Of a stretch of 64,000 nucleotides of DNA, positions 1 to 64,000 are shown piece after piece. Source of the stretch: Thioalkalivibrio sp. ALJ21 (lineage in GTDB: Bacteria; Pseudomonadota; Gammaproteobacteria; Ectothiorhodospirales; Ectothiorhodospiraceae). A model generated the notes under the pieces. It was not told the DNA's origin and made no database searches. It saw only the letters and a list, made by a program, of their open reading frames with translations. Position numbers and translations under genes: made by a program. Positions within the stretch are counted from its first letter, which is position 1. Each line of letters opens with the position of its first letter. Where the stretch lies: the NCBI RefSeq assembly GCF_000378605.1, contig NZ_KB905155.1, positions 992,001 to 1,056,000 of the forward strand. The letters are read 5' to 3'.

Positions 1-38
1 AATCCAAACCCCATCACAAAACCACCCACCCCACCATC

Positions 39-90
39 CCCGTACCCGTACCCGTACCCGTACCCGTAGGAGGCCAGCCCTCTGGCCGAT
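39..90. repeat. (CCCGTA)x5 microsatellite running into a single REP
   Basis: Five perfect CCCGTA hexamers at 39-68 run directly into a REP palindrome at 66-90. The REP has the GTAGGAG head, a GGCCAG/CTGGCC stem and a GAT tail. The last hexamer supplies the GTA of the REP head. No gene is seen in 1-187 apart from this repeat and the operator-like site near 141. Confidence 0.85.
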
Positions 91-138
91 CACCCACATC
101 AGCCCCCCAACGCGACCGAATTCGACACACGCCCCACC

Positions 139-153
139 AAGTGTACACTGTAC
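139..153. promoter_or_regulatory. Possible toxin-antitoxin operator palindrome
   Basis: The perfect 8-bp palindrome GTGTACAC at 141-148 is followed by a second GTAC at 150-153, about 40 bp before the toxin start. XRE-type antitoxins of HigA-like modules commonly autoregulate by binding such palindromes. The operator role is inferred only from position. Confidence 0.35.
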
Positions 154-187
154 CCCATGGGCTACAGACCTAAGGGCATGTCTTTAC

Positions 188-532
188 GTGCCCCATGCCA
201 TTGAAATTATTGAAACGCCAACATTCACCCGGCAATTTCAGGCAATCGCCAGCGATGATGAGCTGAAGGAACTACAGCGCATCCTGATCGCCCAACCCGA
301 CAAAGGCGACCTGATCCAGGAAACGGGAGGGTTACGCAAGATTCGCATTGGGCTGGGCCGGCAAGGCAAGCGTAGCGGCGGCCGTGTCATCTACTTTCTC
401 GCGAGCGCAGAGACCATCTACCTGATCCTGGCCTACCCCAAGAATGTGAATGTGAAAGACAACCTCACCGCCACCGAGAAGGCTGCGCTCAAGGAACTGA
501 CCGCCCAACTAAAAGAGGAAGTTCTCGAATGA
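188..532 (+). CDS. RelE/HigB-type toxin of a type II toxin-antitoxin module
   Basis: A 114-residue protein starting at GTG 188; no in-frame ATG lies upstream. It has the HigB2/RelE-like pattern: an N-terminal IEIIETPTFTRQ, a central GGLRKIR, then RVIYFLASAETIYLILAYPK, the characteristic beta-strands of the RelE ribonuclease fold. Family members cleave mRNA in the ribosome. It overlaps the downstream XRE gene by 4 bp (ATGA), giving the toxin-first order typical of higBA. The toxin class is well supported; the exact target is not visible. Confidence 0.85.
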   Translation: MPHAIEIIETPTFTRQFQAIASDDELKELQRILIAQPDKGDLIQETGGLRKIRIGLGRQGKRSGGRVIYFLASAETIYLILAYPKNVNVKDNLTATEKAALKELTAQLKEEVLE

Positions 533-813
533 ACATCTACGACGAGCTCCAGACATCACTGCAAGAAGCGGTCGACATCAAACAGGGCAGGAAAGCGGCC
601 AGCCGTGTCACCCGCCACGAAGTGGCGGACGTGAAGGCGATTCGCGCCCACTTGCACGTTTCGCAAGCCGAATTCGCCAAGGCCATGGGAACCAGCGTCG
701 ACACCATCAAAAGCTGGGAAGCCAAACGACGAAACCCCACCGGACTCGCCGCCAAAGTCCTGGCCACCATCCGCGACAACCCCAGCTTCTTCAACGAACT
801 CGCCGCCCGCTAA
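529..813 (+). CDS. HigA-like XRE-family antitoxin
   Basis: A 94-residue protein translationally coupled to the upstream toxin by an ATGA overlap. Residues about 40-85 form a helix-turn-helix (VSQAEFAKAMGTSVDTIKSWE). The basic N-terminal segment (KQGRKAASRVTRHE) probably contacts the toxin. Proteins of this size and position neutralise a RelE-type toxin and repress their own promoter. The ORF ends about 30 bp before the next REP pair. Confidence 0.85.
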   Translation: MNIYDELQTSLQEAVDIKQGRKAASRVTRHEVADVKAIRAHLHVSQAEFAKAMGTSVDTIKSWEAKRRNPTGLAAKVLATIRDNPSFFNELAAR

Positions 814-846
814 CCCCAACAACACAACACCAATCCCACCCCCCCT

Positions 847-914
847 GTAGGAGGCCAGCCCCCTGGCCGATTGGATGTTGGACAGGCCCAATCGGCCAGA
901 GGCTGGCCTCCTAC
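847..914. repeat. Inverted pair of GTAGGAG-headed REPs
   Basis: Two REPs face each other across a short spacer. The left copy has head GTAGGAG, stem GGCCAG/CTGGCC and tail GAT. The right copy is the reverse complement, with one base missing from its loop. The pair sits between the convergent 3' ends of the HigA-like and hipA genes, where it could form a long hairpin in either transcript. Confidence 0.9.
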
Positions 915-942
915 ACCCAGCGCCGCCCCTGCGCGCCTATCC

Positions 943-2256
943 TCAAAGAACCCGCTCGAGCGACTGAATACCCGCTTCCACCGAACGCCGAACGGCGTCA
1001 TGGATGCCAGCCGGGAACCCCGCCGGCAATTCATATTCCACTCGATCCAGTGCGGATGCCGCCTGCAGAACCACGGATGCCAGGACCTCGTGCACCATCG
1101 CCGCAGGCAGACGGGCTGAAGCGCCCGTCTCCAGGAAGTGCCGGCCCTGGATGCCATCCACCCGATAGTGGTTGCGCCGCCCGACAGCGAGCGCCAGCCG
1201 AACCTGCTTGCGCTCGACCTGTCGGCTGGCCACGCTGGGCAATATCGTCAACACGTCATACAGCGGCGTGAGCCGGTACCCGCCGCCCGGTTGCAGGAAC
1301 ACACTGAAATTCTTGGCGTGCCCATCCGTGGCGCCGATCAGCCAGAACAGGATCTGCGCCTTCAGCACTGTCGCCTGGTCCGCCCCCGGCGTATCACTGC
1401 CCCGCAACAACCCCAGCACATCCACCAGCCCGGGGCCACCTTCGCTCTGATACTTGCGGCTCGGCGGCACGCCCAGTGCCTGGCAGCAGTCCTCCTGCGG
1501 CAAGCGCAGCAACCGCCCATCGCGCGCCCAGTGTCGATCAAACCGCTCCACTACCAGCGCCCGGGCGCCCCCAAAGCGCCCGATCTCCGCACGCGCCACC
1601 GGCATACCGAACGCCGCCAGCAATCGCAGGCAGTAAAACTCATTCTCCACGCTGTCCGACAAATCCAGCCCGTTGGGTAACTGCCCAATAGCGGGCTTCA
1701 AGATATGCGTAGTCGGCGTCGAGCCATGGGGCTTGAACCAGCGGCCCTTATGCCATAAAAGCGCCGTCTTCTCCTGGGCACCAGCAATCGAAATACGGAA
1801 AGCCTCGTCGCTACCCAGACCCAGCGGCGCCTGGGCCAAACCGCCCAGCAGCTCTTCGATGCCCCTTTCATCGACCGGCTCCCCCTGAATCCCTCCAGCG
1901 GGCTCGGACTCCTGCGCATCCGACAGCGAAAACTGCAACGCCCCCACACAATCATGCCCGATCGCCGCCAGCAGGCTGTAGGCATCCGTCCCAGCGGCGC
2001 CCACACGTTGCGCCACACGCCCCCGCAGGACCTCCGCATCCGGCAACAGGTTCTCGAACACAGCGGCCACGGCCTCGCCGTGGTAGGCATCTTCCCGCAA
2101 CGGAAGCGATAGCGAGACCGGCAGCGCATGCTCCCAGCCTAGCCAGCTGGCGTCATACCGAAAGCGAATCGCCCCGGCCGCCGACTTCTCCAGAAACCCC
2201 ACCAGGCGACCATTCAGCAAGACACGCAGCGGCGGATGGCGGCGCGGGCGCGGCAT
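943..2256 (-). CDS. hipA: HipA-family serine/threonine kinase toxin
   Basis: A 437-residue protein with HipA N-terminal (about 10-110) and C-terminal kinase (about 150-400) domains. The catalytic loop is ATDGHAKNFS, with the conserved Asp and Asn. The metal-binding Asp is in LTPLYDVL. HipA kinases phosphorylate a tRNA synthetase (GltX in E. coli) and trigger growth arrest. The start ATG overlaps the hipB stop codon by 1 bp, so the two are translationally coupled. Length is normal for the family and no disabling change is seen. Confidence 0.93.
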   Translation of the reverse strand: MPRPRRHPPLRVLLNGRLVGFLEKSAAGAIRFRYDASWLGWEHALPVSLSLPLREDAYHGEAVAAVFENLLPDAEVLRGRVAQRVGAAGTDAYSLLAAIGHDCVGALQFSLSDAQESEPAGGIQGEPVDERGIEELLGGLAQAPLGLGSDEAFRISIAGAQEKTALLWHKGRWFKPHGSTPTTHILKPAIGQLPNGLDLSDSVENEFYCLRLLAAFGMPVARAEIGRFGGARALVVERFDRHWARDGRLLRLPQEDCCQALGVPPSRKYQSEGGPGLVDVLGLLRGSDTPGADQATVLKAQILFWLIGATDGHAKNFSVFLQPGGGYRLTPLYDVLTILPSVASRQVERKQVRLALAVGRRNHYRVDGIQGRHFLETGASARLPAAMVHEVLASVVLQAASALDRVEYELPAGFPAGIHDAVRRSVEAGIQSLERVL

Positions 2257-2504
2257 CAGAAGATTTCTTCAATGGACACAGTCGACCGCGCACGGGGAGC
2301 AATCTGAAACTCCAGATCCAGCGCCGCCAGAACCGCAAGCAACGTCTCCAACCGGGTAGCCGGGTTCCCGTTCTCGATCAGGGAAATGGTCTCCTGGCGC
2401 AAGCCCGACTTCTCGCCAAGCGCGGCCTGCGTAAGGCCCTGCTTTCGCCGGACCCGGCGCACAATCGTCCCAATCTGCTTAGGTGTTCGCGCAAGCAATT
2501 TCAT
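2256..2504 (-). CDS. hipB: HipB-family XRE antitoxin
   Basis: An 82-residue XRE-type DNA-binding protein. The helix-turn-helix covers about residues 12-65 (RKQGLTQAALGEKSGLRQETIS). The C-terminal tail (RARSTVSIEEIF) resembles the flexible HipB tail. It is first in a two-gene operon with hipA and is expected to bind HipA and repress the promoter. Confidence 0.92.
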   Translation of the reverse strand: MKLLARTPKQIGTIVRRVRRKQGLTQAALGEKSGLRQETISLIENGNPATRLETLLAVLAALDLEFQIAPRARSTVSIEEIF

Positions 2505-2614
2505 AACACCCGATTATGCGCCCAACCCGATAACCAATCAATATCGGAATCAACCCATAAATCAAGCACCCCGCCGCCCCTTGGCCGATCACCCACGCGA
2601 AACAACACCCCCCT

Positions 2615-2683
2615 GTAGGAGGCCAGCCCCCTGGCCGATTGGGTGTTGGATAGGCCCAATCGGCCAGGGGGCTGGCCTCCTAC
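2615..2683. repeat. Inverted pair of GTAGGAG-headed REPs
   Basis: An inverted REP pair of the GGCCAG/CTGGCC stem class with GAT tails, ending 9 bp before the stop of the epimerase gene. A degenerate partial palindrome (CCCCTTGGCCGATCACCC) lies just upstream near 2578-2595. Confidence 0.9.
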
Positions 2684-2691
2684 ACAAACCC

Positions 2692-3645
2692 TCACCCCCG
2701 CAACGACACCACTGCCCGCCGCAACCCCTCATCCACACACACCGGAGGCTCCCACCCCAGCGTCTCCCGCGTATCCGAAATGTCCACCTGCAGCGAATCC
2801 AACAACCGCCGCGCCATCTCCCCACGCCCCACCGCCCGCGCCCCGGCACGCAACAGCAGCGGCGGCACCGGCACCAAACGCGCCCGCCGCTCCATCGCCG
2901 CCGCTACCCGGCGCAACAGATCGGTGGTGGAAAGATCCTCCCCATCCCCAGCCAGAAGCACCCGATTGGCCGCCCCCGGATGCTCCAGACAGGTCACCAG
3001 CAGATCCACCAGGTTATCCAACCCCACCAGCGAACGCCGATTGTCCACCGCCCCCAGCGGCAGCGGCACACCCCGAGCCACCCAATGCATCATTCGCGCG
3101 AAATTCCCGCCAACACCCGGCCCATACACGAGCGGCGGCCGCACCACCACAATCTCCATCCCCGTCTCGCGCCCCAGGGCGAATAGCCCCGCCTCCGCCT
3201 CGGCCTTGGACACGCCGTAGGGATCCATCGGTGCCGGCACATCGGCAGAGGCGAACGCCTGCCCAGGTGCCGTCTCCTCCCCATTCACCTTGATCGAACT
3301 GACGAACACGAACCGACGCACCCCAGCACCCGCCGCCTGCCGTGCCAACGCCAACGTCCCCTCCACGTTAGTCTGCCGATACTCCGCCAGCGGATCGGCT
3401 GAATCCTCGTCCATCACATGCACACGGGCCGCTGCATGGACCACTGCCTCAGCGCCTCGCACGGCACTCGCCCAATCTGCATCTACGCCCAGCGAGGGCG
3501 ACATCACCCACTCCGCCTCTTCCGGCGTCACCAGCTCCCGGCGCGAGGCCGCCGCCGGCCGCCACCGCCCCTCACCCGCCAAGCGCGCGACTACAGCTCC
3601 ACCGACAAACCCACTCGCACCCGTGACAAGCACGCGCCCCATCAC
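2692..3645 (-). CDS. NAD-dependent epimerase/dehydratase (SDR, nucleotide-sugar type)
   Basis: A 317-residue extended short-chain dehydrogenase. The NAD-binding motif GASGFVGG is at about residues 8-15. The catalytic YxxxK is in DPYGVSKAEAE, preceded by the conserved serines of FVSSIKVNG. Such enzymes interconvert UDP-hexoses for O-antigen or EPS; the sequence resembles WbpV-type 4-epimerases, but substrate cannot be assigned. The start is GTG 3645 or the adjacent ATG 3642, and it overlaps the upstream glycosyltransferase by 4 bp, indicating an operon. Confidence 0.85.
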   Translation of the reverse strand: MMGRVLVTGASGFVGGAVVARLAGEGRWRPAAASRRELVTPEEAEWVMSPSLGVDADWASAVRGAEAVVHAAARVHVMDEDSADPLAEYRQTNVEGTLALARQAAGAGVRRFVFVSSIKVNGEETAPGQAFASADVPAPMDPYGVSKAEAEAGLFALGRETGMEIVVVRPPLVYGPGVGGNFARMMHWVARGVPLPLGAVDNRRSLVGLDNLVDLLVTCLEHPGAANRVLLAGDGEDLSTTDLLRRVAAAMERRARLVPVPPLLLRAGARAVGRGEMARRLLDSLQVDISDTRETLGWEPPVCVDEGLRRAVVSLRG

Positions 3646-4514
3646 TGAGCATTCCCGTCATTTCGAGGGCCCAAAGGGCTGCGGCCATCCCCTACCGAAG
3701 CCTGTTCCACTGAATGCAGCCACCCCAACCGCCGCGCCAGCCCAGGCAACCGGTGCCGCACCACCGCCCGTCCGGTCTGATGTGCAAAACACCACGCGCT
3801 GTGCGTCAGAGAAAGCCCCTCAACCTCCCGATACATCCGCCATGTATACAGCGAGGTGGAAGCCTTGTTCGACGAGATGGACCCAGAACGCACCCGATAC
3901 ACCCCGAGCACCTCGTTCAGCCCCAGCGCCATCTCGCCATCGCGCAACAACTCCAGCCACAACGCATAATCCTGGCGCCGGCGGATCAACGGCATGTAGC
4001 GCTTGCCGAACACGTTCGTGTCATACATCGCCGTCAAACACCCGACGTAACAGGTCTTCAGAAGCTCTCGATAACGCAACCGGCTCGGGACCCCCACCGG
4101 TGGGAGATACCGCCCGTTCTCGTCCACCCGCTCATAAGCCCCATACGAGAACGCTGCCCCCTCCTCCCGCATAAACGCCAGCTGCCGCTCCAGCTTGTGC
4201 GGCAACCACAGATCATCCCCATCCAGAAACGCGATATACCTCCCGCGCGCGGCCTCAATGGCCGTGTTGCGCGCCACCGCAGCGCCTTCATTGCGCCCCA
4301 GCTGAATCAAGCGAATGCGCTCATCGCCCTCGGCAAGCCCACGCACAAGACGCCCCGAAGCATCCTGGGAAGCATCATCCACCACCACCAGCTCCCAATC
4401 GGCAAACGTCTGCGCCAGCACCGACCGAATGCTCGCCTCAACGAACATCTCGCCGTTATAGACCGGCATCACCACCGAGACGGCGGGGCCGCGTAGCCTC
4501 CCATTAGTGCTCAC
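3642..4514 (-). CDS. Family 2 glycosyltransferase
   Basis: A 290-residue GT-A-fold glycosyltransferase. It starts with VSVVMPVYNGEMFVEASIRS and LVVVDDASQDAS, the nucleotide-binding strands. The metal-binding acidic cluster is FLDGDDLW at about residue 95. It should transfer a sugar from a nucleotide donor to a growing surface polysaccharide at the cytoplasmic face of the membrane. It is coupled to the downstream epimerase by overlap. Donor and acceptor are unknown. Confidence 0.87.
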   Translation of the reverse strand: MSTNGRLRGPAVSVVMPVYNGEMFVEASIRSVLAQTFADWELVVVDDASQDASGRLVRGLAEGDERIRLIQLGRNEGAAVARNTAIEAARGRYIAFLDGDDLWLPHKLERQLAFMREEGAAFSYGAYERVDENGRYLPPVGVPSRLRYRELLKTCYVGCLTAMYDTNVFGKRYMPLIRRRQDYALWLELLRDGEMALGLNEVLGVYRVRSGSISSNKASTSLYTWRMYREVEGLSLTHSAWCFAHQTGRAVVRHRLPGLARRLGWLHSVEQASVGDGRSPLGPRNDGNAQ

Positions 4515-4823
4515 TGCGACATCACCTCATCACTCCCGTACTCGACCAACTCCCCGGGTTCTACCCTGATCCACAACGGACTCTGCCAGGCACCCGGAAG
4601 TACCGTGTCGTCACGCACAGCCCCATAATCCTCCCAAGGACCGGCACCCCGCGAAAGTCAGCAGAGTGCGCAACGACAAACCGGTACCACGCCCTCTCTC
4701 CTGACCAAGACAGCACTGTCGCGTCGTTGGCTTCCAATCGCAGACGCTTAAAGCGACCAGGCGCCGCGTTGTGCCAACATGCGCACAGGAAGCAACCGGC
4801 CGACACGAGAGTCTGAACTGCAC
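4515..4823. other. Divergent intergenic region without a gene
   Basis: About 300 bp between the divergently transcribed glycosyltransferase and methyltransferase genes. It must hold promoters for both directions, but no convincing -35/-10 pair, palindrome or RNA gene is visible. An ATG at 4779 in frame with the methyltransferase could extend that gene by 15 residues. Confidence 0.5.
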
Positions 4824-5591
4824 GTGACCACCTACACAGAGACTTTCGACCGGCGCGGCCACCTGTACAACAGCGCCATGGCCACCTTCCCCAATGCCCG
4901 AGACGAAGAACTGCGCCAACTGCTGAACCGACTGGACCCGAAACCTGCCGAAGTCATCGTCGATGCCCCGGCCGGCGGCGGGTTCGTTGCCGAGGCCGTA
5001 GCCGCCGCGGGTGCGGAAGTCATCTGCATCGAGCCTTCTGTGCCGTTCGGTAAGCCGCTGGCCGCGCGCTTCAAGACCCATGTCGCGCCGATCTGGAACA
5101 TGCCCCTCGCGGACGACTCCGTCGACAAGCTGGCACGCCTGGCAGGCTTGCATCACCTGGGTCACGCAGAACTGCAAGGCTCCTTCAACGAAGCATTCCG
5201 CGTCCTGCGACCCGGCGGGCTCATCGCGGTCGCCGATGTTCGAGCCGACACGCCTACCGCCGCGTTCCTCAACGGGCCCGTCGACACCTGGACCGAAACC
5301 GGGCACCAAGGCCACTTCTTCAAACCCGGGGGCCTGCAAGCCCAACTGGAAGCCGCCGGCTTCCAGCACACGACAGAAACACTCGAGTCCTTCTTCTGGA
5401 CACTACCGGACACAACGTCTCTATGCGGCTTCGTCCATAACCTGTTCGGCCTCGTAATACTCCCATCGGCCCAGACAGAAGCCCTGCTGCGCCAGGGCCC
5501 CGGCATCCACCAGGACGCCACAGGCGCACATTTCCCATGGGCGCTCGCCTACGCTACGGCCCGAAAACCCACTGGAACACCCGCTTCATGA
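4824..5591 (+). CDS. Class I SAM-dependent methyltransferase
   Basis: About 255 residues from GTG 4824; an in-frame ATG at 4779 is the alternative. SAM-binding motif I is VIVDAPAGGGFVAEAV, followed by the acidic end of strand 2 (ICIEPS). A post-motif loop VLRPGGLIAVADVRAD is typical of UbiE-like methyltransferases. It sits in the polysaccharide locus and probably methylates a sugar or a precursor; the substrate is unknown. It overlaps the downstream ATP-grasp pseudogene by ATGA. Confidence 0.82.
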   Translation: MTTYTETFDRRGHLYNSAMATFPNARDEELRQLLNRLDPKPAEVIVDAPAGGGFVAEAVAAAGAEVICIEPSVPFGKPLAARFKTHVAPIWNMPLADDSVDKLARLAGLHHLGHAELQGSFNEAFRVLRPGGLIAVADVRADTPTAAFLNGPVDTWTETGHQGHFFKPGGLQAQLEAAGFQHTTETLESFFWTLPDTTSLCGFVHNLFGLVILPSAQTEALLRQGPGIHQDATGAHFPWALAYATARKPTGTPAS

Positions 5592-6490
5592 AACTCCTGG
5601 ACCAACTCATCCTCGGGCTCGTCACTCGCTGGACCTGGCGCCGTTATCCCGAGCTGGTGGCCGACCTCATCAAACGGAACGGACACGCCCCCTGCACGGC
5701 ATTTCCGCGCACCGCCAACGAAAAATTTCTTTGGCGGAAGATCTTCGATCACGACCCGCGATTCACCATCCTCTCCGACAAGCTCGCCAGCAAGGCCTGG
5801 GTGGCCGAACGCGTCCAGTCACTAGCCATTCCCGAAGTCCTCTGGCGCGGCACCCGCCCGCCCACCATCCCGAAATCGGTGCTACAACAGAACGTGATAT
5901 TCAAGGCCAACTACGGCTTGGGCACCAACCACTTCATACGCAATGGACATTTCAACCGAGAGCAGCTGAACAAACTGGGGCAGGACTGGTTCGCCAAAAC
6001 CCACGGCCTGGCGGCCCTCCAGTAGGGTCCCGCGAGAGATGTTCACCGACCGGGCGCTTGAACCGGGGCCAAATGACCTGGAGAACATTAGGTGCTACAC
6101 ATTCCGTGACCAGATCACCCGCGCCGTACACATCGGAGGCCAATTCCGCGTAATCTGGCGAACGTCTGGAAACCGGACGAAAATGACGTCCTGAAACGCA
6201 GCCCCACACCTGCTGCCGTGCCCCACGATCCGTCGCGCGCCCTGCCACAGGCATCGGCGAAGCGAACCGAGTTGCCCCCATACTCGGACAGGAGTTCGAT
6301 CACCTCCGCGTTGTTCTGCTCACTGACCTCACCCCCATTTGGTTCGGAGAACTGACCGTCTACAACCTGAGTGGCTACTTCCCAGCTAACTCCCGCGCCA
6401 GCCCCAACTCGACAACCAACAAAGCTTGGGATATCCGCCTATCTGCGGTCCAGCGCAGTTCACATCGGCACGGGTTGGCGTTCCAACTTT
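5588..6490 (+). pseudogene. Decayed TupA-like ATP-grasp gene
   Basis: The reading frame from ATG 5588 is intact to a stop at 6025, encoding about 145 residues. It contains RYPELVADLIKRNG, TANEKFLWRKIFDHDPRFTILSDKL and FKANYGLGTNHFI, the N-terminal half of TupA-like ATP-grasp ligases. In other frames, later segments of the family survive: CYTFRDQITRAVHIGGQFRV, then DHLRVVLLTDL followed by WFGELTVYNLSGY near 6302-6376. Multiple stops and shifts separate them, so the gene is dead. Family members are about 300 residues, and this span has that length. The right edge is approximate. Confidence 0.75.
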
Positions 6491-6884
6491 GCCAAGTGCG
6501 TTCCACGCCCCTTATACCAGCCAACCACGTAAGCAGTGACATCGCGAACCGCCTCAGAATGGTTGCCTTAGTCGCGCCGCCAGACCCGCAATTCCCTTGC
6601 ATCCAGGAAAGGGCACTCGGCTCCCGCATTGTCCCAGAAGTCCCCCGCCGGGTCATGCTCACCCCACCACCGCACCACACCAGCAGACGCCGCCAGGCGT
6701 CTCTGGTCTACCTACAGCCCTAGCCGGGTTGCACCAGCACATCTGAATCGTATTGCCCACTATGCACCCTCCGCGCAGCCCACCAAAGACCAACTCTCAA
6801 TCTAGGCGGCGACTCATGGACTAACCCGCGCGCATCGCAGTGGAACCGGTCATGCTCCACTAATCCCCCAACAACGCCAAGCCA
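6491..6884. other. Gene-free stretch after the ATP-grasp pseudogene
   Basis: About 390 bp between the TupA-like remnant and the convergent kinase gene. A frame continuous with the remnant stays open to a TAG at 6721-6723 but has no recognisable motif. No REP, RNA gene or terminator is visible. AT content begins to rise here. Confidence 0.45.
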
Positions 6885-7943
6885 CTAACAATACGATTTC
6901 AGACGAAACATCTTTTCCGCCAACAACTCTAAATTTCTATCTACCAACAACCTATCCCGCTGCGGAATACGCCCCTCAAAACGCTCCACATAATCGGCAA
7001 ACCCTTTCAACATATGCCTAATCACAACTTTGAAATCCAAACCAAACTGCGCCCGATATACTTCGGTCCCATCCCGACCACTCCCAAACAAATAACTCGC
7101 AACAACATCGCTCTCCCACCCCATGGATAGCTCCATCTCTTTAACCGCCCGCCCCTTTCTTCCCCACAAAGACGAATACAACAACTGGCACAGCTCCGCG
7201 CCTAATGGCGCTCTCCTTGCATGTTCCCAATCGATCAGAGCCAAACCGTTGCCTGGCGCTACGAACACATTCCCTTTGTTTGCATCATAATGACAAGCCA
7301 CCATCAACGAGTTGTCTGCAACCTCCCACCTCCTAGCTAACACAAGCGCGAAGCGCCAAGCATCCTGTGGCAGCCCGCTGATACCCGCCATACCGCACGC
7401 CTTCGAAAACCTCCGCGCATGCATCATCAACCCCTTTCTACTCACCCCAACATCCCTTTTTAACAGCCTAGTGCCGGAATTCCCTAACTCAGAAATGCGA
7501 GACTCCACGTCCACAGACATCTCGCCCAAACACTGCGCAGCCTTGATAAATTCCTTTCTATTCCTAGCAAGCCGAACGAACCCCTTTTCTTTAGCGAAAT
7601 CCTCAAAATACGCACTCCGCAGCTCTCCCTCCGTAGCCTCTGTACCAAATACCTGAGGCGCCCTCCAGCTCCTTCCCGAACTCAAAATTCCACTGCGCGC
7701 GAGCACTACGTCTAAAGGCCAATCTGAAGTTCCTATATAAACATGTTCTATGCACGACAGCAATCCGTCATCACCCTTAAAATAATGTCTGCGAACGCTT
7801 TTAACGGTACCCTTCCGAATCCACTCTGCGCCGATATATTCCAATTTTTGTTCTAATTCCCTCTCGAGACAAGCCGACAATGGCGCCAACATCCCAAATC
7901 CATCTACGCATTGTGGCTCTCGCGAATGCGACACGTGTACCAT
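6885..7943 (-). CDS. APH/ChoK-fold small-molecule kinase
   Basis: A 352-residue protein with an APH-type kinase C-terminal lobe. The catalytic loop is ACHYDANKGNVFV (H-x-D-x4-N pattern) and the metal-binding motif is LALIDWEHA. Both key aspartates are present, so it should be active. The N-terminal lobe is divergent. Members phosphorylate hydroxyls of sugars, choline, homoserine or aminoglycosides. In a polysaccharide locus a sugar or alcohol substrate is plausible, but that is inference. It lies in the AT-richer block, suggesting transfer. Confidence 0.72.
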   Translation of the reverse strand: MVHVSHSREPQCVDGFGMLAPLSACLERELEQKLEYIGAEWIRKGTVKSVRRHYFKGDDGLLSCIEHVYIGTSDWPLDVVLARSGILSSGRSWRAPQVFGTEATEGELRSAYFEDFAKEKGFVRLARNRKEFIKAAQCLGEMSVDVESRISELGNSGTRLLKRDVGVSRKGLMMHARRFSKACGMAGISGLPQDAWRFALVLARRWEVADNSLMVACHYDANKGNVFVAPGNGLALIDWEHARRAPLGAELCQLLYSSLWGRKGRAVKEMELSMGWESDVVASYLFGSGRDGTEVYRAQFGLDFKVVIRHMLKGFADYVERFEGRIPQRDRLLVDRNLELLAEKMFRLKSYC

Positions 7944-8007
7944 TTAGTCTTAACACCTTTAAGTTTCACAGACTTTCACAGGCGCGAGCCCTAAACTACG
8001 CGCCCGT

Positions 8008-9885
8008 CTAGTCACGACATCCGTTTGCGATCTCGCAACACACCTGCGCAAAAGAATCACCCTCCGTAACGCCCCTACAGAGTTCGTCTTGAACTCTCCA
8101 AGACCTTTCACCTAAACCCGATACGTCCAAACGCGACCACAGCGATACACCACCCACATCAGGATAGCGGCCCAACGAAAACCATTGCGACTCAGATCGG
8201 ACGATTACAACCTCTCTCGCAACCAAGCGCTCTCCCGAAACAACGGGAGTGAGGCCATCCTCAAGAAGCGCAAAGTAAGAATCACAAAACACCCGCCCCG
8301 CTCCAATCGACGGTTTGCAGGAGCGTTGACCTGGCCAATGAAACACTGCCATTCGATCGCGATCCACCGAACACGAATCCAACAGCTCCTTCGCCCCATT
8401 CGCCACCTTTTGATCCCCGAAATCACCACAGAGAAGGACATCGTATGTCCGACATGAAGGGCCCCTCTCTAATAACAGATGCGGTAAACCAATACCGCTC
8501 ATCGACGAACTCGCACCATTGGCACGGGATCGATACTGAATCCGGCGATATCGAGAGATTTCCCTATAGACATGTCGCAAACCGAAATACACCGTCCTCA
8601 CATGCCGCATACCACTTCGAGTCAGTGATCCTTCGTCGTCTAAAGCAAACGCTAAAGGGCATAAAGGTGAGACAATCTCCACTGCCGACACCCCAAACTG
8701 ATCCCTAACTCGCCACATAAACTCGGTATCTGCCCCGACCAGAACCGGTTCCCAACCTCCCAACGAATCGACAACCTCTCGCTTAAACATAAATGATGAA
8801 TGGCTCGGATGGACAAACGAGCGGGAAGGACGCCAATTGTGGGTAAAGGAAAGCTCTTCCGTAACCCTTACCCACGAGCCCCACACAGCCATCAAACGCT
8901 TATTCGAAGCCAACCTGCTGGCCAGCGTTTCAAATTTCTCCGGATGGGACCAGTCGTCCGCATCATGCGTGGTAAGCAGAGCACCCTTTGCCTCCTGCAA
9001 ACCTACATTGCGCGCTCCGTACGCTCCGCGATTCGCTCTTAGAGCGATCAAGCGCACTCGTTGATCCACATGCGCTATCGCTGCGACCACGTCCCTCGTG
9101 TTGTCTGTCGAGCAATCATCGACAACAATCACTTCAATGTTCCGCCAAGTTTGCTTCAGAATCGACTTCAGCGCACAACTGATTGACCTTCCGCCATTAT
9201 AGACTGGAACAATTACTGAGATCAGCACGCCGTCGGCTGATCTCTCAATCGTCCCCTCGATATTACCTAACGTAAGTCGTTCCTTCCGATCTGTTAACCG
9301 GATACCACTTAAGCCTGTCGCCAAAAGCCCTCTATTAATCCATGAAAGTTTATGCAGATCGTCTGTGCTGGTGTTGGCGCGCATAAAACAGTAGTCAATA
9401 TCATCCGTTGCTCCACACCAGCGCTGCTTAACCAACTCCTCAGCCGCTTCCCTGCCCTCCAACGCTGTATATACAGAGGACAGCCCAAGCAGCATTTCGT
9501 TCTTCTCTTGGGAACTAAGAGAAAGATTCAAAACAATCTCGCCGATGCGCCTACACGCCTCCATTGATCCCTCAAAATATCTCCACTGGAATAAAGCTAC
9601 TCCTGACTCGATCCTGGTCAACTCCGAGGACTTATCTGACCAGAAGACTTCTTCTAGGCGTCTTATTCCCTCCTCCTCACAACCGCCCCAAAGAAGCCAG
9701 TACGCGTCCCGCACGTACCTCGACGAGAACACGTGCGAGCCCGCCCAGCCCACGGGCAGAATACTGTGCAACGTACTCAGGACTCGGGCCGGAAGCACAC
9801 GCTTGGCCACCGAGACACACCACCGCCCCCAACGTTTCCCTCTAATCCCAGCCTGCATCGTTACCCCACGAAATATACTCATCAC
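8008..9885 (-). CDS. Large family 2 glycosyltransferase with extra N- and C-terminal regions
   Basis: A 625-residue protein starting at GTG 9885 or the adjacent ATG 9882. The GT-A domain occupies about residues 215-420: VISVIVPVYNGGRSISCALK, EVIVVDDCSTDNTRDVV, and the metal site TTHDADDWSHPEKF. The first 210 residues look helical and repeat-like and are unassigned. The last 200 match no family I recognise. It probably adds a sugar to the surface polysaccharide. Codon use is AT-richer than in flanking core genes. Confidence 0.8.
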   Translation of the reverse strand: MMSIFRGVTMQAGIRGKRWGRWCVSVAKRVLPARVLSTLHSILPVGWAGSHVFSSRYVRDAYWLLWGGCEEEGIRRLEEVFWSDKSSELTRIESGVALFQWRYFEGSMEACRRIGEIVLNLSLSSQEKNEMLLGLSSVYTALEGREAAEELVKQRWCGATDDIDYCFMRANTSTDDLHKLSWINRGLLATGLSGIRLTDRKERLTLGNIEGTIERSADGVLISVIVPVYNGGRSISCALKSILKQTWRNIEVIVVDDCSTDNTRDVVAAIAHVDQRVRLIALRANRGAYGARNVGLQEAKGALLTTHDADDWSHPEKFETLASRLASNKRLMAVWGSWVRVTEELSFTHNWRPSRSFVHPSHSSFMFKREVVDSLGGWEPVLVGADTEFMWRVRDQFGVSAVEIVSPLCPLAFALDDEGSLTRSGMRHVRTVYFGLRHVYREISRYRRIQYRSRANGASSSMSGIGLPHLLLERGPSCRTYDVLLCGDFGDQKVANGAKELLDSCSVDRDRMAVFHWPGQRSCKPSIGAGRVFCDSYFALLEDGLTPVVSGERLVAREVVIVRSESQWFSLGRYPDVGGVSLWSRLDVSGLGERSWRVQDELCRGVTEGDSFAQVCCEIANGCRD

Positions 9886-9930
9886 CGTTGCCTATACACG
9901 CTCCCACCGAGCCTCGCGCACCACGGCAAG

Positions 9931-10671
9931 TCAGCCCCCGACCACCACGATCTCTACTTCCCTGGACAGATCTTCACAGGACTGACGCATTAGCCTATCC
10001 AGGAGAACGAACCAACGTCTCGGATCTTCGATTTCGTTTAGGAACGGTATGCCGCCCCGCCTGGAGTAGCGTTCAAGAGCTATCTCCGGCGCTATATCCA
10101 CAAAAACGAACCTGCGCCAGGCCAAACCCTCGTATAAATTCAATCCGTGAACTTTTTCCGACGGACTTCTGAGCCCCCACATGCAAAGCAAGGCCCGAGT
10201 CGCCAGAGCCCGTTGAAGAATTCCCTCGTCTAGGATTACTTCTTGGTCTGTGACATTTATCTCTGCCTCGACCAAAGCGCATTCCCATAAGCTGTTGACC
10301 CGATGACGCCAGATATCCGCATCCACCCCCCTCACACGCCTTAGGTCTTCCATAACTCCTACGTCGTTGCCCAATACAGCTGAATACAACTGCACGATTG
10401 CGGACAGCTTCTTTACGTCGACCATGGCGCCTCTTTTCGCCATCTCCTTTCCTTGGATGCCGCGTTCCATGTGCGCATCGGAACCTCTTTGGACCGTGGT
10501 CTCTTCACCCTCTCCCTGTCGGTCAGAGATTAGTCGACCACGAGTCCGATCTCTTAACTCTTTTCTCAATCTTACCGTGCGACCTTCCCTCGTTGACTCC
10601 GCCAACGTACTTTTTCCAGCGCACGGCAATCCAAAATATTCCGTCGTTGTCACCAACCCATCCTTTCCCAT
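9931..10671 (-). CDS. P-loop kinase-like protein of unknown substrate
   Basis: About 246 residues from ATG 10671. The N-terminus has a beta-strand plus Walker A, EYFGLPCAGKSTLAE, the signature of small-molecule kinases. A later strand, FVFVDIAPEIALERYSRRGG, resembles the lid region of nucleotide- or shikimate-type kinases. It is not a sulfotransferase: the PAPS-binding RSGTT-type loop is absent. It sits among glycosyltransferases and close to an APH-fold kinase, so two different kinases may act on one pathway. Substrate is unknown. Confidence 0.6.
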   Translation of the reverse strand: MGKDGLVTTTEYFGLPCAGKSTLAESTREGRTVRLRKELRDRTRGRLISDRQGEGEETTVQRGSDAHMERGIQGKEMAKRGAMVDVKKLSAIVQLYSAVLGNDVGVMEDLRRVRGVDADIWRHRVNSLWECALVEAEINVTDQEVILDEGILQRALATRALLCMWGLRSPSEKVHGLNLYEGLAWRRFVFVDIAPEIALERYSRRGGIPFLNEIEDPRRWFVLLDRLMRQSCEDLSREVEIVVVGG

Positions 10672-10730
10672 CAAAAGACTACAGCTTCCCTAGAACGTAA
10701 ACGTGCCAATCGCGAACGTTTACCTCGTAC

Positions 10731-11489
10731 TTACTTTATCTTCTTAAGGCGCCGAAAAAGACTTTGCAGATTATCGTCGCGCATGTCAGCATCCATGAGT
10801 GAGGCGAACCGCGTGTAGAAAACAAAGTCACGAAGGAGATTATGGCCTCTATTTTGATTCAGACGACCTTCCGAACCATGGTGACCATCCCGTGTTAAAG
10901 CACCAATGCTGTTTATGGGCATAACCAAGTATCCTGAACGCAGCAGATCCATAACAAAAACTCGATCCTCGCGCCTGTCCAGACGCCTATCGAAACCTCC
11001 CACCCGAAGTGCCACTTCTTTCTTTACAACCAAGTTTGACCCGCCTGCACACCCATTACTAGTCAGAAGGTTAGGCAAAGAAAGCGATTCAACCGTAGGC
11101 GTTTTGTAATTATAGATGCGCCCATCACTGTCGTACCGATCCTTTCTCGTTATAAACGCGGCAACACGCTCGTTACCTGCGTTCGAACCTATTATCTTCT
11201 TAATCCTCGCAAGATACTCGTCTGGCCAAAGATCGTCGTCATCCAAGAATGCTACCCAGCGATTGGCCGCAAGAAAAAGCCCTTGATTCCGCGCAACTGA
11301 AACACCGCAGCCAGGATACAACCTATGAAACCGGATACGTTTATCCGAAACGTCAATACCGACTGCCGATTCAACGCCGTTATCAATAATTAAGACCTCA
11401 TCAGAGTCCCCAATGTTCTTCGTCGCTGAGTCGATAGCCATTCGCAAAAGCTCAGCCCTATCGCATGTCGGTATAACCACTGTAATCAT
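10731..11489 (-). CDS. Family 2 glycosyltransferase
   Basis: About 252 residues from ATG 11489; an in-frame TTG lies four codons upstream. The GT-A core is clear: ITVVIPTCDRAELLRMAIDS, EVLIIDNG, and the metal-binding VAFLDDDDLWPDEYL. GGSNLVVKKEVALRVGGFD followed by an acidic stretch matches the acceptor-side region of the family. It belongs to the AT-rich polysaccharide block. Sugar specificity is not predictable. Confidence 0.85.
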   Translation of the reverse strand: MITVVIPTCDRAELLRMAIDSATKNIGDSDEVLIIDNGVESAVGIDVSDKRIRFHRLYPGCGVSVARNQGLFLAANRWVAFLDDDDLWPDEYLARIKKIIGSNAGNERVAAFITRKDRYDSDGRIYNYKTPTVESLSLPNLLTSNGCAGGSNLVVKKEVALRVGGFDRRLDRREDRVFVMDLLRSGYLVMPINSIGALTRDGHHGSEGRLNQNRGHNLLRDFVFYTRFASLMDADMRDDNLQSLFRRLKKIK

Positions 11490-11559
11490 TAAAGCACCCA
11501 ATCTTTAAGCGCAAGCAGTGGAGGGTCCACTGAAGAAACATTCAACCAATGGCCGCCGG

Positions 11560-12054
11560 TCAGACGCATCGTCCTTGTGTAGCGGGAATCCATTTTCTAG
11601 CCAACCACTTCGTGAAAACAACATACTGGTCGCTGCGATAGTACCAAGAACGTCGGCCAAGCCAAGCGCAAGCCCATGCCAGCCATTCTTTTGAACCTAT
11701 AATCACCGGCACGTGCGACTGGCCTAGGTCAATTGAAATTCTTTCTCGAGGGAACGCCGAATCTCTTATACGCTTCGTGGAAATGACCTCCAACACATGC
11801 AAAGGGCAACCAGGCCATCTGTCGATTATCACAGGGTCACCTTGAATTTCTGAGGGCCAATATGAATGCAGCCCAACAGAGCCAAGAATACCATCGCAAC
11901 GGAGCCGAACCGGTCTCTCTAGGATAACATTGGCCGTCCCAGGAACTGGATTTCCGCCCAAATAATCTAGAACCTGCTGCGGAAGGTCTCCCACCTTGCA
12001 GGATGCGAGCCCTCGGCCTCGAACAACAACCCCCTTGAGTGATGTTTCGTTCAT
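11560..12054 (-). CDS. RibK-like (CTP-dependent riboflavin kinase fold, DUF120) protein
   Basis: A 164-residue protein. The first 125 residues match the cradle-loop barrel of archaeal CTP-dependent riboflavin kinases: LKGVVVRGRGLASCKV, then LGGNPVPGTANVIL (the P-GT-N nucleotide-binding motif), then LHVLEVISTKRIRD and ERISIDLG near the end of the barrel. The last 40 residues are Trp-rich and unassigned. Bacteria normally use RibF for riboflavin, and the gene lies among glycosyltransferases and kinases, so a CTP-dependent kinase with another substrate is possible. Family assignment is from remembered motifs and needs a profile search. Confidence 0.55.
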   Translation of the reverse strand: MNETSLKGVVVRGRGLASCKVGDLPQQVLDYLGGNPVPGTANVILERPVRLRCDGILGSVGLHSYWPSEIQGDPVIIDRWPGCPLHVLEVISTKRIRDSAFPRERISIDLGQSHVPVIIGSKEWLAWACAWLGRRSWYYRSDQYVVFTKWLARKWIPATQGRCV

Positions 12055-12368
12055 TATTGTTTACAAGTGTACAACCGAAAGGCCGCCAAAAACGTCATTT
12101 AGGGAGGCCCCCCGTTATGTTTATGTTATCCGCTCAGACATGTAGCGGGAAGCACAGAGAGTCCACTCATTGACAAAGATAAAACAGCAAAATACTAGAA
12201 CGTTTTATATTGTTTGTAAAAAGCATTTATGACATAATACGGGATGACTGATTTTAAGGTTTCGGACAGTCGCCTCCAATGTTGCGTAATTAGTCGCACG
12301 CGCTGATACTCGCGTTACTGCTATTTGGCTCTCTTAGCAATCAAATCTACGGTAGATGCTAAATCGCA
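12055..12368. other. AT-rich intergenic region
   Basis: About 310 bp between two leftward genes, the AT-richest stretch of the window, with runs such as AAAGATAAAACAGCAAAATA. It probably carries the promoter of the RibK-like gene. The palindrome TTGTACACTTGTAAACAA lies just upstream of that gene on the minus strand (about 12057-12074). No gene, REP or RNA is recognised. Confidence 0.45.
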
Positions 12369-13301
12369 TCAACGCTGTACGCGCTTTCTTCGGGAAAGCA
12401 TGAGCCACGCGGCTTCGCCCAGCTCGGCCCACCATATTCGAGTCTGAATGACAACACCGCAGAAACGGTAACGAACACTGAAGCATGATGAGGAGATGAT
12501 ACGGAAATATAATGTAAGTGGAGGACAGATAGTACGCACCAACCAGTATATCTTGGAATGGAATGGTCCGGATGCGAGCTGCCCGCCCTTGATTCGGCGT
12601 GCCTTGGAGACCACTTCTCCCCAGGACTGGCGGGCGGGATGATACACAACCGCCTCCGAAACGTATCGCAACGGATGGCCTTGCATTACGGCTCGCCGGC
12701 AGAAGTCCGCGTCGCCCCCTGAATAACGTGTCGCATCAAACCCACCGAGTTCCTCAAGTACTGTCCTAGACACCAAGAGGTTGGCTGTGGCCGCGTAGCC
12801 GCGGCGCACGTAATGCGCTTGAGGGATTCCGCGGATCAGGTCGTAGATTTCGTAGGCATTGGGACGCTCGGAGTCCGTGTACATCTCGACGGCGCCAGCC
12901 AGAAGAGCGCTTATTCCCTCCTGCTGGGCTCGGTCGAGCATGGCCTCGAGCCACCTGGAATCGGGTCGACAATCGGCATCGGTGAAGGCGAGCCAGTCGC
13001 CTGCCGCGGCTTCGATGCCAGCGTTACGGGCCGCGTAGGAACCCGGCGTGTTGCAGTGGAGGATGCGAACGTTCGTGGGCAGGCTTTCCAGCGGATCGTA
13101 GTTCGTCGAGCCATTGTCCACGAGAAGCACTTCAAAGAAGTCTTGTGGGAAGGTCTGTGCGTGCAGGCATTCCAGCAGCTCTGGAACCAATCCCCAGTGG
13201 TTGTAGACGGGCACGATTACCGAGCAGACGGGCCGGGAGCCGTCTTCCGCTGCATCGTTGGAGTGCACCGAGTTCGCGGGCGTTGAGGGGATCCCCGTCA
13301 T
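12369..13301 (-). CDS. Family 2 glycosyltransferase
   Basis: About 310 residues from ATG 13301, which overlaps the stop of the upstream membrane-protein gene (ATGA) and is therefore chosen over a longer upstream frame. Core motifs are CSVIVPVYNHWGLVPELLEC, EVLLVDNGSTNYDP, AARNAGIEAAAGDWLAFTDAD and GGFDATRYSGGDADFCRRA. The C-terminal 80 residues include a hydrophobic segment near YWLVRTICPPLTLYFRI, suggesting membrane association. It is probably co-expressed with the upstream gene. Confidence 0.87.
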   Translation of the reverse strand: MTGIPSTPANSVHSNDAAEDGSRPVCSVIVPVYNHWGLVPELLECLHAQTFPQDFFEVLLVDNGSTNYDPLESLPTNVRILHCNTPGSYAARNAGIEAAAGDWLAFTDADCRPDSRWLEAMLDRAQQEGISALLAGAVEMYTDSERPNAYEIYDLIRGIPQAHYVRRGYAATANLLVSRTVLEELGGFDATRYSGGDADFCRRAVMQGHPLRYVSEAVVYHPARQSWGEVVSKARRIKGGQLASGPFHSKIYWLVRTICPPLTLYFRIISSSCFSVRYRFCGVVIQTRIWWAELGEAAWLMLSRRKRVQR

Positions 13302-14977
13302 TGCCGTGGTCCGTTGGTAGCCGAAGCGAACAACCCGACAACGCGGGGCACCAGCTTGAGGGCGCGGCTCAAGCGCTGGCGCTCGAAGAGACGTTCCAGC
13401 TCGTGGCTCAACGCGGCAATTACGAACCCGTTGGAGTTTTCCCCAAGCGCCTGAAGATGTTTGGGCTTGGTCGGCCATCCGGCACCGGCCGGTTCGATCG
13501 CCCAGCTCCCCCAGTGAAGCAGCGTGGGCACCCCTGCCTCGGTCATCACGATATTGCCGGGCCGAACGTCCCGCGTGGTAATCGCTAGGGGCAATGCGGC
13601 CAGCTGCTCGCGCCAGTCTCGCAACCGAGCGCGTAGCTGGCCGAGGGCATTAAGGGCCTGTGAATCGCTGGCGGCGATCCGGAGGCGTTCCAGCATGGTG
13701 TCGTTCAGGCGCTGCCACAACATGGGCCGGGATCGCTGGTAACGGGTCAACAGTGATTGTGGCGGCGGGACTTGCAGCAAGGCGTGGCGGATCTCTTCCA
13801 CCCCTTTCCCGGTATCGCCCTGCCTGGCCGGGAGCTTTTCAGCTACCTGCAGTACGTGGCAACGGAAGCCGCGCACCTGCGTGGCGCCGATCCATTGCGG
13901 GCTGGGCAGACCTTTGGGCGGGTCAGTCAGCAGGGTCGCTTCGTGCAGGGCGTAGGCGGTGCGTTTTAATGCAAACAACTTGATGAAGATGCTCGGCTTT
14001 CCCGGGGTGCGGCAATGCAGCACGCCCACGTTGGCCACATCGGTTTGCCACCACTGGATGTCCGGGTCCTTGGGGGCGGGCTCGCCGTACATCTCGGCGA
14101 TGAGTTCCGGCACCCATTGCTGACGCTTTTCCGGCGCCAGGAGGGTCCAGATGGACTCTTTCTTATCGTCCTCTTCCGGGATGAAGGCGCTCTTGTGGAA
14201 GAACAGCGCATCCAGCTTGGCCTTCTGGCTGCGCTGCTTCACTAGACCCGTTATGAGGCTCGATAGCCGGTTGAAGCCCTGGCGGGAGAGCAGCAGCGCG
14301 ATGATTGCCGGGATCAGGCCGGGGGGATCGAGGAACAGGAAGTCGATTACCAGGTAAGCAAAGGCGAGCATGAAGCCGATGCCCGAGAGTACGCCCATCC
14401 AGCCGGCCAGGTTGTCCTCGAGGCATTCGCGGAACGCTTCGCTTACGGCTAGGGCGGCCAGGAGTGCAACGGCTACCAGGAGAACGTATCCGGCAGCCAG
14501 GAGCGCAACCCCTTGATACAGCCAGAGCAGGATGCCCAGCGCCAGCAGCAGAAACACGGCTCCCGCGATCACCTCGGCATGGCGTTTGTAGGCGCGAGCG
14601 GCCAGTTCGTCCTGGTTCTCGAACAGGACCATCTTGCGGCTGCGGGCGAGCAAAGTTCTTGAGCCACGTTCGCCGCCGAACTCCACGATGCGTTCAGCTA
14701 GCAGGTACAGGGCATAGAAGGCGACTGTGGCGGCACTCAGCCAGACGATCAGGGAGTCACGGTCGAACTGCTCGAAGGACGGCGGGAAGTAGCGCGGGAT
14801 GCCGTCCGAGCCCAGCAGGATGATGACCTTCAACGGGAGGAAGAAGGCCAGCAGCATGGAGAGCTGCGACACCAGGGTGAAGAACACCACACCGCTGGTC
14901 GCGGCCGGGGCCGCCCAGAAGAACTTGGCGCCCAGGCGGGTGCTCCATTTCAGGCTATTGAGGATGGCGGGGATCAA
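13298..14977 (-). CDS. Polytopic membrane protein fused to a degenerate kinase-like domain
   Basis: A 559-residue protein. About residues 20-235 contain six predicted membrane segments in a spacing like an ABC-exporter half. From about 300 a kinase-like fold follows: a Lys in SIFIKLFAL, a Glu in LHEATLLTD, and a catalytic loop TTRDVRPGNIVM with Asp and Asn. The motif expected to read DFG or IDW is LLHWGSW, so the metal-binding Asp is replaced by His. It is therefore a candidate pseudokinase. Its stop overlaps the start of a glycosyltransferase gene. Function unknown. Confidence 0.6.
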   Translation of the reverse strand: MIPAILNSLKWSTRLGAKFFWAAPAATSGVVFFTLVSQLSMLLAFFLPLKVIILLGSDGIPRYFPPSFEQFDRDSLIVWLSAATVAFYALYLLAERIVEFGGERGSRTLLARSRKMVLFENQDELAARAYKRHAEVIAGAVFLLLALGILLWLYQGVALLAAGYVLLVAVALLAALAVSEAFRECLEDNLAGWMGVLSGIGFMLAFAYLVIDFLFLDPPGLIPAIIALLLSRQGFNRLSSLITGLVKQRSQKAKLDALFFHKSAFIPEEDDKKESIWTLLAPEKRQQWVPELIAEMYGEPAPKDPDIQWWQTDVANVGVLHCRTPGKPSIFIKLFALKRTAYALHEATLLTDPPKGLPSPQWIGATQVRGFRCHVLQVAEKLPARQGDTGKGVEEIRHALLQVPPPQSLLTRYQRSRPMLWQRLNDTMLERLRIAASDSQALNALGQLRARLRDWREQLAALPLAITTRDVRPGNIVMTEAGVPTLLHWGSWAIEPAGAGWPTKPKHLQALGENSNGFVIAALSHELERLFERQRLSRALKLVPRVVGLFASATNGPRQ

Positions 14978-15049
14978 GGGGTGGTTGCCTGATTGGATGC
15001 CGTTGTTGGTACCCGGCGAATGATTTGGGCGGCGGTGGCTTCTAGACCT

Positions 15050-15297
15050 GTAGGAGCCGAGCCCCCTCGGCGATAGGGCGCTGGATAGGTCCGATCGGCC
15101 AGGGGCTGGCCTCCTACATCTGCGGCGGCTCCGAGGACTGTAGGAGCCGAGCCCTCTCGGCGATGGGGCGCTGGATAGGTCCGATCGGCCAGGGGCTGGC
15201 CTCCTACATTTGCGGTGGCTCCGAGATCTGTAGGAGCCGAGCCCTCTCGGCGATGGGGCGCTGGATGGGTCCGATCGGCCAGGGGCTGGCCTCCTAC
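15050..15297. repeat. Tandem array of three 90-bp REP pairs
   Basis: Three inverted REP pairs start at 15050, 15140 and 15230, a period of exactly 90 bp. In each, the left REP has a GCCGAG/CTCGGC stem and the right REP a GGCCAG-class stem. Spacers (GCGGCGGCTCCGAG types) are nearly identical between units, showing recent unit duplication. The array fills the gap between the sat-cysC gene and the membrane pseudokinase gene. Confidence 0.92.
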
Positions 15298-15362
15298 AGT
15301 GGGGGGTGTTGCGGGCGGCGTTGGGGTGTTGCTCGGCCAGGGGTTCGGGCGCCTGGTGAGGG

Positions 15363-15389
15363 CGATCGCCCAGGGGGCTGGGCTCCTAC
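15363..15389. repeat. Single GTAGGAG-headed REP, alternative stem
   Basis: One reverse-oriented REP with loop/stem GCCCAG/CTGGGC ending in CTCCTAC, 13 bp before the sat-cysC stop codon. It is a further stem subtype with the same head. Confidence 0.75.
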
Positions 15390-15401
15390 AGGGGCGGGGG
15401 G

Positions 15402-17117
15402 TCATGGGTTGCGGATGAAGCCCATGGCTTCGAGTTTGAGCAGGATGCGGTGGGCGGCTTCGTCCGGGGTCATCTCGCGGGTGTCGAGGCGCAGCTCGGG
15501 GTTTTGCGGCTCCTGGTAGGGGTCGTCGATGCCGGTGAATTCCTTGATCAGGCCGGCGCGGGCCTTGGCGTAGAGGCCCTTGCGGTCGCGGGCCTCGCAG
15601 GTTTCCAGGGGCGTGGCGACGTGAACTTCGATAAAGCCCCCTACCCGCTCGATGCGTTCGCGCACGCGGCGGCGCATGTCGGTGTACGGGGCGATGGGGG
15701 CGCAGATGGCGCAGCCGCCGTTCTTGGTGATCTCGCTGGCCACATAGCCGATGCGCTGGACGTTGATGTCGCGGTGTTCCCTGGAGAAGCCGAGCTCGCT
15801 GGAGAGCTCCTTGCGTACGATATCGCCATCCAGCAGCGTGACGGCGCGCCCGCCCAGCTCCATCAGCTTGACCCGCAGGGCGTTGGCCATGGTGGACTTG
15901 CCGGAGCCGGACAGGCCGGTGAAGAACACGGTGAAGCCCTGGCGGTCGCGCGGCGGGAAGCTGCGGCGAAGCTCCTGCACGACTTCCGGGTAGGAGAACC
16001 ATTCCGGGATCTCCAAACCTTCGCGCAGGCGGCGGCGGAATTCCGAGCTGGGGAGGCTGAGGGTGTGTTCGCCCTCACGCACCTCGTCGGCCGGCACGAA
16101 GTCCGCCCGATCCTGCACGTAGGTCATGGCCTGGAAAGGGACCATCTCGATGCCGATCTCTTCGGCATGGTGCTGGATCAGTTCCTGTGCCTCGTAGGGG
16201 CCGTAGAAGGCCTGCTCGTCCGGGCCCGCATCGGGGCTGGCATGGTCGCGGCCGACGATCATGTGCGTGCAACCGTAGTTGCGGCGGATGATCGCGTGCC
16301 ACAGGGCCTCGCGCGGGCCGGCCATGCGCATCGCAAGCGGCAGGAGGCTCAGCTGGGTGGTCTGCTCCGGGGCCTGGCGCAACACATGCTCGTAGCAGCG
16401 CACGCGGGCGTAATGATCCACATCGCCCGGGGCAGTCACGCCCACGACCGGATGGATCAGCAGGTTGGCCTCCGTCTGGCGCACGGCGCGGCGGGTGAGC
16501 TCTACCTGGGCGCGGTGCATGGGGTTGCGCGTCTGGAAGGCCACCACGCGGCTCCAGCCGAGCTTCTGGAAGTATTCCCGCAGCTCTCTCGGGCTGTAGC
16601 GGTAGTTGCGAAAGTCGTGGTGGACTGGGGCTTCCAGGCCATGCAGCGTGCCGCCTAGATAGACGGGGCCCGTGCGATGCAGCAACTCGTTGACGCCCGG
16701 GTGCGCGGTATCGGTGGTGCCAAACACCTGTTCCGCCTCGCGAGTGCGATCGGGCGTCCAGCGATGCTCCACGTCCATCACCGCGATGAGCATGCCCTCG
16801 GCATCGCGCAGGGCGATGCGGTTGCCCTCCTCCGCCTGCGCGGCGAAGGCTTCGGTCACGTCCAGCGTGATCGGCATCGGCCACAGCGTGCCGTCGGCCA
16901 GGCACATGTTCTCGAGCACGCCATCGTAATCCGCCGGGCCCATGAAGCCCGTCAGCGGGGAGAAGCCCCCATTCAGCAGCAGCTCCGCGTCGCACTGCTG
17001 GCGCAGGGTCAGGTCCCAGGAGGGCATATCCCGCGCCGCTTCATTCAGTTCGCGGGCTGTCGCCTCGTCCACATAACGCTCGCAGAGCGTGCCGCCATAC
17101 GGCGTAATCAATTCCAT
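15402..17117 (-). CDS. sat: Bifunctional sulfate adenylyltransferase / APS kinase
   Basis: A 571-residue fusion. The N-terminal ATP sulfurylase (about 1-385) has LTGFMGPADY, QTRNPMHRAQVE (ATP site; the second His of the usual HxxH is Gln) and GRDHASP. The C-terminal APS kinase (about 395-571) has GLSGSGKST and LDGDIVRKEL. Together they make PAPS from sulfate and two ATP. Thus it points to assimilation or sulfation rather than sulfite oxidation. It sits beside polysaccharide genes, so PAPS for sulfated EPS is possible. A partial duplicate of its 5' end lies upstream. Confidence 0.93.
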   Translation of the reverse strand: MELITPYGGTLCERYVDEATARELNEAARDMPSWDLTLRQQCDAELLLNGGFSPLTGFMGPADYDGVLENMCLADGTLWPMPITLDVTEAFAAQAEEGNRIALRDAEGMLIAVMDVEHRWTPDRTREAEQVFGTTDTAHPGVNELLHRTGPVYLGGTLHGLEAPVHHDFRNYRYSPRELREYFQKLGWSRVVAFQTRNPMHRAQVELTRRAVRQTEANLLIHPVVGVTAPGDVDHYARVRCYEHVLRQAPEQTTQLSLLPLAMRMAGPREALWHAIIRRNYGCTHMIVGRDHASPDAGPDEQAFYGPYEAQELIQHHAEEIGIEMVPFQAMTYVQDRADFVPADEVREGEHTLSLPSSEFRRRLREGLEIPEWFSYPEVVQELRRSFPPRDRQGFTVFFTGLSGSGKSTMANALRVKLMELGGRAVTLLDGDIVRKELSSELGFSREHRDINVQRIGYVASEITKNGGCAICAPIAPYTDMRRRVRERIERVGGFIEVHVATPLETCEARDRKGLYAKARAGLIKEFTGIDDPYQEPQNPELRLDTREMTPDEAAHRILLKLEAMGFIRNP

Positions 17118-17372
17118 TCCGTCATCCGTTCTCGTTTTACCCCCTGTAGGAGGCCAGCCCTCTGGCCGATTGGGGCATCACCACCACCCCATCGCGCAGG
17201 GGGCTGCGCTCCTACAGGGAAATGCCACCGTCATGCGGCGTGACGAATTCCATTCCGTCATCCGTTGTCGTTTTACCTTCTGTAGGAGGCCAGCCCTCTG
17301 GCCGATTGGGACATCACCACCACCCCATCGCGCAGAGGGCTGCGCTCCTACAGGGGGGATTCGCCATTTTGA
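17101..17372. repeat. 136-bp tandem duplication of the sat 5' end plus REP pair
   Basis: Two copies, 17101-17236 and about 17237-17372, share AATTCCATTCCGTCATCCGT, TCGTTTTACC and a complete REP pair. REP pairs are at 17146-17215 and 17282-17351, mixing GGCCAG-class and GCGCAG-class stems. The copied segment contains the sat start codon and leader, so the region upstream of sat has a second ribosome-binding context. Confidence 0.85.
17212..17253 (-). other. 13-codon mini-ORF, duplicate of the sat-cysC N-terminus ending in a REP
   Basis: ATG 17253 opens a 13-codon frame reading MEFVTPHDGGISL and stopping at the TAG of a REP head (CTGTAGGAG). The sat-cysC protein begins MELITPYGG, so the first codons are homologous. 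The upstream bases are the same as those before sat, so if sat is translated from its ATG this ORF may be too. It is probably a duplication relic; a regulatory leader is conceivable. Confidence 0.5.
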
Positions 17373-17746
17373 TTTTGCTGGATGTCCGCGCGCAGTTGTT
17401 CGATCTCGGTCATCAGCGCCTCGTGCTCGGCGCGTTTGCGTTTGAGCAGGTGATACGCCAGGCGTGCCTTCTCCTGCAGACCGCCCGGGGTCAGCTTGTA
17501 CAGGTAGGCGGAGCGATTGTCGGAGCGGCGAAAGTTCTGTGTCTTTACCCAGCCGCGATCCAGCAGCGCCTTCAGCGCGTAGTGGGTCTTGCCAACGGAC
17601 AGCCCCAGCGCCCGCGCGATCTGGCGCTGGCTCATCTCGGGGTCCGCCTCCAGCAGGCGAAGTACTTGGTACTGGGTATCGTCGTTGATCAACCTGCCGG
17701 CCCAAAGCCGCCCAGCGGCGACTGCGTTCACGCATTGAGCGCACAT
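17348..17746 (-). CDS. EPS-associated MarR-type transcriptional regulator
   Basis: About 132 residues from ATG 17746; TTG 17692 would give a start (INDDTQYQVLRLLEADPE) closer to the family's usual one. The winged-helix DNA-binding region is MSQRQIARALGLSVGKTHYALKALLDRGWVK, followed by RSDNRSAYLYKLTPGGLQEKARL. This matches the small MarR-like regulators found in exopolysaccharide clusters. The C-terminus is a short coiled coil. The stop codon TAG is the one inside a REP head. It probably regulates the adjacent EPS genes. Confidence 0.82.
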   Translation of the reverse strand: MCAQCVNAVAAGRLWAGRLINDDTQYQVLRLLEADPEMSQRQIARALGLSVGKTHYALKALLDRGWVKTQNFRRSDNRSAYLYKLTPGGLQEKARLAYHLLKRKRAEHEALMTEIEQLRADIQQNQNGESPL

Positions 17747-17785
17747 TGGACCACGCACCCTGCCCCGCCGCAAGCCAACCCCCCT

Positions 17786-17901
17786 GTAGGAGGCCAGCCC
17801 TCTGGCCGATAGGGCATCACCAGCACCCCATCGCGCAGGGGGCTGCGCTCCTACAACCGGGAATGCCCCAAGATCTGTAGGAGGCCAGCCCTCTGGCCGA
17901 T
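17786..17901. repeat. REP pair plus single REP
   Basis: An inverted pair at 17786-17854 (GGCCAG-class left, GCGCAG-class right) and a lone REP of GGCCAG class at 17877-17901. They lie between the MarR-type regulator and a PIN toxin gene. Confidence 0.9.
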
Positions 17902-17931
17902 CGGGCCCGTCGAAAGCCCAGAAAACGTTGG

Positions 17932-18333
17932 TTAGCGGAGGAGAAACTCCTGCGGAGTCAGCGCGGGCACGGGCGAACCGGCGAAATCCTTCACGTTGCG
18001 CGTGATGATGCAGGCGCAACCCGCACGCTCGGCAGTGGCGGCCACCACGGCATCCTCGAAATCCGCCCAGCCGAGCGACCGGGCTCGCTCGAGTTCTGCG
18101 CGTCCCACCGCGCATACGTGCAACTGCTGGAGCAACCAGTTCAATGCCCGATCCGCAGCCGTGCGATCCGCATACCGTGCAACCAGGTAGTGCACCGTGG
18201 TCGCCGCGTGTGCGCTGATTGCACCCGCTTCGTCGCCGTGCAGGACTTGTTCCAGAACTGCCGCCGAAACACGATAGTGCGGCTCGCGCTTTTGCAGAAC
18301 GTCCAGCAGGACGTTCAGATCGAGCATGATCAC
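17932..18333 (-). CDS. PIN-domain ribonuclease toxin
   Basis: A 133-residue PIN domain. Acidic residues of the metal site are visible in MLDLNVLLDVL (N-terminal Asp), DFEDAVVAATAE (central Glu/Asp) and ITRNVKDF (C-terminal Asp). PIN toxins cleave RNA. It overlaps the upstream small gene by ATGA, the standard antitoxin-toxin arrangement. The order and family support a VapBC-like module, though the partner is not a classical AbrB VapB. Confidence 0.85.
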   Translation of the reverse strand: MIMLDLNVLLDVLQKREPHYRVSAAVLEQVLHGDEAGAISAHAATTVHYLVARYADRTAADRALNWLLQQLHVCAVGRAELERARSLGWADFEDAVVAATAERAGCACIITRNVKDFAGSPVPALTPQEFLLR

Positions 18334-18575
18334 GATTGATGCTTGTCGCGCAGGTGGTCGTGATAGGCCTTCTCGGCATCCACATCAGGGGGGATCAGGC
18401 CAGTGATGGCTTCCAGCTCGGCACTTGGCGTATGACGCTCCAGAGCGCGAAGGCGACGCAGATGGCGATCAATCACCTCAGTCATACTCATACCGTGCGC
18501 CTTGGCATAGGCCTTCGCGAACTCCACATCCTGCTTGGGCAGGCGCACGGTCACCTTGGTGGTTTCGTGTTCCAT
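18330..18575 (-). CDS. Antitoxin of the PIN toxin, ribbon-helix-helix-like
   Basis: About 81 residues from ATG 18575, chosen because GGGAGGTGATCGC lies immediately upstream; longer in-frame starts lack this site. KVTVRLPKQDVEFAKAYAKAHGMSMTEVIDRHL has the strand-helix-helix pattern of RHH antitoxins. The acidic C-terminal tail (LIPPDVDAEKAYHDHLRDKH) probably wraps the toxin. It overlaps the PIN toxin gene by 4 bp. Confidence 0.8.
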   Translation of the reverse strand: MEHETTKVTVRLPKQDVEFAKAYAKAHGMSMTEVIDRHLRRLRALERHTPSAELEAITGLIPPDVDAEKAYHDHLRDKHQS

Positions 18576-18738
18576 GCGATCACCTCCCGGCATGTATGGC
18601 AGATTTAATAGAATTGTACGGCACGGGTTCACTCACATCCAAGACGAACTCGACCGCTTGCTCTTTCGCTGGAGATCCCGACTCCTCGCTTCGCGGCGGC
18701 CGGGATGACAAAGACGTAGTTAGGCGCCGCAGCCCCCT

Positions 18739-18808
18739 GTAGGAGGCCAGCCCTCTGGCCGATCGGGGCTATCCAACACCCAAATCGGCCAGAGGGCTGG
18801 CCTCCTAC
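18739..18808. repeat. Inverted pair of GGCCAG-class REPs
   Basis: A perfect-looking inverted pair, stems GGCCAG/CTGGCC with loops CCCT/AGGG. Its right copy overlaps the 3' end of vapC, whose stop codon TAG is part of the GTAGGAG head. Confidence 0.92.
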
Positions 18809-19185
18809 AGGGGATGCTTCGGGATGTAGTGAACGCCCGGAAGCCCGTCGAAATCGGCGTCCTGGGTCCAGAGATCGGCCTGATGGGCGCGCGCGGTGGC
18901 GTAGATGATGCTGTCGGCGAGCGGGAGAGCGTGCTGGTTGCCAAGACTGGCGGCTGACAGTGCCAAGGGCCCCGTGAGGTCAATGAGTTCGCCCTGCTGC
19001 ATCAGTGCGGCCGCCTGCAGGGCCGCCGCCTCGCCTCGTTGCTGGAGCACCCGTTTGAAAACTTCGTAGAGGCTGATTGTGGGCACGATCAGTTCTGCCG
19101 TGGTCTCGATTGCGTCTGCAAACACATCGGCATTGGGGCCGTCGGCAAAGTATTCCAGCCACGCGGACGAATCGACCACGTTCAC
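18805..19185 (-). CDS. vapC: VapC-type PIN-domain toxin
   Basis: A 126-residue PIN domain: VVDSSAWLEYFADG (first Asp), SLYEVFKRVL (Glu), ALPLADSIIYATARAH (Asp) and DLWTQDADFDGL (last Asp). All four acidic positions of the active site are present. It starts 4 bp inside the AbrB-type antitoxin gene. The last codons read into a REP: KHPL then TAG from the GTAGGAG head, so the C-terminus may have been reshaped by the repeat. Confidence 0.9.
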   Translation of the reverse strand: MNVVDSSAWLEYFADGPNADVFADAIETTAELIVPTISLYEVFKRVLQQRGEAAALQAAALMQQGELIDLTGPLALSAASLGNQHALPLADSIIYATARAHQADLWTQDADFDGLPGVHYIPKHPL

Positions 19186-19388
19186 ACGCGGTCTCCGTCG
19201 CGCGGGATGTCTGGGTCAATGCCCTTGAGGAACCCTCGCATCTCGCTCATGCGCCGCTCGGGTATCAGTTCGATGCGGTCGTCGTACGCAACAATCTGAA
19301 CCTTCTGGCCTGCACGAAGATGCAGCGCCTCGCGTACCGCCTTGGGGATGACGACCTGATACTTCGGAGAAATGGTGAGGGCTTGCAT
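19182..19388 (-). CDS. vapB: VapB-type AbrB-fold antitoxin
   Basis: A 68-residue SpoVT/AbrB swapped-hairpin protein: ALTISPKYQVVIPKAVREAL then LRAGQKVQIVAYDDRIELIP. The C-terminal tail (MSEMRGFLKGIDPDIPRDG) matches toxin-binding tails of VapB proteins. It overlaps vapC by 4 bp and should repress the shared promoter. Confidence 0.9.
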   Translation of the reverse strand: MQALTISPKYQVVIPKAVREALHLRAGQKVQIVAYDDRIELIPERRMSEMRGFLKGIDPDIPRDGDRV

Positions 19389-19461
19389 TTGAACACCTCA
19401 ATCGATCGCAATTTCGTTTTACCAATTTAGCATCGATGCCGCAGATGGGCGAAAAATCCTT

Positions 19462-19564
19462 CGCCCCCTGGCTGATTGGGGCATCACCAGCACCCCATTG
19501 CGCAGGGGGCTGCGCTCCTACAACAATCAGACATCCCCTGTAGGAGGCCAGCCCTCTGGCCGAT
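19462..19564. repeat. REPs flanking the RAYT gene on its 3' side
   Basis: A partial pair at 19462-19521, whose left copy has lost its GTAGGAG head and whose right copy has a GCGCAG-class stem ending CTCCTAC. A complete GGCCAG-class REP follows at 19540-19564. The RAYT stop codon is 23 bp further on. Confidence 0.85.
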
Positions 19565-19586
19565 GGGCGTTCGGCTCAACCCCCGA

Positions 19587-20030
19587 TCAAAGCCAGATCG
19601 CATCCCAGTGCGGGTAATCACCCAAGTTACGCACCAGCCCGGCACGCAGGGGGTTGGCGGCGATATAACGGGCCAGCGACGTCAGGTCTTCTTCGCAGCG
19701 TACCGCGTGATCGTGGAAGCCGGGCTGCCAGAGCGCCCGCCCGAGCCTGCGGGCGGTGACCGCCTTGACCGACCGCACGACGGTAGACAGGGACATACTG
19801 TTTCCAAGCGTCATCAGCCAGTGCAGATGGTCCGGCATCACCACATAGGCCAGCGTATCCGCCTGCCCGAGCGCTTGCGCGTGGCGCAGCGTAGCGACCA
19901 GTGCACGGGCGGCGGCGAAGTCGCGGAACACCGGTGTGCGATCCCGCGTGACGGTGGTGATGAGGTAGATGCGCCCGGGCTCGGAATAGCGGCCACGGCG
20001 CAGGGCCTGAGCGTGAGGTTTGCCGTCCAT
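19587..20030 (-). CDS. REP-associated tyrosine transposase (RAYT, Y1/HUH family)
   Basis: A 147-residue Y1 transposase starting at ATG 20030. The metal-binding HUH motif is MPDHLHWL (His 68 and 70). The probable nucleophilic Tyr is Y122 in LARYIAANPLRAGLV, and ALWQPGFHDHAVR at 99-111 is typical of RAYTs. It has REPs on both sides, as is usual for RAYT genes. Family members bind a GTAG tetranucleotide beside the REP hairpin and nick it, spreading REPs. GTAG is exactly the head of the repeats here. Length and motifs suggest an intact enzyme. Confidence 0.9.
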   Translation of the reverse strand: MDGKPHAQALRRGRYSEPGRIYLITTVTRDRTPVFRDFAAARALVATLRHAQALGQADTLAYVVMPDHLHWLMTLGNSMSLSTVVRSVKAVTARRLGRALWQPGFHDHAVRCEEDLTSLARYIAANPLRAGLVRNLGDYPHWDAIWL

Positions 20031-20145
20031 GGCATCGCTCCCGTTGTGCTGGTTGTTTTGTTCTCCAAGGGGCGGCGGCGTGGCCTGGTGGTCTTCGGCT
20101 GGCGGTAAGCCAGATTGTAGCCGTTGGGGATTTGTCTGGCTTCCT

Positions 20146-20344
20146 ATCGCGCAGGGGGCTGCGCTCCTACACGATCCCCGGGGCCCATCGTAGGAGGCCA
20201 GCCCTCTGGCCGATGGGCCTGTCCAACATCCGGTCGGCCAGGGGGCTGGCCTCCTACGCGGAATCACGCCCCCTGTAGGAGCGCAGCCCCCTGCGCGATG
20301 TGGCGCTGGGCATGCCTCAATCGGCCAGACGGCTGGCCTCCTAC
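20146..20344. repeat. REP cluster upstream of the RAYT gene
   Basis: A single GCGCAG-class REP (20146-20170) and two inverted pairs (20190-20257 and 20275-20344). The second pair joins a GCGCAG-class left copy to a GGCCAG-class right copy. They fill the space between RAYT and ugd. Confidence 0.9.
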
Positions 20345-20367
20345 AGGGGTGGGGGCGCGGGGATGGG

Positions 20368-21534
20368 TCAGTCGCTGTTGAAGAGGTCGCGGGTGTAGAT
20401 CTTGTCGGGCTGGTCGCGGATGTCGTCGGTGATGCGGTTGGCGACGATTACGTCACTGATGCGCTTGAACTCTTCGAGGTCGCGGATGACGCGGGAGCGG
20501 TAGAACTCTTCGTCCGGGAGCTCCGGCTCGTAGACAACCACCTCAATGCCCTTGGCCTTGACGCGCTTCATCACCCCCTGGATGGCGGAGGCGCGGAAGT
20601 TGTCGGAGCCGCTCTTCATGACCAGGCGATAGACACCGACGATCTTGGGGTTGCGCCGGATAATGGCGTCGGCGACGAAGTCCTTGCGGGTGCGGTTGGC
20701 GTCCACAATGGCGGCGATGATGTTGTTGGGGACTTCGTCGTAGTTGGCCAGGAGCTGCTTGGTGTCCTTCGGCAGGCAGTAGCCGCCGTAGCCGAAGGAC
20801 GGGTTGTTGTAGTGGCTGCCGATGCGCGGGTCCAGGCATACGCCATCGATAATCTGCCGGGTGTCCAGACCGTGGGTCTCGGCGTACGTGTCCAGTTCGT
20901 TGAAATACGCCACCCGCATGGCCAGATAGGTGTTGGCGAACAGCTTGATCGCCTCGGCCTCGGTGGGGCTGGTAAACAGGATCGGAACGTCCCTGGCCAT
21001 GGCGCCCTCGGCCAGGAGTTTGGCGAAGGTCTCGGCCCGCTCGGACTCCTCGCCCACGATAATTCGGGACGGGTGCAAATTGTCGTACAGCGCCCGCCCC
21101 TCGCGCAGAAACTCCGGCGAGAACAGGATGTTGTCGGTCTCCATCTGCGCCTTGATATCGCGGGTATAACCGACTGGCACGGTGGACTTGATCACCATCA
21201 CCGCTTGCGGATTGATCGCGCTCACGTCGCGAATAACCGACTCGACGGTGCTGGTGTTGAAGTAGTTGGTCTGCGGGTCGTAGTCCGTTGGTGTCGCGAT
21301 GATCACGAAATCGGCACCCTCGTAGGCCTCCTGCTTGTCCAGTGTGGCCTTGAGGTTCAGCTCGCGGTTCTCCAGGAAATCCTGGATCTCCGCATCGATG
21401 ATCGGGGACTGCCGGCGGTTGATCTGCTCGACCTTTTCCGGCACCACGTCGAGCGCAACGACCTCATGGTTCTGCGCAAGCAGGACGGCATTGGAAAGCC
21501 CGACATATCCGGTTCCGGCGACTGCGATTTTCAT
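20368..21534 (-). CDS. ugd: UDP-glucose 6-dehydrogenase
   Basis: About 388 residues from ATG 21534 ([20 protein letters not shown]). The NAD site [17 protein letters not shown], the central SPEFLREG and the active-site Cys motif [11 protein letters not shown] are all present. It oxidises UDP-glucose to UDP-glucuronate using two NAD+. The length matches the short bacterial form. It supplies uronic acid for the capsule or EPS made by this locus. Confidence 0.95.
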
Positions 21535-21578
21535 CCCTGGATCCCTCGGTTGTTCAGTGTTGATGTGTACCCCAACGC

Positions 21579-21630
21579 CCGCAGGCGCTTGCTGGCAGGC
21601 ACCTTTCCGCCGCAAGGGCAGTCCCTACAG
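21579..21630. repeat. Degenerate REP-like palindrome upstream of ugd
   Basis: On the minus strand this reads GTAGGGACTGCCCTTGCGGC, then further imperfect inverted repeats ending GCCAGCAAGCGCC. It resembles the other REPs but has a GTAGGGAC head and a TGCC/GGCA-type stem. It may be a third, older family. Confidence 0.4.
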
Positions 21631-21767
21631 GGGGTGTTATGACGTTGGGGCGAAGAATACACAAGCGCCGGTGCGCTCGTGAGGAACGGGTGCTCAGGAT
21701 TCGCGGTGGCTCGGCTTGCCGGCGAACCCCGCGCACATTTCCGCCAAGTCACAGCACAAATGCACTC

Positions 21768-23660
21768 TTATTGCGATTCGTGCCCTGCGGGAATGGGCTC
21801 GTACTCCACGACCACCCGCTTGAGCACCTGGCAGGCGATTTCGGTGTTCATCTCGCGCTCGGCTTGGTCCAGGGTGTCCAGCGCGTACCGGACTTCGCCG
21901 GAGTCTACACACGATTCGTGCGCACGCATGATTTTGGAGTGCGATGTGCCGACGACGTTGTCGCCAATCAGCAGTTCTTCGAAAAGCTTTTCGCCCGGAC
22001 GCAAACCGGTAAAGGCAATCTCGATCCCGTCCTCGGGCTCTCCGTCTTCTTTCACCTGGCGGCCATGCAAACGAATCATCCGGGTGGCCAGGTCGACAAT
22101 CCGAACCGGCTCGCCCATGTCCAGCACAAATACCTCGCCCCCCTCGGCCATCGCCCCCGCCTGGATGACGAGCTCTGCCGCCTCCGGGATGGACATGAAG
22201 TAGCGGGTGATCTCCGGGTGGGTCACGGTAACGGGGCCGCCGTCGCGGATCTGCTGGTGGAACAGCGGGACCACGGAGCCGGACGAGCCCAGCACATTGC
22301 CGAAACGCACCATGCTGAAGATGGTCGGCGGGTTCTGGCGCGCGCGGTCCTGCAGGAGCATCTCCGCCAGGCGTTTCGTGGCGCCCATGACATTGGTCGG
22401 GCGGACGGCCTTGTCCGTGCTGATCAGGATGAAGCGTTCGACACCGACCTCCATAGCGGCGTCGGCGAGGATCGCAGTGCCGAAGACGTTGTTGCGAACG
22501 CCCTCGATCAGGTTGGCCTCCACGATCGGCACGTGTTTGTACGCCGCCGCGTGGTAAAGCGTCTGTACGCCGTATTCCTTGAGTACCGCACGCACACGGC
22601 GCGGATTGGCGACGGAACCCAGCAAGGCCACAACCGGCACCTCGAGCCCTTTCTGGTCCGCCAGCACCTCCAGGTCGCGCTCGATACGGTAAAGCGAGAA
22701 CTCGTTGCGCTCGTAGAGCACCAACAAACGTGGCTTCAGACGGAGAATACGGCGACAAAGCTCCGCACCAATCGACCCGCCCGCACCGGTGACCATCACA
22801 ACTCGGTCTTCAATACTGCGTTTTAGAAGCTCGCGATCCGGGGGCACCGGATCGCGTCCGAGCAGATCGGCGATGTCGATGTCTTCCAACTCGTCGAGCC
22901 GGGCCTGGCCGGACACGACCGCATCCATGGACGGTACGGTCTGGATATACAGCGGATAGCCTTCCAGTCGCTCCAGAATGGCGCGGCGATCCGCCCGGCT
23001 GGCAGAGGGGATTGCCAGCAGCAGGCGGCGCAGACCGTAGCGTTTGATCAGACCATCAAGCGCCGACGGGTGGCGTACGCGAATGCCGTCGATGGAGCTT
23101 CCCTGAAGCGTCCGATCATCGTCCAGAAACGCGACAACTCGAAAGCGCCCCCCGGATTTCAGTCCTGACAGCAACTGGACGCCCGCCTCGCCCGCACCAT
23201 AGATCACGACCGGCTCAACACCCGGATCGGTGGCCAGCATCGAATGATAGAGCGCGCGCACGAGGAACCGGCTGCCGCCCACATACATGAACGCAACAAT
23301 CGCGAAATTGATTGGCACTGAGCGGGGGAAACTCTCGACTTGTGCCAGCGCTACCGCTGCCCACAGCACGAGCGCCAGGAGCACGACACCGGTACCGACC
23401 GCCCAGATCGCACGTGTACCCATGAAACGCACGACAGCGCGATAAAGCCCAAGGCGGACAAAGACCGGTATCCCGACCAGGACGACCAGCGGGAACAGCC
23501 ACCAGGTCTCCAGCATGATGTCGGGAACCGGCTCGGCCAGCCGGATCATGAAGCCCGACCAGAGCGCCAGTGGCAGCATCACCGCGTCCGCGGCAACCAT
23601 CAGCCAGCGCTTTTTGCCGCGCGGCAGCCTCAGCAGACGTTCCAGCCCACGATTCAGCAT
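21768..23660 (-). CDS. WbpM/CapD-type nucleotide-sugar 4,6-dehydratase, membrane-anchored
   Basis: About 630 residues from ATG 23660. Four hydrophobic segments in the first 150 residues anchor it. A CoA-binding-like region follows (VVIYGAGEAGVQLLSG), then the catalytic SDR domain from about 270: VTGAGGSIGAELCRRI, FILISTDKAVRPTNVMGATKR (the variant in which Tyr of YxxxK is Met, as in WbpM/FlaA1). Such enzymes convert UDP-GlcNAc to the 4-keto-6-deoxy sugar, the entry to QuiNAc, FucNAc or bacillosamine. It lies upstream of ugd in the same direction. Confidence 0.9.
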   Translation of the reverse strand: MLNRGLERLLRLPRGKKRWLMVAADAVMLPLALWSGFMIRLAEPVPDIMLETWWLFPLVVLVGIPVFVRLGLYRAVVRFMGTRAIWAVGTGVVLLALVLWAAVALAQVESFPRSVPINFAIVAFMYVGGSRFLVRALYHSMLATDPGVEPVVIYGAGEAGVQLLSGLKSGGRFRVVAFLDDDRTLQGSSIDGIRVRHPSALDGLIKRYGLRRLLLAIPSASRADRRAILERLEGYPLYIQTVPSMDAVVSGQARLDELEDIDIADLLGRDPVPPDRELLKRSIEDRVVMVTGAGGSIGAELCRRILRLKPRLLVLYERNEFSLYRIERDLEVLADQKGLEVPVVALLGSVANPRRVRAVLKEYGVQTLYHAAAYKHVPIVEANLIEGVRNNVFGTAILADAAMEVGVERFILISTDKAVRPTNVMGATKRLAEMLLQDRARQNPPTIFSMVRFGNVLGSSGSVVPLFHQQIRDGGPVTVTHPEITRYFMSIPEAAELVIQAGAMAEGGEVFVLDMGEPVRIVDLATRMIRLHGRQVKEDGEPEDGIEIAFTGLRPGEKLFEELLIGDNVVGTSHSKIMRAHESCVDSGEVRYALDTLDQAEREMNTEIACQVLKRVVVEYEPIPAGHESQ

Positions 23661-23840
23661 GGTGTGTTGTGCCCGTCCGGCATCCTGGCCCCAAACCCTG
23701 TCGACAAAACCCAGCCCGACCACACTACATCAAGTGCCGGTCCCTGGCCCCCGCCGCACCCCATCGCGGCGCACGAAGCATAAGCAACCCCTGATGAAAA
23801 TGCATCCATCCAGCGCCCCAGGCCATCGCTACACCCCCCT

Positions 23841-23909
23841 GTAGGAGGCGAGCCTCTCGCCGATAGGGTGCTGGATACGCCCCCATCGGCCAGAGGGCTG
23901 GCCTCCTAC
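23841..23909. repeat. REP pair with GGCGAG-class stem
   Basis: The left copy has GTAGGAGGCGAGCCTCTCGCC, a stem class seen nowhere else in the window. The right copy is of GGCCAG class. It is followed 15 bp later by the REP interrupted by the IS3 element. Confidence 0.88.
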
Positions 23910-24015
23910 GCAAGACACACCCCTGTAGGAGCGCAGCCCCCTGCGCGATGTGCTGGTCTAATTTTCGTGGACACCTCGATCGGTGGAATGATTGGGATCT
24001 GATCGAGGAGACGAT

Positions 24016-24306
24016 ATGGGACGCAGGAATTTTGATCCGGAGTACAAGCTTCGGGTGGCCCGGATGGTGGTGGATGAGGGCCAGAGTGTGCCGCAAGTGG
24101 TGCGGGACACCGGGGTGGGCGAGACGGCCGTTCGGCGCTGGGTCGAGCAACTCAAGGCGGATCGTGCCGGGGAGGCCGGCGATGGCCGGCCTTTGACGCC
24201 GGAGCAGCGACGGATCCGGGAGCTGGAGGAAGAGAATCGCCGGCTGCGGGAAGACAAGGCCATCCTAAAAAAGGCCTCCGCCTTCTTCGCCCGGGAACTG
24301 AAGTGA
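24016..24306 (+). CDS. IS3-family OrfA (DNA-binding subunit)
   Basis: A 96-residue protein from ATG 24016. The N-terminal helix-turn-helix is FDPEYKLRVARMVV, then VPQVVRDTGVGETAVRRWVEQ. A leucine-zipper-like segment follows, ending ILKKASAFFARELK. A slippery A-AAA-AAG heptamer at 24267-24273 lies in the correct phase for -1 frameshifting into orfB. The frame after the shift is open through to orfB. Confidence 0.92.
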   Translation: MGRRNFDPEYKLRVARMVVDEGQSVPQVVRDTGVGETAVRRWVEQLKADRAGEAGDGRPLTPEQRRIRELEEENRRLREDKAILKKASAFFARELK

Positions 24307-25187
24307 TGCATCGCTGCATCACGACCCTGACGGAGAAGGCTTCGGTGCAGCGGGTCTGCGATCTGCTGGAGGCGAGCCGTTCGGGCTACTACGCGGCGCA
24401 GACGCGCGGCCGGCGACTGCGCCGGCCTTGTGCGCTGGGACAGCGGGTCAAGGAGGCGTTCGAACAGTCGGAGTGGACCTACGGCAGCCGCCGTGTGCAG
24501 GCGGCGCTGCGGTCGGATGGCGTTGAGGTCGGCCGCTACCGGGTCCGCCGTCTGATGCGGGAGCAGGGGCTGCGCCCGGTCTGGAAGCGGGCGTTCGTGG
24601 TCACCACGCAGCGGGATGAGGCTGCGCCGGTGGTGGCGAACCACCTGGACCGGCAGTTCCAGCCCTCGTGTCCGAACGCAGCCTGGGTGACCGACATCAC
24701 CTACATCCGGACCCGTACCGGCTGGACGTATCTGGCGGCGGTGCTGGACCTGTTCCACCGCAAGGTGGTGGGCTGGTCCATGGCCCGGCGGATGGATGCC
24801 GAGTTGGCCTGCAGTGCGCTGCGCATGGCGCTGCAGAGCCGGCAACCCGAGCCGGGGCTGCTGGTGCACTCCGACCAGGGCTGTCAGTACACCAGCGACG
24901 CCTGGCGGCGTCTGCTGGTGCAGCACGGCGCCCGGGCCAGCATGAGCCGGCGGGGTAACTGCTGGGACAATGCGGTGGCCGAACGCTTCTTCCTAAACCT
25001 GAAGATGGAGCGCGTCTGGCGACGGGACTATGCCAATCACGGCGAGGCCACCCGGGACATCACCGACTACATCGTCGGCTTCTACAACGAGCGCCGAAGG
25101 CACTCGACCCTGGGCTACCTGTCGCCCAACGCCTACGAGCGAAAATGGACAGCCGAAACACCGATCGAGGTGTCCGAAATCACTTGA
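24303..25187 (+). CDS. IS3-family OrfB (DDE transposase)
   Basis: 294 residues from ATG 24303, overlapping orfA by 4 bp. It has the HTH_21 region, then an rve integrase core. The DDE triad is visible: Asp in WVTDITYI, Asp in VHSDQGCQYTS, Glu in NCWDNAVAERFF. The normal C-terminus (FYNERRRHSTLGYLSPNAYE) is present. It appears intact and could be made alone or as an OrfAB fusion through the upstream slippery site. Confidence 0.93.
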   Translation: MMHRCITTLTEKASVQRVCDLLEASRSGYYAAQTRGRRLRRPCALGQRVKEAFEQSEWTYGSRRVQAALRSDGVEVGRYRVRRLMREQGLRPVWKRAFVVTTQRDEAAPVVANHLDRQFQPSCPNAAWVTDITYIRTRTGWTYLAAVLDLFHRKVVGWSMARRMDAELACSALRMALQSRQPEPGLLVHSDQGCQYTSDAWRRLLVQHGARASMSRRGNCWDNAVAERFFLNLKMERVWRRDYANHGEATRDITDYIVGFYNERRRHSTLGYLSPNAYERKWTAETPIEVSEIT

Positions 25188-25195
25188 CCACTACA

Positions 25196-28874
<3,679 letters not shown>

Positions 28875-28928
28875 TCAATACCTCGTCTTTCGTGTTGTGC
28901 GACCGCGCGCGAATTCGGGCGGGACGGG

Positions 28929-31900
28929 TCAGGCCTCGGCCAGTTCCACAGCCTCGTCGATATCCACACTCACCAGGCGCGAGACCCCCGGTTCGTGCAT
29001 GGTAACGCCGATCAGCTGTTCCGCCATCGCCATCGTGGCCTTGTTATGGGTGATAAAAATGAACTGGATCTGCTCGGACATGTCCTGCAGCAGCTCGCAG
29101 AAGCGCCCGACGTTGGCCTCGTCGAGCGGCGCATCCACCTCGTCCAGCATGCAGAAGGGTGCCGGATTCAACTCGAAGATAGCGAACACCAGCGCCGATG
29201 CTGTGAGCGCCTTCTCGCCTCCGGACATTAGATGGATGGTGGAGAGTCGTTTGCCCGGCGGGCGAGCCATGATATTCACGCCCGTATCCAGCAGGTCGTC
29301 ACCGGTCATCTCCAGGCGCGCCTCGCCGCCGCCGAACAGGCGCTGGAATTTCTGCCCCAGCCCGGCGTTCACCTGATCGAAGGTCTGCTTGAACAGCTGG
29401 CGCGTCTCGCGGTCGATGCGGTGCATCGCCGCCTCCAGCGTCTCCAGCGCCTCGATCAGATCGGCATGCTGCTCCTCGAGATAGCGTGAACGTTCCTCCA
29501 GGCTGCGCGCCTCGTCGATCGCCGCCAGGTTGATCGGACCCAGGCGCTCGATCTTGCGGTCGAGCTCCCCGATTGCCTGCTCCCAGGCCGGTACGGTCGC
29601 ATCCTCCGCGAGCCCCTCGGCCAGCGGCCCGGCCTCAAAGCCCGACTCCTGAAACTGGGTCTTTAGCTGTTCGATCTGCACCGAGCGTTCGCGCTGATCC
29701 AGGCGCAGCTCCTCGCAGGTGGAGCGCTGCGCCTCGACCCGGCTGTCCAGCTCGCTGGCCTGCGTGGCCAGCTCGCGCAGCCGCGCATCGCAGGCCTCGA
29801 GATCCGCGCGCGCCCGGGTCAGCCGTTCTTCCGCCTGCTGGCGTTGCTCCGCAGCGGCCTGCAGGTCCCCGCGCCACTGCTCCAGCGGCCCCTCGCGCCC
29901 GGCCAGGCCCTGCTGCAGCTTCTCCAGGCGCTCGCGGTCCTCCGCGCGCTGGCGTTCCAGGCGTTCACGTTCGCTTTGCTCGCGCTCCAGCCGGTGGCGC
30001 GCCTCCTGCTCCGCCATGCGTGCACGCCCGGCGGCATCGCGCGCCTCGCGCACCGCATCGCGGGCCTGACTATGGGCATCACGCGCGGCCTCCAGCCGGC
30101 TCTCCAGTGTGCCGCGATCCGCCTCCAGTGTTTCCAGCGTGGCGAGGGCCTGATTGCGTTCCTGCTGCGCAGTCTCGAACTGCTCTCGTGCGCGTGCCGT
30201 TTCTTCTTCCAGCTCGCCCGCCTCACGGTCGATCCGCGCCTGCTGCTGTTCCAGCTGCCGGGCCTGATCGCGCAGGCGCTGGATGCGCCGGTCGCGTTCG
30301 TCGATCTCGCCCTGCTGTTCGCGCAGCTGAGCATCCAGCCGATCGCGCTCGGCCTGCGCGGCATCAATGGCCTCGCCCCGTTCCGCCAGGGTGGCCTGGT
30401 GCTGCTCGACCTGCGCCTGTAGCTGCTGCTCCTGTTCGCGCAGCTCCCGTGCCAGGCGCACCCTCGCGACTGCGCCGGAGGCACCGCCTTCCAGCGTGCG
30501 ATGGGCGACCCACCCCGGCCCCATCCAGGTCCCGTCGGGCGTGATCACGCTCTCGTCCGGTGCGAGGCTCGCGACGCGGCCCCGGGCCTCGTCCAGATCC
30601 TGTGCGCAGTGGATGCGTGACAGCCACTGCGTCACCGCTGCGGACCCGCGCACGCGGACAGCGAGCGAGTCATCCGAGATCGCCCCGCCGGCATCCGCCT
30701 GCGTGCTTACCAGGCGCAGCGCGGCATCCGGCCAGTCTTGCGTGGCCTCGGGCGCGTCCAGCACGGCGGCCTCCAGCCAGGCCCCCAGCACCAGCTCCAC
30801 GGCCGTATCCCAGCCGTCGTCGACCTCCAGCTGCTGCACCAGGGGCCGCGAGAGGTCCAGGCCCTGGTCGCGTGCCCAGGCCTCGCGGCGCTCGCGCGTC
30901 TGGGCCGGGTCGTCCTCGCCGGCGAAGTGTTCCAGCCCCGCCAGACGTCCCGCGACCTCGCGTGCCTCGCGCTCGGCCTGGTGCAGGGCATCCCGGGCCT
31001 CGCGGCGGGCCTCGGTGAGCTGGTTCAGTTGTTCCTGCTGCTGGTCGCGCTGCTGGCGCAGCTGCTCCAGGCGTTCGGCCAGGGCATCGCGCTCGCCCTG
31101 CAGCCGTTCGGCCTCCTCGCCCGGGTGGGTTTGTGGCAGGGCCGCGCGCTCGGCGTCAAGGCGTTCGCGGCGCTGCTCCAGGCGCGCGAGCTGGTGCTCG
31201 GCGTGATCCATGCGCGAACGCGCGAGTTGCGCATTCTGGCGCGGCTCGGCCAGGGCGCGTTCCCACTCGGATTGGGCCTCGCGCGCCGTCTGGAACTCGG
31301 TTTCGGCCTGCTCCGCCGCGCCCTCCAGCCGTTCGCGCTCGGCCTCCGCAGCCTCCGCCTCTTGCTGGCGCTGGTCGCGTTCGTGCTCGGCCTGGGCAAT
31401 GCGCTGCTCCAGCGCCGCGAACGCCTCGCCGGCCGTCTGCAGGCGTTCTTCCAGCTGCCGCAGTTCGGCGCGCTCGCGGGCGAGTTCGTCCTCCGCATGG
31501 CGGATCGATTGTTCCAGGCGCGAGACCTCGGCCGCGCGGTCGTAGTAGGCGGACTGCGCCTCGGTGGTGGCCGCCTCCAGGTCCACGCGCGTCTGGCGCT
31601 GCTGTTCGGTGTCGGTGCGTACCTTTTGCGCTTCGGCCTGGGTGCCGGCCAGCTCGGTCTCGGCCGCCTGCAGGCGCTGTCGGCTCGCGTCCAGTTCCTG
31701 TTCCTGCGCGCGCAGGCGCAGCAGGATCGCCTCGGCGCGTTTCTGGCGCCGCTCGGCGGCGAGGGTCTGGTATTTCTCGGCGGTGGCGGCCTGGCGATTG
31801 AGGCGCTCGGCCTGCTTGGCGACCTCGTCGCGCACGTCGTCCAGGCGCTCGAGGTTCTCGCGGGTGTGGCGCACGCGGTTCTCGGTCTCGCGCCGGCGCT

Positions 31901-32423
31901 CCTTGTACTTGGAAATGCCGGCGGCCTCCTCGAGATAAACCCGCAGTTCCTCGGGGCGGGCGTCGATCAGGCGCGCGATCATGCCCTGCTCGATGATCGC
32001 GTAGCTGCGCGGGCCGAGGCCGGTGCCCAGGAACAGGTCCACCACGTCGCGCTTGCGTGCGCGCTGACCGTTGAGGAAGTACTTGGACTGGCCGTCACGC
32101 GTCAGCGCGCGGCGCACGGCGATCTCGCCGTAGGCGCTGTACTCGCCACCCAGTCGCCCGTCGGAGTTGTCGAAGATCAGCTCGATCGAGGCCTGCCCGA
32201 CGGGCTTGCGGCTGGAGGAGCCGTTGAAGATCACGTCCTCGCTGGAGTCGCCGCGCAAGTGCTTGGCCGAGGACTCGCCCATCACCCAGCGCACGGCGTC
32301 GATGGTGTTCGACTTGCCACAGCCGTTCGGCCCGACGATGCCCACCCGGTTTCCGGGCAGCACCAGCGTCGTCGGGTCGACGAAGGACTTGAAGCCGGCC
32401 AGCTTGATTCGGGCGAGTCGCAC
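28929..32423 (-). CDS. smc: Chromosome segregation ATPase SMC
   Basis: 1164 residues, start GTG 32423. The Walker A site GPNGCGKSN is at 31-39. Long heptad coiled-coil arms follow, with a hinge at about 500-650 (LVQQLEVDDGWDTAVELVLG). A second coiled coil leads to the C-terminal ABC signature HLMSGGEKALTASAL and Walker B FCMLDEVDAPLDEANV. It organises chromosomes with ScpAB. It heads the smc-zipA-ligA operon. The unusual Gln/Arg/Glu richness reflects the coiled coil. Confidence 0.96.
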   Translation of the reverse strand: MRLARIKLAGFKSFVDPTTLVLPGNRVGIVGPNGCGKSNTIDAVRWVMGESSAKHLRGDSSEDVIFNGSSSRKPVGQASIELIFDNSDGRLGGEYSAYGEIAVRRALTRDGQSKYFLNGQRARKRDVVDLFLGTGLGPRSYAIIEQGMIARLIDARPEELRVYLEEAAGISKYKERRRETENRVRHTRENLERLDDVRDEVAKQAERLNRQAATAEKYQTLAAERRQKRAEAILLRLRAQEQELDASRQRLQAAETELAGTQAEAQKVRTDTEQQRQTRVDLEAATTEAQSAYYDRAAEVSRLEQSIRHAEDELARERAELRQLEERLQTAGEAFAALEQRIAQAEHERDQRQQEAEAAEAERERLEGAAEQAETEFQTAREAQSEWERALAEPRQNAQLARSRMDHAEHQLARLEQRRERLDAERAALPQTHPGEEAERLQGERDALAERLEQLRQQRDQQQEQLNQLTEARREARDALHQAEREAREVAGRLAGLEHFAGEDDPAQTRERREAWARDQGLDLSRPLVQQLEVDDGWDTAVELVLGAWLEAAVLDAPEATQDWPDAALRLVSTQADAGGAISDDSLAVRVRGSAAVTQWLSRIHCAQDLDEARGRVASLAPDESVITPDGTWMGPGWVAHRTLEGGASGAVARVRLARELREQEQQLQAQVEQHQATLAERGEAIDAAQAERDRLDAQLREQQGEIDERDRRIQRLRDQARQLEQQQARIDREAGELEEETARAREQFETAQQERNQALATLETLEADRGTLESRLEAARDAHSQARDAVREARDAAGRARMAEQEARHRLEREQSERERLERQRAEDRERLEKLQQGLAGREGPLEQWRGDLQAAAEQRQQAEERLTRARADLEACDARLRELATQASELDSRVEAQRSTCEELRLDQRERSVQIEQLKTQFQESGFEAGPLAEGLAEDATVPAWEQAIGELDRKIERLGPINLAAIDEARSLEERSRYLEEQHADLIEALETLEAAMHRIDRETRQLFKQTFDQVNAGLGQKFQRLFGGGEARLEMTGDDLLDTGVNIMARPPGKRLSTIHLMSGGEKALTASALVFAIFELNPAPFCMLDEVDAPLDEANVGRFCELLQDMSEQIQFIFITHNKATMAMAEQLIGVTMHEPGVSRLVSVDIDEAVELAEA

Positions 32424-32520
32424 GTTCGGCGTAATCCGCGGTCAGGACACTCGGGGGTAGAATGGTACACGCTTGTGCCGGTAACGTGACCGGTTCATTC
32501 GCCATCACAACATAACGACG

Positions 32521-32587
32521 GTGGGAGCCTGCTGGCAGGCGATCGTCCGCACGCGGGCAGGCGCTTCGCGTGCAAGCACGCTCCCAC
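32521..32587. repeat. GTGGGAG-headed palindrome (second REP family)
   Basis: Inverted copies start GTGGGAGC and end GCTCCCAC. Internal arms GCCTGCTGGCAGGCGA and CGCTTCGCGTGCAAGC form imperfect hairpins. It lies between the divergent smc and queF genes. It resembles repeats at 40905-40936 and 61002-61033 rather than the GTAGGAG family. Confidence 0.7.
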
Positions 32588-32614
32588 ATCTCTTATCCGC
32601 AACGAGAAACCGAC

Positions 32615-33037
32615 ATGCCCAGCCAGCCGAGCAAGACCCTGGAGACCTTCGACAACCCGGCGCCGGAGAACGACTTCGCGATCTATATCCGCATCCCGGA
32701 GTTTACCTGCCTGTGTCCGGCCACCGGTCAGCCCGACTTTGCGGAGCTGCACCTGGAGTATGTGGCCGACCACAAGTGCGTGGAGCTGAAGTCGCTGAAG
32801 AACTACATGTGGTCGTTCCGTGACGAGGGGGCCTTCCACGAGGCGGTGACCAACCAGATCCTGGCGGATCTGGTCGCGGCGACCGAGCCGCGTTTCATGC
32901 GCCTGACCTCCTATTTCAATGTGCGTGGCGGCATCTATACCTCGGTGGTGGCGGAGCACCGCCAGCCCGGCTGGACCCCGCCGGAGCGCGTCACGCTCCC
33001 GCCCCCGGGGCGCAGCCCGCTGCATTCGGGCCTGTAG
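32615..33037 (+). CDS. queF: NADPH-dependent 7-cyano-7-deazaguanine reductase
   Basis: 140 residues from ATG 32615. The catalytic Cys34 is in [17 protein letters not shown], with Asp41 next. The substrate Glu ([17 protein letters not shown]) and the FYNVRGG-like FNVRGGI also match. It reduces preQ0 to preQ1 for queuosine in tRNA. Length fits the short type I QueF. It precedes an FGGY kinase by 9 bp in the same direction, so they may be co-transcribed by chance. Confidence 0.95.
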
Positions 33038-33046
33038 CCGGCTCCC

Positions 33047-34345
33047 GTGCACGCGATCGGCCTCGACCTGGGGACCTCCGGCATCCGCCTGGCGCTGGTG
33101 GATCCGGACGGCGCGCGGGTGTACTCGGCCACGCGGGATCTCCCGGAATCGGAGACGGACGGCGACGGCATCGCGGAGCAGGATCCCGCGCAGTGGTGGA
33201 CCCTCGTGCGGGAACTGCTGCGCGAGGCCGCCGAGCACCTGAAGGGCGAGCCCGTCGCGATCGCGGTGGACGGCACCTCGGCCACGCTTTTGTTCCTGGA
33301 TGCCGATGGCCGACCGGTGCGCCCGGCCATGATGTACAACGACGCCCGCGCCACCGACATGACCGCGATCCTCGCCGGGGTCGCGCCCAGCGGTTCGGCC
33401 GTGCACAGCCCCAGCTCCTCGGCGGCGAAGCTGCTGTGGGTGCGCCGCCACGAGAGCCTCTCCGGGGTGCGGCGCGTGCTGCATCAGGCCGACTGGATCG
33501 CCGGGCGGCTGCGCGGGCGCTTTGATGTGATGGACGAGAATAATGCGCTGAAGCTTGGCTACGACGCCCTCTGGCAGGGCTGGCCGGACTGGCTGGAGGA
33601 CATTCTGACCACGGATGCCAACCTGCTGCCCGAGGTCGTCCCGGCGGGCACGAACCTGGGCCCGATTGCCCCCGAGATGGCGCAGCACCTGGGGCTGAAC
33701 CCGGCCTCGCGGGTGATCGCCGGGACCACCGACAGTATCGCCGGCTTTCTCGCCTCCGGGGTTGAAGACGACCGCACCGGGGTCACCAGCCTGGGTTCGA
33801 CCATGGTGATCAAGCAGCTCTCGTCGGAGCCCGTGTTTGCGCCCGAGCTGGGGATCTACAGCCATCACCTGTTTGGCCAGTGGCTGATCGGCGGCGCCTC
33901 CAACAGCGGCGGCGCAGTACCGCGCCAGCACTTCGACGACGCCACGCTCAAACAGCTCAGCGAGCAGATAGACCCGGATACGGACACGGGTCTCGATTAC
34001 CTCCCCCTGCCCCGCCGGGGCGAGCGGTTTCCGGTCAGCGATCCGGAACTGGAACCCCGCCTTACGCCGCGTCCGGATGAAGACGCGCGCTTTCTCCAGG
34101 GGCTGTTCGAGGGGATCGCGCGCATCGAGCGCGATGGCTACCGGCGCCTGACGGAGCTCGGAGCGCCGCGCGTGGAGCGCGTCATCACGCTCGGTGGCGG
34201 TGCCGCGAACCCCACGTGGACGCGCATCCGCGAACGCATCCTGGAGATCCCGGTGATGGCCGCAGACAACGACGACGCCGCACACGGCGCCGCACGCCTG
34301 GCGCGCATCGGCCTCGGGCTCGAGGCCTTCTCGCCTTCTCGCTGA
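33047..34345 (+). CDS. FGGY-family kinase, D-ribulose-kinase (SePSK/AtXK-1) type
   Basis: 432 residues from GTG 33047. The N-terminal phosphate loop is GLDLGTSGIRLALVD. DGTSATLLFLD, HQADWIAG, ENNALKLGYD, GTTDSIAGFLASG, TSLGSTMVIKQLS, GGASNSGGAVPRQ and GLDYLPLPRRGERFPV match the pattern I recall for cyanobacterial SePSK and plant XK-1, shown to be D-ribulose kinases. It should phosphorylate D-ribulose to ribulose 5-phosphate, with other pentuloses possible. The relation is by remembered motifs, not a search. Confidence 0.78.
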   Translation: MHAIGLDLGTSGIRLALVDPDGARVYSATRDLPESETDGDGIAEQDPAQWWTLVRELLREAAEHLKGEPVAIAVDGTSATLLFLDADGRPVRPAMMYNDARATDMTAILAGVAPSGSAVHSPSSSAAKLLWVRRHESLSGVRRVLHQADWIAGRLRGRFDVMDENNALKLGYDALWQGWPDWLEDILTTDANLLPEVVPAGTNLGPIAPEMAQHLGLNPASRVIAGTTDSIAGFLASGVEDDRTGVTSLGSTMVIKQLSSEPVFAPELGIYSHHLFGQWLIGGASNSGGAVPRQHFDDATLKQLSEQIDPDTDTGLDYLPLPRRGERFPVSDPELEPRLTPRPDEDARFLQGLFEGIARIERDGYRRLTELGAPRVERVITLGGGAANPTWTRIRERILEIPVMAADNDDAAHGAARLARIGLGLEAFSPSR

Positions 34346-34355
34346 AGCCAACGGC

Positions 34356-34465
34356 GATCGGCCAGGGGGCTGGCCTCCTACGCAAGACACACCCCTGTAG
34401 GAGCGCAGCCCCCTGCGCGATGCGACGCCGGACACGCCCCATCGGCCAGAGGGCTGGCCTCCTAC
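34356..34465. repeat. REP half plus one 83-bp-type REP unit
   Basis: A lone GGCCAG-class REP (34356-34381) and a full unit at 34397-34465 with the same spacer (GCGACGCCGGACACGCCCC) and GCAAGACACACCCCT linker found in the 25-kb array. The sequence identity over 9 kb implies transposition or recombination between the two loci. Confidence 0.9.
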
Positions 34466-34564
34466 GCAACCGGGGAAACTCGCGTTTCTCTGGATAGGTC
34501 ACCACCGGCCCCGGAGATCAGTGCTACATTCAGGCAAAGAACCACAACAAGAAAGGACGTAGAC

Positions 34565-34774
34565 ATGCACTGGAGCCGTATTCTCGGAATCGCCCTGCTG
34601 GTGGGTGGCATCATCCTGCTGGTGATGGGCTACAACGCGACCGAAAGCCTGGGTGAAGAGCTGCACGAGACCTTCACCGGGCGCTACACGGACGACACGC
34701 GCATGTACCTGATCGGTGGCGGCATCATGGCCGCGGTGGGACTGGTTCTGACGCTGTTCGGAGCCCGCCGCTGA
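34565..34774 (+). CDS. DUF3185-type small membrane protein
   Basis: 69 residues with two membrane helices (ILGIALLVGGIILLVMGYNA and MYLIGGGIMAAVGLVLTLFGA) joined by an acidic loop. This matches the DUF3185 pattern. Its function is unknown. AAAGGA lies about 8 bp upstream. Its stop codon overlaps a possible CTG start of the next gene. Confidence 0.8.
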   Translation: MHWSRILGIALLVGGIILLVMGYNATESLGEELHETFTGRYTDDTRMYLIGGGIMAAVGLVLTLFGARR

Positions 34775-35505
34775 ACCAGCGGGCAAGACCCCTCTCGCCG
34801 CTTTACGCGTTCCTCGCCCCGTTTCGGGGCCTGACACGCGTCCGCGAGCCCGCCCTGCGCGGGCTCGTGATCATTCCGCTGATCATCAATGTCCTGCTGG
34901 TGGGCGCGCTGGTCGCAGCCGCGGCGGTGGGCTTTGACGCCCTGCTCGCCGCCTGGCTGCCGCAGACCCTGGACTGGCTGGCCTGGCTGCTGTGGCCGCT
35001 GTTCGCCCTGTTCCTGCTGCTGGTGATCGGGATATCCGCCGTGGCCCTGGCCGCGATCGTGGCCAGCCCCTTCTCCGGGCCGCTGGCCTATCGCACGGCC
35101 GAAGGCCTGGGCCATCCACCGCTGGCCGCGCCGCGCTCGCTGACCGCGGAATCCATACATGCACTGGCCACTGCGGCGCGCAAGCTCGGGTATTACGCCC
35201 TGCTGCTGATCCCGGTGCTGATCATCACGTTCGTGCCCGGGCTCAACCTGCTCGCGCCCGCCGCCTGGTTCCTCTATGGCAGCTGGGTGCTGGCGGTGGA
35301 GTTCATGGAGGTCCCTCTGGCCAACGACGGCCTCAAGTTCGCAGCGGTACGTCAGCGGCTACGGGGGCGCCGCCTGCAGACCCTCGCGTTCGGCGCCGGG
35401 ACGACGCTGCTGGCCATGGTGCCCCTGGTGAACCTGCTGCTGGTGCCTGCTGCGGTGATCGGCGCCACGCACCTGCGTACCCGCCAGTTGGCCGCAACTC
35501 AGTAA
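34771..35505 (+). CDS. EI24/CysZ-like membrane protein
   Basis: Four hydrophobic regions and IVASPFSGPLAYRTAE, YALLLIPVLIITFVPGLN mark an EI24/CysZ family protein, known as sulfate permease or assembly-type membrane proteins. The only canonical start in frame is GTG 34867, which cuts off the conserved N-terminus (PLYAFLAPFRGLTRVREPAL). CTG 34771 overlaps the previous stop codon and has GGAG 8 bp upstream. It would give about 244 residues, near CysZ length. Sulfate transport is inference. Confidence 0.6.
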   Translation: MNQRARPLSPLYAFLAPFRGLTRVREPALRGLVIIPLIINVLLVGALVAAAAVGFDALLAAWLPQTLDWLAWLLWPLFALFLLLVIGISAVALAAIVASPFSGPLAYRTAEGLGHPPLAAPRSLTAESIHALATAARKLGYYALLLIPVLIITFVPGLNLLAPAAWFLYGSWVLAVEFMEVPLANDGLKFAAVRQRLRGRRLQTLAFGAGTTLLAMVPLVNLLLVPAAVIGATHLRTRQLAATQ

Positions 35506-35521
35506 ACCACCGACCAGGCAA

Positions 35522-37936
35522 TCAGCCGGCGCGCAGGAAACGCCGCTGCAGTGCACGCCGATCACCCTGAACCGGGCTCAGCGTCGGTTCCAGCCGCCGC
35601 TCCGCGTACTCGGCCAGCATCCAGAGCATGCGTTCCACGCGGTGGGTGCGCTGCAGCACTCGGTCCAGCGCACCCCCGGGCTGGAAATGATCGGGGTCGA
35701 GGTAGCGGGCGCGCAGGGCGTCGAAGCGGCTGCGCTGATTGGCCGTCATGTCACGCAGCCAGACCAGGTCGTCGCGATCCCTTGAGTTCACGGCCATGGT
35801 CGCGGCATCCAGCAATCCGCGCAGGGCCTCGAGAACACGACCCTCCAGGGCCCGTGCCACCTCGTCGGACGCGGTCTCCATATCCATCACAGTCGCGCGC
35901 AGGTGCTCATACATCTGCTGCTCCAGGCGGGCGACCAGCCGGAAGCGATCACGCAGGGCCTCATGCCGGCGCGCGGCGGCCTCCAGCAGGGGCTCGCCCG
36001 CCAGCCGGTCCAGCTCGGCGAACACCGGCTGCAACAGGTATTCGAAGTCCTTGTGCAGGCGCTCCAGCTCCCCGGAATCGGCCGGGCGGGCCCGCCCCTC
36101 GTTATCCTCGGTGAGGTAGCCGGTCAGACTGGACCAGGCCTCCGGTTCGCGCCGCGCCAGTGCCTCGAGGCGCCGTTCCGGCAGGGTATGCGGATCCCCC
36201 ATCTGCAACGGGTTGGGACGGCCCCAGTAGAGAACGCCCAGGCGCGCCAGGAACAGCAGCACGATCACCGCATGCGTGGCGATGAGGATGAATCCGAGGC
36301 TCAGCTCCACCGGGGGCCAGAGCAGGATCAGCGAATACAGAATCCCACCCAGGACCGAGATCTCGGCGAAGGAGTCGCGCTTGAGCATGTCGATGTTGAA
36401 GTCCGAGCGCACCACATCGCGCATGATCACGCCGAACGAGGCGGTCACCACGGCCATTACCGGGCCCCAGAGCCACAACGGGCTGGCCTGCGACTCGACG
36501 GCCACCCCGACGCCGATCACGGTGAAAGAGGCCACCGCCCAGGCATCCAGTCCACGCTGCAGATTCCCCACCACGCGCCCGCCCAGTCCCGCCTGCTGCC
36601 GCGTCAGGAGTTCCTGGACGACATGCCAGCGCACCAGTACATGATCGTGCAGCTTGTACAGCACAAAGCCGACGCCCACGACTACGATCGGGACCAGAAG
36701 AAACTCCGGCGTCTCGAAGATGAAGATCGGGTCGCGGCCCAGCAGCAGATCGCGCAGCACGCCGCCGCCGATCGCCGGCAACGAGGCCAGGACCAGCGCG
36801 CCGAACAGGTTGTAGCGTTCGCGCCGGGCGAGGATCAGCCCGGAGGCGGAAAAAGCGAGGATTCCCAGCAGGGTAAGCGTATTGAACCAGGCCTCGCTGG
36901 TGGCCATCGAGAGAAACGCGGGCAGCACATGCTCGACTTCCAGCGTGGCCATCCGCCGGCTGTCCTCCAGCGCCTGCAGCTGCGCGTTGAACTGCTCGAC
37001 GAACGCCGCGGGGACGGTGGCGCGGGAAAACATCACCCGCACGCCAACGGTCCCCAGGTCCAGCGGATGTGTCTGGATCGCACGGGCACGATCCGTCCGC
37101 GCCAGTAGCAGGTCCACAATCACGGGGTCCGCGACAAAGCCGTCGATCCGGCCCTCGATCAGCGCCTGGATATGGGCCTCGTCACCGGCGGCGGGGTACA
37201 GGCGCGCGGCCTCCCCCGGATCCGCGACCAGATCGGCCAGTTCGCTGGAGGCGTAGGCATAGCCGGTGGTCACCCCCAGCCGGAAGTCTCCGTCGCGAAC
37301 CGCCTGGGCCAGGCCGGCGCGATCCTCGAATGAATAATCACCACGCTCGCCGGCGCGCACATAGAGGGCGTTGCGTTCCTGACGGTAGGGTTGCGAGTAC
37401 TGCGCATAGTCGAGGCGACCGGAATCAAAATAGCTGCCGATGACGAAGTCGATCGCGCCGTGGCGCAGTGCGGCGAGCTGGTCGTTCCAGGAAAGCGGCG
37501 TGAACTCGGCGCCATGCCCGACACCGGCCAGCGCCTCCTGCGCGACCCGCACGTCGAGCCCGGTCGGGGATGCCCGGGACGCTCTGTCGGAACCGGCCTG
37601 ATACGGGGGACGTTCGAACCAGCCAGAGTGCAGCGTTTCGGGCGCCGATTGCTGCGCGATCGGGATCGGGGTGCCGATATCGGCCGCGGACGGGGGCGAG
37701 GACGCACCGGCCGCGAACGGCGCGAGGATGGTCAGTGCCAACCCCACCCACAAGACCCCCAGCCACCGCGCAACCCGCGAACCTCGTCCCCTCGGCCGTT
37801 CCCACCCCCTTCGCTGGCGCCACCGCGATGCCCGAATAACGCCCGCCTGACGGCTTGCGCGTGACTGGATGCGCCCGCAGGAACACCTCGGTATGCTGTC
37901 GCCGTCTAAGACCCCCACGGCCGACTCCCTCCCCAT
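35522..37936 (-). CDS. Periplasmic binding protein fused to TRIC/UPF0126 channel and helical C-terminus
   Basis: About 804 residues if ATG 37936 is the start, which is uncertain; a signal anchor (WLGVLWVGLALTILAPFAAGA) follows. A SBP_bac_3 domain occupies about 95-345 (GLDVRVAQEALAGV, GAIDFVIGSYFDS, IDGFVADPVIVDLLL). About 350-560 is a TRIC/UPF0126 cation-channel domain with both repeats: GGGVLRDLLLGRDP and SFGVIMRDVVRSD. The last 200 residues are a PhoU-like helical bundle. The fusion suggests a ligand-gated ion channel. Ligand and ion are unknown. Confidence 0.75.
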   Translation of the reverse strand: MGRESAVGVLDGDSIPRCSCGRIQSRASRQAGVIRASRWRQRRGWERPRGRGSRVARWLGVLWVGLALTILAPFAAGASSPPSAADIGTPIPIAQQSAPETLHSGWFERPPYQAGSDRASRASPTGLDVRVAQEALAGVGHGAEFTPLSWNDQLAALRHGAIDFVIGSYFDSGRLDYAQYSQPYRQERNALYVRAGERGDYSFEDRAGLAQAVRDGDFRLGVTTGYAYASSELADLVADPGEAARLYPAAGDEAHIQALIEGRIDGFVADPVIVDLLLARTDRARAIQTHPLDLGTVGVRVMFSRATVPAAFVEQFNAQLQALEDSRRMATLEVEHVLPAFLSMATSEAWFNTLTLLGILAFSASGLILARRERYNLFGALVLASLPAIGGGVLRDLLLGRDPIFIFETPEFLLVPIVVVGVGFVLYKLHDHVLVRWHVVQELLTRQQAGLGGRVVGNLQRGLDAWAVASFTVIGVGVAVESQASPLWLWGPVMAVVTASFGVIMRDVVRSDFNIDMLKRDSFAEISVLGGILYSLILLWPPVELSLGFILIATHAVIVLLFLARLGVLYWGRPNPLQMGDPHTLPERRLEALARREPEAWSSLTGYLTEDNEGRARPADSGELERLHKDFEYLLQPVFAELDRLAGEPLLEAAARRHEALRDRFRLVARLEQQMYEHLRATVMDMETASDEVARALEGRVLEALRGLLDAATMAVNSRDRDDLVWLRDMTANQRSRFDALRARYLDPDHFQPGGALDRVLQRTHRVERMLWMLAEYAERRLEPTLSPVQGDRRALQRRFLRAG

Positions 37937-37991
37937 GGACGCTGCATACGCACGATTCCCCAATTCTGCGGCCCATGGCCTGGGTGCCGCC

Positions 37992-38951
37992 ATGCGCCGC
38001 GTACTGGCCCTGGCGGCTGTCCTGCTCCTTTGCGCCAGCACTGCGATGGCCGACACGCAAACCCTGCGTTTTCAGCCCCATTGGGTCCCTCAGGCGCAGT
38101 TCGCCGGCTTTTACCTGGCCAAGGAGATGGGGTGGTACCAGGACGCCGGACTGGAGCTTGAAATACTCCCGCACGGCGCGGAGCACCCCGCCCCCGCCAC
38201 GCTGGCCCGCCAGGAGGCCGACGTGGCTCTGCTCTACCTCACCCAGGCGCTGGAATTGCGTGAACAGGGCGTGGACGTGGTCAACGTAGCACAACTGATC
38301 CAGGACTCATCGCTGGTGCTGGTATCGCTGGCGGAGTCCGGGATCCTGGTGCCCGAGGACCTGGACGGGCAGCGCGTCTCGCGCTGGGCCAGCTTCAGCC
38401 TTCAGCCGGAGGCGTTATTCCGCACCTACGGGGTGCAGCCCGAGACGGTCGACCAGGGGGCGACGATGGCCGCATTGCGCACCGGCGCGGTCACGGCAGC
38501 CACCGCCACCCGCTACAACGAGCTGGTGGAGCTGTATCTCAGCGGTCTGGATCCGGACGAGATCGAGGTCATGCCGCTGGAGGATCATGGCGTGGGTCTG
38601 GCCGAAGACGGCATCTATGTCCTCGAATCGACGCTGCGCGAACGCCCCGACGCCATCCGCGCGTTCGTCGAAGTCTCGCTGCGGGGCTGGGAGTACGCAT
38701 TTGCTCACCCGGACGCCGCAGTGGATGCGGTGATGGATCGCGTCATCCGGGCCGGGGAGCCGACCAACCGGGCGCACCAGCGTCTGATGCTGGAGGCGTT
38801 GCGCCCGCTGTACCTGGAAGACGAGGCGCTCCGCGGTCCGCGCCTGGACCGGCAGGACTATCAGCTGGCCGTCAGTCTGATGCGCAACCTGGGGCACCTG
38901 GAATGGGAGCCGGTGCCATACGAGCAGTTTCACCAGGACCTCACGCAATGA
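37992..38951 (+). CDS. NMT1/THI5-type periplasmic binding protein
   Basis: About 319 residues from ATG 37992, which starts a good signal peptide (RRVLALAAVLLLCASTAMA). ATG 37935 would add 19 residues. QTLRFQPHWVPQAQFAGFYLA, MGWYQDAGLELEIL and the later VDVVNVAQLIQDSSLVLVSL match SsuA/THI5-like proteins that bind pyrimidines, thiamine precursors or sulfonates. No ABC permease or ATPase adjoins. Instead it overlaps a sensor phosphatase gene by ATGA. It probably serves signalling. Confidence 0.85.
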   Translation: MRRVLALAAVLLLCASTAMADTQTLRFQPHWVPQAQFAGFYLAKEMGWYQDAGLELEILPHGAEHPAPATLARQEADVALLYLTQALELREQGVDVVNVAQLIQDSSLVLVSLAESGILVPEDLDGQRVSRWASFSLQPEALFRTYGVQPETVDQGATMAALRTGAVTAATATRYNELVELYLSGLDPDEIEVMPLEDHGVGLAEDGIYVLESTLRERPDAIRAFVEVSLRGWEYAFAHPDAAVDAVMDRVIRAGEPTNRAHQRLMLEALRPLYLEDEALRGPRLDRQDYQLAVSLMRNLGHLEWEPVPYEQFHQDLTQ

Positions 38952-40897
38952 ACGGCCGCAAGAGCCTCGCCGTTCGCCTTGCCCTGGTCACCCTGCTGAC
39001 AACCGGCTCGATCTTCTTTATCTCCTCCGGCGCGCTGTATCTGATGGTGCGCGATATCATGCTGGAGCACGCCGAGGACCAGGCGCGCGAGCTGACCCAC
39101 GCGACGGCCAACCGCATCCGCTCGTCACTGAACGAGGTGGCCGGGTCGGCACAGGGCCTCGCCAGCGCCCTGAATTCGGGACAGATTCGACCCGACGGCC
39201 TGTTTCCCGTGCTGGACGACGTGACCCTCCAGTCGGACGCGGTGCAGGGGGCCGCCGTGACCTTCGAGCCCTATGCCGCCGACCCCGACGAGCGCTACTA
39301 CGGCCCGTTCTCCTACGAGACGCCCAACGGCATCGCGCGCATGCACCTGGGCGGTGACGACTTCGACTACTTCACCCGGGACTGGTACCAGATCCCGGCG
39401 CTCACGCGCAGCGGCTTCTGGACCGAACCCTTTCCATCGGCCGCCGACCCCAACCGCCTGATCACCACCTACTCGCGCCCGTTCTTCGCCCCCGACGACG
39501 CCGAGGCGCTGCGCGGGATCGTGACCATGGACATCGAACTGCCGGCCCTGACCGCGCGCGTGGACGAGGTGGAAATCTTCGACAGCGGCTTTGCGTTTCT
39601 GGTCAGCCCGCGTACGCGCTTCATCACCTATCCACAGCGCGACTGGATCATGCGCGAGAGCCTGTTCAGCCTGGCCGAAACCCGCGGCGAGCCGGAACTT
39701 CGCGAACTCGGACGGCGCATCCAGCAGACCGACGAAGGCTTCTCCCGCGTGCCGGAGGCCCTGCTGGAGGAACCCGCGCGGCTCTATCACGTGCGTCTGC
39801 CCGAGGCGAACTGGGCGGTGGGCGTGATCATCCCGGAGCGCGAACTGTTCGGGGACATACTGCGCGTGATGCACTGGGTGCTGATCATCGCCGCGATCGG
39901 CTTCTTCATCCTGCTGGGGACCATCATCGGCATTTCGCGCGGCATCACCCGCCCGCTGAAGGGCCTGGCGAGCAGCGCCGGGGAGATCGCCCGCGGCAAC
40001 CTGGACCGCCCGCTGCCGCCGATCCGCACCGGCGACGAAGTGGGCCAGCTCGCCCACTCGCTGGACGAGATGCGCCTGTCGCTGAAGGACTACATCAACG
40101 ACCTGACCGCGACCACCGCCGCCAAGGAGCGCATGGAGAGCGAGCTGAAGATCGCGCGCAACATCCAGATGAGCTTCCTGCCCAAGCGGCTGGACCTGTC
40201 CGACCTGGACGTGGGCATCGACCTCGCAGCGCGTCTGATCCCGGCCAAGGAGGTCGGCGGGGATCTCTACGACTTCTTCCCCCTGCGCGAGCACAACGCC
40301 CTGTTCTTCGCGGTCGGCGATGTCTCCGACAAGGGTGTTCCCGCCGCGTTGTTCATGGCCGTGACCAAGACGCTTGTCAAGGGTATCGCCGAGCAGGACC
40401 CGCGCGACCCGGGCGAGATCCTGACCCGAGTCAACAACGAGTTGTGCCTGAACAACGACAACGGCATGTTCGTGACCTACCTGTGCGGGGTACTGGACCT
40501 GGGCACCGGCGAGGTCCGCTTTGCCAACGCCGGCCACAACCCGCCGTTGATCCACCGCGCCGATGGCACCTACGACTGGCTGAAGCTGCCACCGGGGCTG
40601 GTACTGGGGGCCATGGAAGACATGGAGTATCCAGTGCAGACCGTCCGCCTGGCCCCCGGCGATGCCCTGCTGCTGTATACCGACGGGGTGACCGAGGCGG
40701 CGGACGAAGAGCAGAAGCTGTACGACGAGGACCGGCTGTTCGCGCTGTACGGGCAGATCGCCTCCCAGCCCGCACGCCAGCAGGTCGATGCAGTGCTGGA
40801 GTCCGTCGAGCGTTTCGCCGATGGCGCCACGCAGGCGGATGACATTACCGTGCTGGCGTTGCGCTACTGTCCCGGGGATGGGGAGTGCGCTGAATGA
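38948..40897 (+). CDS. Membrane receptor with dCache, HAMP and PP2C/SpoIIE phosphatase domains
   Basis: About 649 residues from ATG 38948. A membrane helix (LALVTLLTTGSIFFISSGALYL) precedes a dCache_1 sensor (YYGPFSYETPNG, RDWYQIPALTRSGFWTEPF). A second helix (HWVLIIAAIGFFILLGTIIG) and HAMP follow. A RsbU-like phosphatase ends the protein: ARNIQMSFLPK, GGDLYDFF, GDVSDKGVPAALFM, NAGHNPP and LLLYTDGVTEA. Such phosphatases act on anti-sigma-antagonist proteins. It is coupled to the binding-protein gene upstream. Confidence 0.92.
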   Translation: MNGRKSLAVRLALVTLLTTGSIFFISSGALYLMVRDIMLEHAEDQARELTHATANRIRSSLNEVAGSAQGLASALNSGQIRPDGLFPVLDDVTLQSDAVQGAAVTFEPYAADPDERYYGPFSYETPNGIARMHLGGDDFDYFTRDWYQIPALTRSGFWTEPFPSAADPNRLITTYSRPFFAPDDAEALRGIVTMDIELPALTARVDEVEIFDSGFAFLVSPRTRFITYPQRDWIMRESLFSLAETRGEPELRELGRRIQQTDEGFSRVPEALLEEPARLYHVRLPEANWAVGVIIPERELFGDILRVMHWVLIIAAIGFFILLGTIIGISRGITRPLKGLASSAGEIARGNLDRPLPPIRTGDEVGQLAHSLDEMRLSLKDYINDLTATTAAKERMESELKIARNIQMSFLPKRLDLSDLDVGIDLAARLIPAKEVGGDLYDFFPLREHNALFFAVGDVSDKGVPAALFMAVTKTLVKGIAEQDPRDPGEILTRVNNELCLNNDNGMFVTYLCGVLDLGTGEVRFANAGHNPPLIHRADGTYDWLKLPPGLVLGAMEDMEYPVQTVRLAPGDALLLYTDGVTEAADEEQKLYDEDRLFALYGQIASQPARQQVDAVLESVERFADGATQADDITVLALRYCPGDGECAE

Positions 40898-40904
40898 GAG
40901 CACG

Positions 40905-40936
40905 GGCAGGGGCTTCGCGGGCGAGCCCGCTCCCAC
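40905..40936. repeat. GTGGGAG-headed palindrome (second REP family)
   Basis: GGCAGGGGCTTCGCGGGCGAGCCCGCTCCCAC on the plus strand contains the hairpin GCGGGC-GA-GCCCGC and ends in the reversed GTGGGAG head. It lies between convergent genes. It is closely related to the copy at 61002-61033. Confidence 0.75.
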
Positions 40937-40958
40937 ATCGGACCCAGAGACCCTGGCG

Positions 40959-43046
40959 CTAGCGGATCATCGCGTCGAGGGGGTTGTCTCGGGGTAGTGC
41001 GCGCATGCGGCCCTCGCGCATCTCGTGGGCCACGCCCTGCAGGCTGTGGCGGCGGCTGGCCACGCCGTCCAGCGACAGGAACAGGAAACGGCGCGTGGCC
41101 TCCCCGCGCCAGACCAGCGCCATGCGCTGGGTCTCGCCGGTCGCCCTGTCGATGAACTCGAACCAGTCCCCGACCTGTACCCGCGAGGCCTCGAACACAT
41201 AGGGGTCGTCCTGGTCCGCCAGCAGATCCGGATCGTCGTCCTCGAAGCGTACGGAGCGCCGGGCCCGGATGCGCTCCTGCGGGTCGAAACGGGGCTCGTC
41301 CCCGGAGGCACGGATTCGCTGCAGATGGGCCTGGCCCAGGTGCTGCACCACGGCCTTCACGCGCTCCTCGGAGACCCCGGCCTCGCGCGCGGTCGCCACA
41401 ATGCGCTGCACCATCGGGTTGACCTCCTGCGGGGTCGCGCGGTTGCAGATCGCCTTGGCCACGTCCTTGACCACCTGATCCAGCCGTTCGGCCGAGTCGC
41501 CATCCGCGGCCAGCAGGTCTTCCCAGGCCTCGGCGATCTGTTCGGCCGAACGTTCCGGCAGCTCCGCACCAGTCTCCAGCACGCAGATGGTCAGGCTGCG
41601 CCGGGCGCGCGCAGCGCGCTCCTCCTGGCGCAGTGGATCGATATGGGGATCCTGCTGCTCCTGCCAGCGCGCATCCTCCTCCTCGATCGCCGCCAGCCAG
41701 TCGCCCAGCAGGGCCTGCGCGGCATCGCGGTCCATGCTGTCGGCTTCGTGGCGGAGCCGATTGACCGACTCCTGGATATGCTGCAGATAGGCCTCGATGG
41801 CGTCGTTGCCCGCCGCCTGGTCATCCGGGCTAACACGCACGCCGGTGTTGATCAGGCTGCCGATCCACAGGCGTAACGGGTGCGAGCGATCGCGGAAGAA
41901 CGAGAGATCACGGATGACCACGCGCGCCAGCGAGAACTGCATGTCCGCAATGGCCGCACGCACGCGCGAGTTGAACCCGACCTGCCGAAAGATGTGATCA
42001 AACATCCCCTGCAAGAGATCGAGGATGAACGGGGTCAAGGACTCGCGCGAGAATTCCGCTGATTCCGGATCCACCCGCTCGCCGCCCGTGCCCCCGGCCC
42101 CGGAGCCGGCCGCATGCGGCGAACTGGCGGGCAACCCCTGGGCCTGCACCAGGGCGCGGGCCCACATGGCCCAGGCGGTGGGGTCGGCATCCGGCGGGGG
42201 CATTTCGCGTGTCCCGCTGGAGCCCGCCGCCCCCAGCCCCAGCGCCGCCGGGTCTCCGCCGGCGGTTGATTCGGACGTGGATCGCGAAGAGCTGCCCGCA
42301 GTGTAGTGGGCCCAGCTTGCGCGCTGCTGGGGCACGCTTTCCGACTCGTGCGCCTCCGGACTGCGAGGCGGCTCGGTCACCAGCCCGCACTCGTCAATCG
42401 TCTCCACCACGAAGGCCAGCATCGGGGCGCCTGTGCGCCCCATGCACTTCACGTAGGCCCGCATCAGGTCCAGGGTCATGGCCGTACGGCCAAACTGACG
42501 TTCGGCGGCCTCGATCACCCGTTCGTACCAGTGCAGCGGGGACCAGGGTGCCCAGCCCGGGTGCTCGAAGCGGTGCTCCTCGCGCGCGGCCTGCTGGAAC
42601 ATGTAGTAGGAGTAGCGATTGTGCTCGCGGATCACGCCCTCGAGCTTGTGCCGCAGGGAGCGTCGGGTGGACTGGTAGTCGTCGAGTACTTGCAGCCCGG
42701 AATCACCACCCGCATAGCGCGTGCCGGAGAAATCGTATTCGGGCGGATAGGTGGTGGTGCGCAGGTCGCGGTTCAGTGCCTCCTCGAACTCGCGCCGCAA
42801 TACGTACTGGTAGGCATGGAGTTGGTTGGCCCACTCGACTGCGTCACTTTCCTGGTCGCCCCAGACGCGCCCGGCGCTCCATTCGGTCGCGACCCACTCC
42901 AGACACTGATCAAGGTGATCGACCACACGCGGGGCCACACCGGCCGCCAGCTCCGAACGCTGCGCCTCGGACAGCCCCGACAGGCCGCTCCAGATCGCCG
43001 TGTCGTCCTGGTAGTTTCCTTTGTCCCTGGAGTCCGTTCCCGCCAT
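40959..43046 (-). CDS. DUF1631 family protein
   Basis: About 695 residues from ATG 43046. It matches the pattern of DUF1631 proteins, long, cytoplasmic and Glu/Arg-rich. SRVRAAIADMQFSLARVVIRDLSFFRDRSHPLRLWIGSLIN is in the typical central position. A C-terminal PilZ-like strand region (VGDWFEFIDRATGETQRMALVWRG) is visible. Members are often misannotated as thymidine phosphorylase. Function is uncertain; the neighbourhood is rich in c-di-GMP genes. Confidence 0.7.
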   Translation of the reverse strand: MAGTDSRDKGNYQDDTAIWSGLSGLSEAQRSELAAGVAPRVVDHLDQCLEWVATEWSAGRVWGDQESDAVEWANQLHAYQYVLRREFEEALNRDLRTTTYPPEYDFSGTRYAGGDSGLQVLDDYQSTRRSLRHKLEGVIREHNRYSYYMFQQAAREEHRFEHPGWAPWSPLHWYERVIEAAERQFGRTAMTLDLMRAYVKCMGRTGAPMLAFVVETIDECGLVTEPPRSPEAHESESVPQQRASWAHYTAGSSSRSTSESTAGGDPAALGLGAAGSSGTREMPPPDADPTAWAMWARALVQAQGLPASSPHAAGSGAGGTGGERVDPESAEFSRESLTPFILDLLQGMFDHIFRQVGFNSRVRAAIADMQFSLARVVIRDLSFFRDRSHPLRLWIGSLINTGVRVSPDDQAAGNDAIEAYLQHIQESVNRLRHEADSMDRDAAQALLGDWLAAIEEEDARWQEQQDPHIDPLRQEERAARARRSLTICVLETGAELPERSAEQIAEAWEDLLAADGDSAERLDQVVKDVAKAICNRATPQEVNPMVQRIVATAREAGVSEERVKAVVQHLGQAHLQRIRASGDEPRFDPQERIRARRSVRFEDDDPDLLADQDDPYVFEASRVQVGDWFEFIDRATGETQRMALVWRGEATRRFLFLSLDGVASRRHSLQGVAHEMREGRMRALPRDNPLDAMIR

Positions 43047-43182
43047 GCGTCCCGCCTTCGCGACCGGCCGCGGCGCGGCCGTTAGCTCAGTGTTAGCTCG
43101 GTAGTGTACAGCGCGTGAAGCGGTATAACAGCTACAAAATTCCGTTTTGCACCACGCGCGGGCAATGCCCGCTGGATGATGG

Positions 43183-43506
43183 TCAGTCGTCGAGCGGTTC
43201 GGAGCCGACCTGAACCATCCCCTCGTGCACACGTGTAGGGAAGCGGGTGAGCGGATCCTCCGCCGGGGGCTCCATCACCTCGCCGGTGCGCAGGCAGAAC
43301 TGAGCCTCGTGCAATGGGCAGGTGATACAGTCATCGTCGAGCTCTCCGTCGGCGATGGGCACTTCTTCGTGCGTGCAGAGGTTTTCGACCGCGAAGAACT
43401 CGCCATCGAGGTTGAAGATCGCAACCTCGGTTCCCGCCGTCTCCACCAGACGATGTTCACCGTCCGCGATACTGTCGGCCGGTGCCACGTCGATCCACTC
43501 GCTCAT
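43183..43506 (-). CDS. Rieske [2Fe-2S] ferredoxin-type protein
   Basis: 107 residues with the Rieske cluster ligands CTHEEVPIADGEL and CPLHEAQFCLRTGEVMEPP. Proteins of this size are dioxygenase-type ferredoxins or NirD-like subunits that carry electrons. There is a good ribosome-binding site (GGAGGAGAG) before ATG 43506. No oxygenase is adjacent. The partner is unknown. Confidence 0.88.
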   Translation of the reverse strand: MSEWIDVAPADSIADGEHRLVETAGTEVAIFNLDGEFFAVENLCTHEEVPIADGELDDDCITCPLHEAQFCLRTGEVMEPPAEDPLTRFPTRVHEGMVQVGSEPLDD

Positions 43507-43591
43507 CTCTCCTCCAGGGCCTTGAGGTTGGGCTTCACCTTGCCGCCCAGCGGATCTTCAAGCTGGGGGAACACCAGTCAGTGTTTCCCTA
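43507..43591. other. Short remnant carrying a half inverted-repeat motif
   Basis: On the minus strand the lipoprotein stop TAG is the start of TAGGGAAACACTGA, the terminal motif of the 285-bp element at 57.6 kb. The next 70 bases encode VFPQLEDPLGGKVKPNLK in one frame and end at the Rieske start. They may be the tail of a lost gene or a decayed copy of the element. I cannot identify it. Confidence 0.35.
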
Positions 43592-43954
43592 AGGCGTCGC
43601 ATCCAGGGCTGCCGTTGCGGCCGGGTCGATCTCGATCAGGCGGCCTTCTTCCGGGTGGTAGCTGAAGCGCCCGACCACGCGAATGTGTTCCCCCAGCCGA
43701 TCCGATACCTCGTCGTGAGGCTCGACCGCCACGCGGTTCACGTCCTCGTCTTCCAGCCAGTAGTGGTAACGCTCGGGGTCCTCGTCGAAGCGCTTGACCA
43801 CGCCCTCGGTCTGCACCAGCTCACCGTTGAACTCGCCCGCCGCGCCCGCCAGCTGGGCCAGCGTCACCTCGGACACACGCTCGCCACCCCCGCAGGCGGC
43901 AAGCCCGGTCACCAGGACGGGCATCAGGAGCAGGGGGCGCAGCAAATGTCTCAT
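43589..43954 (-). CDS. Putative lipoprotein with OB-fold-like domain
   Basis: About 121 residues from ATG 43954. The signal peptide ends in a lipobox, VTGLAACGGG, so the Cys would be acylated. The domain that follows (VSEVTLAQLAGAAGEFNGELVQTEGVVKRFDEDPE) resembles OB-fold lipoproteins that follow the pattern of nucleic-acid anti-codon-binding folds. Function unknown. The TAG stop is the TAGGGAAACACTGA motif. Confidence 0.7.
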   Translation of the reverse strand: MRHLLRPLLLMPVLVTGLAACGGGERVSEVTLAQLAGAAGEFNGELVQTEGVVKRFDEDPERYHYWLEDEDVNRVAVEPHDEVSDRLGEHIRVVGRFSYHPEEGRLIEIDPAATAALDATP

Positions 43955-44052
43955 GTGAATCTCCGGGCCGAGGCAACGTTGTAGTACGCTCTCGAGGGTA
44001 CCGAAACATGCCTTCAACGTCTCGATTCACCTCGATCAAGCCGGTAATGCCA

Positions 44053-44601
44053 ATGGCCAAGACCTTCCCTGCCCTGGACGAACGACTCACGGCCTTCATC
44101 CTCGACCAGCCGGTTTATTTCGTGGGATCCGCCCCGCTCGCAGCCGACGGCCACGTCAACCTGTCTCCCAAGGGGCTCGACACCCTGCGCGTCCTGGGTC
44201 CTCGCCGCGCGGCCTATCTCGACCTGACCGGCTCCGGCAACGAGACCTCCGCCCATCTTGCCGAAAACGGCCGCATCACACTGATGTTCTGTGCCTTTTC
44301 CGGGAAACCGAAGATTCTCCGGCTGTACGGCAGCGGGCGAACCGTACTCCCGACCGATACCGCCTGGAACACCCTGTACGGTGCTTTTCCCGAACACCCG
44401 GGTGCCCGGCAGATCATCGACGTCGAGATCCACCGCATTCAGACCTCCTGTGGCTTCGGCGTACCGGAGGGCGAGCTGCAGCCACGCCCTACCCTGACCG
44501 AGTGGAGCGAACGCAAGGGGCCCGAGGGTCTGGAACGCTACTGGGCGGAAAAGAACGCGGTCAGCCTCGACGGCCTGGCGACCCCACTCGGGAAACGCTG
44601 A
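44053..44601 (+). CDS. Pyridoxamine 5'-phosphate oxidase family protein
   Basis: About 182 residues from ATG 44053; ATG 44047 and 44008 are alternatives. VYFVGSAPLAADGHVNLSPKGLDTLRVL and RAAYLDLTGSGNETSAHLAENGRITLMFCAF match the split-barrel FMN-binding family of PPOX-like proteins. FMN is expected but the substrate is not assignable. The gene stands alone and faces the lipoprotein gene divergently. Confidence 0.85.
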   Translation: MAKTFPALDERLTAFILDQPVYFVGSAPLAADGHVNLSPKGLDTLRVLGPRRAAYLDLTGSGNETSAHLAENGRITLMFCAFSGKPKILRLYGSGRTVLPTDTAWNTLYGAFPEHPGARQIIDVEIHRIQTSCGFGVPEGELQPRPTLTEWSERKGPEGLERYWAEKNAVSLDGLATPLGKR

Positions 44602-44610
44602 ACGAGCCGG

Positions 44611-45066
44611 CTACCGGGTTTTCGCCTGACGGGTCAGCAGGCGGTCGAGCTGGTTGGCGAAGGCCTGGCGGTCGGCCTGGCTGAAGGCGGCGGGACCGCC
44701 CGTATCCACACCGCTGGAGCGCAGGGTATCCATGAAATCGCGCATGCTGAGGCGTTCGCGAATCGTCCCCTCGGTGTACAGCTCGCCGCGCGGATTCAGG
44801 GCCTGGGCGCCCTTGGCTATGGCCTCGGCCGCCAGGGGGATGTCGGCGGTGATCACCAGGTCACCCGACTCCAGCCGCCGCACGATCTCGTTGTCGGCCA
44901 CGTCAAATCCGGCACCCACCTGAATGGCATCGATCCATTTCGACGGCGGGGTACGCAGCGGCTGATTGGCCACCAGGGTCAGCGGCACCTGGGTGCGGTT
45001 GGCCGCCCGGAAAAGAATCTCCTTGATCACCGCGGGACAGGCGTCCGCGTCTACCCATATCTTCAT
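44611..45066 (-). CDS. yaiI: UPF0178/YaiI-family protein
   Basis: About 151 residues from ATG 45066. The start [20 protein letters not shown] and later [26 protein letters not shown] are signature segments of the YaiI/YqxD (DUF188) family. It has a PIN-like nuclease fold with conserved Asp residues, but no confirmed activity. Length is normal. The gene is convergent to the PPOX gene with a 9-bp gap. Confidence 0.93.
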
Positions 45067-45219
45067 ACTCACCGATCGTCGATTCGAGAAAAGTTCCGCA
45101 GCATAGCCGGTTCGGCGAAGCGCAACACACTCCACCGCTTTTCAATTGGCCGTGCCCCCGGCCGCGTGCCATGGTGCTACGCTCAACGGACACGGCACTC
45201 GCGCCGACAAGGAGCCCCC

Positions 45220-45396
45220 ATGGGTATCGAAGTCACCGGAATTCTCGGCCTGATCTGGCTGATCATCGTGATCTGGGCCATCGTCCGCACCGCGCAAAGC
45301 CCGGCTGGGCCGATGGTCAAGCTACTGTGGATTCTGATCCTGCTGTTCCTGCCAGTGGCGGGACTGATCGCCTGGCTCCTCCTCGGGCCCAAGTAG
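45220..45396 (+). CDS. Small membrane protein, phospholipase D N-terminal-like
   Basis: 58 residues from ATG 45220 with AAGGAG 8 bp upstream. It has two hydrophobic helices, ILGLIWLIIVIWAIVRTAQS and WILILLFLPVAGLIAWLLLG, ending in GPK. This matches the PLDc_N domain seen alone in small envelope proteins. Its last 75 bp overlap the 3' end of the FlhG-like gene on the other strand, which is an unusual arrangement. Confidence 0.75.
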   Translation: MGIEVTGILGLIWLIIVIWAIVRTAQSPAGPMVKLLWILILLFLPVAGLIAWLLLGPK

Positions 45397-46881
45397 CCCG
45401 GAAGAAGGATCGGTCGAATCATCGCCATTCGATTTGCTGATAGGCGGGGACGGGGCTACACCGTCCCCGCGCCGTTCGAGCTGCTCGATCAGTAGCTGGC
45501 CCTCGTCGCGGGAATCGCGCAACCACTGCAACAGATCCTGCTGCGAGCCGAACACCGCGACATCCACCCGGTGTATGGCATCGGGTTTCGGGATCGGCGT
45601 TCGGCGCTCGCCAGCCGCAAGCGGGCCGTAGCGGCCAAAGTCGGGCGTCACCACGTTTTCGGGAGGCTCCGGGCAAGCGGCATCCTCCCCCGGGGGTGTC
45701 TGTTCCAGACGTGCGCCGATGCGCTCGAGTACGTCTTCGGACGTCTCTGGGTGCTCGAGCAGCCAATCGATCAGCGCCTCCGGGTCTACCGCGGGGATGC
45801 CAAAGCGATCGCGATAGTCGGCCTCCAGCGTCTGGATCCACTCGGCCAGCGCACAGGGCTCGTCGACCGCGTTCGCCAGGGCACGAAACTCCCGTCGCAG
45901 GGCCTCGAACCGCTTCTTCACTTCACTGCCGGACTCCGGTGCCGGGACGTCCACACCCGGAGTGTCAGCCTGTTCGGCAAGCGGCGGCTCCGACGGTGCC
46001 TCATCCGGCCCGGCGTCAACCGCCACTTGCTCGCTCGATGCGGGTTTGCGCAATAGATGCCGGAACCAGAAACGGCTGAACGAGGCCTGGTTCGAGGGAT
46101 CCCAGTTGAGATCGTTCAGCGCCTGTGCCAGCCGCTGAAACGGACGCACTGACGGGTCATGCTCCGAAAACATCGCCACGGGGTGCTGCAGGGTCACTGC
46201 CGCACGCAGGCTCTCGTCGCGCTGGATGAACCCGAGAAAGCCCACCGAGATCTTCAGATACTTCTCCACCGCACCACTAAAGCGCTGATACACCGCACGC
46301 GCCTCACTGATGTCGGCCACCATGTTCACGACCACCTGACAGGTGAGCGGATACCGCCGCAGCGCGACCTTCAGCAGCGAAAAGGCATCGGTAAGCGAGG
46401 TCGGCTCCGGCGTAATGACCAGCAGCACCTGGTGTCCGGCGGCGACGAAATCCAGGGTGGTATCGCCAATCCCCGCAGCGGTATCCAGGATCAAGTCATC
46501 GAAATGCTGCTCGATCCGCGCCAGCTCGGTCACCAGCCGCCGCTGCCGGGCCGCCGACAACTCCACGCAATCGCGGATACCCGAGGCACCGGGAATGACT
46601 TTCAGGCCATGGGGCCCTTCGAGCAGGACCTCCTCGACCGGACACGCCCCCGTCAGGACCTCGGCCAGTCCCTTTTGCGGGTGCAGCCCCAGCAGGATGT
46701 TCACATTGGCAAGACCCGTGTCGGCATCCAGGATGCAGACGCGGCGTCCCGCCCGGGCCAGGGTAATCCCGAGGTTGACGGCGATACTGGACTTGCCCAC
46801 GCCCCCCTTGCCACTGGTCACCGTCAGGACTCGGGGCTGAGCTGGCTGAACCCGAGTCGTGCCGGACTGCCTGTCAATCAT
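45322..46881 (-). CDS. MinD/FlhG-like ATPase with long C-terminal extension
   Basis: About 519 residues from ATG 46881. The deviant Walker A (TSGKGGVGKSSIAVNLGI), Walker A' (CILDADTGLANVNILLG) and Walker B (DLILDTAAGI) are those of FleN/FlhG-type ATPases, which limit flagellar number by antagonising FlhF. A C-terminal 250-residue extension (from about 270) is acidic and Pro-rich. No flagellar genes are near, so partner choice is uncertain. The end overlaps the PLDc_N gene. Confidence 0.85.
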   Translation of the reverse strand: MIDRQSGTTRVQPAQPRVLTVTSGKGGVGKSSIAVNLGITLARAGRRVCILDADTGLANVNILLGLHPQKGLAEVLTGACPVEEVLLEGPHGLKVIPGASGIRDCVELSAARQRRLVTELARIEQHFDDLILDTAAGIGDTTLDFVAAGHQVLLVITPEPTSLTDAFSLLKVALRRYPLTCQVVVNMVADISEARAVYQRFSGAVEKYLKISVGFLGFIQRDESLRAAVTLQHPVAMFSEHDPSVRPFQRLAQALNDLNWDPSNQASFSRFWFRHLLRKPASSEQVAVDAGPDEAPSEPPLAEQADTPGVDVPAPESGSEVKKRFEALRREFRALANAVDEPCALAEWIQTLEADYRDRFGIPAVDPEALIDWLLEHPETSEDVLERIGARLEQTPPGEDAACPEPPENVVTPDFGRYGPLAAGERRTPIPKPDAIHRVDVAVFGSQQDLLQWLRDSRDEGQLLIEQLERRGDGVAPSPPISKSNGDDSTDPSSGLLGPEEEPGDQSRHWQEQQDQNPQ

Positions 46882-47071
46882 GGGCTTCAAAGCTTCCTGC
46901 CTCCGAAGTGGCCTCACGGGATTGGCCTCACGCACGCCTAACGTCTCGTCTACTGGAATCGCTGGCGCAACGCAAGCCCCGGCAGTATAGTCGGGAACCA
47001 GGGCGACACGCCGCGAACCAGCAACGGATCGGGGCAATGCAAGGGCACCATATCGGGTCCCGGGGAGGAGC

Positions 47072-49183
47072 ATGGCCACGGCGCATACGGCAACGGACAC
47101 TATCCCCAGCCTGCCACAGGCCCTGACGTCCGTTCTCGATGCGGGCCAGGCGGCGGAGGCCGATTTCGAAGCCCTCAGCCGAGCCATTCTGCGCGACACC
47201 GGCATGACCACGCGCCTTCTCGCGGCGGCCAACTCCCCGTTCTACTATCGCGGCTCGCCGTGTCGTACCATCGACCGGGCCTTGTTCAGCCTGGGTCTGG
47301 ACACCGTGCGCAGCCTCGCGCTGACTGCCGCGATTCAGCAGCTTTTCGGCCGCTACCAGCCCAAGCGCACCAGCGTGCTGCGGATCATCTGGCGCCGTGC
47401 GCTGACCACCGCCATGCTCGGCCAGGTCCTTGCCTCCCTGACACGCCACCCGCGGCCCGAAGACGCGTATCTGGCCGGGCTGCTGGTCGACCTCGGCAAG
47501 CTGATGCGACTGGCCACCGACGAAGCCCGCTACTGGCCTATGCTCGAGGCCAGCGCTGACGCGCGCGAGCTGGTCTCCCGCGAACAGGAGACCTACGGTC
47601 AGCACCATGCCGAGCTGGCCGCCGAACACCTGGACCGATGGGGTCTGGACGGGTTCGTTACCGATGCCGTGCGTTTCCACCTGGAGCCCACGGCACAAGT
47701 GCGCGATGCACATCATCTGGTCAAGATCATTCATCTTGCCAGCCTCCTTGGTCACGAGCCGCCCGATGCCATCGGCGACCCGGCCCTGGCCGCCGCCCAC
47801 GATCTGTTCGGGCTCAATGACGGCCTGACGCGAGAACTGCGCAACCGCATCGAAGAGGATGTCGAGCGGGTCGCGGGCTCTCTGGGGATCGAACTGGATG
47901 CGGGACCCGAGGCCGCCAAAGAGGAAGCGCCTCATCCCGATCAGGTCGCGCGCGAGGCGCTGGGGATGCGGGTACGCGACCTCACGGAACTGGAGCGGCT
48001 TACAGGCGCGCTGCGCGCCTCGCGGACCCCCCGAGAACATTGTCTGGCCGCCCAGCGAACCCTGTTTCTCACTCTGGGTGTCGACCACAGCCTCGTGTTC
48101 CTGACCGATGCGGACGGCGCCTCGGTATCCGCCTGGCTCGGCGAGGAAGACGAGCCCGACTTCACCCTGCCTCTGCTGCCGGGACGGAGCCTTGTGACCG
48201 ACACCCTGCTGGACCGCGAGATGCGTCAGCACGAACTCGTCGGCGAGACACCCACACCGGTCGTCGATCAACAGCTGTTCCGGCTCTGCGGTGGGGAGGT
48301 GATCTGGGCCTTCCCTCTGCTGGCGGCTGCCAACTCCTCGCCCGCAGGGGTACTGATCCTGGGACTGGACCGAGAACGCGCCCAGGCCCTGGAACCCCGA
48401 ACCGGATTTGTCCAGGCCCTGGCGCGCGAGATTGCGCGCGCGCTGTGCACCCCGCAGTCCGATCCGCCCGAACAAGCGCATACCGACGATACAACACAGG
48501 AGCGAATCCGCGAGACGCTGCACGAGGCGGGCAACCCCCTCAGCATCATCCAGAATTATCTGGGTGTGCTGAACACAAAGCTGGGCGATGGGCACGAGGC
48601 CAGCCACGAACTGGCCCTGATCAAGGAGGAAATTGATCGCGTAGGCCGCATCCTGCTCCGTCTAAAGGAACCCGACCAGGCAGCGGACGGGCCGCCGTCC
48701 ACGCTCAATCGACTGGTCCAGGACGTGGCCGACATCGTGGACCGCTCTCTTTGCCGCACGCGAGGCATCCGCCTGGAACTGGATCTTGCACCCGGCGATC
48801 CGCCCTTGTCTGTCCCCAGCGACCATGTGCGCCAGATTCTGACGAACCTGCTCAAAAACGCCGCCGAGGCGCTGCAGTCAGGGGGTGTCATTCGGCTGCA
48901 GACCCGCGACCCCGAGAGCTTCAATGGGACCAGCGTGGTGGCACTGGTGGTCGCCGACGACGGTCCCGGGCTTCCTCCGGGGATCCGCGCGGCCCATTAT
49001 CGCCCGGTAGAATCAGACAAGGGCGAGGGGCACGCCGGGCTGGGCCTGAGCATTGTCCGCCGCCTGGCGGACGAGATCGGCGCCCACATCCAGTGCGACA
49101 GCGACCGCGACGGAACGCGGTTCGAGATTCTTCTCCCCCATCGCGAGGCCGAAACCGGAACCCTCGGGGCGGGGCAGGGATAG
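47072..49183 (+). CDS. HDOD-GAF histidine kinase
   Basis: 703 residues. An HDOD domain covers about 5-215 (LLAAANSPFYYRG, GLDTVRSLALTAAIQQLF, AYLAGLLVDLGKLM). A GAF-like sensor covers about 310-460. The kinase has an H-box LHEAGNPLSIIQNYL and the N-box NLLKNAAEAL, then DDGPGLP and GLGLSIV. The presumed phospho-His is in the H-box. The neighbouring downstream gene encodes a receiver-bearing c-di-GMP enzyme 37 bp away, so they probably form a two-component pair. Confidence 0.9.
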   Translation: MATAHTATDTIPSLPQALTSVLDAGQAAEADFEALSRAILRDTGMTTRLLAAANSPFYYRGSPCRTIDRALFSLGLDTVRSLALTAAIQQLFGRYQPKRTSVLRIIWRRALTTAMLGQVLASLTRHPRPEDAYLAGLLVDLGKLMRLATDEARYWPMLEASADARELVSREQETYGQHHAELAAEHLDRWGLDGFVTDAVRFHLEPTAQVRDAHHLVKIIHLASLLGHEPPDAIGDPALAAAHDLFGLNDGLTRELRNRIEEDVERVAGSLGIELDAGPEAAKEEAPHPDQVAREALGMRVRDLTELERLTGALRASRTPREHCLAAQRTLFLTLGVDHSLVFLTDADGASVSAWLGEEDEPDFTLPLLPGRSLVTDTLLDREMRQHELVGETPTPVVDQQLFRLCGGEVIWAFPLLAAANSSPAGVLILGLDRERAQALEPRTGFVQALAREIARALCTPQSDPPEQAHTDDTTQERIRETLHEAGNPLSIIQNYLGVLNTKLGDGHEASHELALIKEEIDRVGRILLRLKEPDQAADGPPSTLNRLVQDVADIVDRSLCRTRGIRLELDLAPGDPPLSVPSDHVRQILTNLLKNAAEALQSGGVIRLQTRDPESFNGTSVVALVVADDGPGLPPGIRAAHYRPVESDKGEGHAGLGLSIVRRLADEIGAHIQCDSDRDGTRFEILLPHREAETGTLGAGQG

Positions 49184-49220
49184 CCCCCGCGATGATGCGA
49201 GACAACGGCGGGACCCGCAC

Positions 49221-51344
49221 ATGAACGAAGCCGGCACACCACAAACCCCTCGCATCCTCGTCGTCGACGACGACCCGCGCCTTCTGGAAAGCGTGCGACA
49301 GCTGCTGGAACTGCAAGAGTTCAACGTGGAAACCGCCCTGGGCGGCGGCAGCGCCATTGAGGCCTTGCGACGGGATCCGCCCGATCTCCTGTTGCTCGAT
49401 CTGTGCATGCCGGAACTGGGGGGGCGTGATGTCCTGCGCTTCATCCAGGCCGCGGGGCTCAAGGTCCCTGTGGTGGTGATCAGCGGCAACACCTCGGTGG
49501 ACGATGTCGCCGGCGCCCTGCGCGACGGGGCCTCCGACTATCTGAAAAAGCCCTATCAGCCCGACGAACTGCTGGCAACCGTCCGCAACGCCCTGCACAA
49601 GAAAGAGCTGGAAGACGCCAACCGCCACATGCGGGCACGCCTGGAGCGTTCCGAGCGCCTGCACCGGCTGATCGTCAACAACTCGCCGGACATCGTGTTC
49701 ATCCTGGATCGCGAAGGTCGTTTTCGTTTCGTGAACTCGCGTGTCCACGAGTTGCTTGGCTACTCCCGCCAGGACCTGCTGGATACCCGTGTCCTGGATC
49801 TGGTCGAAGCCGACGACCACGAGAAGGCGGAGTATTTCTTCGAGCAGGCCGGGCGCAGCCATGCCCACATCCGCTCCGTGGAACTCGCGCTCAAGCCACG
49901 GGAGATGGCCCGCACCCGGCGCTATTTCGAGGTCGCGGTCTGGCCGACGGCGGCCAGCGACGATACAGGTGGCGAGACCCTGGTCTACGGGACCGCCCGC
50001 GACATCACCGACCGCAAGGAATCCGAGGCCTTCATCAACTTCCAGGCCTACCACGACCTGCTCACCCGGCTGCCCAACCGCGCCCTGTTCCGCGACCGGG
50101 TCGATGTGGCCATTGCTCAGGCGCAGCGCCAGGGCCACCCCCTGGCCGTGATGTTCATCGACCTCAACCGCTTCAAGGTCATCAACGACTCGCTGGGGCA
50201 CACCATTGGTGACCGCCTGCTGCAGGCCGTCGCCCAGCGCCTGCTGGGCTGCATTCGCAAAGGGGATACGCTGTCGCGCTTCGGAGGCGACGAGTTCACC
50301 CTGCTGCTGCCGCATATCAGCAGCCAGGAGGCCGCAGTCGAAGTAGCCGAAAAGATTCTGGAAAGCCTCACTGCGCCATTCCACCTAGGGGGTGACCACG
50401 AGCTGTATGTCGGGGCCAGCATCGGGATCGCGATCTATCCCGACGGGGGCGACACGCTCGAGGCCCTGATCCGGCATGCCGACATCGCTATGTACCGGGA
50501 AAAGAACACGGGCAAGAATGGCATCCGCCTGTTCGCACCGGAGATGCATGGCAACACGCCACACCGCCTGCAGCTCGAGCAGGACCTGCGCAAGGCCCTG
50601 GAGCGCGAAGAGTTCCACATCCTCTACCAGCCGCAGGTCGATGGCGAAACAGGGCAGCTCCTGGGTGTCGAGGCGTTGATTCGCTGGAATCACCCCGATC
50701 GCGGCATGCTGGGCCCGGCCGAGTTCATCCCGGTCGCCGAAGACACCCGCCTGATTGTCGACCTCGATCGCGCGACCCTGCGCAACGCCCTGGGCGACAT
50801 ACGCGCGGCCCATCAACACGTACCCAACCTGCGCCTGGCGGTGAACCTGTCGCCGGTGCTGATCGAACGAGACGACTTTGTCGACGGCGTACTGGGATTG
50901 CTGGTCGAGACTGGCTTCCCCGCAGAGCTGCTGGAGATCGAGATCACCGAGAGCCTGTTGATGAGCGACACCCACGATACCGTGGCCAAGCTCAACCGCC
51001 TGTGCGAGGCTGGCGTTCAGGTGGCGGTGGATGACTTTGGCACCGGTTATTCGTCGCTGAGCTATCTGCAGAAGCTGCCGGTACACACCCTGAAGATCGA
51101 TCGCAGCTTCACCCACACCATCTGTATCGAGGGGGAGGCCTGTATCGTCAATGCGATCGTATCGATGGCGCGCGGCCTGCAGATGAATATCGTCGCGGAG
51201 GGCGTGGAAACCGCGGCCCAGCAGGAATATCTGCGCCGTCTTGGCTGCCCGATGATGCAGGGCTTTCTGTTCGGCCATCCCTCCCCGCTCGCGGACCTGT
51301 TGCAGCGGGAATCGGACTTCGGGCGTCGAACCGTACGATCCTGA
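49221..51344 (+). CDS. REC-PAS-GGDEF-EAL response regulator, c-di-GMP turnover
   Basis: About 707 residues from ATG 49221. The receiver has DDD at the N-terminus, phospho-Asp in LLLDLCMPELGG and LKKPY. A PAS domain follows (LIVNNSPDIVFILDREGRF). The GGDEF site RFGGDEF is intact and preceded by an RKGD I-site. The EAL motif GVEALIRW and EITESLLMSDTHD, DDFGTGYSS are complete. Both synthase and phosphodiesterase activities are possible. It is paired with the upstream kinase. Confidence 0.95.
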   Translation: MNEAGTPQTPRILVVDDDPRLLESVRQLLELQEFNVETALGGGSAIEALRRDPPDLLLLDLCMPELGGRDVLRFIQAAGLKVPVVVISGNTSVDDVAGALRDGASDYLKKPYQPDELLATVRNALHKKELEDANRHMRARLERSERLHRLIVNNSPDIVFILDREGRFRFVNSRVHELLGYSRQDLLDTRVLDLVEADDHEKAEYFFEQAGRSHAHIRSVELALKPREMARTRRYFEVAVWPTAASDDTGGETLVYGTARDITDRKESEAFINFQAYHDLLTRLPNRALFRDRVDVAIAQAQRQGHPLAVMFIDLNRFKVINDSLGHTIGDRLLQAVAQRLLGCIRKGDTLSRFGGDEFTLLLPHISSQEAAVEVAEKILESLTAPFHLGGDHELYVGASIGIAIYPDGGDTLEALIRHADIAMYREKNTGKNGIRLFAPEMHGNTPHRLQLEQDLRKALEREEFHILYQPQVDGETGQLLGVEALIRWNHPDRGMLGPAEFIPVAEDTRLIVDLDRATLRNALGDIRAAHQHVPNLRLAVNLSPVLIERDDFVDGVLGLLVETGFPAELLEIEITESLLMSDTHDTVAKLNRLCEAGVQVAVDDFGTGYSSLSYLQKLPVHTLKIDRSFTHTICIEGEACIVNAIVSMARGLQMNIVAEGVETAAQQEYLRRLGCPMMQGFLFGHPSPLADLLQRESDFGRRTVRS

Positions 51345-51379
51345 GCCCGGTTAGAGCGACGCCCCGCCCTCGCGGCCGG

Positions 51380-54016
51380 CTATGCGCCGATGCCTTGCAG
51401 GGCATTATCGGCCGGGGCCGGGCGCCCCAGCAGGTAGCCCTGCCCGAAACGACAGCCCTCGCGTAGCAGGAACGCTTGCTGGCCCGCCTCTTCCACACCC
51501 TCGGCAATCAGGTCCAGCCCCAGTGCGTCGGCCAGGGCAATGATGGCGCGAATGATCGATTCGTTATTGCGCGAGTATCCAATATCGCGGACCAGTGACT
51601 GGTCGATCTTCAAACGCCGTAGCGGCAAGCGACGCAGGTGCGCCAGATTGGAATACCCCGCGCCGAAGTCATCCATAGCCAGCGTCACACCCAGCGTCTC
51701 CAGACGGTGCAGCACGGCCAGTGCCCTTTCCGGCTGTTCCATCATCATGGTCTCGGTCAGTTCCAGCTCCAGCCGGTCGGGCTCCAGACCGTGATGTTCG
51801 AGGATATCCTGAACTGCTGCCACCAGCGTCTCGTCGTGCAACTCCCGGGCAGAGAGGTTCACCGCCACGGCAGGCACATCCCGGCCTTCCTGGTCCCATT
51901 GCGCCAGTTGGGCACAGGCCGCGTTCAACACCCAGCGGTCGATGGCCTGGATCATCCCCGTCTCTTCCGCCAGCGGGATGAATTCGGCCGGGGACACCAT
52001 GCCGCGCTGTGGATGACGCCAGCGCACCAGCGCCTCCATACCCACCAGCCGGCCCGACTGCATCTCCAGCTGCGGCTGAAAGTAGAGCAGCAGTTCGTCA
52101 TTGGCGATGGCGCCGCGCAGGTCGTTCTCCAGGAACAGGCGATGTTCCGTCTGCGCCCCCATTCCGGGTTCGTAGACATGCCAGGTATCCCCGCCGACGC
52201 TGCGCGAGGCCGCCATTGCGAGCTCCGCGGCGGTCAGCAACTCGTCACGCGTGCTGCCATGTTCGGGGAACGTCGCCAACCCGACGCTCGCCGTGGTGAC
52301 CAGCGCACGCCCACCGATAGCGCAGGGTTCGCGCAAGGTTTCCAGTAGCTGCTCGAGGAAGGCCTCGGTGCCACCATCCATCGGCGGGTTTTCGATAATC
52401 AGGCAGAACTCGTCGGCTCCCACGCGAGACACCGTATCCTGCGGCCCCAGCAACGCCCCAAGCCGTTCCGCCATACCTTCCAGCACGCGGTCGCCCGCCG
52501 ACGTGCCCAGGGTCTCGTTAACATTGCGGAAGCGATCCAGGTCGATCAGCACCACCCAGCGTGCAAGACCATCGGCCATCGCACGTTCCAGGGTGTGTCC
52601 CAGCCGGTCGTGCAACAGCACGCGGTTCGGGAGGCCTGTACGCGCGTCGTAGTGGGCCATCTGCCGCAGCGCTTCTTTCTGCTCCATGCTCGCGGTGAGA
52701 TCCGTCCAGCTGCCGACCACCTCGGCCCCGCGCTGTCCCTGGTTGCCGCCGGGAATGATCCGCATCTCGTCGCGGATATGGCGCAGCTTGCCCCAGCCGT
52801 CGAACAGGCGCAGTTCCCGGACCATGTGGCGCTCTTCCAGCAGGCGCCGGTTCTCGCGCATGGCCGTGGTGCGGTCTTCCGGATGGACCTGCTGCTCCCA
52901 CCAGCCCGGCTGCAGCGCCACCTTGGGATTGAATCCAAACAGCCGCTCGAAGTTGCCACTCACCCAAAGCGGCTTGAAATCGAGCGCATTCAGTTGGTAC
53001 AGCACGACCGGGCCGCTCTCGAGCAGGTGTTCGAGACGCTGGTTGGCTTCGCGCAGGGCACGTGTCTGCGCGCGCACCGTGCGTCGCAACCAGACCGCCA
53101 TCAGCCCCAGGGCGAGCGCAATCACTGCGGCGGCCGCCAGCGCCGACCAGGCCCACGTCGGGATCTCCCCCTCCCCGACGGGCGGTTCCAGGGCCTGCTC
53201 CATCGCGTGCTGATAGGGCGAGCCCGCCTCGCCCTTCCAGCGCTGGAGATAGGCGTCGATCACCTCCAGGCGGTCATCCTGCCGCCCAGGGGCGGCGGCG
53301 TAATAAAGACCGACCTGGTCGAAGGTGATGGGGGTTTCCACCAGCATATGCTGGCGTGCATGACGCCGCGCATAGAAGTTGTTGCTGACCGCCACGTCGG
53401 CATCGCCCGCGGCAACAGCCGCCAGCACGGATTCCAGGTCCCCACGGGGCACAAGAGTCCACTCCAGCCCCGTGTCCAGCGCATACTCGCGCAGGTAGTC
53501 GTATTGAATCGATCCATCGAGCACCGCAAGGCGGAGGCCTTCCAGCGCTTCGATGCGATCCAGCCCCGAATCGACCGGCGCCAGCACCTGGCTCCATGCC
53601 TGGGCCACCGGTATCGAGTGAAACGCGAGGCTCTCGCGCCGCTCCGGCGTCAGCGCGACATCCGGCATCAGGTCGATCTCGCCCGCCTCCAGGGCCTCCA
53701 GACAGGCCGACCACTCGCACGAGACATACTCCAGCCGCCAGTGCTCGCGTCGCGCAATGGCGTCCAGCAACTCGACGAACACGCCCCCCGCCGCCCCATC
53801 GTCACCCGTGCCGACCTTGGGCACGTTCTCGTAGAGCCCCACGCGCAGGAGGTCGTCCGCGCTGGCCCCGGCGGACAGGAAGAAGGGCACCACGAGCAGG
53901 ACAGCCATGACCCGACCGTGCCATGGCGTCCGTTTGCTCCTGGTTCTGGGTTTCCAATCAGGCACGCGCGCCCCTGTGCGTTCGGTACCGCATAGTGCCA
54001 TGGATGGCCAGGCCAC
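51380..54016 (-). CDS. Binding-protein-PAS-GADEF-EAL receptor
   Basis: 878 residues; GTG 54016 is used because AAGGAG lies 8 bp upstream. A SBP_bac_3 domain (LLRVGLYENVPKVG, DLMPDVALTPERRE, LRLAVLDGSIQYDYL) sits outside the membrane helix near 300. A PAS domain (FGFNPKVALQPGWWEQQVHPED) follows. The diguanylate domain reads RVGADEF with no RxxD I-site, so synthase activity is doubtful. The EAL domain is complete (GMEALVRWRHPQRG, LELTETMMM, MDDFGAGYSN). It likely senses an external solute and controls c-di-GMP breakdown. Confidence 0.92.
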   Translation of the reverse strand: MAWPSMALCGTERTGARVPDWKPRTRSKRTPWHGRVMAVLLVVPFFLSAGASADDLLRVGLYENVPKVGTGDDGAAGGVFVELLDAIARREHWRLEYVSCEWSACLEALEAGEIDLMPDVALTPERRESLAFHSIPVAQAWSQVLAPVDSGLDRIEALEGLRLAVLDGSIQYDYLREYALDTGLEWTLVPRGDLESVLAAVAAGDADVAVSNNFYARRHARQHMLVETPITFDQVGLYYAAAPGRQDDRLEVIDAYLQRWKGEAGSPYQHAMEQALEPPVGEGEIPTWAWSALAAAAVIALALGLMAVWLRRTVRAQTRALREANQRLEHLLESGPVVLYQLNALDFKPLWVSGNFERLFGFNPKVALQPGWWEQQVHPEDRTTAMRENRRLLEERHMVRELRLFDGWGKLRHIRDEMRIIPGGNQGQRGAEVVGSWTDLTASMEQKEALRQMAHYDARTGLPNRVLLHDRLGHTLERAMADGLARWVVLIDLDRFRNVNETLGTSAGDRVLEGMAERLGALLGPQDTVSRVGADEFCLIIENPPMDGGTEAFLEQLLETLREPCAIGGRALVTTASVGLATFPEHGSTRDELLTAAELAMAASRSVGGDTWHVYEPGMGAQTEHRLFLENDLRGAIANDELLLYFQPQLEMQSGRLVGMEALVRWRHPQRGMVSPAEFIPLAEETGMIQAIDRWVLNAACAQLAQWDQEGRDVPAVAVNLSARELHDETLVAAVQDILEHHGLEPDRLELELTETMMMEQPERALAVLHRLETLGVTLAMDDFGAGYSNLAHLRRLPLRRLKIDQSLVRDIGYSRNNESIIRAIIALADALGLDLIAEGVEEAGQQAFLLREGCRFGQGYLLGRPAPADNALQGIGA

Positions 54017-54040
54017 GGACCGCTCCTTGTTATCCGTTCG

Positions 54041-55192
54041 TTAGCCCGATTGCGCCCCTCGCGCCTCCACCAGTGCGCGCGTACGCTCCATGATCCAGCG
54101 ACCGGGTTCGTTCATCGCCTGCTCCAGCGTGATCGTGCCATCGCAAAGGGCGCGGGCATCCGTGAGCCCCACCGCTTCGAGTTCCTCCGGCGTGGCATCG
54201 ATCGACCCGGCCACGGCGACGACCGGCACACAGCAGCGCCGTGCCCGCCGGACCACCTCGGCCACGACCTTGCCATGCGCGGTCTGGCCGTCGACCTGCC
54301 CCTCACCCGTGATCACCAGATCGCTCCCGGCGATCACCGCATCGAGATCGATCAGATCCGCCAGGTACACCGCCCCCATGCGAGATTGCCCGCGCAGGAC
54401 ACAGGCCAGCGCGAAGCCCAGCCCACCGGCGGCCCCCGCCCCGGGCATGGCGCCCGGGCGGCGCAACTCCCCCGCCTCGTCAATCGCGCGTTCCAGCCGC
54501 TCCATGTAGGCATCCATGCGTGGCACGTCTGTTGTGGCCAGGCCCTTTTGCGGGCCGAACACCGCCGCAGCACCCCGGTTGCCCGTCAACGGGTTGTCGA
54601 CATCGTTCAGCACCGTGATGCGGAGTCCCGCAAGCCGTGGCTCCAGACCAGAGAAATCGGCACTTTCCAGATGCTCCAGCCGTTCCGGGACAGGATCCAG
54701 TTCGGACCCTTCCCGGTCCCGAAAGCGGACCCCCAGTGCGTGCAGCATCCCGGCACCACCATCCACCGTGCCGCTGCCCCCGAGTCCGATCAGCACATGC
54801 CGGGCACCGGCATCCAGCGCCGCGAGGATCAGATGCCCCACGCCACGGGTATCGAGCCTCCATGGATCGCGCTCGGCCTCGGGCACCAGGTCCAACCCAC
54901 AGGCCGAGGCGACATCAATCACCGCGCGTCGGGTGACGGCATCGCACCCCCAGCCCGCCGAGACATGCTGCCCACGCGGATCACGGACATCGGACAAATG
55001 CCAGGCCCAACCCATGGTATGGCTGACCAGTTCCGCCGTCCCTTCTCCCCCATCCGCCATCGGCAACGCCCGGATGCGAGTGGATGGACTCGCGGCATGT
55101 ACACCGCGAGCCATCGCCTGGGCCACGTCTGCCGCATCCAGACTGCCCTTGAAGCTGTCCGGACACAGCACGACCCGCCTCAGCTCAGACAA
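54041..55192 (-). CDS. glxK: Glycerate 2-kinase
   Basis: 383 residues. CPDSFKGSLDAADVAQAMARG at the N-terminus, MADGGEGTAELV, GLGGSGTVDGGAGML and VLNDVDNPLTGNRGA identify the GlxK/GarK family. It phosphorylates D-glycerate to 2-phosphoglycerate. It starts 8 bp inside the 3' end of the upstream transporter gene. The pair would import and use glycerate, for example from photorespiration-like glycolate salvage. Confidence 0.93.
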   Translation of the reverse strand: MSELRRVVLCPDSFKGSLDAADVAQAMARGVHAASPSTRIRALPMADGGEGTAELVSHTMGWAWHLSDVRDPRGQHVSAGWGCDAVTRRAVIDVASACGLDLVPEAERDPWRLDTRGVGHLILAALDAGARHVLIGLGGSGTVDGGAGMLHALGVRFRDREGSELDPVPERLEHLESADFSGLEPRLAGLRITVLNDVDNPLTGNRGAAAVFGPQKGLATTDVPRMDAYMERLERAIDEAGELRRPGAMPGAGAAGGLGFALACVLRGQSRMGAVYLADLIDLDAVIAGSDLVITGEGQVDGQTAHGKVVAEVVRRARRCCVPVVAVAGSIDATPEELEAVGLTDARALCDGTITLEQAMNEPGRWIMERTRALVEARGAQSG

Positions 55193-56546
55193 AGACGAGC
55201 CCCAGCAGGTAGATCACGATCATCGCGCTCACACCCTGCAACAGCGTGGCGGTCGTATAGGCCTTGTAGGCGGTCGACACCTTCATGCGGCTGAACTGGG
55301 TCACCACCCAGAAGAAGCTGTCGTTGGCATGCGAGACGGTCATCGCGCCCGCACCCACGGCCATGACTGCCAGCACCATGCCCATGTCGGACTCCAGGCC
55401 CAGCGAGGGCAGCAACGGCGCCACCATGCTCGAGGCCGCGACCAGTGCCACCGTCGACGAACCCTGGGCCGACTTGAGTGCAGCCGCCAGCAGGAACGGC
55501 ACCAGCAGGCCCAAACCAAGACCGGTCAGCATATCGCCGAGTTGATCACCAATGGGAGTCTCCTGCAGCACCGAGCCAAACGCACCGCCCGCCCCGGTGA
55601 TCAGCAGAATCGGGGCCGCGAGCAGGACGGCATCGACCGTCATCTGGTGGAAGCGCCCGCGCTTGTCACCACCCTTGACCAGCAGCAGGGCGAACACCAC
55701 GCCAATCGCCAGGGCGACCACCGGCTGCCCGAGGAAGATCAGCGCGGCCGCGAACATGCCGGGGTCGGCGTCACGCGTGGCCAGTGACGCGATCGAGCCG
55801 ATGGAGATCAGCACGATCGGCGCCAGGATCGGCAAGAATGCCGCCAGGGTGGATGGGCGATGGGCCAGATCGGGCTCCGGCTTCTTCACCTCCTGGCCGG
55901 TGGCCTCCTCGATCGGATCCGGCTCGAGGAGTTCGTCGTCGTTTGCGTGGGTGTAGCGGCTGGCCCAGAGCCAGCCCACCGCCGCGGCGACCGCGGCTAC
56001 CAGCAGGCCGAACAGGATCACCAGGCCCAGCGCATCGGCGATCCCGATATTGCTGGCCGCGGCGATCGGGCCCGGGGTCGGCGGGACGAAGTTGTGCGTG
56101 GCGAACAGACCCGTCGCCAACGCCACACTCATCGCCACCAGGGAGACACCGGCCTTCTTCGCCAGCGCGTTCTTCAGGGAGTTCAGGATTACGTAGCCGG
56201 AGTCGCAGAACACTGGAATCGACACGATGTAGCCGATGATCGTCGCGGTGAGGTTGGGGAATCGATCCGACAGCGCGCGGATGATCGCCTCCGCCATCAC
56301 GATCGCCGCCCCGGTGCGGTCCAGGATCACCCCGATGATCGTGCCCAGCGCGATCACGATCCCGATATAGCCGAGCGTCCCGCCGAAGCCGTCGTTGATA
56401 ACGCTGATCGCCTCTTTCGGGGCAATACCCCCGATCAGCGCCATCACAAAGGCCGCCAGCAACAGGGCGAGGAAGGGGTGGACTCGCAGCTTCACGGTGG
56501 CGAACACCAGTGCCGCCACGACGATAATCAGGCCAATAATCAGCAT
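55185..56546 (-). CDS. GntP-family gluconate/glycerate:H+ symporter
   Basis: 453 residues from ATG 56546. About 12 membrane helices; PVFCDSGYVILNSL and FVPPTPGPIAAASNIG, SAQGSSTVALVAASS and SHANDSFFWVVTQFS are signature stretches of GntP permeases. The family moves gluconate or similar sugar acids. Coupling to glycerate kinase suggests glycerate as substrate. Confidence 0.92.
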   Translation of the reverse strand: MLIIGLIIVVAALVFATVKLRVHPFLALLLAAFVMALIGGIAPKEAISVINDGFGGTLGYIGIVIALGTIIGVILDRTGAAIVMAEAIIRALSDRFPNLTATIIGYIVSIPVFCDSGYVILNSLKNALAKKAGVSLVAMSVALATGLFATHNFVPPTPGPIAAASNIGIADALGLVILFGLLVAAVAAAVGWLWASRYTHANDDELLEPDPIEEATGQEVKKPEPDLAHRPSTLAAFLPILAPIVLISIGSIASLATRDADPGMFAAALIFLGQPVVALAIGVVFALLLVKGGDKRGRFHQMTVDAVLLAAPILLITGAGGAFGSVLQETPIGDQLGDMLTGLGLGLLVPFLLAAALKSAQGSSTVALVAASSMVAPLLPSLGLESDMGMVLAVMAVGAGAMTVSHANDSFFWVVTQFSRMKVSTAYKAYTTATLLQGVSAMIVIYLLGLVFV

Positions 56547-56658
56547 CTCGCGTCCTCGTCTTGTTGTGGTTATCGAGTTAAGAGCATAGACCCTGTAACC
56601 CTTCTTGGGACGAGAATTTCCATACTGGGTTCGATCCGTGCTGGAACGGCAGACTGGC

Positions 56659-56685
56659 AAAAGAAAAGGCCGCCCGAAGGCGGCC
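56659..56685 (-). terminator. Rho-independent terminator of the pgsA-tRNA transcript
   Basis: On the minus strand: stem GGCCGCC, loop TTCG, GGCGGCC, then TTTTCTTTT. It lies just beyond tRNA-Cys. It is the most convincing terminator in the window. Confidence 0.9.
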
Positions 56686-56704
56686 CTGGCGCGAAGCGCA
56701 ATGA

Positions 56705-56778
56705 TGGAGGCTGGGGTCGGAATCGAACCGGCGTACACGGATTTGCAGTCCGCTGCATAACCACTCTGCCACCCAGCC
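56705..56778 (-). tRNA. tRNA-Cys (GCA)
   Basis: A 74-nt cloverleaf with GGCTGGG/CCCAGCC acceptor, U73 discriminator and encoded CCA. The anticodon loop reads CTGCAAA, giving GCA. It lies 87 bp downstream of tRNA-Gly and belongs to the pgsA transcript, as in E. coli pgsA-glyW-cysT. Confidence 0.95.
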
Positions 56779-56827
56779 TGTATCGGGTGGGTCCCGGCCC
56801 GCAAGAAGCAGCATGCGGAGGCCGAAA

Positions 56828-56854
56828 CAGAAAACCCCGGCCGAACCGGGGTTT
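56828..56854 (-). terminator. Hairpin between the two tRNA genes, terminator-like
   Basis: A 9-bp stem (AAACCCCGG/CCGGGGTTT) with a TTCGG loop and a TTTTCTGTTT tail on the minus strand. It could partly terminate transcription after tRNA-Gly or serve as a processing hairpin. Confidence 0.6.
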
Positions 56855-56865
56855 CAGGAATCTGT

Positions 56866-56941
56866 TGGAGCGGGAAACGAGATTCGAACTCGCGACCCCA
56901 ACCTTGGCAAGGTTGTGCTCTACCAGCTGAGCTATTCCCGC
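56866..56941 (-). tRNA. tRNA-Gly (GCC)
   Basis: A 76-nt cloverleaf with GCGGGAA/TTCCCGC acceptor and encoded CCA. The anticodon loop CTTGCCAAG gives GCC. GTTCGAATC is the T loop. It follows pgsA by 74 bp in the same direction, the conserved gammaproteobacterial order. Confidence 0.96.
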
Positions 56942-57015
56942 TCTTCGTTAACGGCGCGTATTCTACCGCACCGGGGGCGAACGTCAATACCCCGCCAGCG
57001 TTTCCGTGCGGCCGA

Positions 57016-57567
57016 TCAGCGTCCGCGCGCAGCCGCCAGCATGTACTGCACCATCGAAACCAGCGTCAGGATGGCCGCCAGATACAGCAGCCATTCACCG
57101 ATCGCGAAAATCGGCAGCCCGGCGACCGGCTCCGCCCACAGCAGGAGGAAGATCGCCACCATCTGGGAGGTGGTCTTGACCTTGCCGACCCAGGATACGG
57201 CCACCTTCGCGCTGGCGCCGACCTCGGCCATCCATTCGCGCAGGGCCGAGATCGCGATCTCGCGCCCGATAATGACGACCGCCGCCAGCGCCAGGCCCAC
57301 GCCCGGGTTGTGATCCACAACCAGGACCAGCGCGGCGGCCACGATCAGCTTGTCCGCCACCGGGTCGAGGAACGCACCGAAGCGGCTGGTGACCTCCCAG
57401 CGCCGAGCCAGGTAGCCGTCCGCCCAGTCGGTGATCGCGGCGAGCGCAAAGACGATCGCCGCGACGATGCCGGCCGTGGGCATCGGCAGCGCGTAGAACA
57501 CGACGATCAGCAGCGGGATCATGACGATCCGCGACCAGGTCAGCCAGTTGGGAAGTTCACGGATCAT
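57016..57567 (-). CDS. pgsA: CDP-diacylglycerol-glycerol-3-phosphate 3-phosphatidyltransferase
   Basis: 183 residues from ATG 57567. The CDP-alcohol transferase motif is DGYLARRWEVTSRFGAFLDP, with the last Asp of the motif three residues later in VADK. Several membrane helices follow. It makes phosphatidylglycerol phosphate. In this family pgsA sits downstream of uvrC; here a 285-bp element lies between them. The start lacks a strong Shine-Dalgarno (CAGCAG), possibly changed by the insertion. Confidence 0.95.
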   Translation of the reverse strand: MIRELPNWLTWSRIVMIPLLIVVFYALPMPTAGIVAAIVFALAAITDWADGYLARRWEVTSRFGAFLDPVADKLIVAAALVLVVDHNPGVGLALAAVVIIGREIAISALREWMAEVGASAKVAVSWVGKVKTTSQMVAIFLLLWAEPVAGLPIFAIGEWLLYLAAILTLVSMVQYMLAAARGR

Positions 57568-57582
57568 CTGCTGGTCAGTCCC

Positions 57583-57867
57583 AGGGAAACACTGATTAAT
57601 GTACACGCTCGTGCTCGAGTCGCTTTTGCGTGCGAACAAAGCGCGGTGACTGCCATGCAGTCATTCTGCACAAGGGAACCGCAACGCCGTTCCCACGCCC
57701 GTTTTTGATAACAACGGGAGGGCGAGCCCCTTCGGGGTTGGCACCCCAGGTTCCCCGATCCTGCGTTGCGGCACTTGCCGGTAGAACCACTACCGGCTGC
57801 GCACCGCGCCTTGTCTCGGAAAACCTGGGGTGCCAACACGAGTGTGTACATTAATCAGTGTTTCCCT
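57583..57867. mobile_element. 285-bp structured element with 31-bp terminal inverted repeats (MITE-like)
   Basis: The ends read AGGGAAACACTGATTAATG on both strands; 24 bp are perfect and 31 match with one change. Inside, GTTGGCACCCCAGGTT (57737) and AACCTGGGGTGCCAAC (57822) form a 16-bp inverted repeat. GCCGGTAG/CTACCGGC makes a further hairpin at 57777-57797. There is no transposase. The right end supplies AG of the uvrC stop TAG. No clear target duplication is seen. Confidence 0.8.
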
Positions 57868-59689
57868 AGTGAAACTGGTCGTAAATCGCCTGCGCGAGCC
57901 GCCGGTGGATACCCGGCACCTTGGTCAGCTCGTCGACGCCGGCCCGGGCCACCCCGCGCAGCCCCCCGAAGTGGCGCAGCAACGCGCTGCGGCGCTTCGG
58001 CCCCAGCCCCGGGATCGACTCCAGGGTCGATTCCTTGCGCGCTTTGGCCCGGCGCGCACGGTGCCCGGTGATCGCGAATCGATGGGCCTCGTCGCGGATC
58101 TGCTGGATCAGGTGCAGGGCACCCGAGTGCGCCGGGAGTATAGAGGGGGCCTCGACCCCGCTCAATATCAGAGTTTCCATACCCGGTCGGCGTTCCTCGC
58201 CCTTGGCGACGCCGATCACGCGGATGTGATCGAGCCCGAGATCCGCCAGCACATTGAGCGCCTGTGTGACCTGCCCCTTGCCACCATCGATGAACAGGAT
58301 GTCCGGCTCCTGCCCTTCCCCCTTCTTCAGCCGCGCGAAGCGTCGGCTCAGGGCCTGGTGCATTGCGGCGTAATCGTCGCCGGGCTCGATCCCGTCGATA
58401 TTGAACCGCCGGTAGTCGGATTTGATTGCCCCGTCAGGCCCGAACACCACGCAGGACGCCACCGTGCGCTCGCCCCCGGTGTGCGAGATATCAAAGCATT
58501 CCATGCGCTTGGGCGGACTCTCCAGATTCAGCTCGGCGGTGAGCGCGTCCAGGCGCGCAGCCTGTCCGGCTTGACTGGCGATGCGGGTCTTCAGGGCCAG
58601 TTCGGCATTGCGCCGTGCCATATCCAGCCAGCGCGCCCGATCCCCGCGCAACGACCAGGCGAGCTGGACCTTGCGGCCGTCGCGGCGCTCCATCAGGAAG
58701 GCCTCCAGCGCCGGCGCGCCTTCCGGCTCGTGCGACAGCAGCACGCGCGCCGGGGGTTCGCGTTCGGCGTAGTACTGCGCCAGCACCGCCGCCATGATCT
58801 CCCCGGTGTCAGTGGCCTCCGGCACGTTCGGGAACAGCTCGCGGTTGCCCAGGTTCTGTCCGCCGCGCACGAAGAAGATCTCCACGGCCACCGCGCCCGC
58901 CTCCTGCGCCAGCGCAATCACGTCGGCATCGCCCTCGCCGCCGGAGACAAACTGCTGCTCGGAGATCTGGCGCAGCCGCGCGATCTGGTCCCGCAGCCGG
59001 GCCGCATGCTCGAAGTCGAGACGCTCGGAGGCCGCCTCCATGCGCTGCATCAGATCGGCGATCACCACCTCGCTCTTGCCCTGCAGGAACTGCACGGAAG
59101 ACTCGACGTCGCGGGCATACTCCTCGGGCGTGATGTAGCCCACGCAGGGCGCCGTACAGCGCCCGATCTGATACTGCAGGCAGGGCCGGGAGCGGTGCGC
59201 GAACACGCTGTCCTCGCACTGACGCACCTGAAACAGCTTCTGCAGCAGCGCCAGGCTCTCGCGCACCGCCCCGGCCGACGGGTACGGACCGAAATAGCGC
59301 ACTCCCTTCTTTTTCGCGCCCCGGTGAAAACCCAGACGCGGGTACTCCTGACCGGACACGAAGATGTAGGGGTAGCTTTTGTCGTCGCGCAGCAGCACGT
59401 TGTAGCGCGGCCGGTGGCGCTTGATCAGGTTGGCCTCGAGCAGCAGGGCCTCGGCCTCGGTGTGCGTGACCGCGACGCGGATGTCCGCGATCTGGCGCAC
59501 CATCGACCGGATCCGCGGCCCGCGATCATCCGAACCGCGAAAGTAGCTGGCCACACGGCTCCTGAGATTGCGCGCCTTGCCGACATACAGCACGCCGCCG
59601 CTGGCATCCAGCATCTGATAGACGCCGGGCGACTGCGTCAGCGTCTTCAGGAAAGCCTTGGAATCGAAACTGGTGTCGGAGGCACTCAT
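57866..59689 (-). CDS. uvrC: Excinuclease ABC subunit C
   Basis: 607 residues from ATG 59689. The N-terminal GIY-YIG nuclease is GVYQMLDASGGVLYVGKARNL. UVR motif (DLMQRMEAASERLDFEHAARL), the RNase-H-like nuclease region (CFDISHTGGERTVASCVVF) and C-terminal HhH (IPGLGPKRRSALLRHFGGL) are all present. It makes both incisions in nucleotide excision repair. The last codon, His, is followed by TAG of the inserted element's end. Confidence 0.95.
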   Translation of the reverse strand: MSASDTSFDSKAFLKTLTQSPGVYQMLDASGGVLYVGKARNLRSRVASYFRGSDDRGPRIRSMVRQIADIRVAVTHTEAEALLLEANLIKRHRPRYNVLLRDDKSYPYIFVSGQEYPRLGFHRGAKKKGVRYFGPYPSAGAVRESLALLQKLFQVRQCEDSVFAHRSRPCLQYQIGRCTAPCVGYITPEEYARDVESSVQFLQGKSEVVIADLMQRMEAASERLDFEHAARLRDQIARLRQISEQQFVSGGEGDADVIALAQEAGAVAVEIFFVRGGQNLGNRELFPNVPEATDTGEIMAAVLAQYYAEREPPARVLLSHEPEGAPALEAFLMERRDGRKVQLAWSLRGDRARWLDMARRNAELALKTRIASQAGQAARLDALTAELNLESPPKRMECFDISHTGGERTVASCVVFGPDGAIKSDYRRFNIDGIEPGDDYAAMHQALSRRFARLKKGEGQEPDILFIDGGKGQVTQALNVLADLGLDHIRVIGVAKGEERRPGMETLILSGVEAPSILPAHSGALHLIQQIRDEAHRFAITGHRARRAKARKESTLESIPGLGPKRRSALLRHFGGLRGVARAGVDELTKVPGIHRRLAQAIYDQFH

Positions 59690-59851
59690 GACAGCTTCAG
59701 GATACCGGAACGGCCAAGGGAGTCGGCCAAACCTGCAGGGCAACTGGGCGTGAGAGATGTCAGCAGAGGGCGTTCAATGCCCTTCGCACGTTGGTACCTC
59801 GACACCTTTGGGCCCCACGCCATCGCGAGCAGCCGGACCAAACAGGCTTTT

Positions 59852-60490
59852 CTACTCGAGGTGGGTACGGATGCGGGCGAAGAGTTCGCCGAACATGGCC
59901 GGGGTGAGGCGGCGGGTCTGGGTGTTGTAGCGCGAGCAGTGGTAGGAATCGACCAGCCACATGCCATCCAGCTCATGCTCGGCTCCATGGGCAAAACGCA
60001 GGCTGGACAGCGGCAGGCCGCGGGCCCGCAGCACCGCGTCATGGGCGATCTTGCCCAGCGCCAGGATCACCCGGGGCTGCATCGCGTCCATCTCCGCGGC
60101 CAGGAAACCGTTGCAGGTGCGGATTTCCTCGTTGGTGGGCTTGTTCTGCGGCGGCAGGCACTTCACCGCATTGGTGATGCGGCAGTCCAGCAACTGCAGC
60201 CCGTCGCCCGCGCTCACGCTCTCGGGGCCGGTCGCAAAGCCGTACTGGTGCAGGGTCTCGTAGAGCAGCACCCCGGCGTAGTCCCCGGTGAAGGGCCGCC
60301 CTGTCGCGTTGGCCCCGTGCATCCCCGGGGCGAGTCCAACGATCAGCAGGCGGGCATCCAGCGGCCCAAACGAGGGCACCGGAGCGGCATGGTAGTCCGG
60401 GTGCTTCGCCCGCACGTCTTCCAGAAAACCGGCCAGGCGCGGGCAGCGCCGGCAGTCCGGATCGAACACGGGAAAGGAATCAGCTTGCAT
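59852..60490 (-). CDS. Family 5-like uracil-DNA glycosylase
   Basis: 212 residues from ATG 60490. GLAPGMHGANATGRPFTGDYAG is the catalytic-loop motif of UDGB-type (family 5) enzymes. DSYHCSRYNTQTRRLTP resembles the DNA-intercalating region, and Cys residues (DCRRC) could belong to the Fe-S cluster. It removes uracil or deaminated bases from DNA. It overlaps the CYTH gene by 11 bp, so they are probably co-transcribed. Confidence 0.85.
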   Translation of the reverse strand: MQADSFPVFDPDCRRCPRLAGFLEDVRAKHPDYHAAPVPSFGPLDARLLIVGLAPGMHGANATGRPFTGDYAGVLLYETLHQYGFATGPESVSAGDGLQLLDCRITNAVKCLPPQNKPTNEEIRTCNGFLAAEMDAMQPRVILALGKIAHDAVLRARGLPLSSLRFAHGAEHELDGMWLVDSYHCSRYNTQTRRLTPAMFGELFARIRTHLE

Positions 60491-60956
60491 CGGGCCAGTC
60501 GCGGTAGGGGTTCCGGGCCAGCTCGGTGTTGTAGTAGCGCGGGTCGTGCGAGACCTCCTCGCCCAGCCACTCGGGGCGCGGGAAGTCGGCATCGCTCGCG
60601 GGCAATTCCAGCTCGGCGACGATCAGGCCGGCATTGGCGCCCTCGAACACGTCGATCTCGTATTCCCAGCCGTCCACATCCACCCAGTAGCGCGTCTTCT
60701 CGACCTGCGGACCCGCGAGGGTGTCGAGAAGGCGATGGGCCTCTTCGACCGGGATCGCGTACTGGTACTCGTCGCGTTCGACACCCAGGGTCGCGCTCTT
60801 GATGTTCAGATTCGCGCCCTCCTCGTCCACGCGCACGCGGATCGAGGCGCGGTCATTGCCGCACAAATAGCCCTGACGCATGCGCTGGGAACGCACCACG
60901 GCCTCGCGCCAGGCATCACTGGTCAGCAGAAACTTGCGTTCGATCTCGCGACCCAT
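60480..60956 (-). CDS. CYTH-domain phosphohydrolase
   Basis: 158 residues. The EIERKFLL start has the ExExK signature. Acidic and basic residues of the tunnel appear in RVRVDEEGANLNIKSA and EIDVFEG, VAELELP. CYTH proteins hydrolyse inorganic triphosphate or are adenylate cyclases; short single-domain bacterial members are mostly triphosphatases. Its 3' end overlaps the start of the UDG gene. Confidence 0.88.
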   Translation of the reverse strand: MGREIERKFLLTSDAWREAVVRSQRMRQGYLCGNDRASIRVRVDEEGANLNIKSATLGVERDEYQYAIPVEEAHRLLDTLAGPQVEKTRYWVDVDGWEYEIDVFEGANAGLIVAELELPASDADFPRPEWLGEEVSHDPRYYNTELARNPYRDWPDAS

Positions 60957-61001
60957 GTCGTCGACTCCCGTCTTTCGGCGAACCGCTTCGTATCAGGCTT
61001 T

Positions 61002-61033
61002 GGCAGGGGCTTCGCCTGCAAGCAGGCTCCCAC
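61002..61033. repeat. GTGGGAG-headed palindrome (second REP family)
   Basis: GGCAGGGGCTTCGCCTGCAAGCAGGCTCCCAC contains CCTGC-AAG-CAGG and ends in the reversed GTGGGAG head. It lies between fabH and the CYTH gene. It differs from the copy at 40.9 kb mainly in the stem. Confidence 0.75.
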
Positions 61034-61060
61034 AGGAATGGAATCGCGAAGCGGCGCCCG

Positions 61061-62023
61061 CTACATCCGGATCAGCGCGGAGCCCCAGGTAAAGCCGCCG
61101 CCAAAGGCCTCGGTCAGGATCAGGTCGCCCTTCTTGATGCGCCCGTCGCGCACGGCGGTATCCAGCGCCAGCGGAATGGACGCGGCAGAGGTGTTGCCGT
61201 GCCGGTCGACCGTGACGACGACATTATCCATGGACATGTTCAGCTTCTTCGCCGTGGCCTGGATGATGCGGATGTTGGCCTGGTGCGGGACCAGCCAGTC
61301 CAGCTCGGACTTCTCGATCCCGTTGTATTCCAGCGTCTCGTCAACGATCTGGTCGAGCGTGTTGACCGCGACACGGAAGACCGCGCGGCCCTCCATGCGG
61401 ATGAACTCGAGATCCGGGTTGTCACCGGGCTGCGAGACCCCGCCCGGGACCTCCAGCAGGCCCTTGTGGTGACCATCCGCGTGCAGGTGAGTGGAGATGA
61501 TGCCCGGGTCCGGCGAGCGCGACAGCACCACCGCGCCCGCACCATCACCCCACAGGATGCAGTTGCCGCGATCGGTGTAGTCGGTGATGCGCGAGAGCGT
61601 CTCGGCCCCGACGACCAGCACATGCCGGATCTCGTCGCTCTGCATGAAGCGATCGGCCGTGGCGAGTGCATAGACAAAACCGGAACACACCGCCTGCACG
61701 TCGAAGGCCGGGCAGCCGCCAATCCCCAGCTTGGCCTGCAGGATGCACGCGGTACTGGGGAAGATCTGGTCCGGGGTCGTGGTGGCGACGATGATCAGGT
61801 CCAGGTCGGCGGGGCGGATGCCCGCGGCGTCCAGCGCGCGTTCCGCGGCCTTCAGTGCCAGATCGGAGGTCACCTGGTTCTCGGCCACGATGTGGCGCTC
61901 GCGAATCCCGGTGCGCTCCTGAATCCACGCATCCGAGGTATCCACCATGGCCTCGAGATCGGCGTTGGTCAGGATGCGCTCGGGCAGGTAGCTCCCGGTC
62001 CCGCTGATGCGTGCATGCTTCAC
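61061..62023 (-). CDS. fabH: Beta-ketoacyl-ACP synthase III
   Basis: 320 residues. Catalytic triad Cys113 ([11 protein letters not shown]), His247 ([11 protein letters not shown]) and Asn277 ([11 protein letters not shown]) are in the usual places. It condenses acetyl-CoA with malonyl-ACP to start fatty acids. It overlaps plsX by ATGA and belongs to the yceD-rpmF-plsX-fabH cluster. Confidence 0.97.
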
Positions 62024-63048
62024 TGCGCGTGCTCCTGCCCCAGTAGCTGCCCCAGCTGCTTGTCGATGCGGCTGGAGATGTTCGCCTCGGCCTCGACCCG
62101 CGCGATGCGGATCGCGTATTCGAATGCCAGCGCATCGGCACTGCCGTGGCTCTTGATCACCACGCCCTGCAACCCCAGCAGCGAGGCGCCGTTATAGCGC
62201 CGGTGGTCAAAACGGTGGCGCAACCGGCGCAGCACGGGCAGTGCGAACAGACCAGCCAGACGCGAGTACAGCGAGGCGCGGAACTCGGCCTTCATGTTCG
62301 TGGAGATCATCTTGGCCACGCCCTCGCTCACCTTCAGCGCAACGTTGCCGACAAAGCCGTCGCAGACGACCACGTCGACATCACTGCAGTAGACGTCGTT
62401 GCCCTCGACGAACCCGACATAGTTCAGGCTGGATTCCTCCAGCATGCGGCCGGCCTCGCGTACCCGGTCGTTGCCCTTGATGGCCTCCGACCCGATGTTG
62501 AGCAGCCCCACCTTGGGGGCCTCGAGCCCGTCCACCGCGTTCGCCAGCACCGAGCCCATCACTGCGAACTGGTACAGGTGTGCCGCCTCGACGTCCACGT
62601 TGGCGCCGAGATCCAGCATGTGGGTATGGCCGTACAGCGACGGCAGCGCGGTCGCGATCGCCGGGCGGTCGATCCCCGGCAGGGTCTTCAGCACATAGCG
62701 CGCAGTGGCCATCAGCCCGCCCGTATTACCGGCGGACACACAGGCCTGGGCCGTGCCTTTCTTGACCTGATCGATGGCGACCCGCATCGAGGAGTCGCGC
62801 TTGGTGCGCAGGGCGACGGCCGGCGGCTCCTCCATGCCAACCACCTGGCTGGCATGCACGATCTCCACACGGTCGCGCTCGGCCGCCGTCCAGTCGGCAA
62901 GACCGGACTCGATCGTCGCCTCGTCCCCCACCAGCAGCAGGCGGAAGTCGTCGGCCACCTTCAGCGAACGGCGGGCGGCCGGCAGCACCACGGGGGCCCC
63001 ATGGTCGCCACCCATCACATCCAGGGCGATGGTGAATTCACGGCTCAT
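62020..63048 (-). CDS. plsX: Phosphate acyltransferase
   Basis: 342 residues starting ATG 63048. [38 protein letters not shown] and [12 protein letters not shown] are the family signatures. It makes acyl-phosphate from acyl-ACP for phospholipid synthesis. It overlaps fabH by 4 bp. Confidence 0.97.
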
Positions 63049-63097
63049 GCGCGCGCCCGCGAGACACCCGACGACCGGGTCCGATTAAACGCGGAAA

Positions 63098-63124
63098 GGC
63101 CACGGTGCAGCCGCAGCCGTGGCC
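63098..63124 (-). terminator. Hairpin between rpmF and plsX
   Basis: An 8-bp stem GGCCACGG/CCGTGGCC with an 11-nt loop, followed on the minus strand by TTTCCGCGTTT. It may be an attenuator or weak terminator after rpmF. Confidence 0.45.
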
Positions 63125-63147
63125 CCAGCAAGGTCATCACGCCGAGC

Positions 63148-63345
63148 TTAGTCTTCGTCGTCTTCGACTTCGACGTCCTGCTGGATCACCTGACGACCAC
63201 GGTAAAACCCGTCCGGGGTCACGTGGTGCCGGCGATGGACCTCTCCGGTGGTCGGATCGGTGGACAGGGTCGCGCCCTTCAGCCCGTCGTGGGAACGGCG
63301 CATATCGCGCTTGGAACGGGTCTTGCGGCGTTGTTGCACAGCCAT
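63148..63345 (-). CDS. rpmF: 50S ribosomal protein L32
   Basis: 65 residues. [19 protein letters not shown] at the N-terminus is the L32 signature. [15 protein letters not shown] follows. The Zn-binding cysteines of some L32 are absent, as in other gammaproteobacteria. It is placed between yceD and plsX, the conserved order. Confidence 0.97.
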
Positions 63346-63451
63346 GATGAATCTCCAGATTAATCAAATCCCGCCTGTGCGGGGTTAGCCCGAATCAAAA
63401 ACGGGCGCAAGTATAGCGTTTCGAGCCGGGCGGCGCCCTGCTCCGCCCGGC

Positions 63452-63973
63452 CTACTGATCGTTGGCGTTGCTCGAACTGCCCTTTAGCTGCTCGAGCACC
63501 GCAAACGGATTGTCCTCGCGCTGCCCGGGAACAAACTCGGGCTCCACCGCGGGCTCGCAGTCCGCGTGGCGCGGCACCAGAGGCCAGGCCAGCAGCACCT
63601 CGTCCTCGGCCCAGACCGCCGTGTGCAGCCGTCCGTCGTCCTCGAGTTCGAGGATATCCTCGTCCGCGCCCAGGCCTTCTACGGAGCCTCCCGCCGGCAG
63701 GATCACCGCATCGGTCTCCAGCCGGAATTCCCAGGCCATCGGCTGCAGGCAGCGCTGGCAGGTCTGCCACAGCTCGCCGGTGATCACCCCGGTCAGCCGC
63801 ACCTCGTCCAGCGCACCGCGCTCCAGCCCGAATCGGACATGGACCCGCAGCGGGTGCTCGGCCAGCGCCTCGTCCCGCAGGCGAGGCAGGTCCTCCGCAG
63901 ACAAATCGCCTTCGAATTCCTGGTGCCGGGCCCGTGGCTGCCACGGGTCGAGAGATACGGGAATACGACTCAT
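63452..63973 (-). CDS. yceD: YceD/DUF177 family protein (rRNA accumulation protein)
   Basis: 173 residues from ATG 63973. CQRCLQPMAWEF is the family's Cys pair. The C-terminal ENPFAVLEQLK-like segment (REDNPFAVLEQLKGSS) is typical. YceD homologues affect 23S rRNA accumulation. It is 106 bp upstream of rpmF. Confidence 0.93.
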   Translation of the reverse strand: MSRIPVSLDPWQPRARHQEFEGDLSAEDLPRLRDEALAEHPLRVHVRFGLERGALDEVRLTGVITGELWQTCQRCLQPMAWEFRLETDAVILPAGGSVEGLGADEDILELEDDGRLHTAVWAEDEVLLAWPLVPRHADCEPAVEPEFVPGQREDNPFAVLEQLKGSSSNANDQ

Positions 63974-64000
63974 AGAACACTCAAATACAAGGGCGCGGAA

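Follow-up and report, generated by a model that had tools for sequence, protein, structure and literature searches.

The window analyzed here, a 64,000-nucleotide stretch within the 2.96-Mb genome of Thioalkalivibrio sp. ALJ21 (labelled G000), contains a RAYT gene (19587–20030, minus strand, stop included) encoding a protein of 147 aa with an HxH motif at residues 68–70 and a catalytic-type tyrosine, Tyr122, in the sequence YIAANP. The longer RAYT ORF matched Pfam Y1_Tnp (34.9 bits; cut-off 23), the RAYT matched NCBIfam REP_Tyr_transpos (NF047646.1; 149.4 bits, cut-off 80), and its nearest solved relative is TnpA-REP (4er8, E 1e-9), in an alignment that spans both the HxH motif and the tyrosine. 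Inverted REPs of a kind abundant in this genome lie on both sides of the gene. CGC (−) and GCC (+) REPs, named for their stem class as described below, lie downstream (19497–19564), and CGC (−), GCC (+), GCC (−), CGC (+), and GCC (−) REPs lie upstream (20146–20344). Two small ORFs beside the RAYT on the minus strand (18805–19388), presumably resembling a PIN-domain toxin and AbrB-type antitoxin pair, recur in Thioalkalivibrio sp. ALJ3 (G019) and in G024 with 96–97% identity, at most about 2 kb from the RAYT. The genome encodes two further and longer Y1_Tnp proteins (L002 and L003), which scored 67.6 and 42.1 bits, under the cut-off of 80. No such REP was found within their 3.2–3.3-kb loci, and the distance to the nearest one, among the matches listed, is about 12 kb for one protein and over 100 kb for the other. 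The first-pass annotation had assumed a single RAYT, and the paralogue count agrees that only one is of the REP-mobilizing kind. RAYT paralogues each matched to one stem class were rejected here, L002 and L003 being far relatives with no such REPs nearby.

The window has 47 copies of GTAGGAG; shuffles predict 3.48 and reached 8 at most. Of the 47, 43 start a hairpin and were taken as REPs; no hairpin was found at the other four (10362 −, 15990 +, 39316 −, and 42606 +). The REPs are built from the head GTAGGA, a 6-bp stem, a short C-rich loop, and a GAT tail. Sorted by the three central stem pairs, the 43 REPs comprise 26 GCC (stem GGCCAG), 12 CGC (GCGCAG), 3 CCG (GCCGAG), 1 CCC (GCCCAG), and 1 GCG (GGCGAG). 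These findings confirm the initial description of GTAGGAG REPs with five stem classes in which both arms change together. Of the head described there as a fixed GTAGGAG, the unpaired part is GTAGGA, the final G already being the first base of the stem; the GAT tail is present in 41 of the 43 window REPs (90 of 93 genome-wide), with exceptions at 19497–19521 and 20233–20257. Apart from the REPs beside the RAYT, the window holds a lone GCC REP (66–90, plus strand) and three homotypic GCC(+)/GCC(−) pairs, or REPINs, at 847–914, 2615–2683, and 18739–18808, the last with arms of 35 nt that are 94% complementary and 10 nt apart. Heterotypic REPINs include three CCG(+)/GCC(−) units followed by a lone CCC(−) in an array at 15050–15389, two GCC(+)/CGC(−) units at 17146–17351, and a GCC(+)/CGC(−) unit with an extra GCC(+) at 17786–17901. 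A GCG(+)/GCC(−) REPIN plus one CGC(+) lies at 23841–23949, an array of GCC(−) followed by four CGC(+)/GCC(−) REPINs at 25219–25579, and GCC(−), CGC(+), and GCC(−) at 34357–34465, where four other species have the heterotypic REPIN in collinear orientation.

The genome was then scanned with both three-base cores left free, so that pairing was no requirement there. With up to three mismatches, 91 places were found, compared to 5 with the reversed pattern; the 4 matches with three mismatches resemble background. Rescanning of the stretches around REPs with 3-base loops allowed gave about 93 REPs, of which at least six, and possibly one or two more, are 3-base-loop copies. The 93 fall into six stem classes, 59 GCC, 17 CGC, 6 CCC, 6 GCG, 4 CCG, and 1 CTC, and variation outside the core affects the head (GCAG in 2), the closing pair (in 4), the loop, and the tail. 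Many REPs are arranged in local tandem arrays, and 76 of the 93 sit in 38 inverted head-out pairs that have the short spacer (12–22 nt) and predicted fold of REPINs. The CCC/GCG heterotypic REPINs of this genome occur only in one array (C1:802374–807617; L055); such pairs were also seen, among the matches listed, in G019, G016, G039, and G021. The spacer of L043 (C1:865333) resembles by eye an inverted copy of the L044-type spacer that lies at a distance of 1.6 kb (C1:866916), which suggests core exchange between these neighboring REPINs.

The composition of the repeats (GTAG end, unpaired GA dinucleotide, 6-bp stem, and GAT as the conserved 3-nt motif opposite) is that of the GTAG-1 REPs, which were reported in Thioalkalivibrio sp. 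K90mix (Di Nocera et al. 2013, PMC3733652). The same paper describes sub-families that carry alternative, complementary residues in the stem for most GTAG families, and homo- and heterodimers for REP families. One RAYT, several stem types, and dimers of unlike REPs also recall E. coli TnpA-REP and its BIMEs, whose y, z1, and z2 REPs are all substrates of this protein. However, the bulge that the E. coli protein needs (PMC8266576), and the bulged imperfect stem that marks this type (group 2), are replaced here by perfect 6-bp stems. The absence of a long C-terminal tail together with perfect stems characterizes group 3, and the present RAYT has 147 aa and REPs with perfect stems. The group 3 REPtrons of Stenotrophomonas and Marinomonas share the perfect stems but have other loops; they were assayed biochemically, with loop and pairing found important and stem identity modestly so (Corneloup et al. 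2021, PMC8266576). RAYT-linked inverted REP pairs are likewise known as the REPINs of Pseudomonas fluorescens SBW25, although these are described as symmetrical, and each RAYT there is accompanied by a REPIN group of its own (Bertels and Rainey 2011, PMC3116915).

In a search of named genomes, RAYTs 95% identical to that of ALJ21 were found in ALJ3 and in T. thiocyanoxidans ARh2. The orthologues in G019, G024, and G039 (94–95% identical) are flanked by CGC and GCC, as here, the RAYT of G014 (71% identical) by GCG and GCC, and that of G017 (65% identical) by CCG and CCC. The RAYT lies 0.3 kb from ugd in ALJ21, about 2.4 kb in G017, and 0.9 kb in G039; a search of 20 kb in G019 and in G024 found none. 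Since the RAYT is near ugd in three of these genomes, stem pairs have probably changed at a single RAYT locus. Numbers of REPs with at most one mismatch, among the matches listed, are 85 (G000), 90 (G012), 110 (G019), 94 (G024), 63 (G039), 47 (G017), and 7 (G014) in genomes with a RAYT at least 65% identical. Counted in the same way, genomes without such a RAYT have 223 (G035), 56 (G021), 46 (G016), 41 (G036), 39 (G032), 38 (G031), and 0 to 21 in the others. RAYT presence was therefore dropped as a predictor of REP number across the genus, the relation being unclean.

Covariation was measured by pair counting on the 20 distinct REP sequences of the ALJ21 genome. The score was 0.413, compared to 0.097 (sd 0.031) in shuffles, none of 500 reaching 0.413; the rows are related copies and hence not independent events. 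Pairs 2, 3, and 4 vary on both sides only (8, 4, and 4 of the 20 rows), pairs 1 and 5 are invariant, and pair 6 departs in three rows, by one wobble and two breaks. All six pairs are standard in 18 of the 20 sequences, one of them through a G-U at the loop end, and none of the 93 REPs of the genome has a broken core. The stem covariation for which the first-pass annotation had proposed a test is therefore borne out in this genome. Relatives are less strict: one unpaired stem position was found in 127 of 652 REP-like matches beside 104 RAYTs, part of them due to chance or to a wrong loop choice by the scan, and one-sided cores are present in arrays of sister species.

The history of the stem classes was assessed at orthologous sites. 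Seventeen dispersed REP sites, lying outside the RAYT cluster and the 802–807 kb array, were compared with ALJ3. Fifteen were found at the same place (two by one flank only), including one array with an extra unit that has a one-sided core; the other two had no match among the 19 stretches fetched. Over 14 aligned sites (26 REPs), differences were counted at 587 of 5110 flank positions, 2 of 156 head positions, 3 of 312 stem positions, 9 of 104 loop positions, and 68 of 229 spacer positions, the last figure inflated by inversions. Matchable arrays mostly kept class and order and changed in copy number. Exceptions are the 802374 pair and the CCG of the 991-kb array, both missing from ALJ3, and the REP at 1012 kb, which is CGC in ALJ21 but GCC in G039. 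In 246 orthologous REP comparisons among six genomes, the core was the same in 216, changed on one side in 20, and changed on both sides in 10. The two-sided changes traced to L197 (four), to L218 (four), and to L164/L184/L196 (two), and those of the latter two groups were set aside by hand because tandem REPINs had been matched across. By our reading, L197 is the sole true two-sided change in place, and in it two pairs and the loop are altered together, in the manner of a replacement; about six one-sided events then stand against one genuine two-sided event.

These comparisons bear on two explanations for the stem classes that differ from the one preferred here. The first-pass annotation had proposed that the RAYT reads the head and the hairpin shape, with the stem sequence either drifting freely in place or selected solely to keep its pairing. 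The restriction of both-sided variation to the three central pairs in this genome is in its favor, as are the group 3 assays in PMC8266576, where stem swaps had modest effects and mismatches strongly reduced or nearly abolished cleavage; slow change in place would also be expected from selection for pairing alone. However, the classes are identical at all 15 sites shared with ALJ3, the stems have changed far less than their flanks, and the preponderance of one-sided changes, with L197 the only two-sided change truly in place and replacement-like, comes near to refuting drift under pairing, so that we consider this explanation quite unlikely. Because stems at fixed sites hardly change, and changes in place are more often one-sided, the classes look like copied lineages. 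On these sequence comparisons, they are most likely old lineages spread by the copying of whole REPs or REPINs, rather than products of ongoing stepwise drift. The lineages could instead each have been seeded by a RAYT of their own, now lost or confined to relatives, with the minor classes as relics. The stem pairs beside the RAYTs of G017 and G014 fit such a history, and so does the CCC/GCG array, which has no RAYT within 19 kb and is also present in ALJ3, partly at the same place. Against it, the present RAYT is flanked by both GCC and CGC, no RAYT or remnant was found in the 19 kb around the CCC/GCG array (best E 1.7) or in 20 kb with the ALJ3 array, and G035 has 223 REPs of this type among the matches listed but no RAYT match at E 1e-10, although it is a draft of about 240 contigs from which the RAYT may be missing. 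Independent seeding is thus somewhat doubtful. The notion of one RAYT mobilizing several classes agrees with its direct flanking by CGC and GCC, but mobilization of CCC, GCG, CCG, and CTC by the present RAYT is unsupported.

The pairing of different stems was surveyed at 104 distinct RAYT loci, 6 of 110 having been dropped because their RAYT DNA was already in the set. After 24 loci with fewer than three perfect REPs were set aside, 45 of the remaining 80 were heterotypic (two stems, each present at least twice), 16 had a second stem once, and 19 were homotypic. At the heterotypic loci, 109 of 112 head-out dimers were heterotypic (shuffle mean 62.9, sd 5.6; none of 1000 reached 109), as were all 126 tail-out dimers; arrays inflate these counts, and the unique stem pairs number 21. 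The two stems of these 21 pairs differ at positions 2 to 6 in 3, 8, 13, 8, and 3 cases, respectively, position 1 being fixed by the search and hence unable to vary. The stems have a common loop sequence at 33 of the 45 loci and share none at 12; loop constancy is thus not universal. Within ALJ21, 14 of 18 REPINs in the RAYT cluster are heterotypic, compared to 3 of 15 elsewhere when the five CCC/GCG REPINs are left out (Fisher p=0.0016).

Folding energies of the long hairpin and of the twin hairpin were calculated with DNA parameters at 37 °C, and the difference was taken as the former minus the latter. The 16 homotypic REPINs of ALJ21, all GCC/GCC, favored the long hairpin by a mean of 19.6 kcal/mol (range 15.0–25.3), and the 22 heterotypic REPINs by 3.5 kcal/mol (range 0.3–8.8). 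The long hairpin is therefore predicted to be preferred in all 38 REPINs, the heterotypic ones included, and by this prediction heterotypy brings the twin-hairpin fold close to it in energy. Perfect inverted arms span 9–34 nt in homotypic REPINs and 5–12 nt in heterotypic ones, with one of 18.

Spacer orientation was compared between species at sites where both flanks matched in order; six genomes contributed 181 REPINs, which yielded 152 orthologous pairs (sister stretches were drawn from the matches listed, and G024 was covered only in part). When typed by core differences, homotypic REPINs gave 38 collinear, 35 inverted, and 14 ambiguous spacers in 87 comparisons, and heterotypic REPINs gave 39, 0, and 7 in 46; mixed REPINs gave 7, 4, and 8. 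Typing by one arm gave 34, 33, and 13 for homotypic, 38, 0, and 7 for heterotypic, and 12, 6, and 9 for mixed REPINs. A stricter threshold left 26 inverted homotypic comparisons and the strictest 13, with none among heterotypic REPINs at either, and homotypic spacers at other addresses, used as a null, yielded 6.3, 2.1, and 1.0% inverted calls at the three thresholds. Because the orientation comparisons share sites and species, they were also counted by site. Inversion was found at 6 of 12 homotypic, 0 of 6 heterotypic (Fisher p=0.054), and 2 of 4 mixed sites, and with one-arm typing at 5 of 9 homotypic and 0 of 5 heterotypic sites (p=0.086). For sites in at least three genomes, the counts were 6 of 7 homotypic and 0 of 2 heterotypic, these two being the only purely heterotypic ones. 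By site, the link between heterotypy and orientation is suggestive.

Individual sites illustrate the pattern. At C1:193347 (L304–L317, 14 species), three species have one orientation and two the opposite, and in three more the site holds a CCG|GCC pair whose orientation is unclear. In the remaining species, the REPIN belongs to another family (GCCTGC, TT loop) in three, has collapsed in one, and is absent from two. By eye, the TT-loop REPIN of G017 is reversed relative to those of G016 and G018. The gap at this site is short and intergenic, and stem types and families vary among species as though insertions had targeted it repeatedly. At the heterotypic CTC/GCC site, 4 of 15 loci are whole and collinear, G016 lacks the right REP, 8 have no REPIN between the flanks, and 2 have no flank match. 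The loop base swaps together with the spacer in L034/L156 and L156/L171 and stays in L188/L215. Concerted changes in both REPs were seen in 11 comparisons (four sites), compared to 64 single-REP differences. One of them, a G to A change at position 12 in L038, keeps the long hairpin and breaks the small one. Two comparisons scored as ambiguous are inverted when read by eye and have spacers whose ends are self-complementary: the homotypic L020/L022 of the second (TT-loop) REP family (forward 0.78, inverted 0.97) and the mixed-type L015/L021 (forward 0.81, inverted 1.00). At other RAYT loci, a fixed threshold gave 22 collinear, 0 inverted, and 18 ambiguous heterotypic comparisons, 2, 0, and 4 homotypic ones, and 9 ambiguous mixed ones. 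A homotypic Limnohabitans site was collinear by eye in all three genomes with the REPIN; in Limnohabitans L252 and L256, the flanks of the REPIN site are 23–24 bp apart, compared to 126 bp in the query, and these are probably empty sites. Covariation in homotypic spacers was considered as proof of selection for the long hairpin and was rejected, because the counts are too few and are confounded by inverted spacers.

The inverted spacers could be assembly artefacts of perfect inverted repeats, given that inversion is limited to sites with longer perfect arms and that the assemblies of five of the six genomes consist of 5 to about 60 contigs. The assembly words in common use are longer than 21 or 31 nt arms. 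Perfect arms are shorter than 31 nt in 34 of the 35 inverted pairs and shorter than 21 nt in both genomes in 5 (L034/L156, L156/L171, L156/L195, L188/L215, and L174/L204, from three sites), and the short arms of these 5 argue against assembly error. In addition, in L034/L156 the loop base moved together with the spacer, and G016, with a 2.74-Mb contig, is a partner in several inverted pairs, so an artefact appears very improbable. Another possibility is that the RAYT itself inverts homotypic REPINs by excision and rejoining. RAYTs are HuH nucleases that cut at REPs, and excised REPINs have been inferred from reads in P. fluorescens (PMC3116915). Inverted states were nevertheless found between G016 and G021, which carry only a RAYT of another loop type, and even with an earlier loss in mind we consider this route unlikely. 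As for the heterotypic pairs, they may be a neutral founder effect in which an array unit with two different REPs was amplified. Many heterotypic dimers do lie within tandem arrays, and stem class is tied to strand at 34 of the 45 heterotypic loci; 21 different stem pairs, together with at least eight changes of heterotypic/homotypic state on the RAYT tree (99 rows, few resolved forks; L025, L029, L030, L031, and L032 excluded), speak against a founder effect, which we retain as a tentative possibility. The orientation of heterotypic REPINs, which are mostly in arrays near RAYTs, could similarly be fixed by array structure instead. Heterotypy is not required, as 19 RAYT loci are homotypic.

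We interpret the locus as a GTAG-1-type REP/RAYT system in which the RAYT reads the head, loop, and closing pair, the stem classes are copied lineages, homotypic spacers invert, and heterotypy locks orientation, and we judge this combined reading modestly probable. The RAYT would recognize three features of the folded hairpin, namely the GTAG(GA) head, the loop, and the pair that closes the loop, and would demand of the mid-stem nothing beyond pairing; this model draws on the position map and on assays published for other RAYTs. Whole REPs or REPINs would be copied, and arrays would grow or shrink. A homotypic pair would act as one long inverted repeat whose inner spacer can invert and whose two REPs sometimes change together. 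Such inversion would be produced by template switching or recombination between the inverted arms, and heterotypic stems would break the long repeat and keep orientation fixed where seen. Template switching or recombination between arms, interrupted by heterotypic stems, is the probable cause of inversion. In yeast, template switching at short inverted repeats in coding genes is reported to homogenize arms and invert spacers (PMC8604942), the same two outcomes as in these bacterial REPINs. A Hin/Fim invertible switch is defined by a dedicated recombinase acting on inverted sites; the inverted segment here is only some tens of bp. We infer that orientation locking, or the balance between folds, is the reason that heterotypy persists; a long hairpin and an alternative "clover" fold were proposed earlier for the SBW25 REPINs (PMC3116915). 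A bolder version, that homotypic REPINs are flip-flop elements that invert repeatedly and homogenize their REPs, with covarying stems as a device that breaks the long palindrome and keeps the small hairpins perfect, is possible but less probable than not.

Several elements of this interpretation are already in print, including compensatory REP changes, dimorphic REPs, clustering around RAYTs, heterodimers, and one RAYT acting on several REPs. Different REP classes beside syntenic RAYTs, for example, have been reported (PMC3686654). The first-pass annotation had considered a single RAYT with several stems unusual, but such cases are published (PMC8266576, PMC3733652, PMC3686654) and the single-RAYT inference is ordinary for the field. 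What is new is that the classes form inverted dimers, with a link to spacer orientation. REPIN spacer inversion was not found in the literature searched, subscription journals being mostly outside its reach, and the main texts of PMC8049555, PMC3116915, PMC3733652, PMC2817692, PMC3686654, and PMC8266576 do not contain the word "inversion". The question of why REP dimers so often join two different REPs was left open in PMC3733652, where preferential heterodimers are said to have "no obvious explanation" and escape from SbcCD is suggested; spacer inversion is not reported there. The frequent flipping of matched pairs, but not of the mismatched ones examined, may explain why mismatched pairs exist. 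Coordinated changes in two arms need not mean selection for pairing, because template switching can copy a change across arms, and inverted spacers would mislead alignments and typing built on such repeats.
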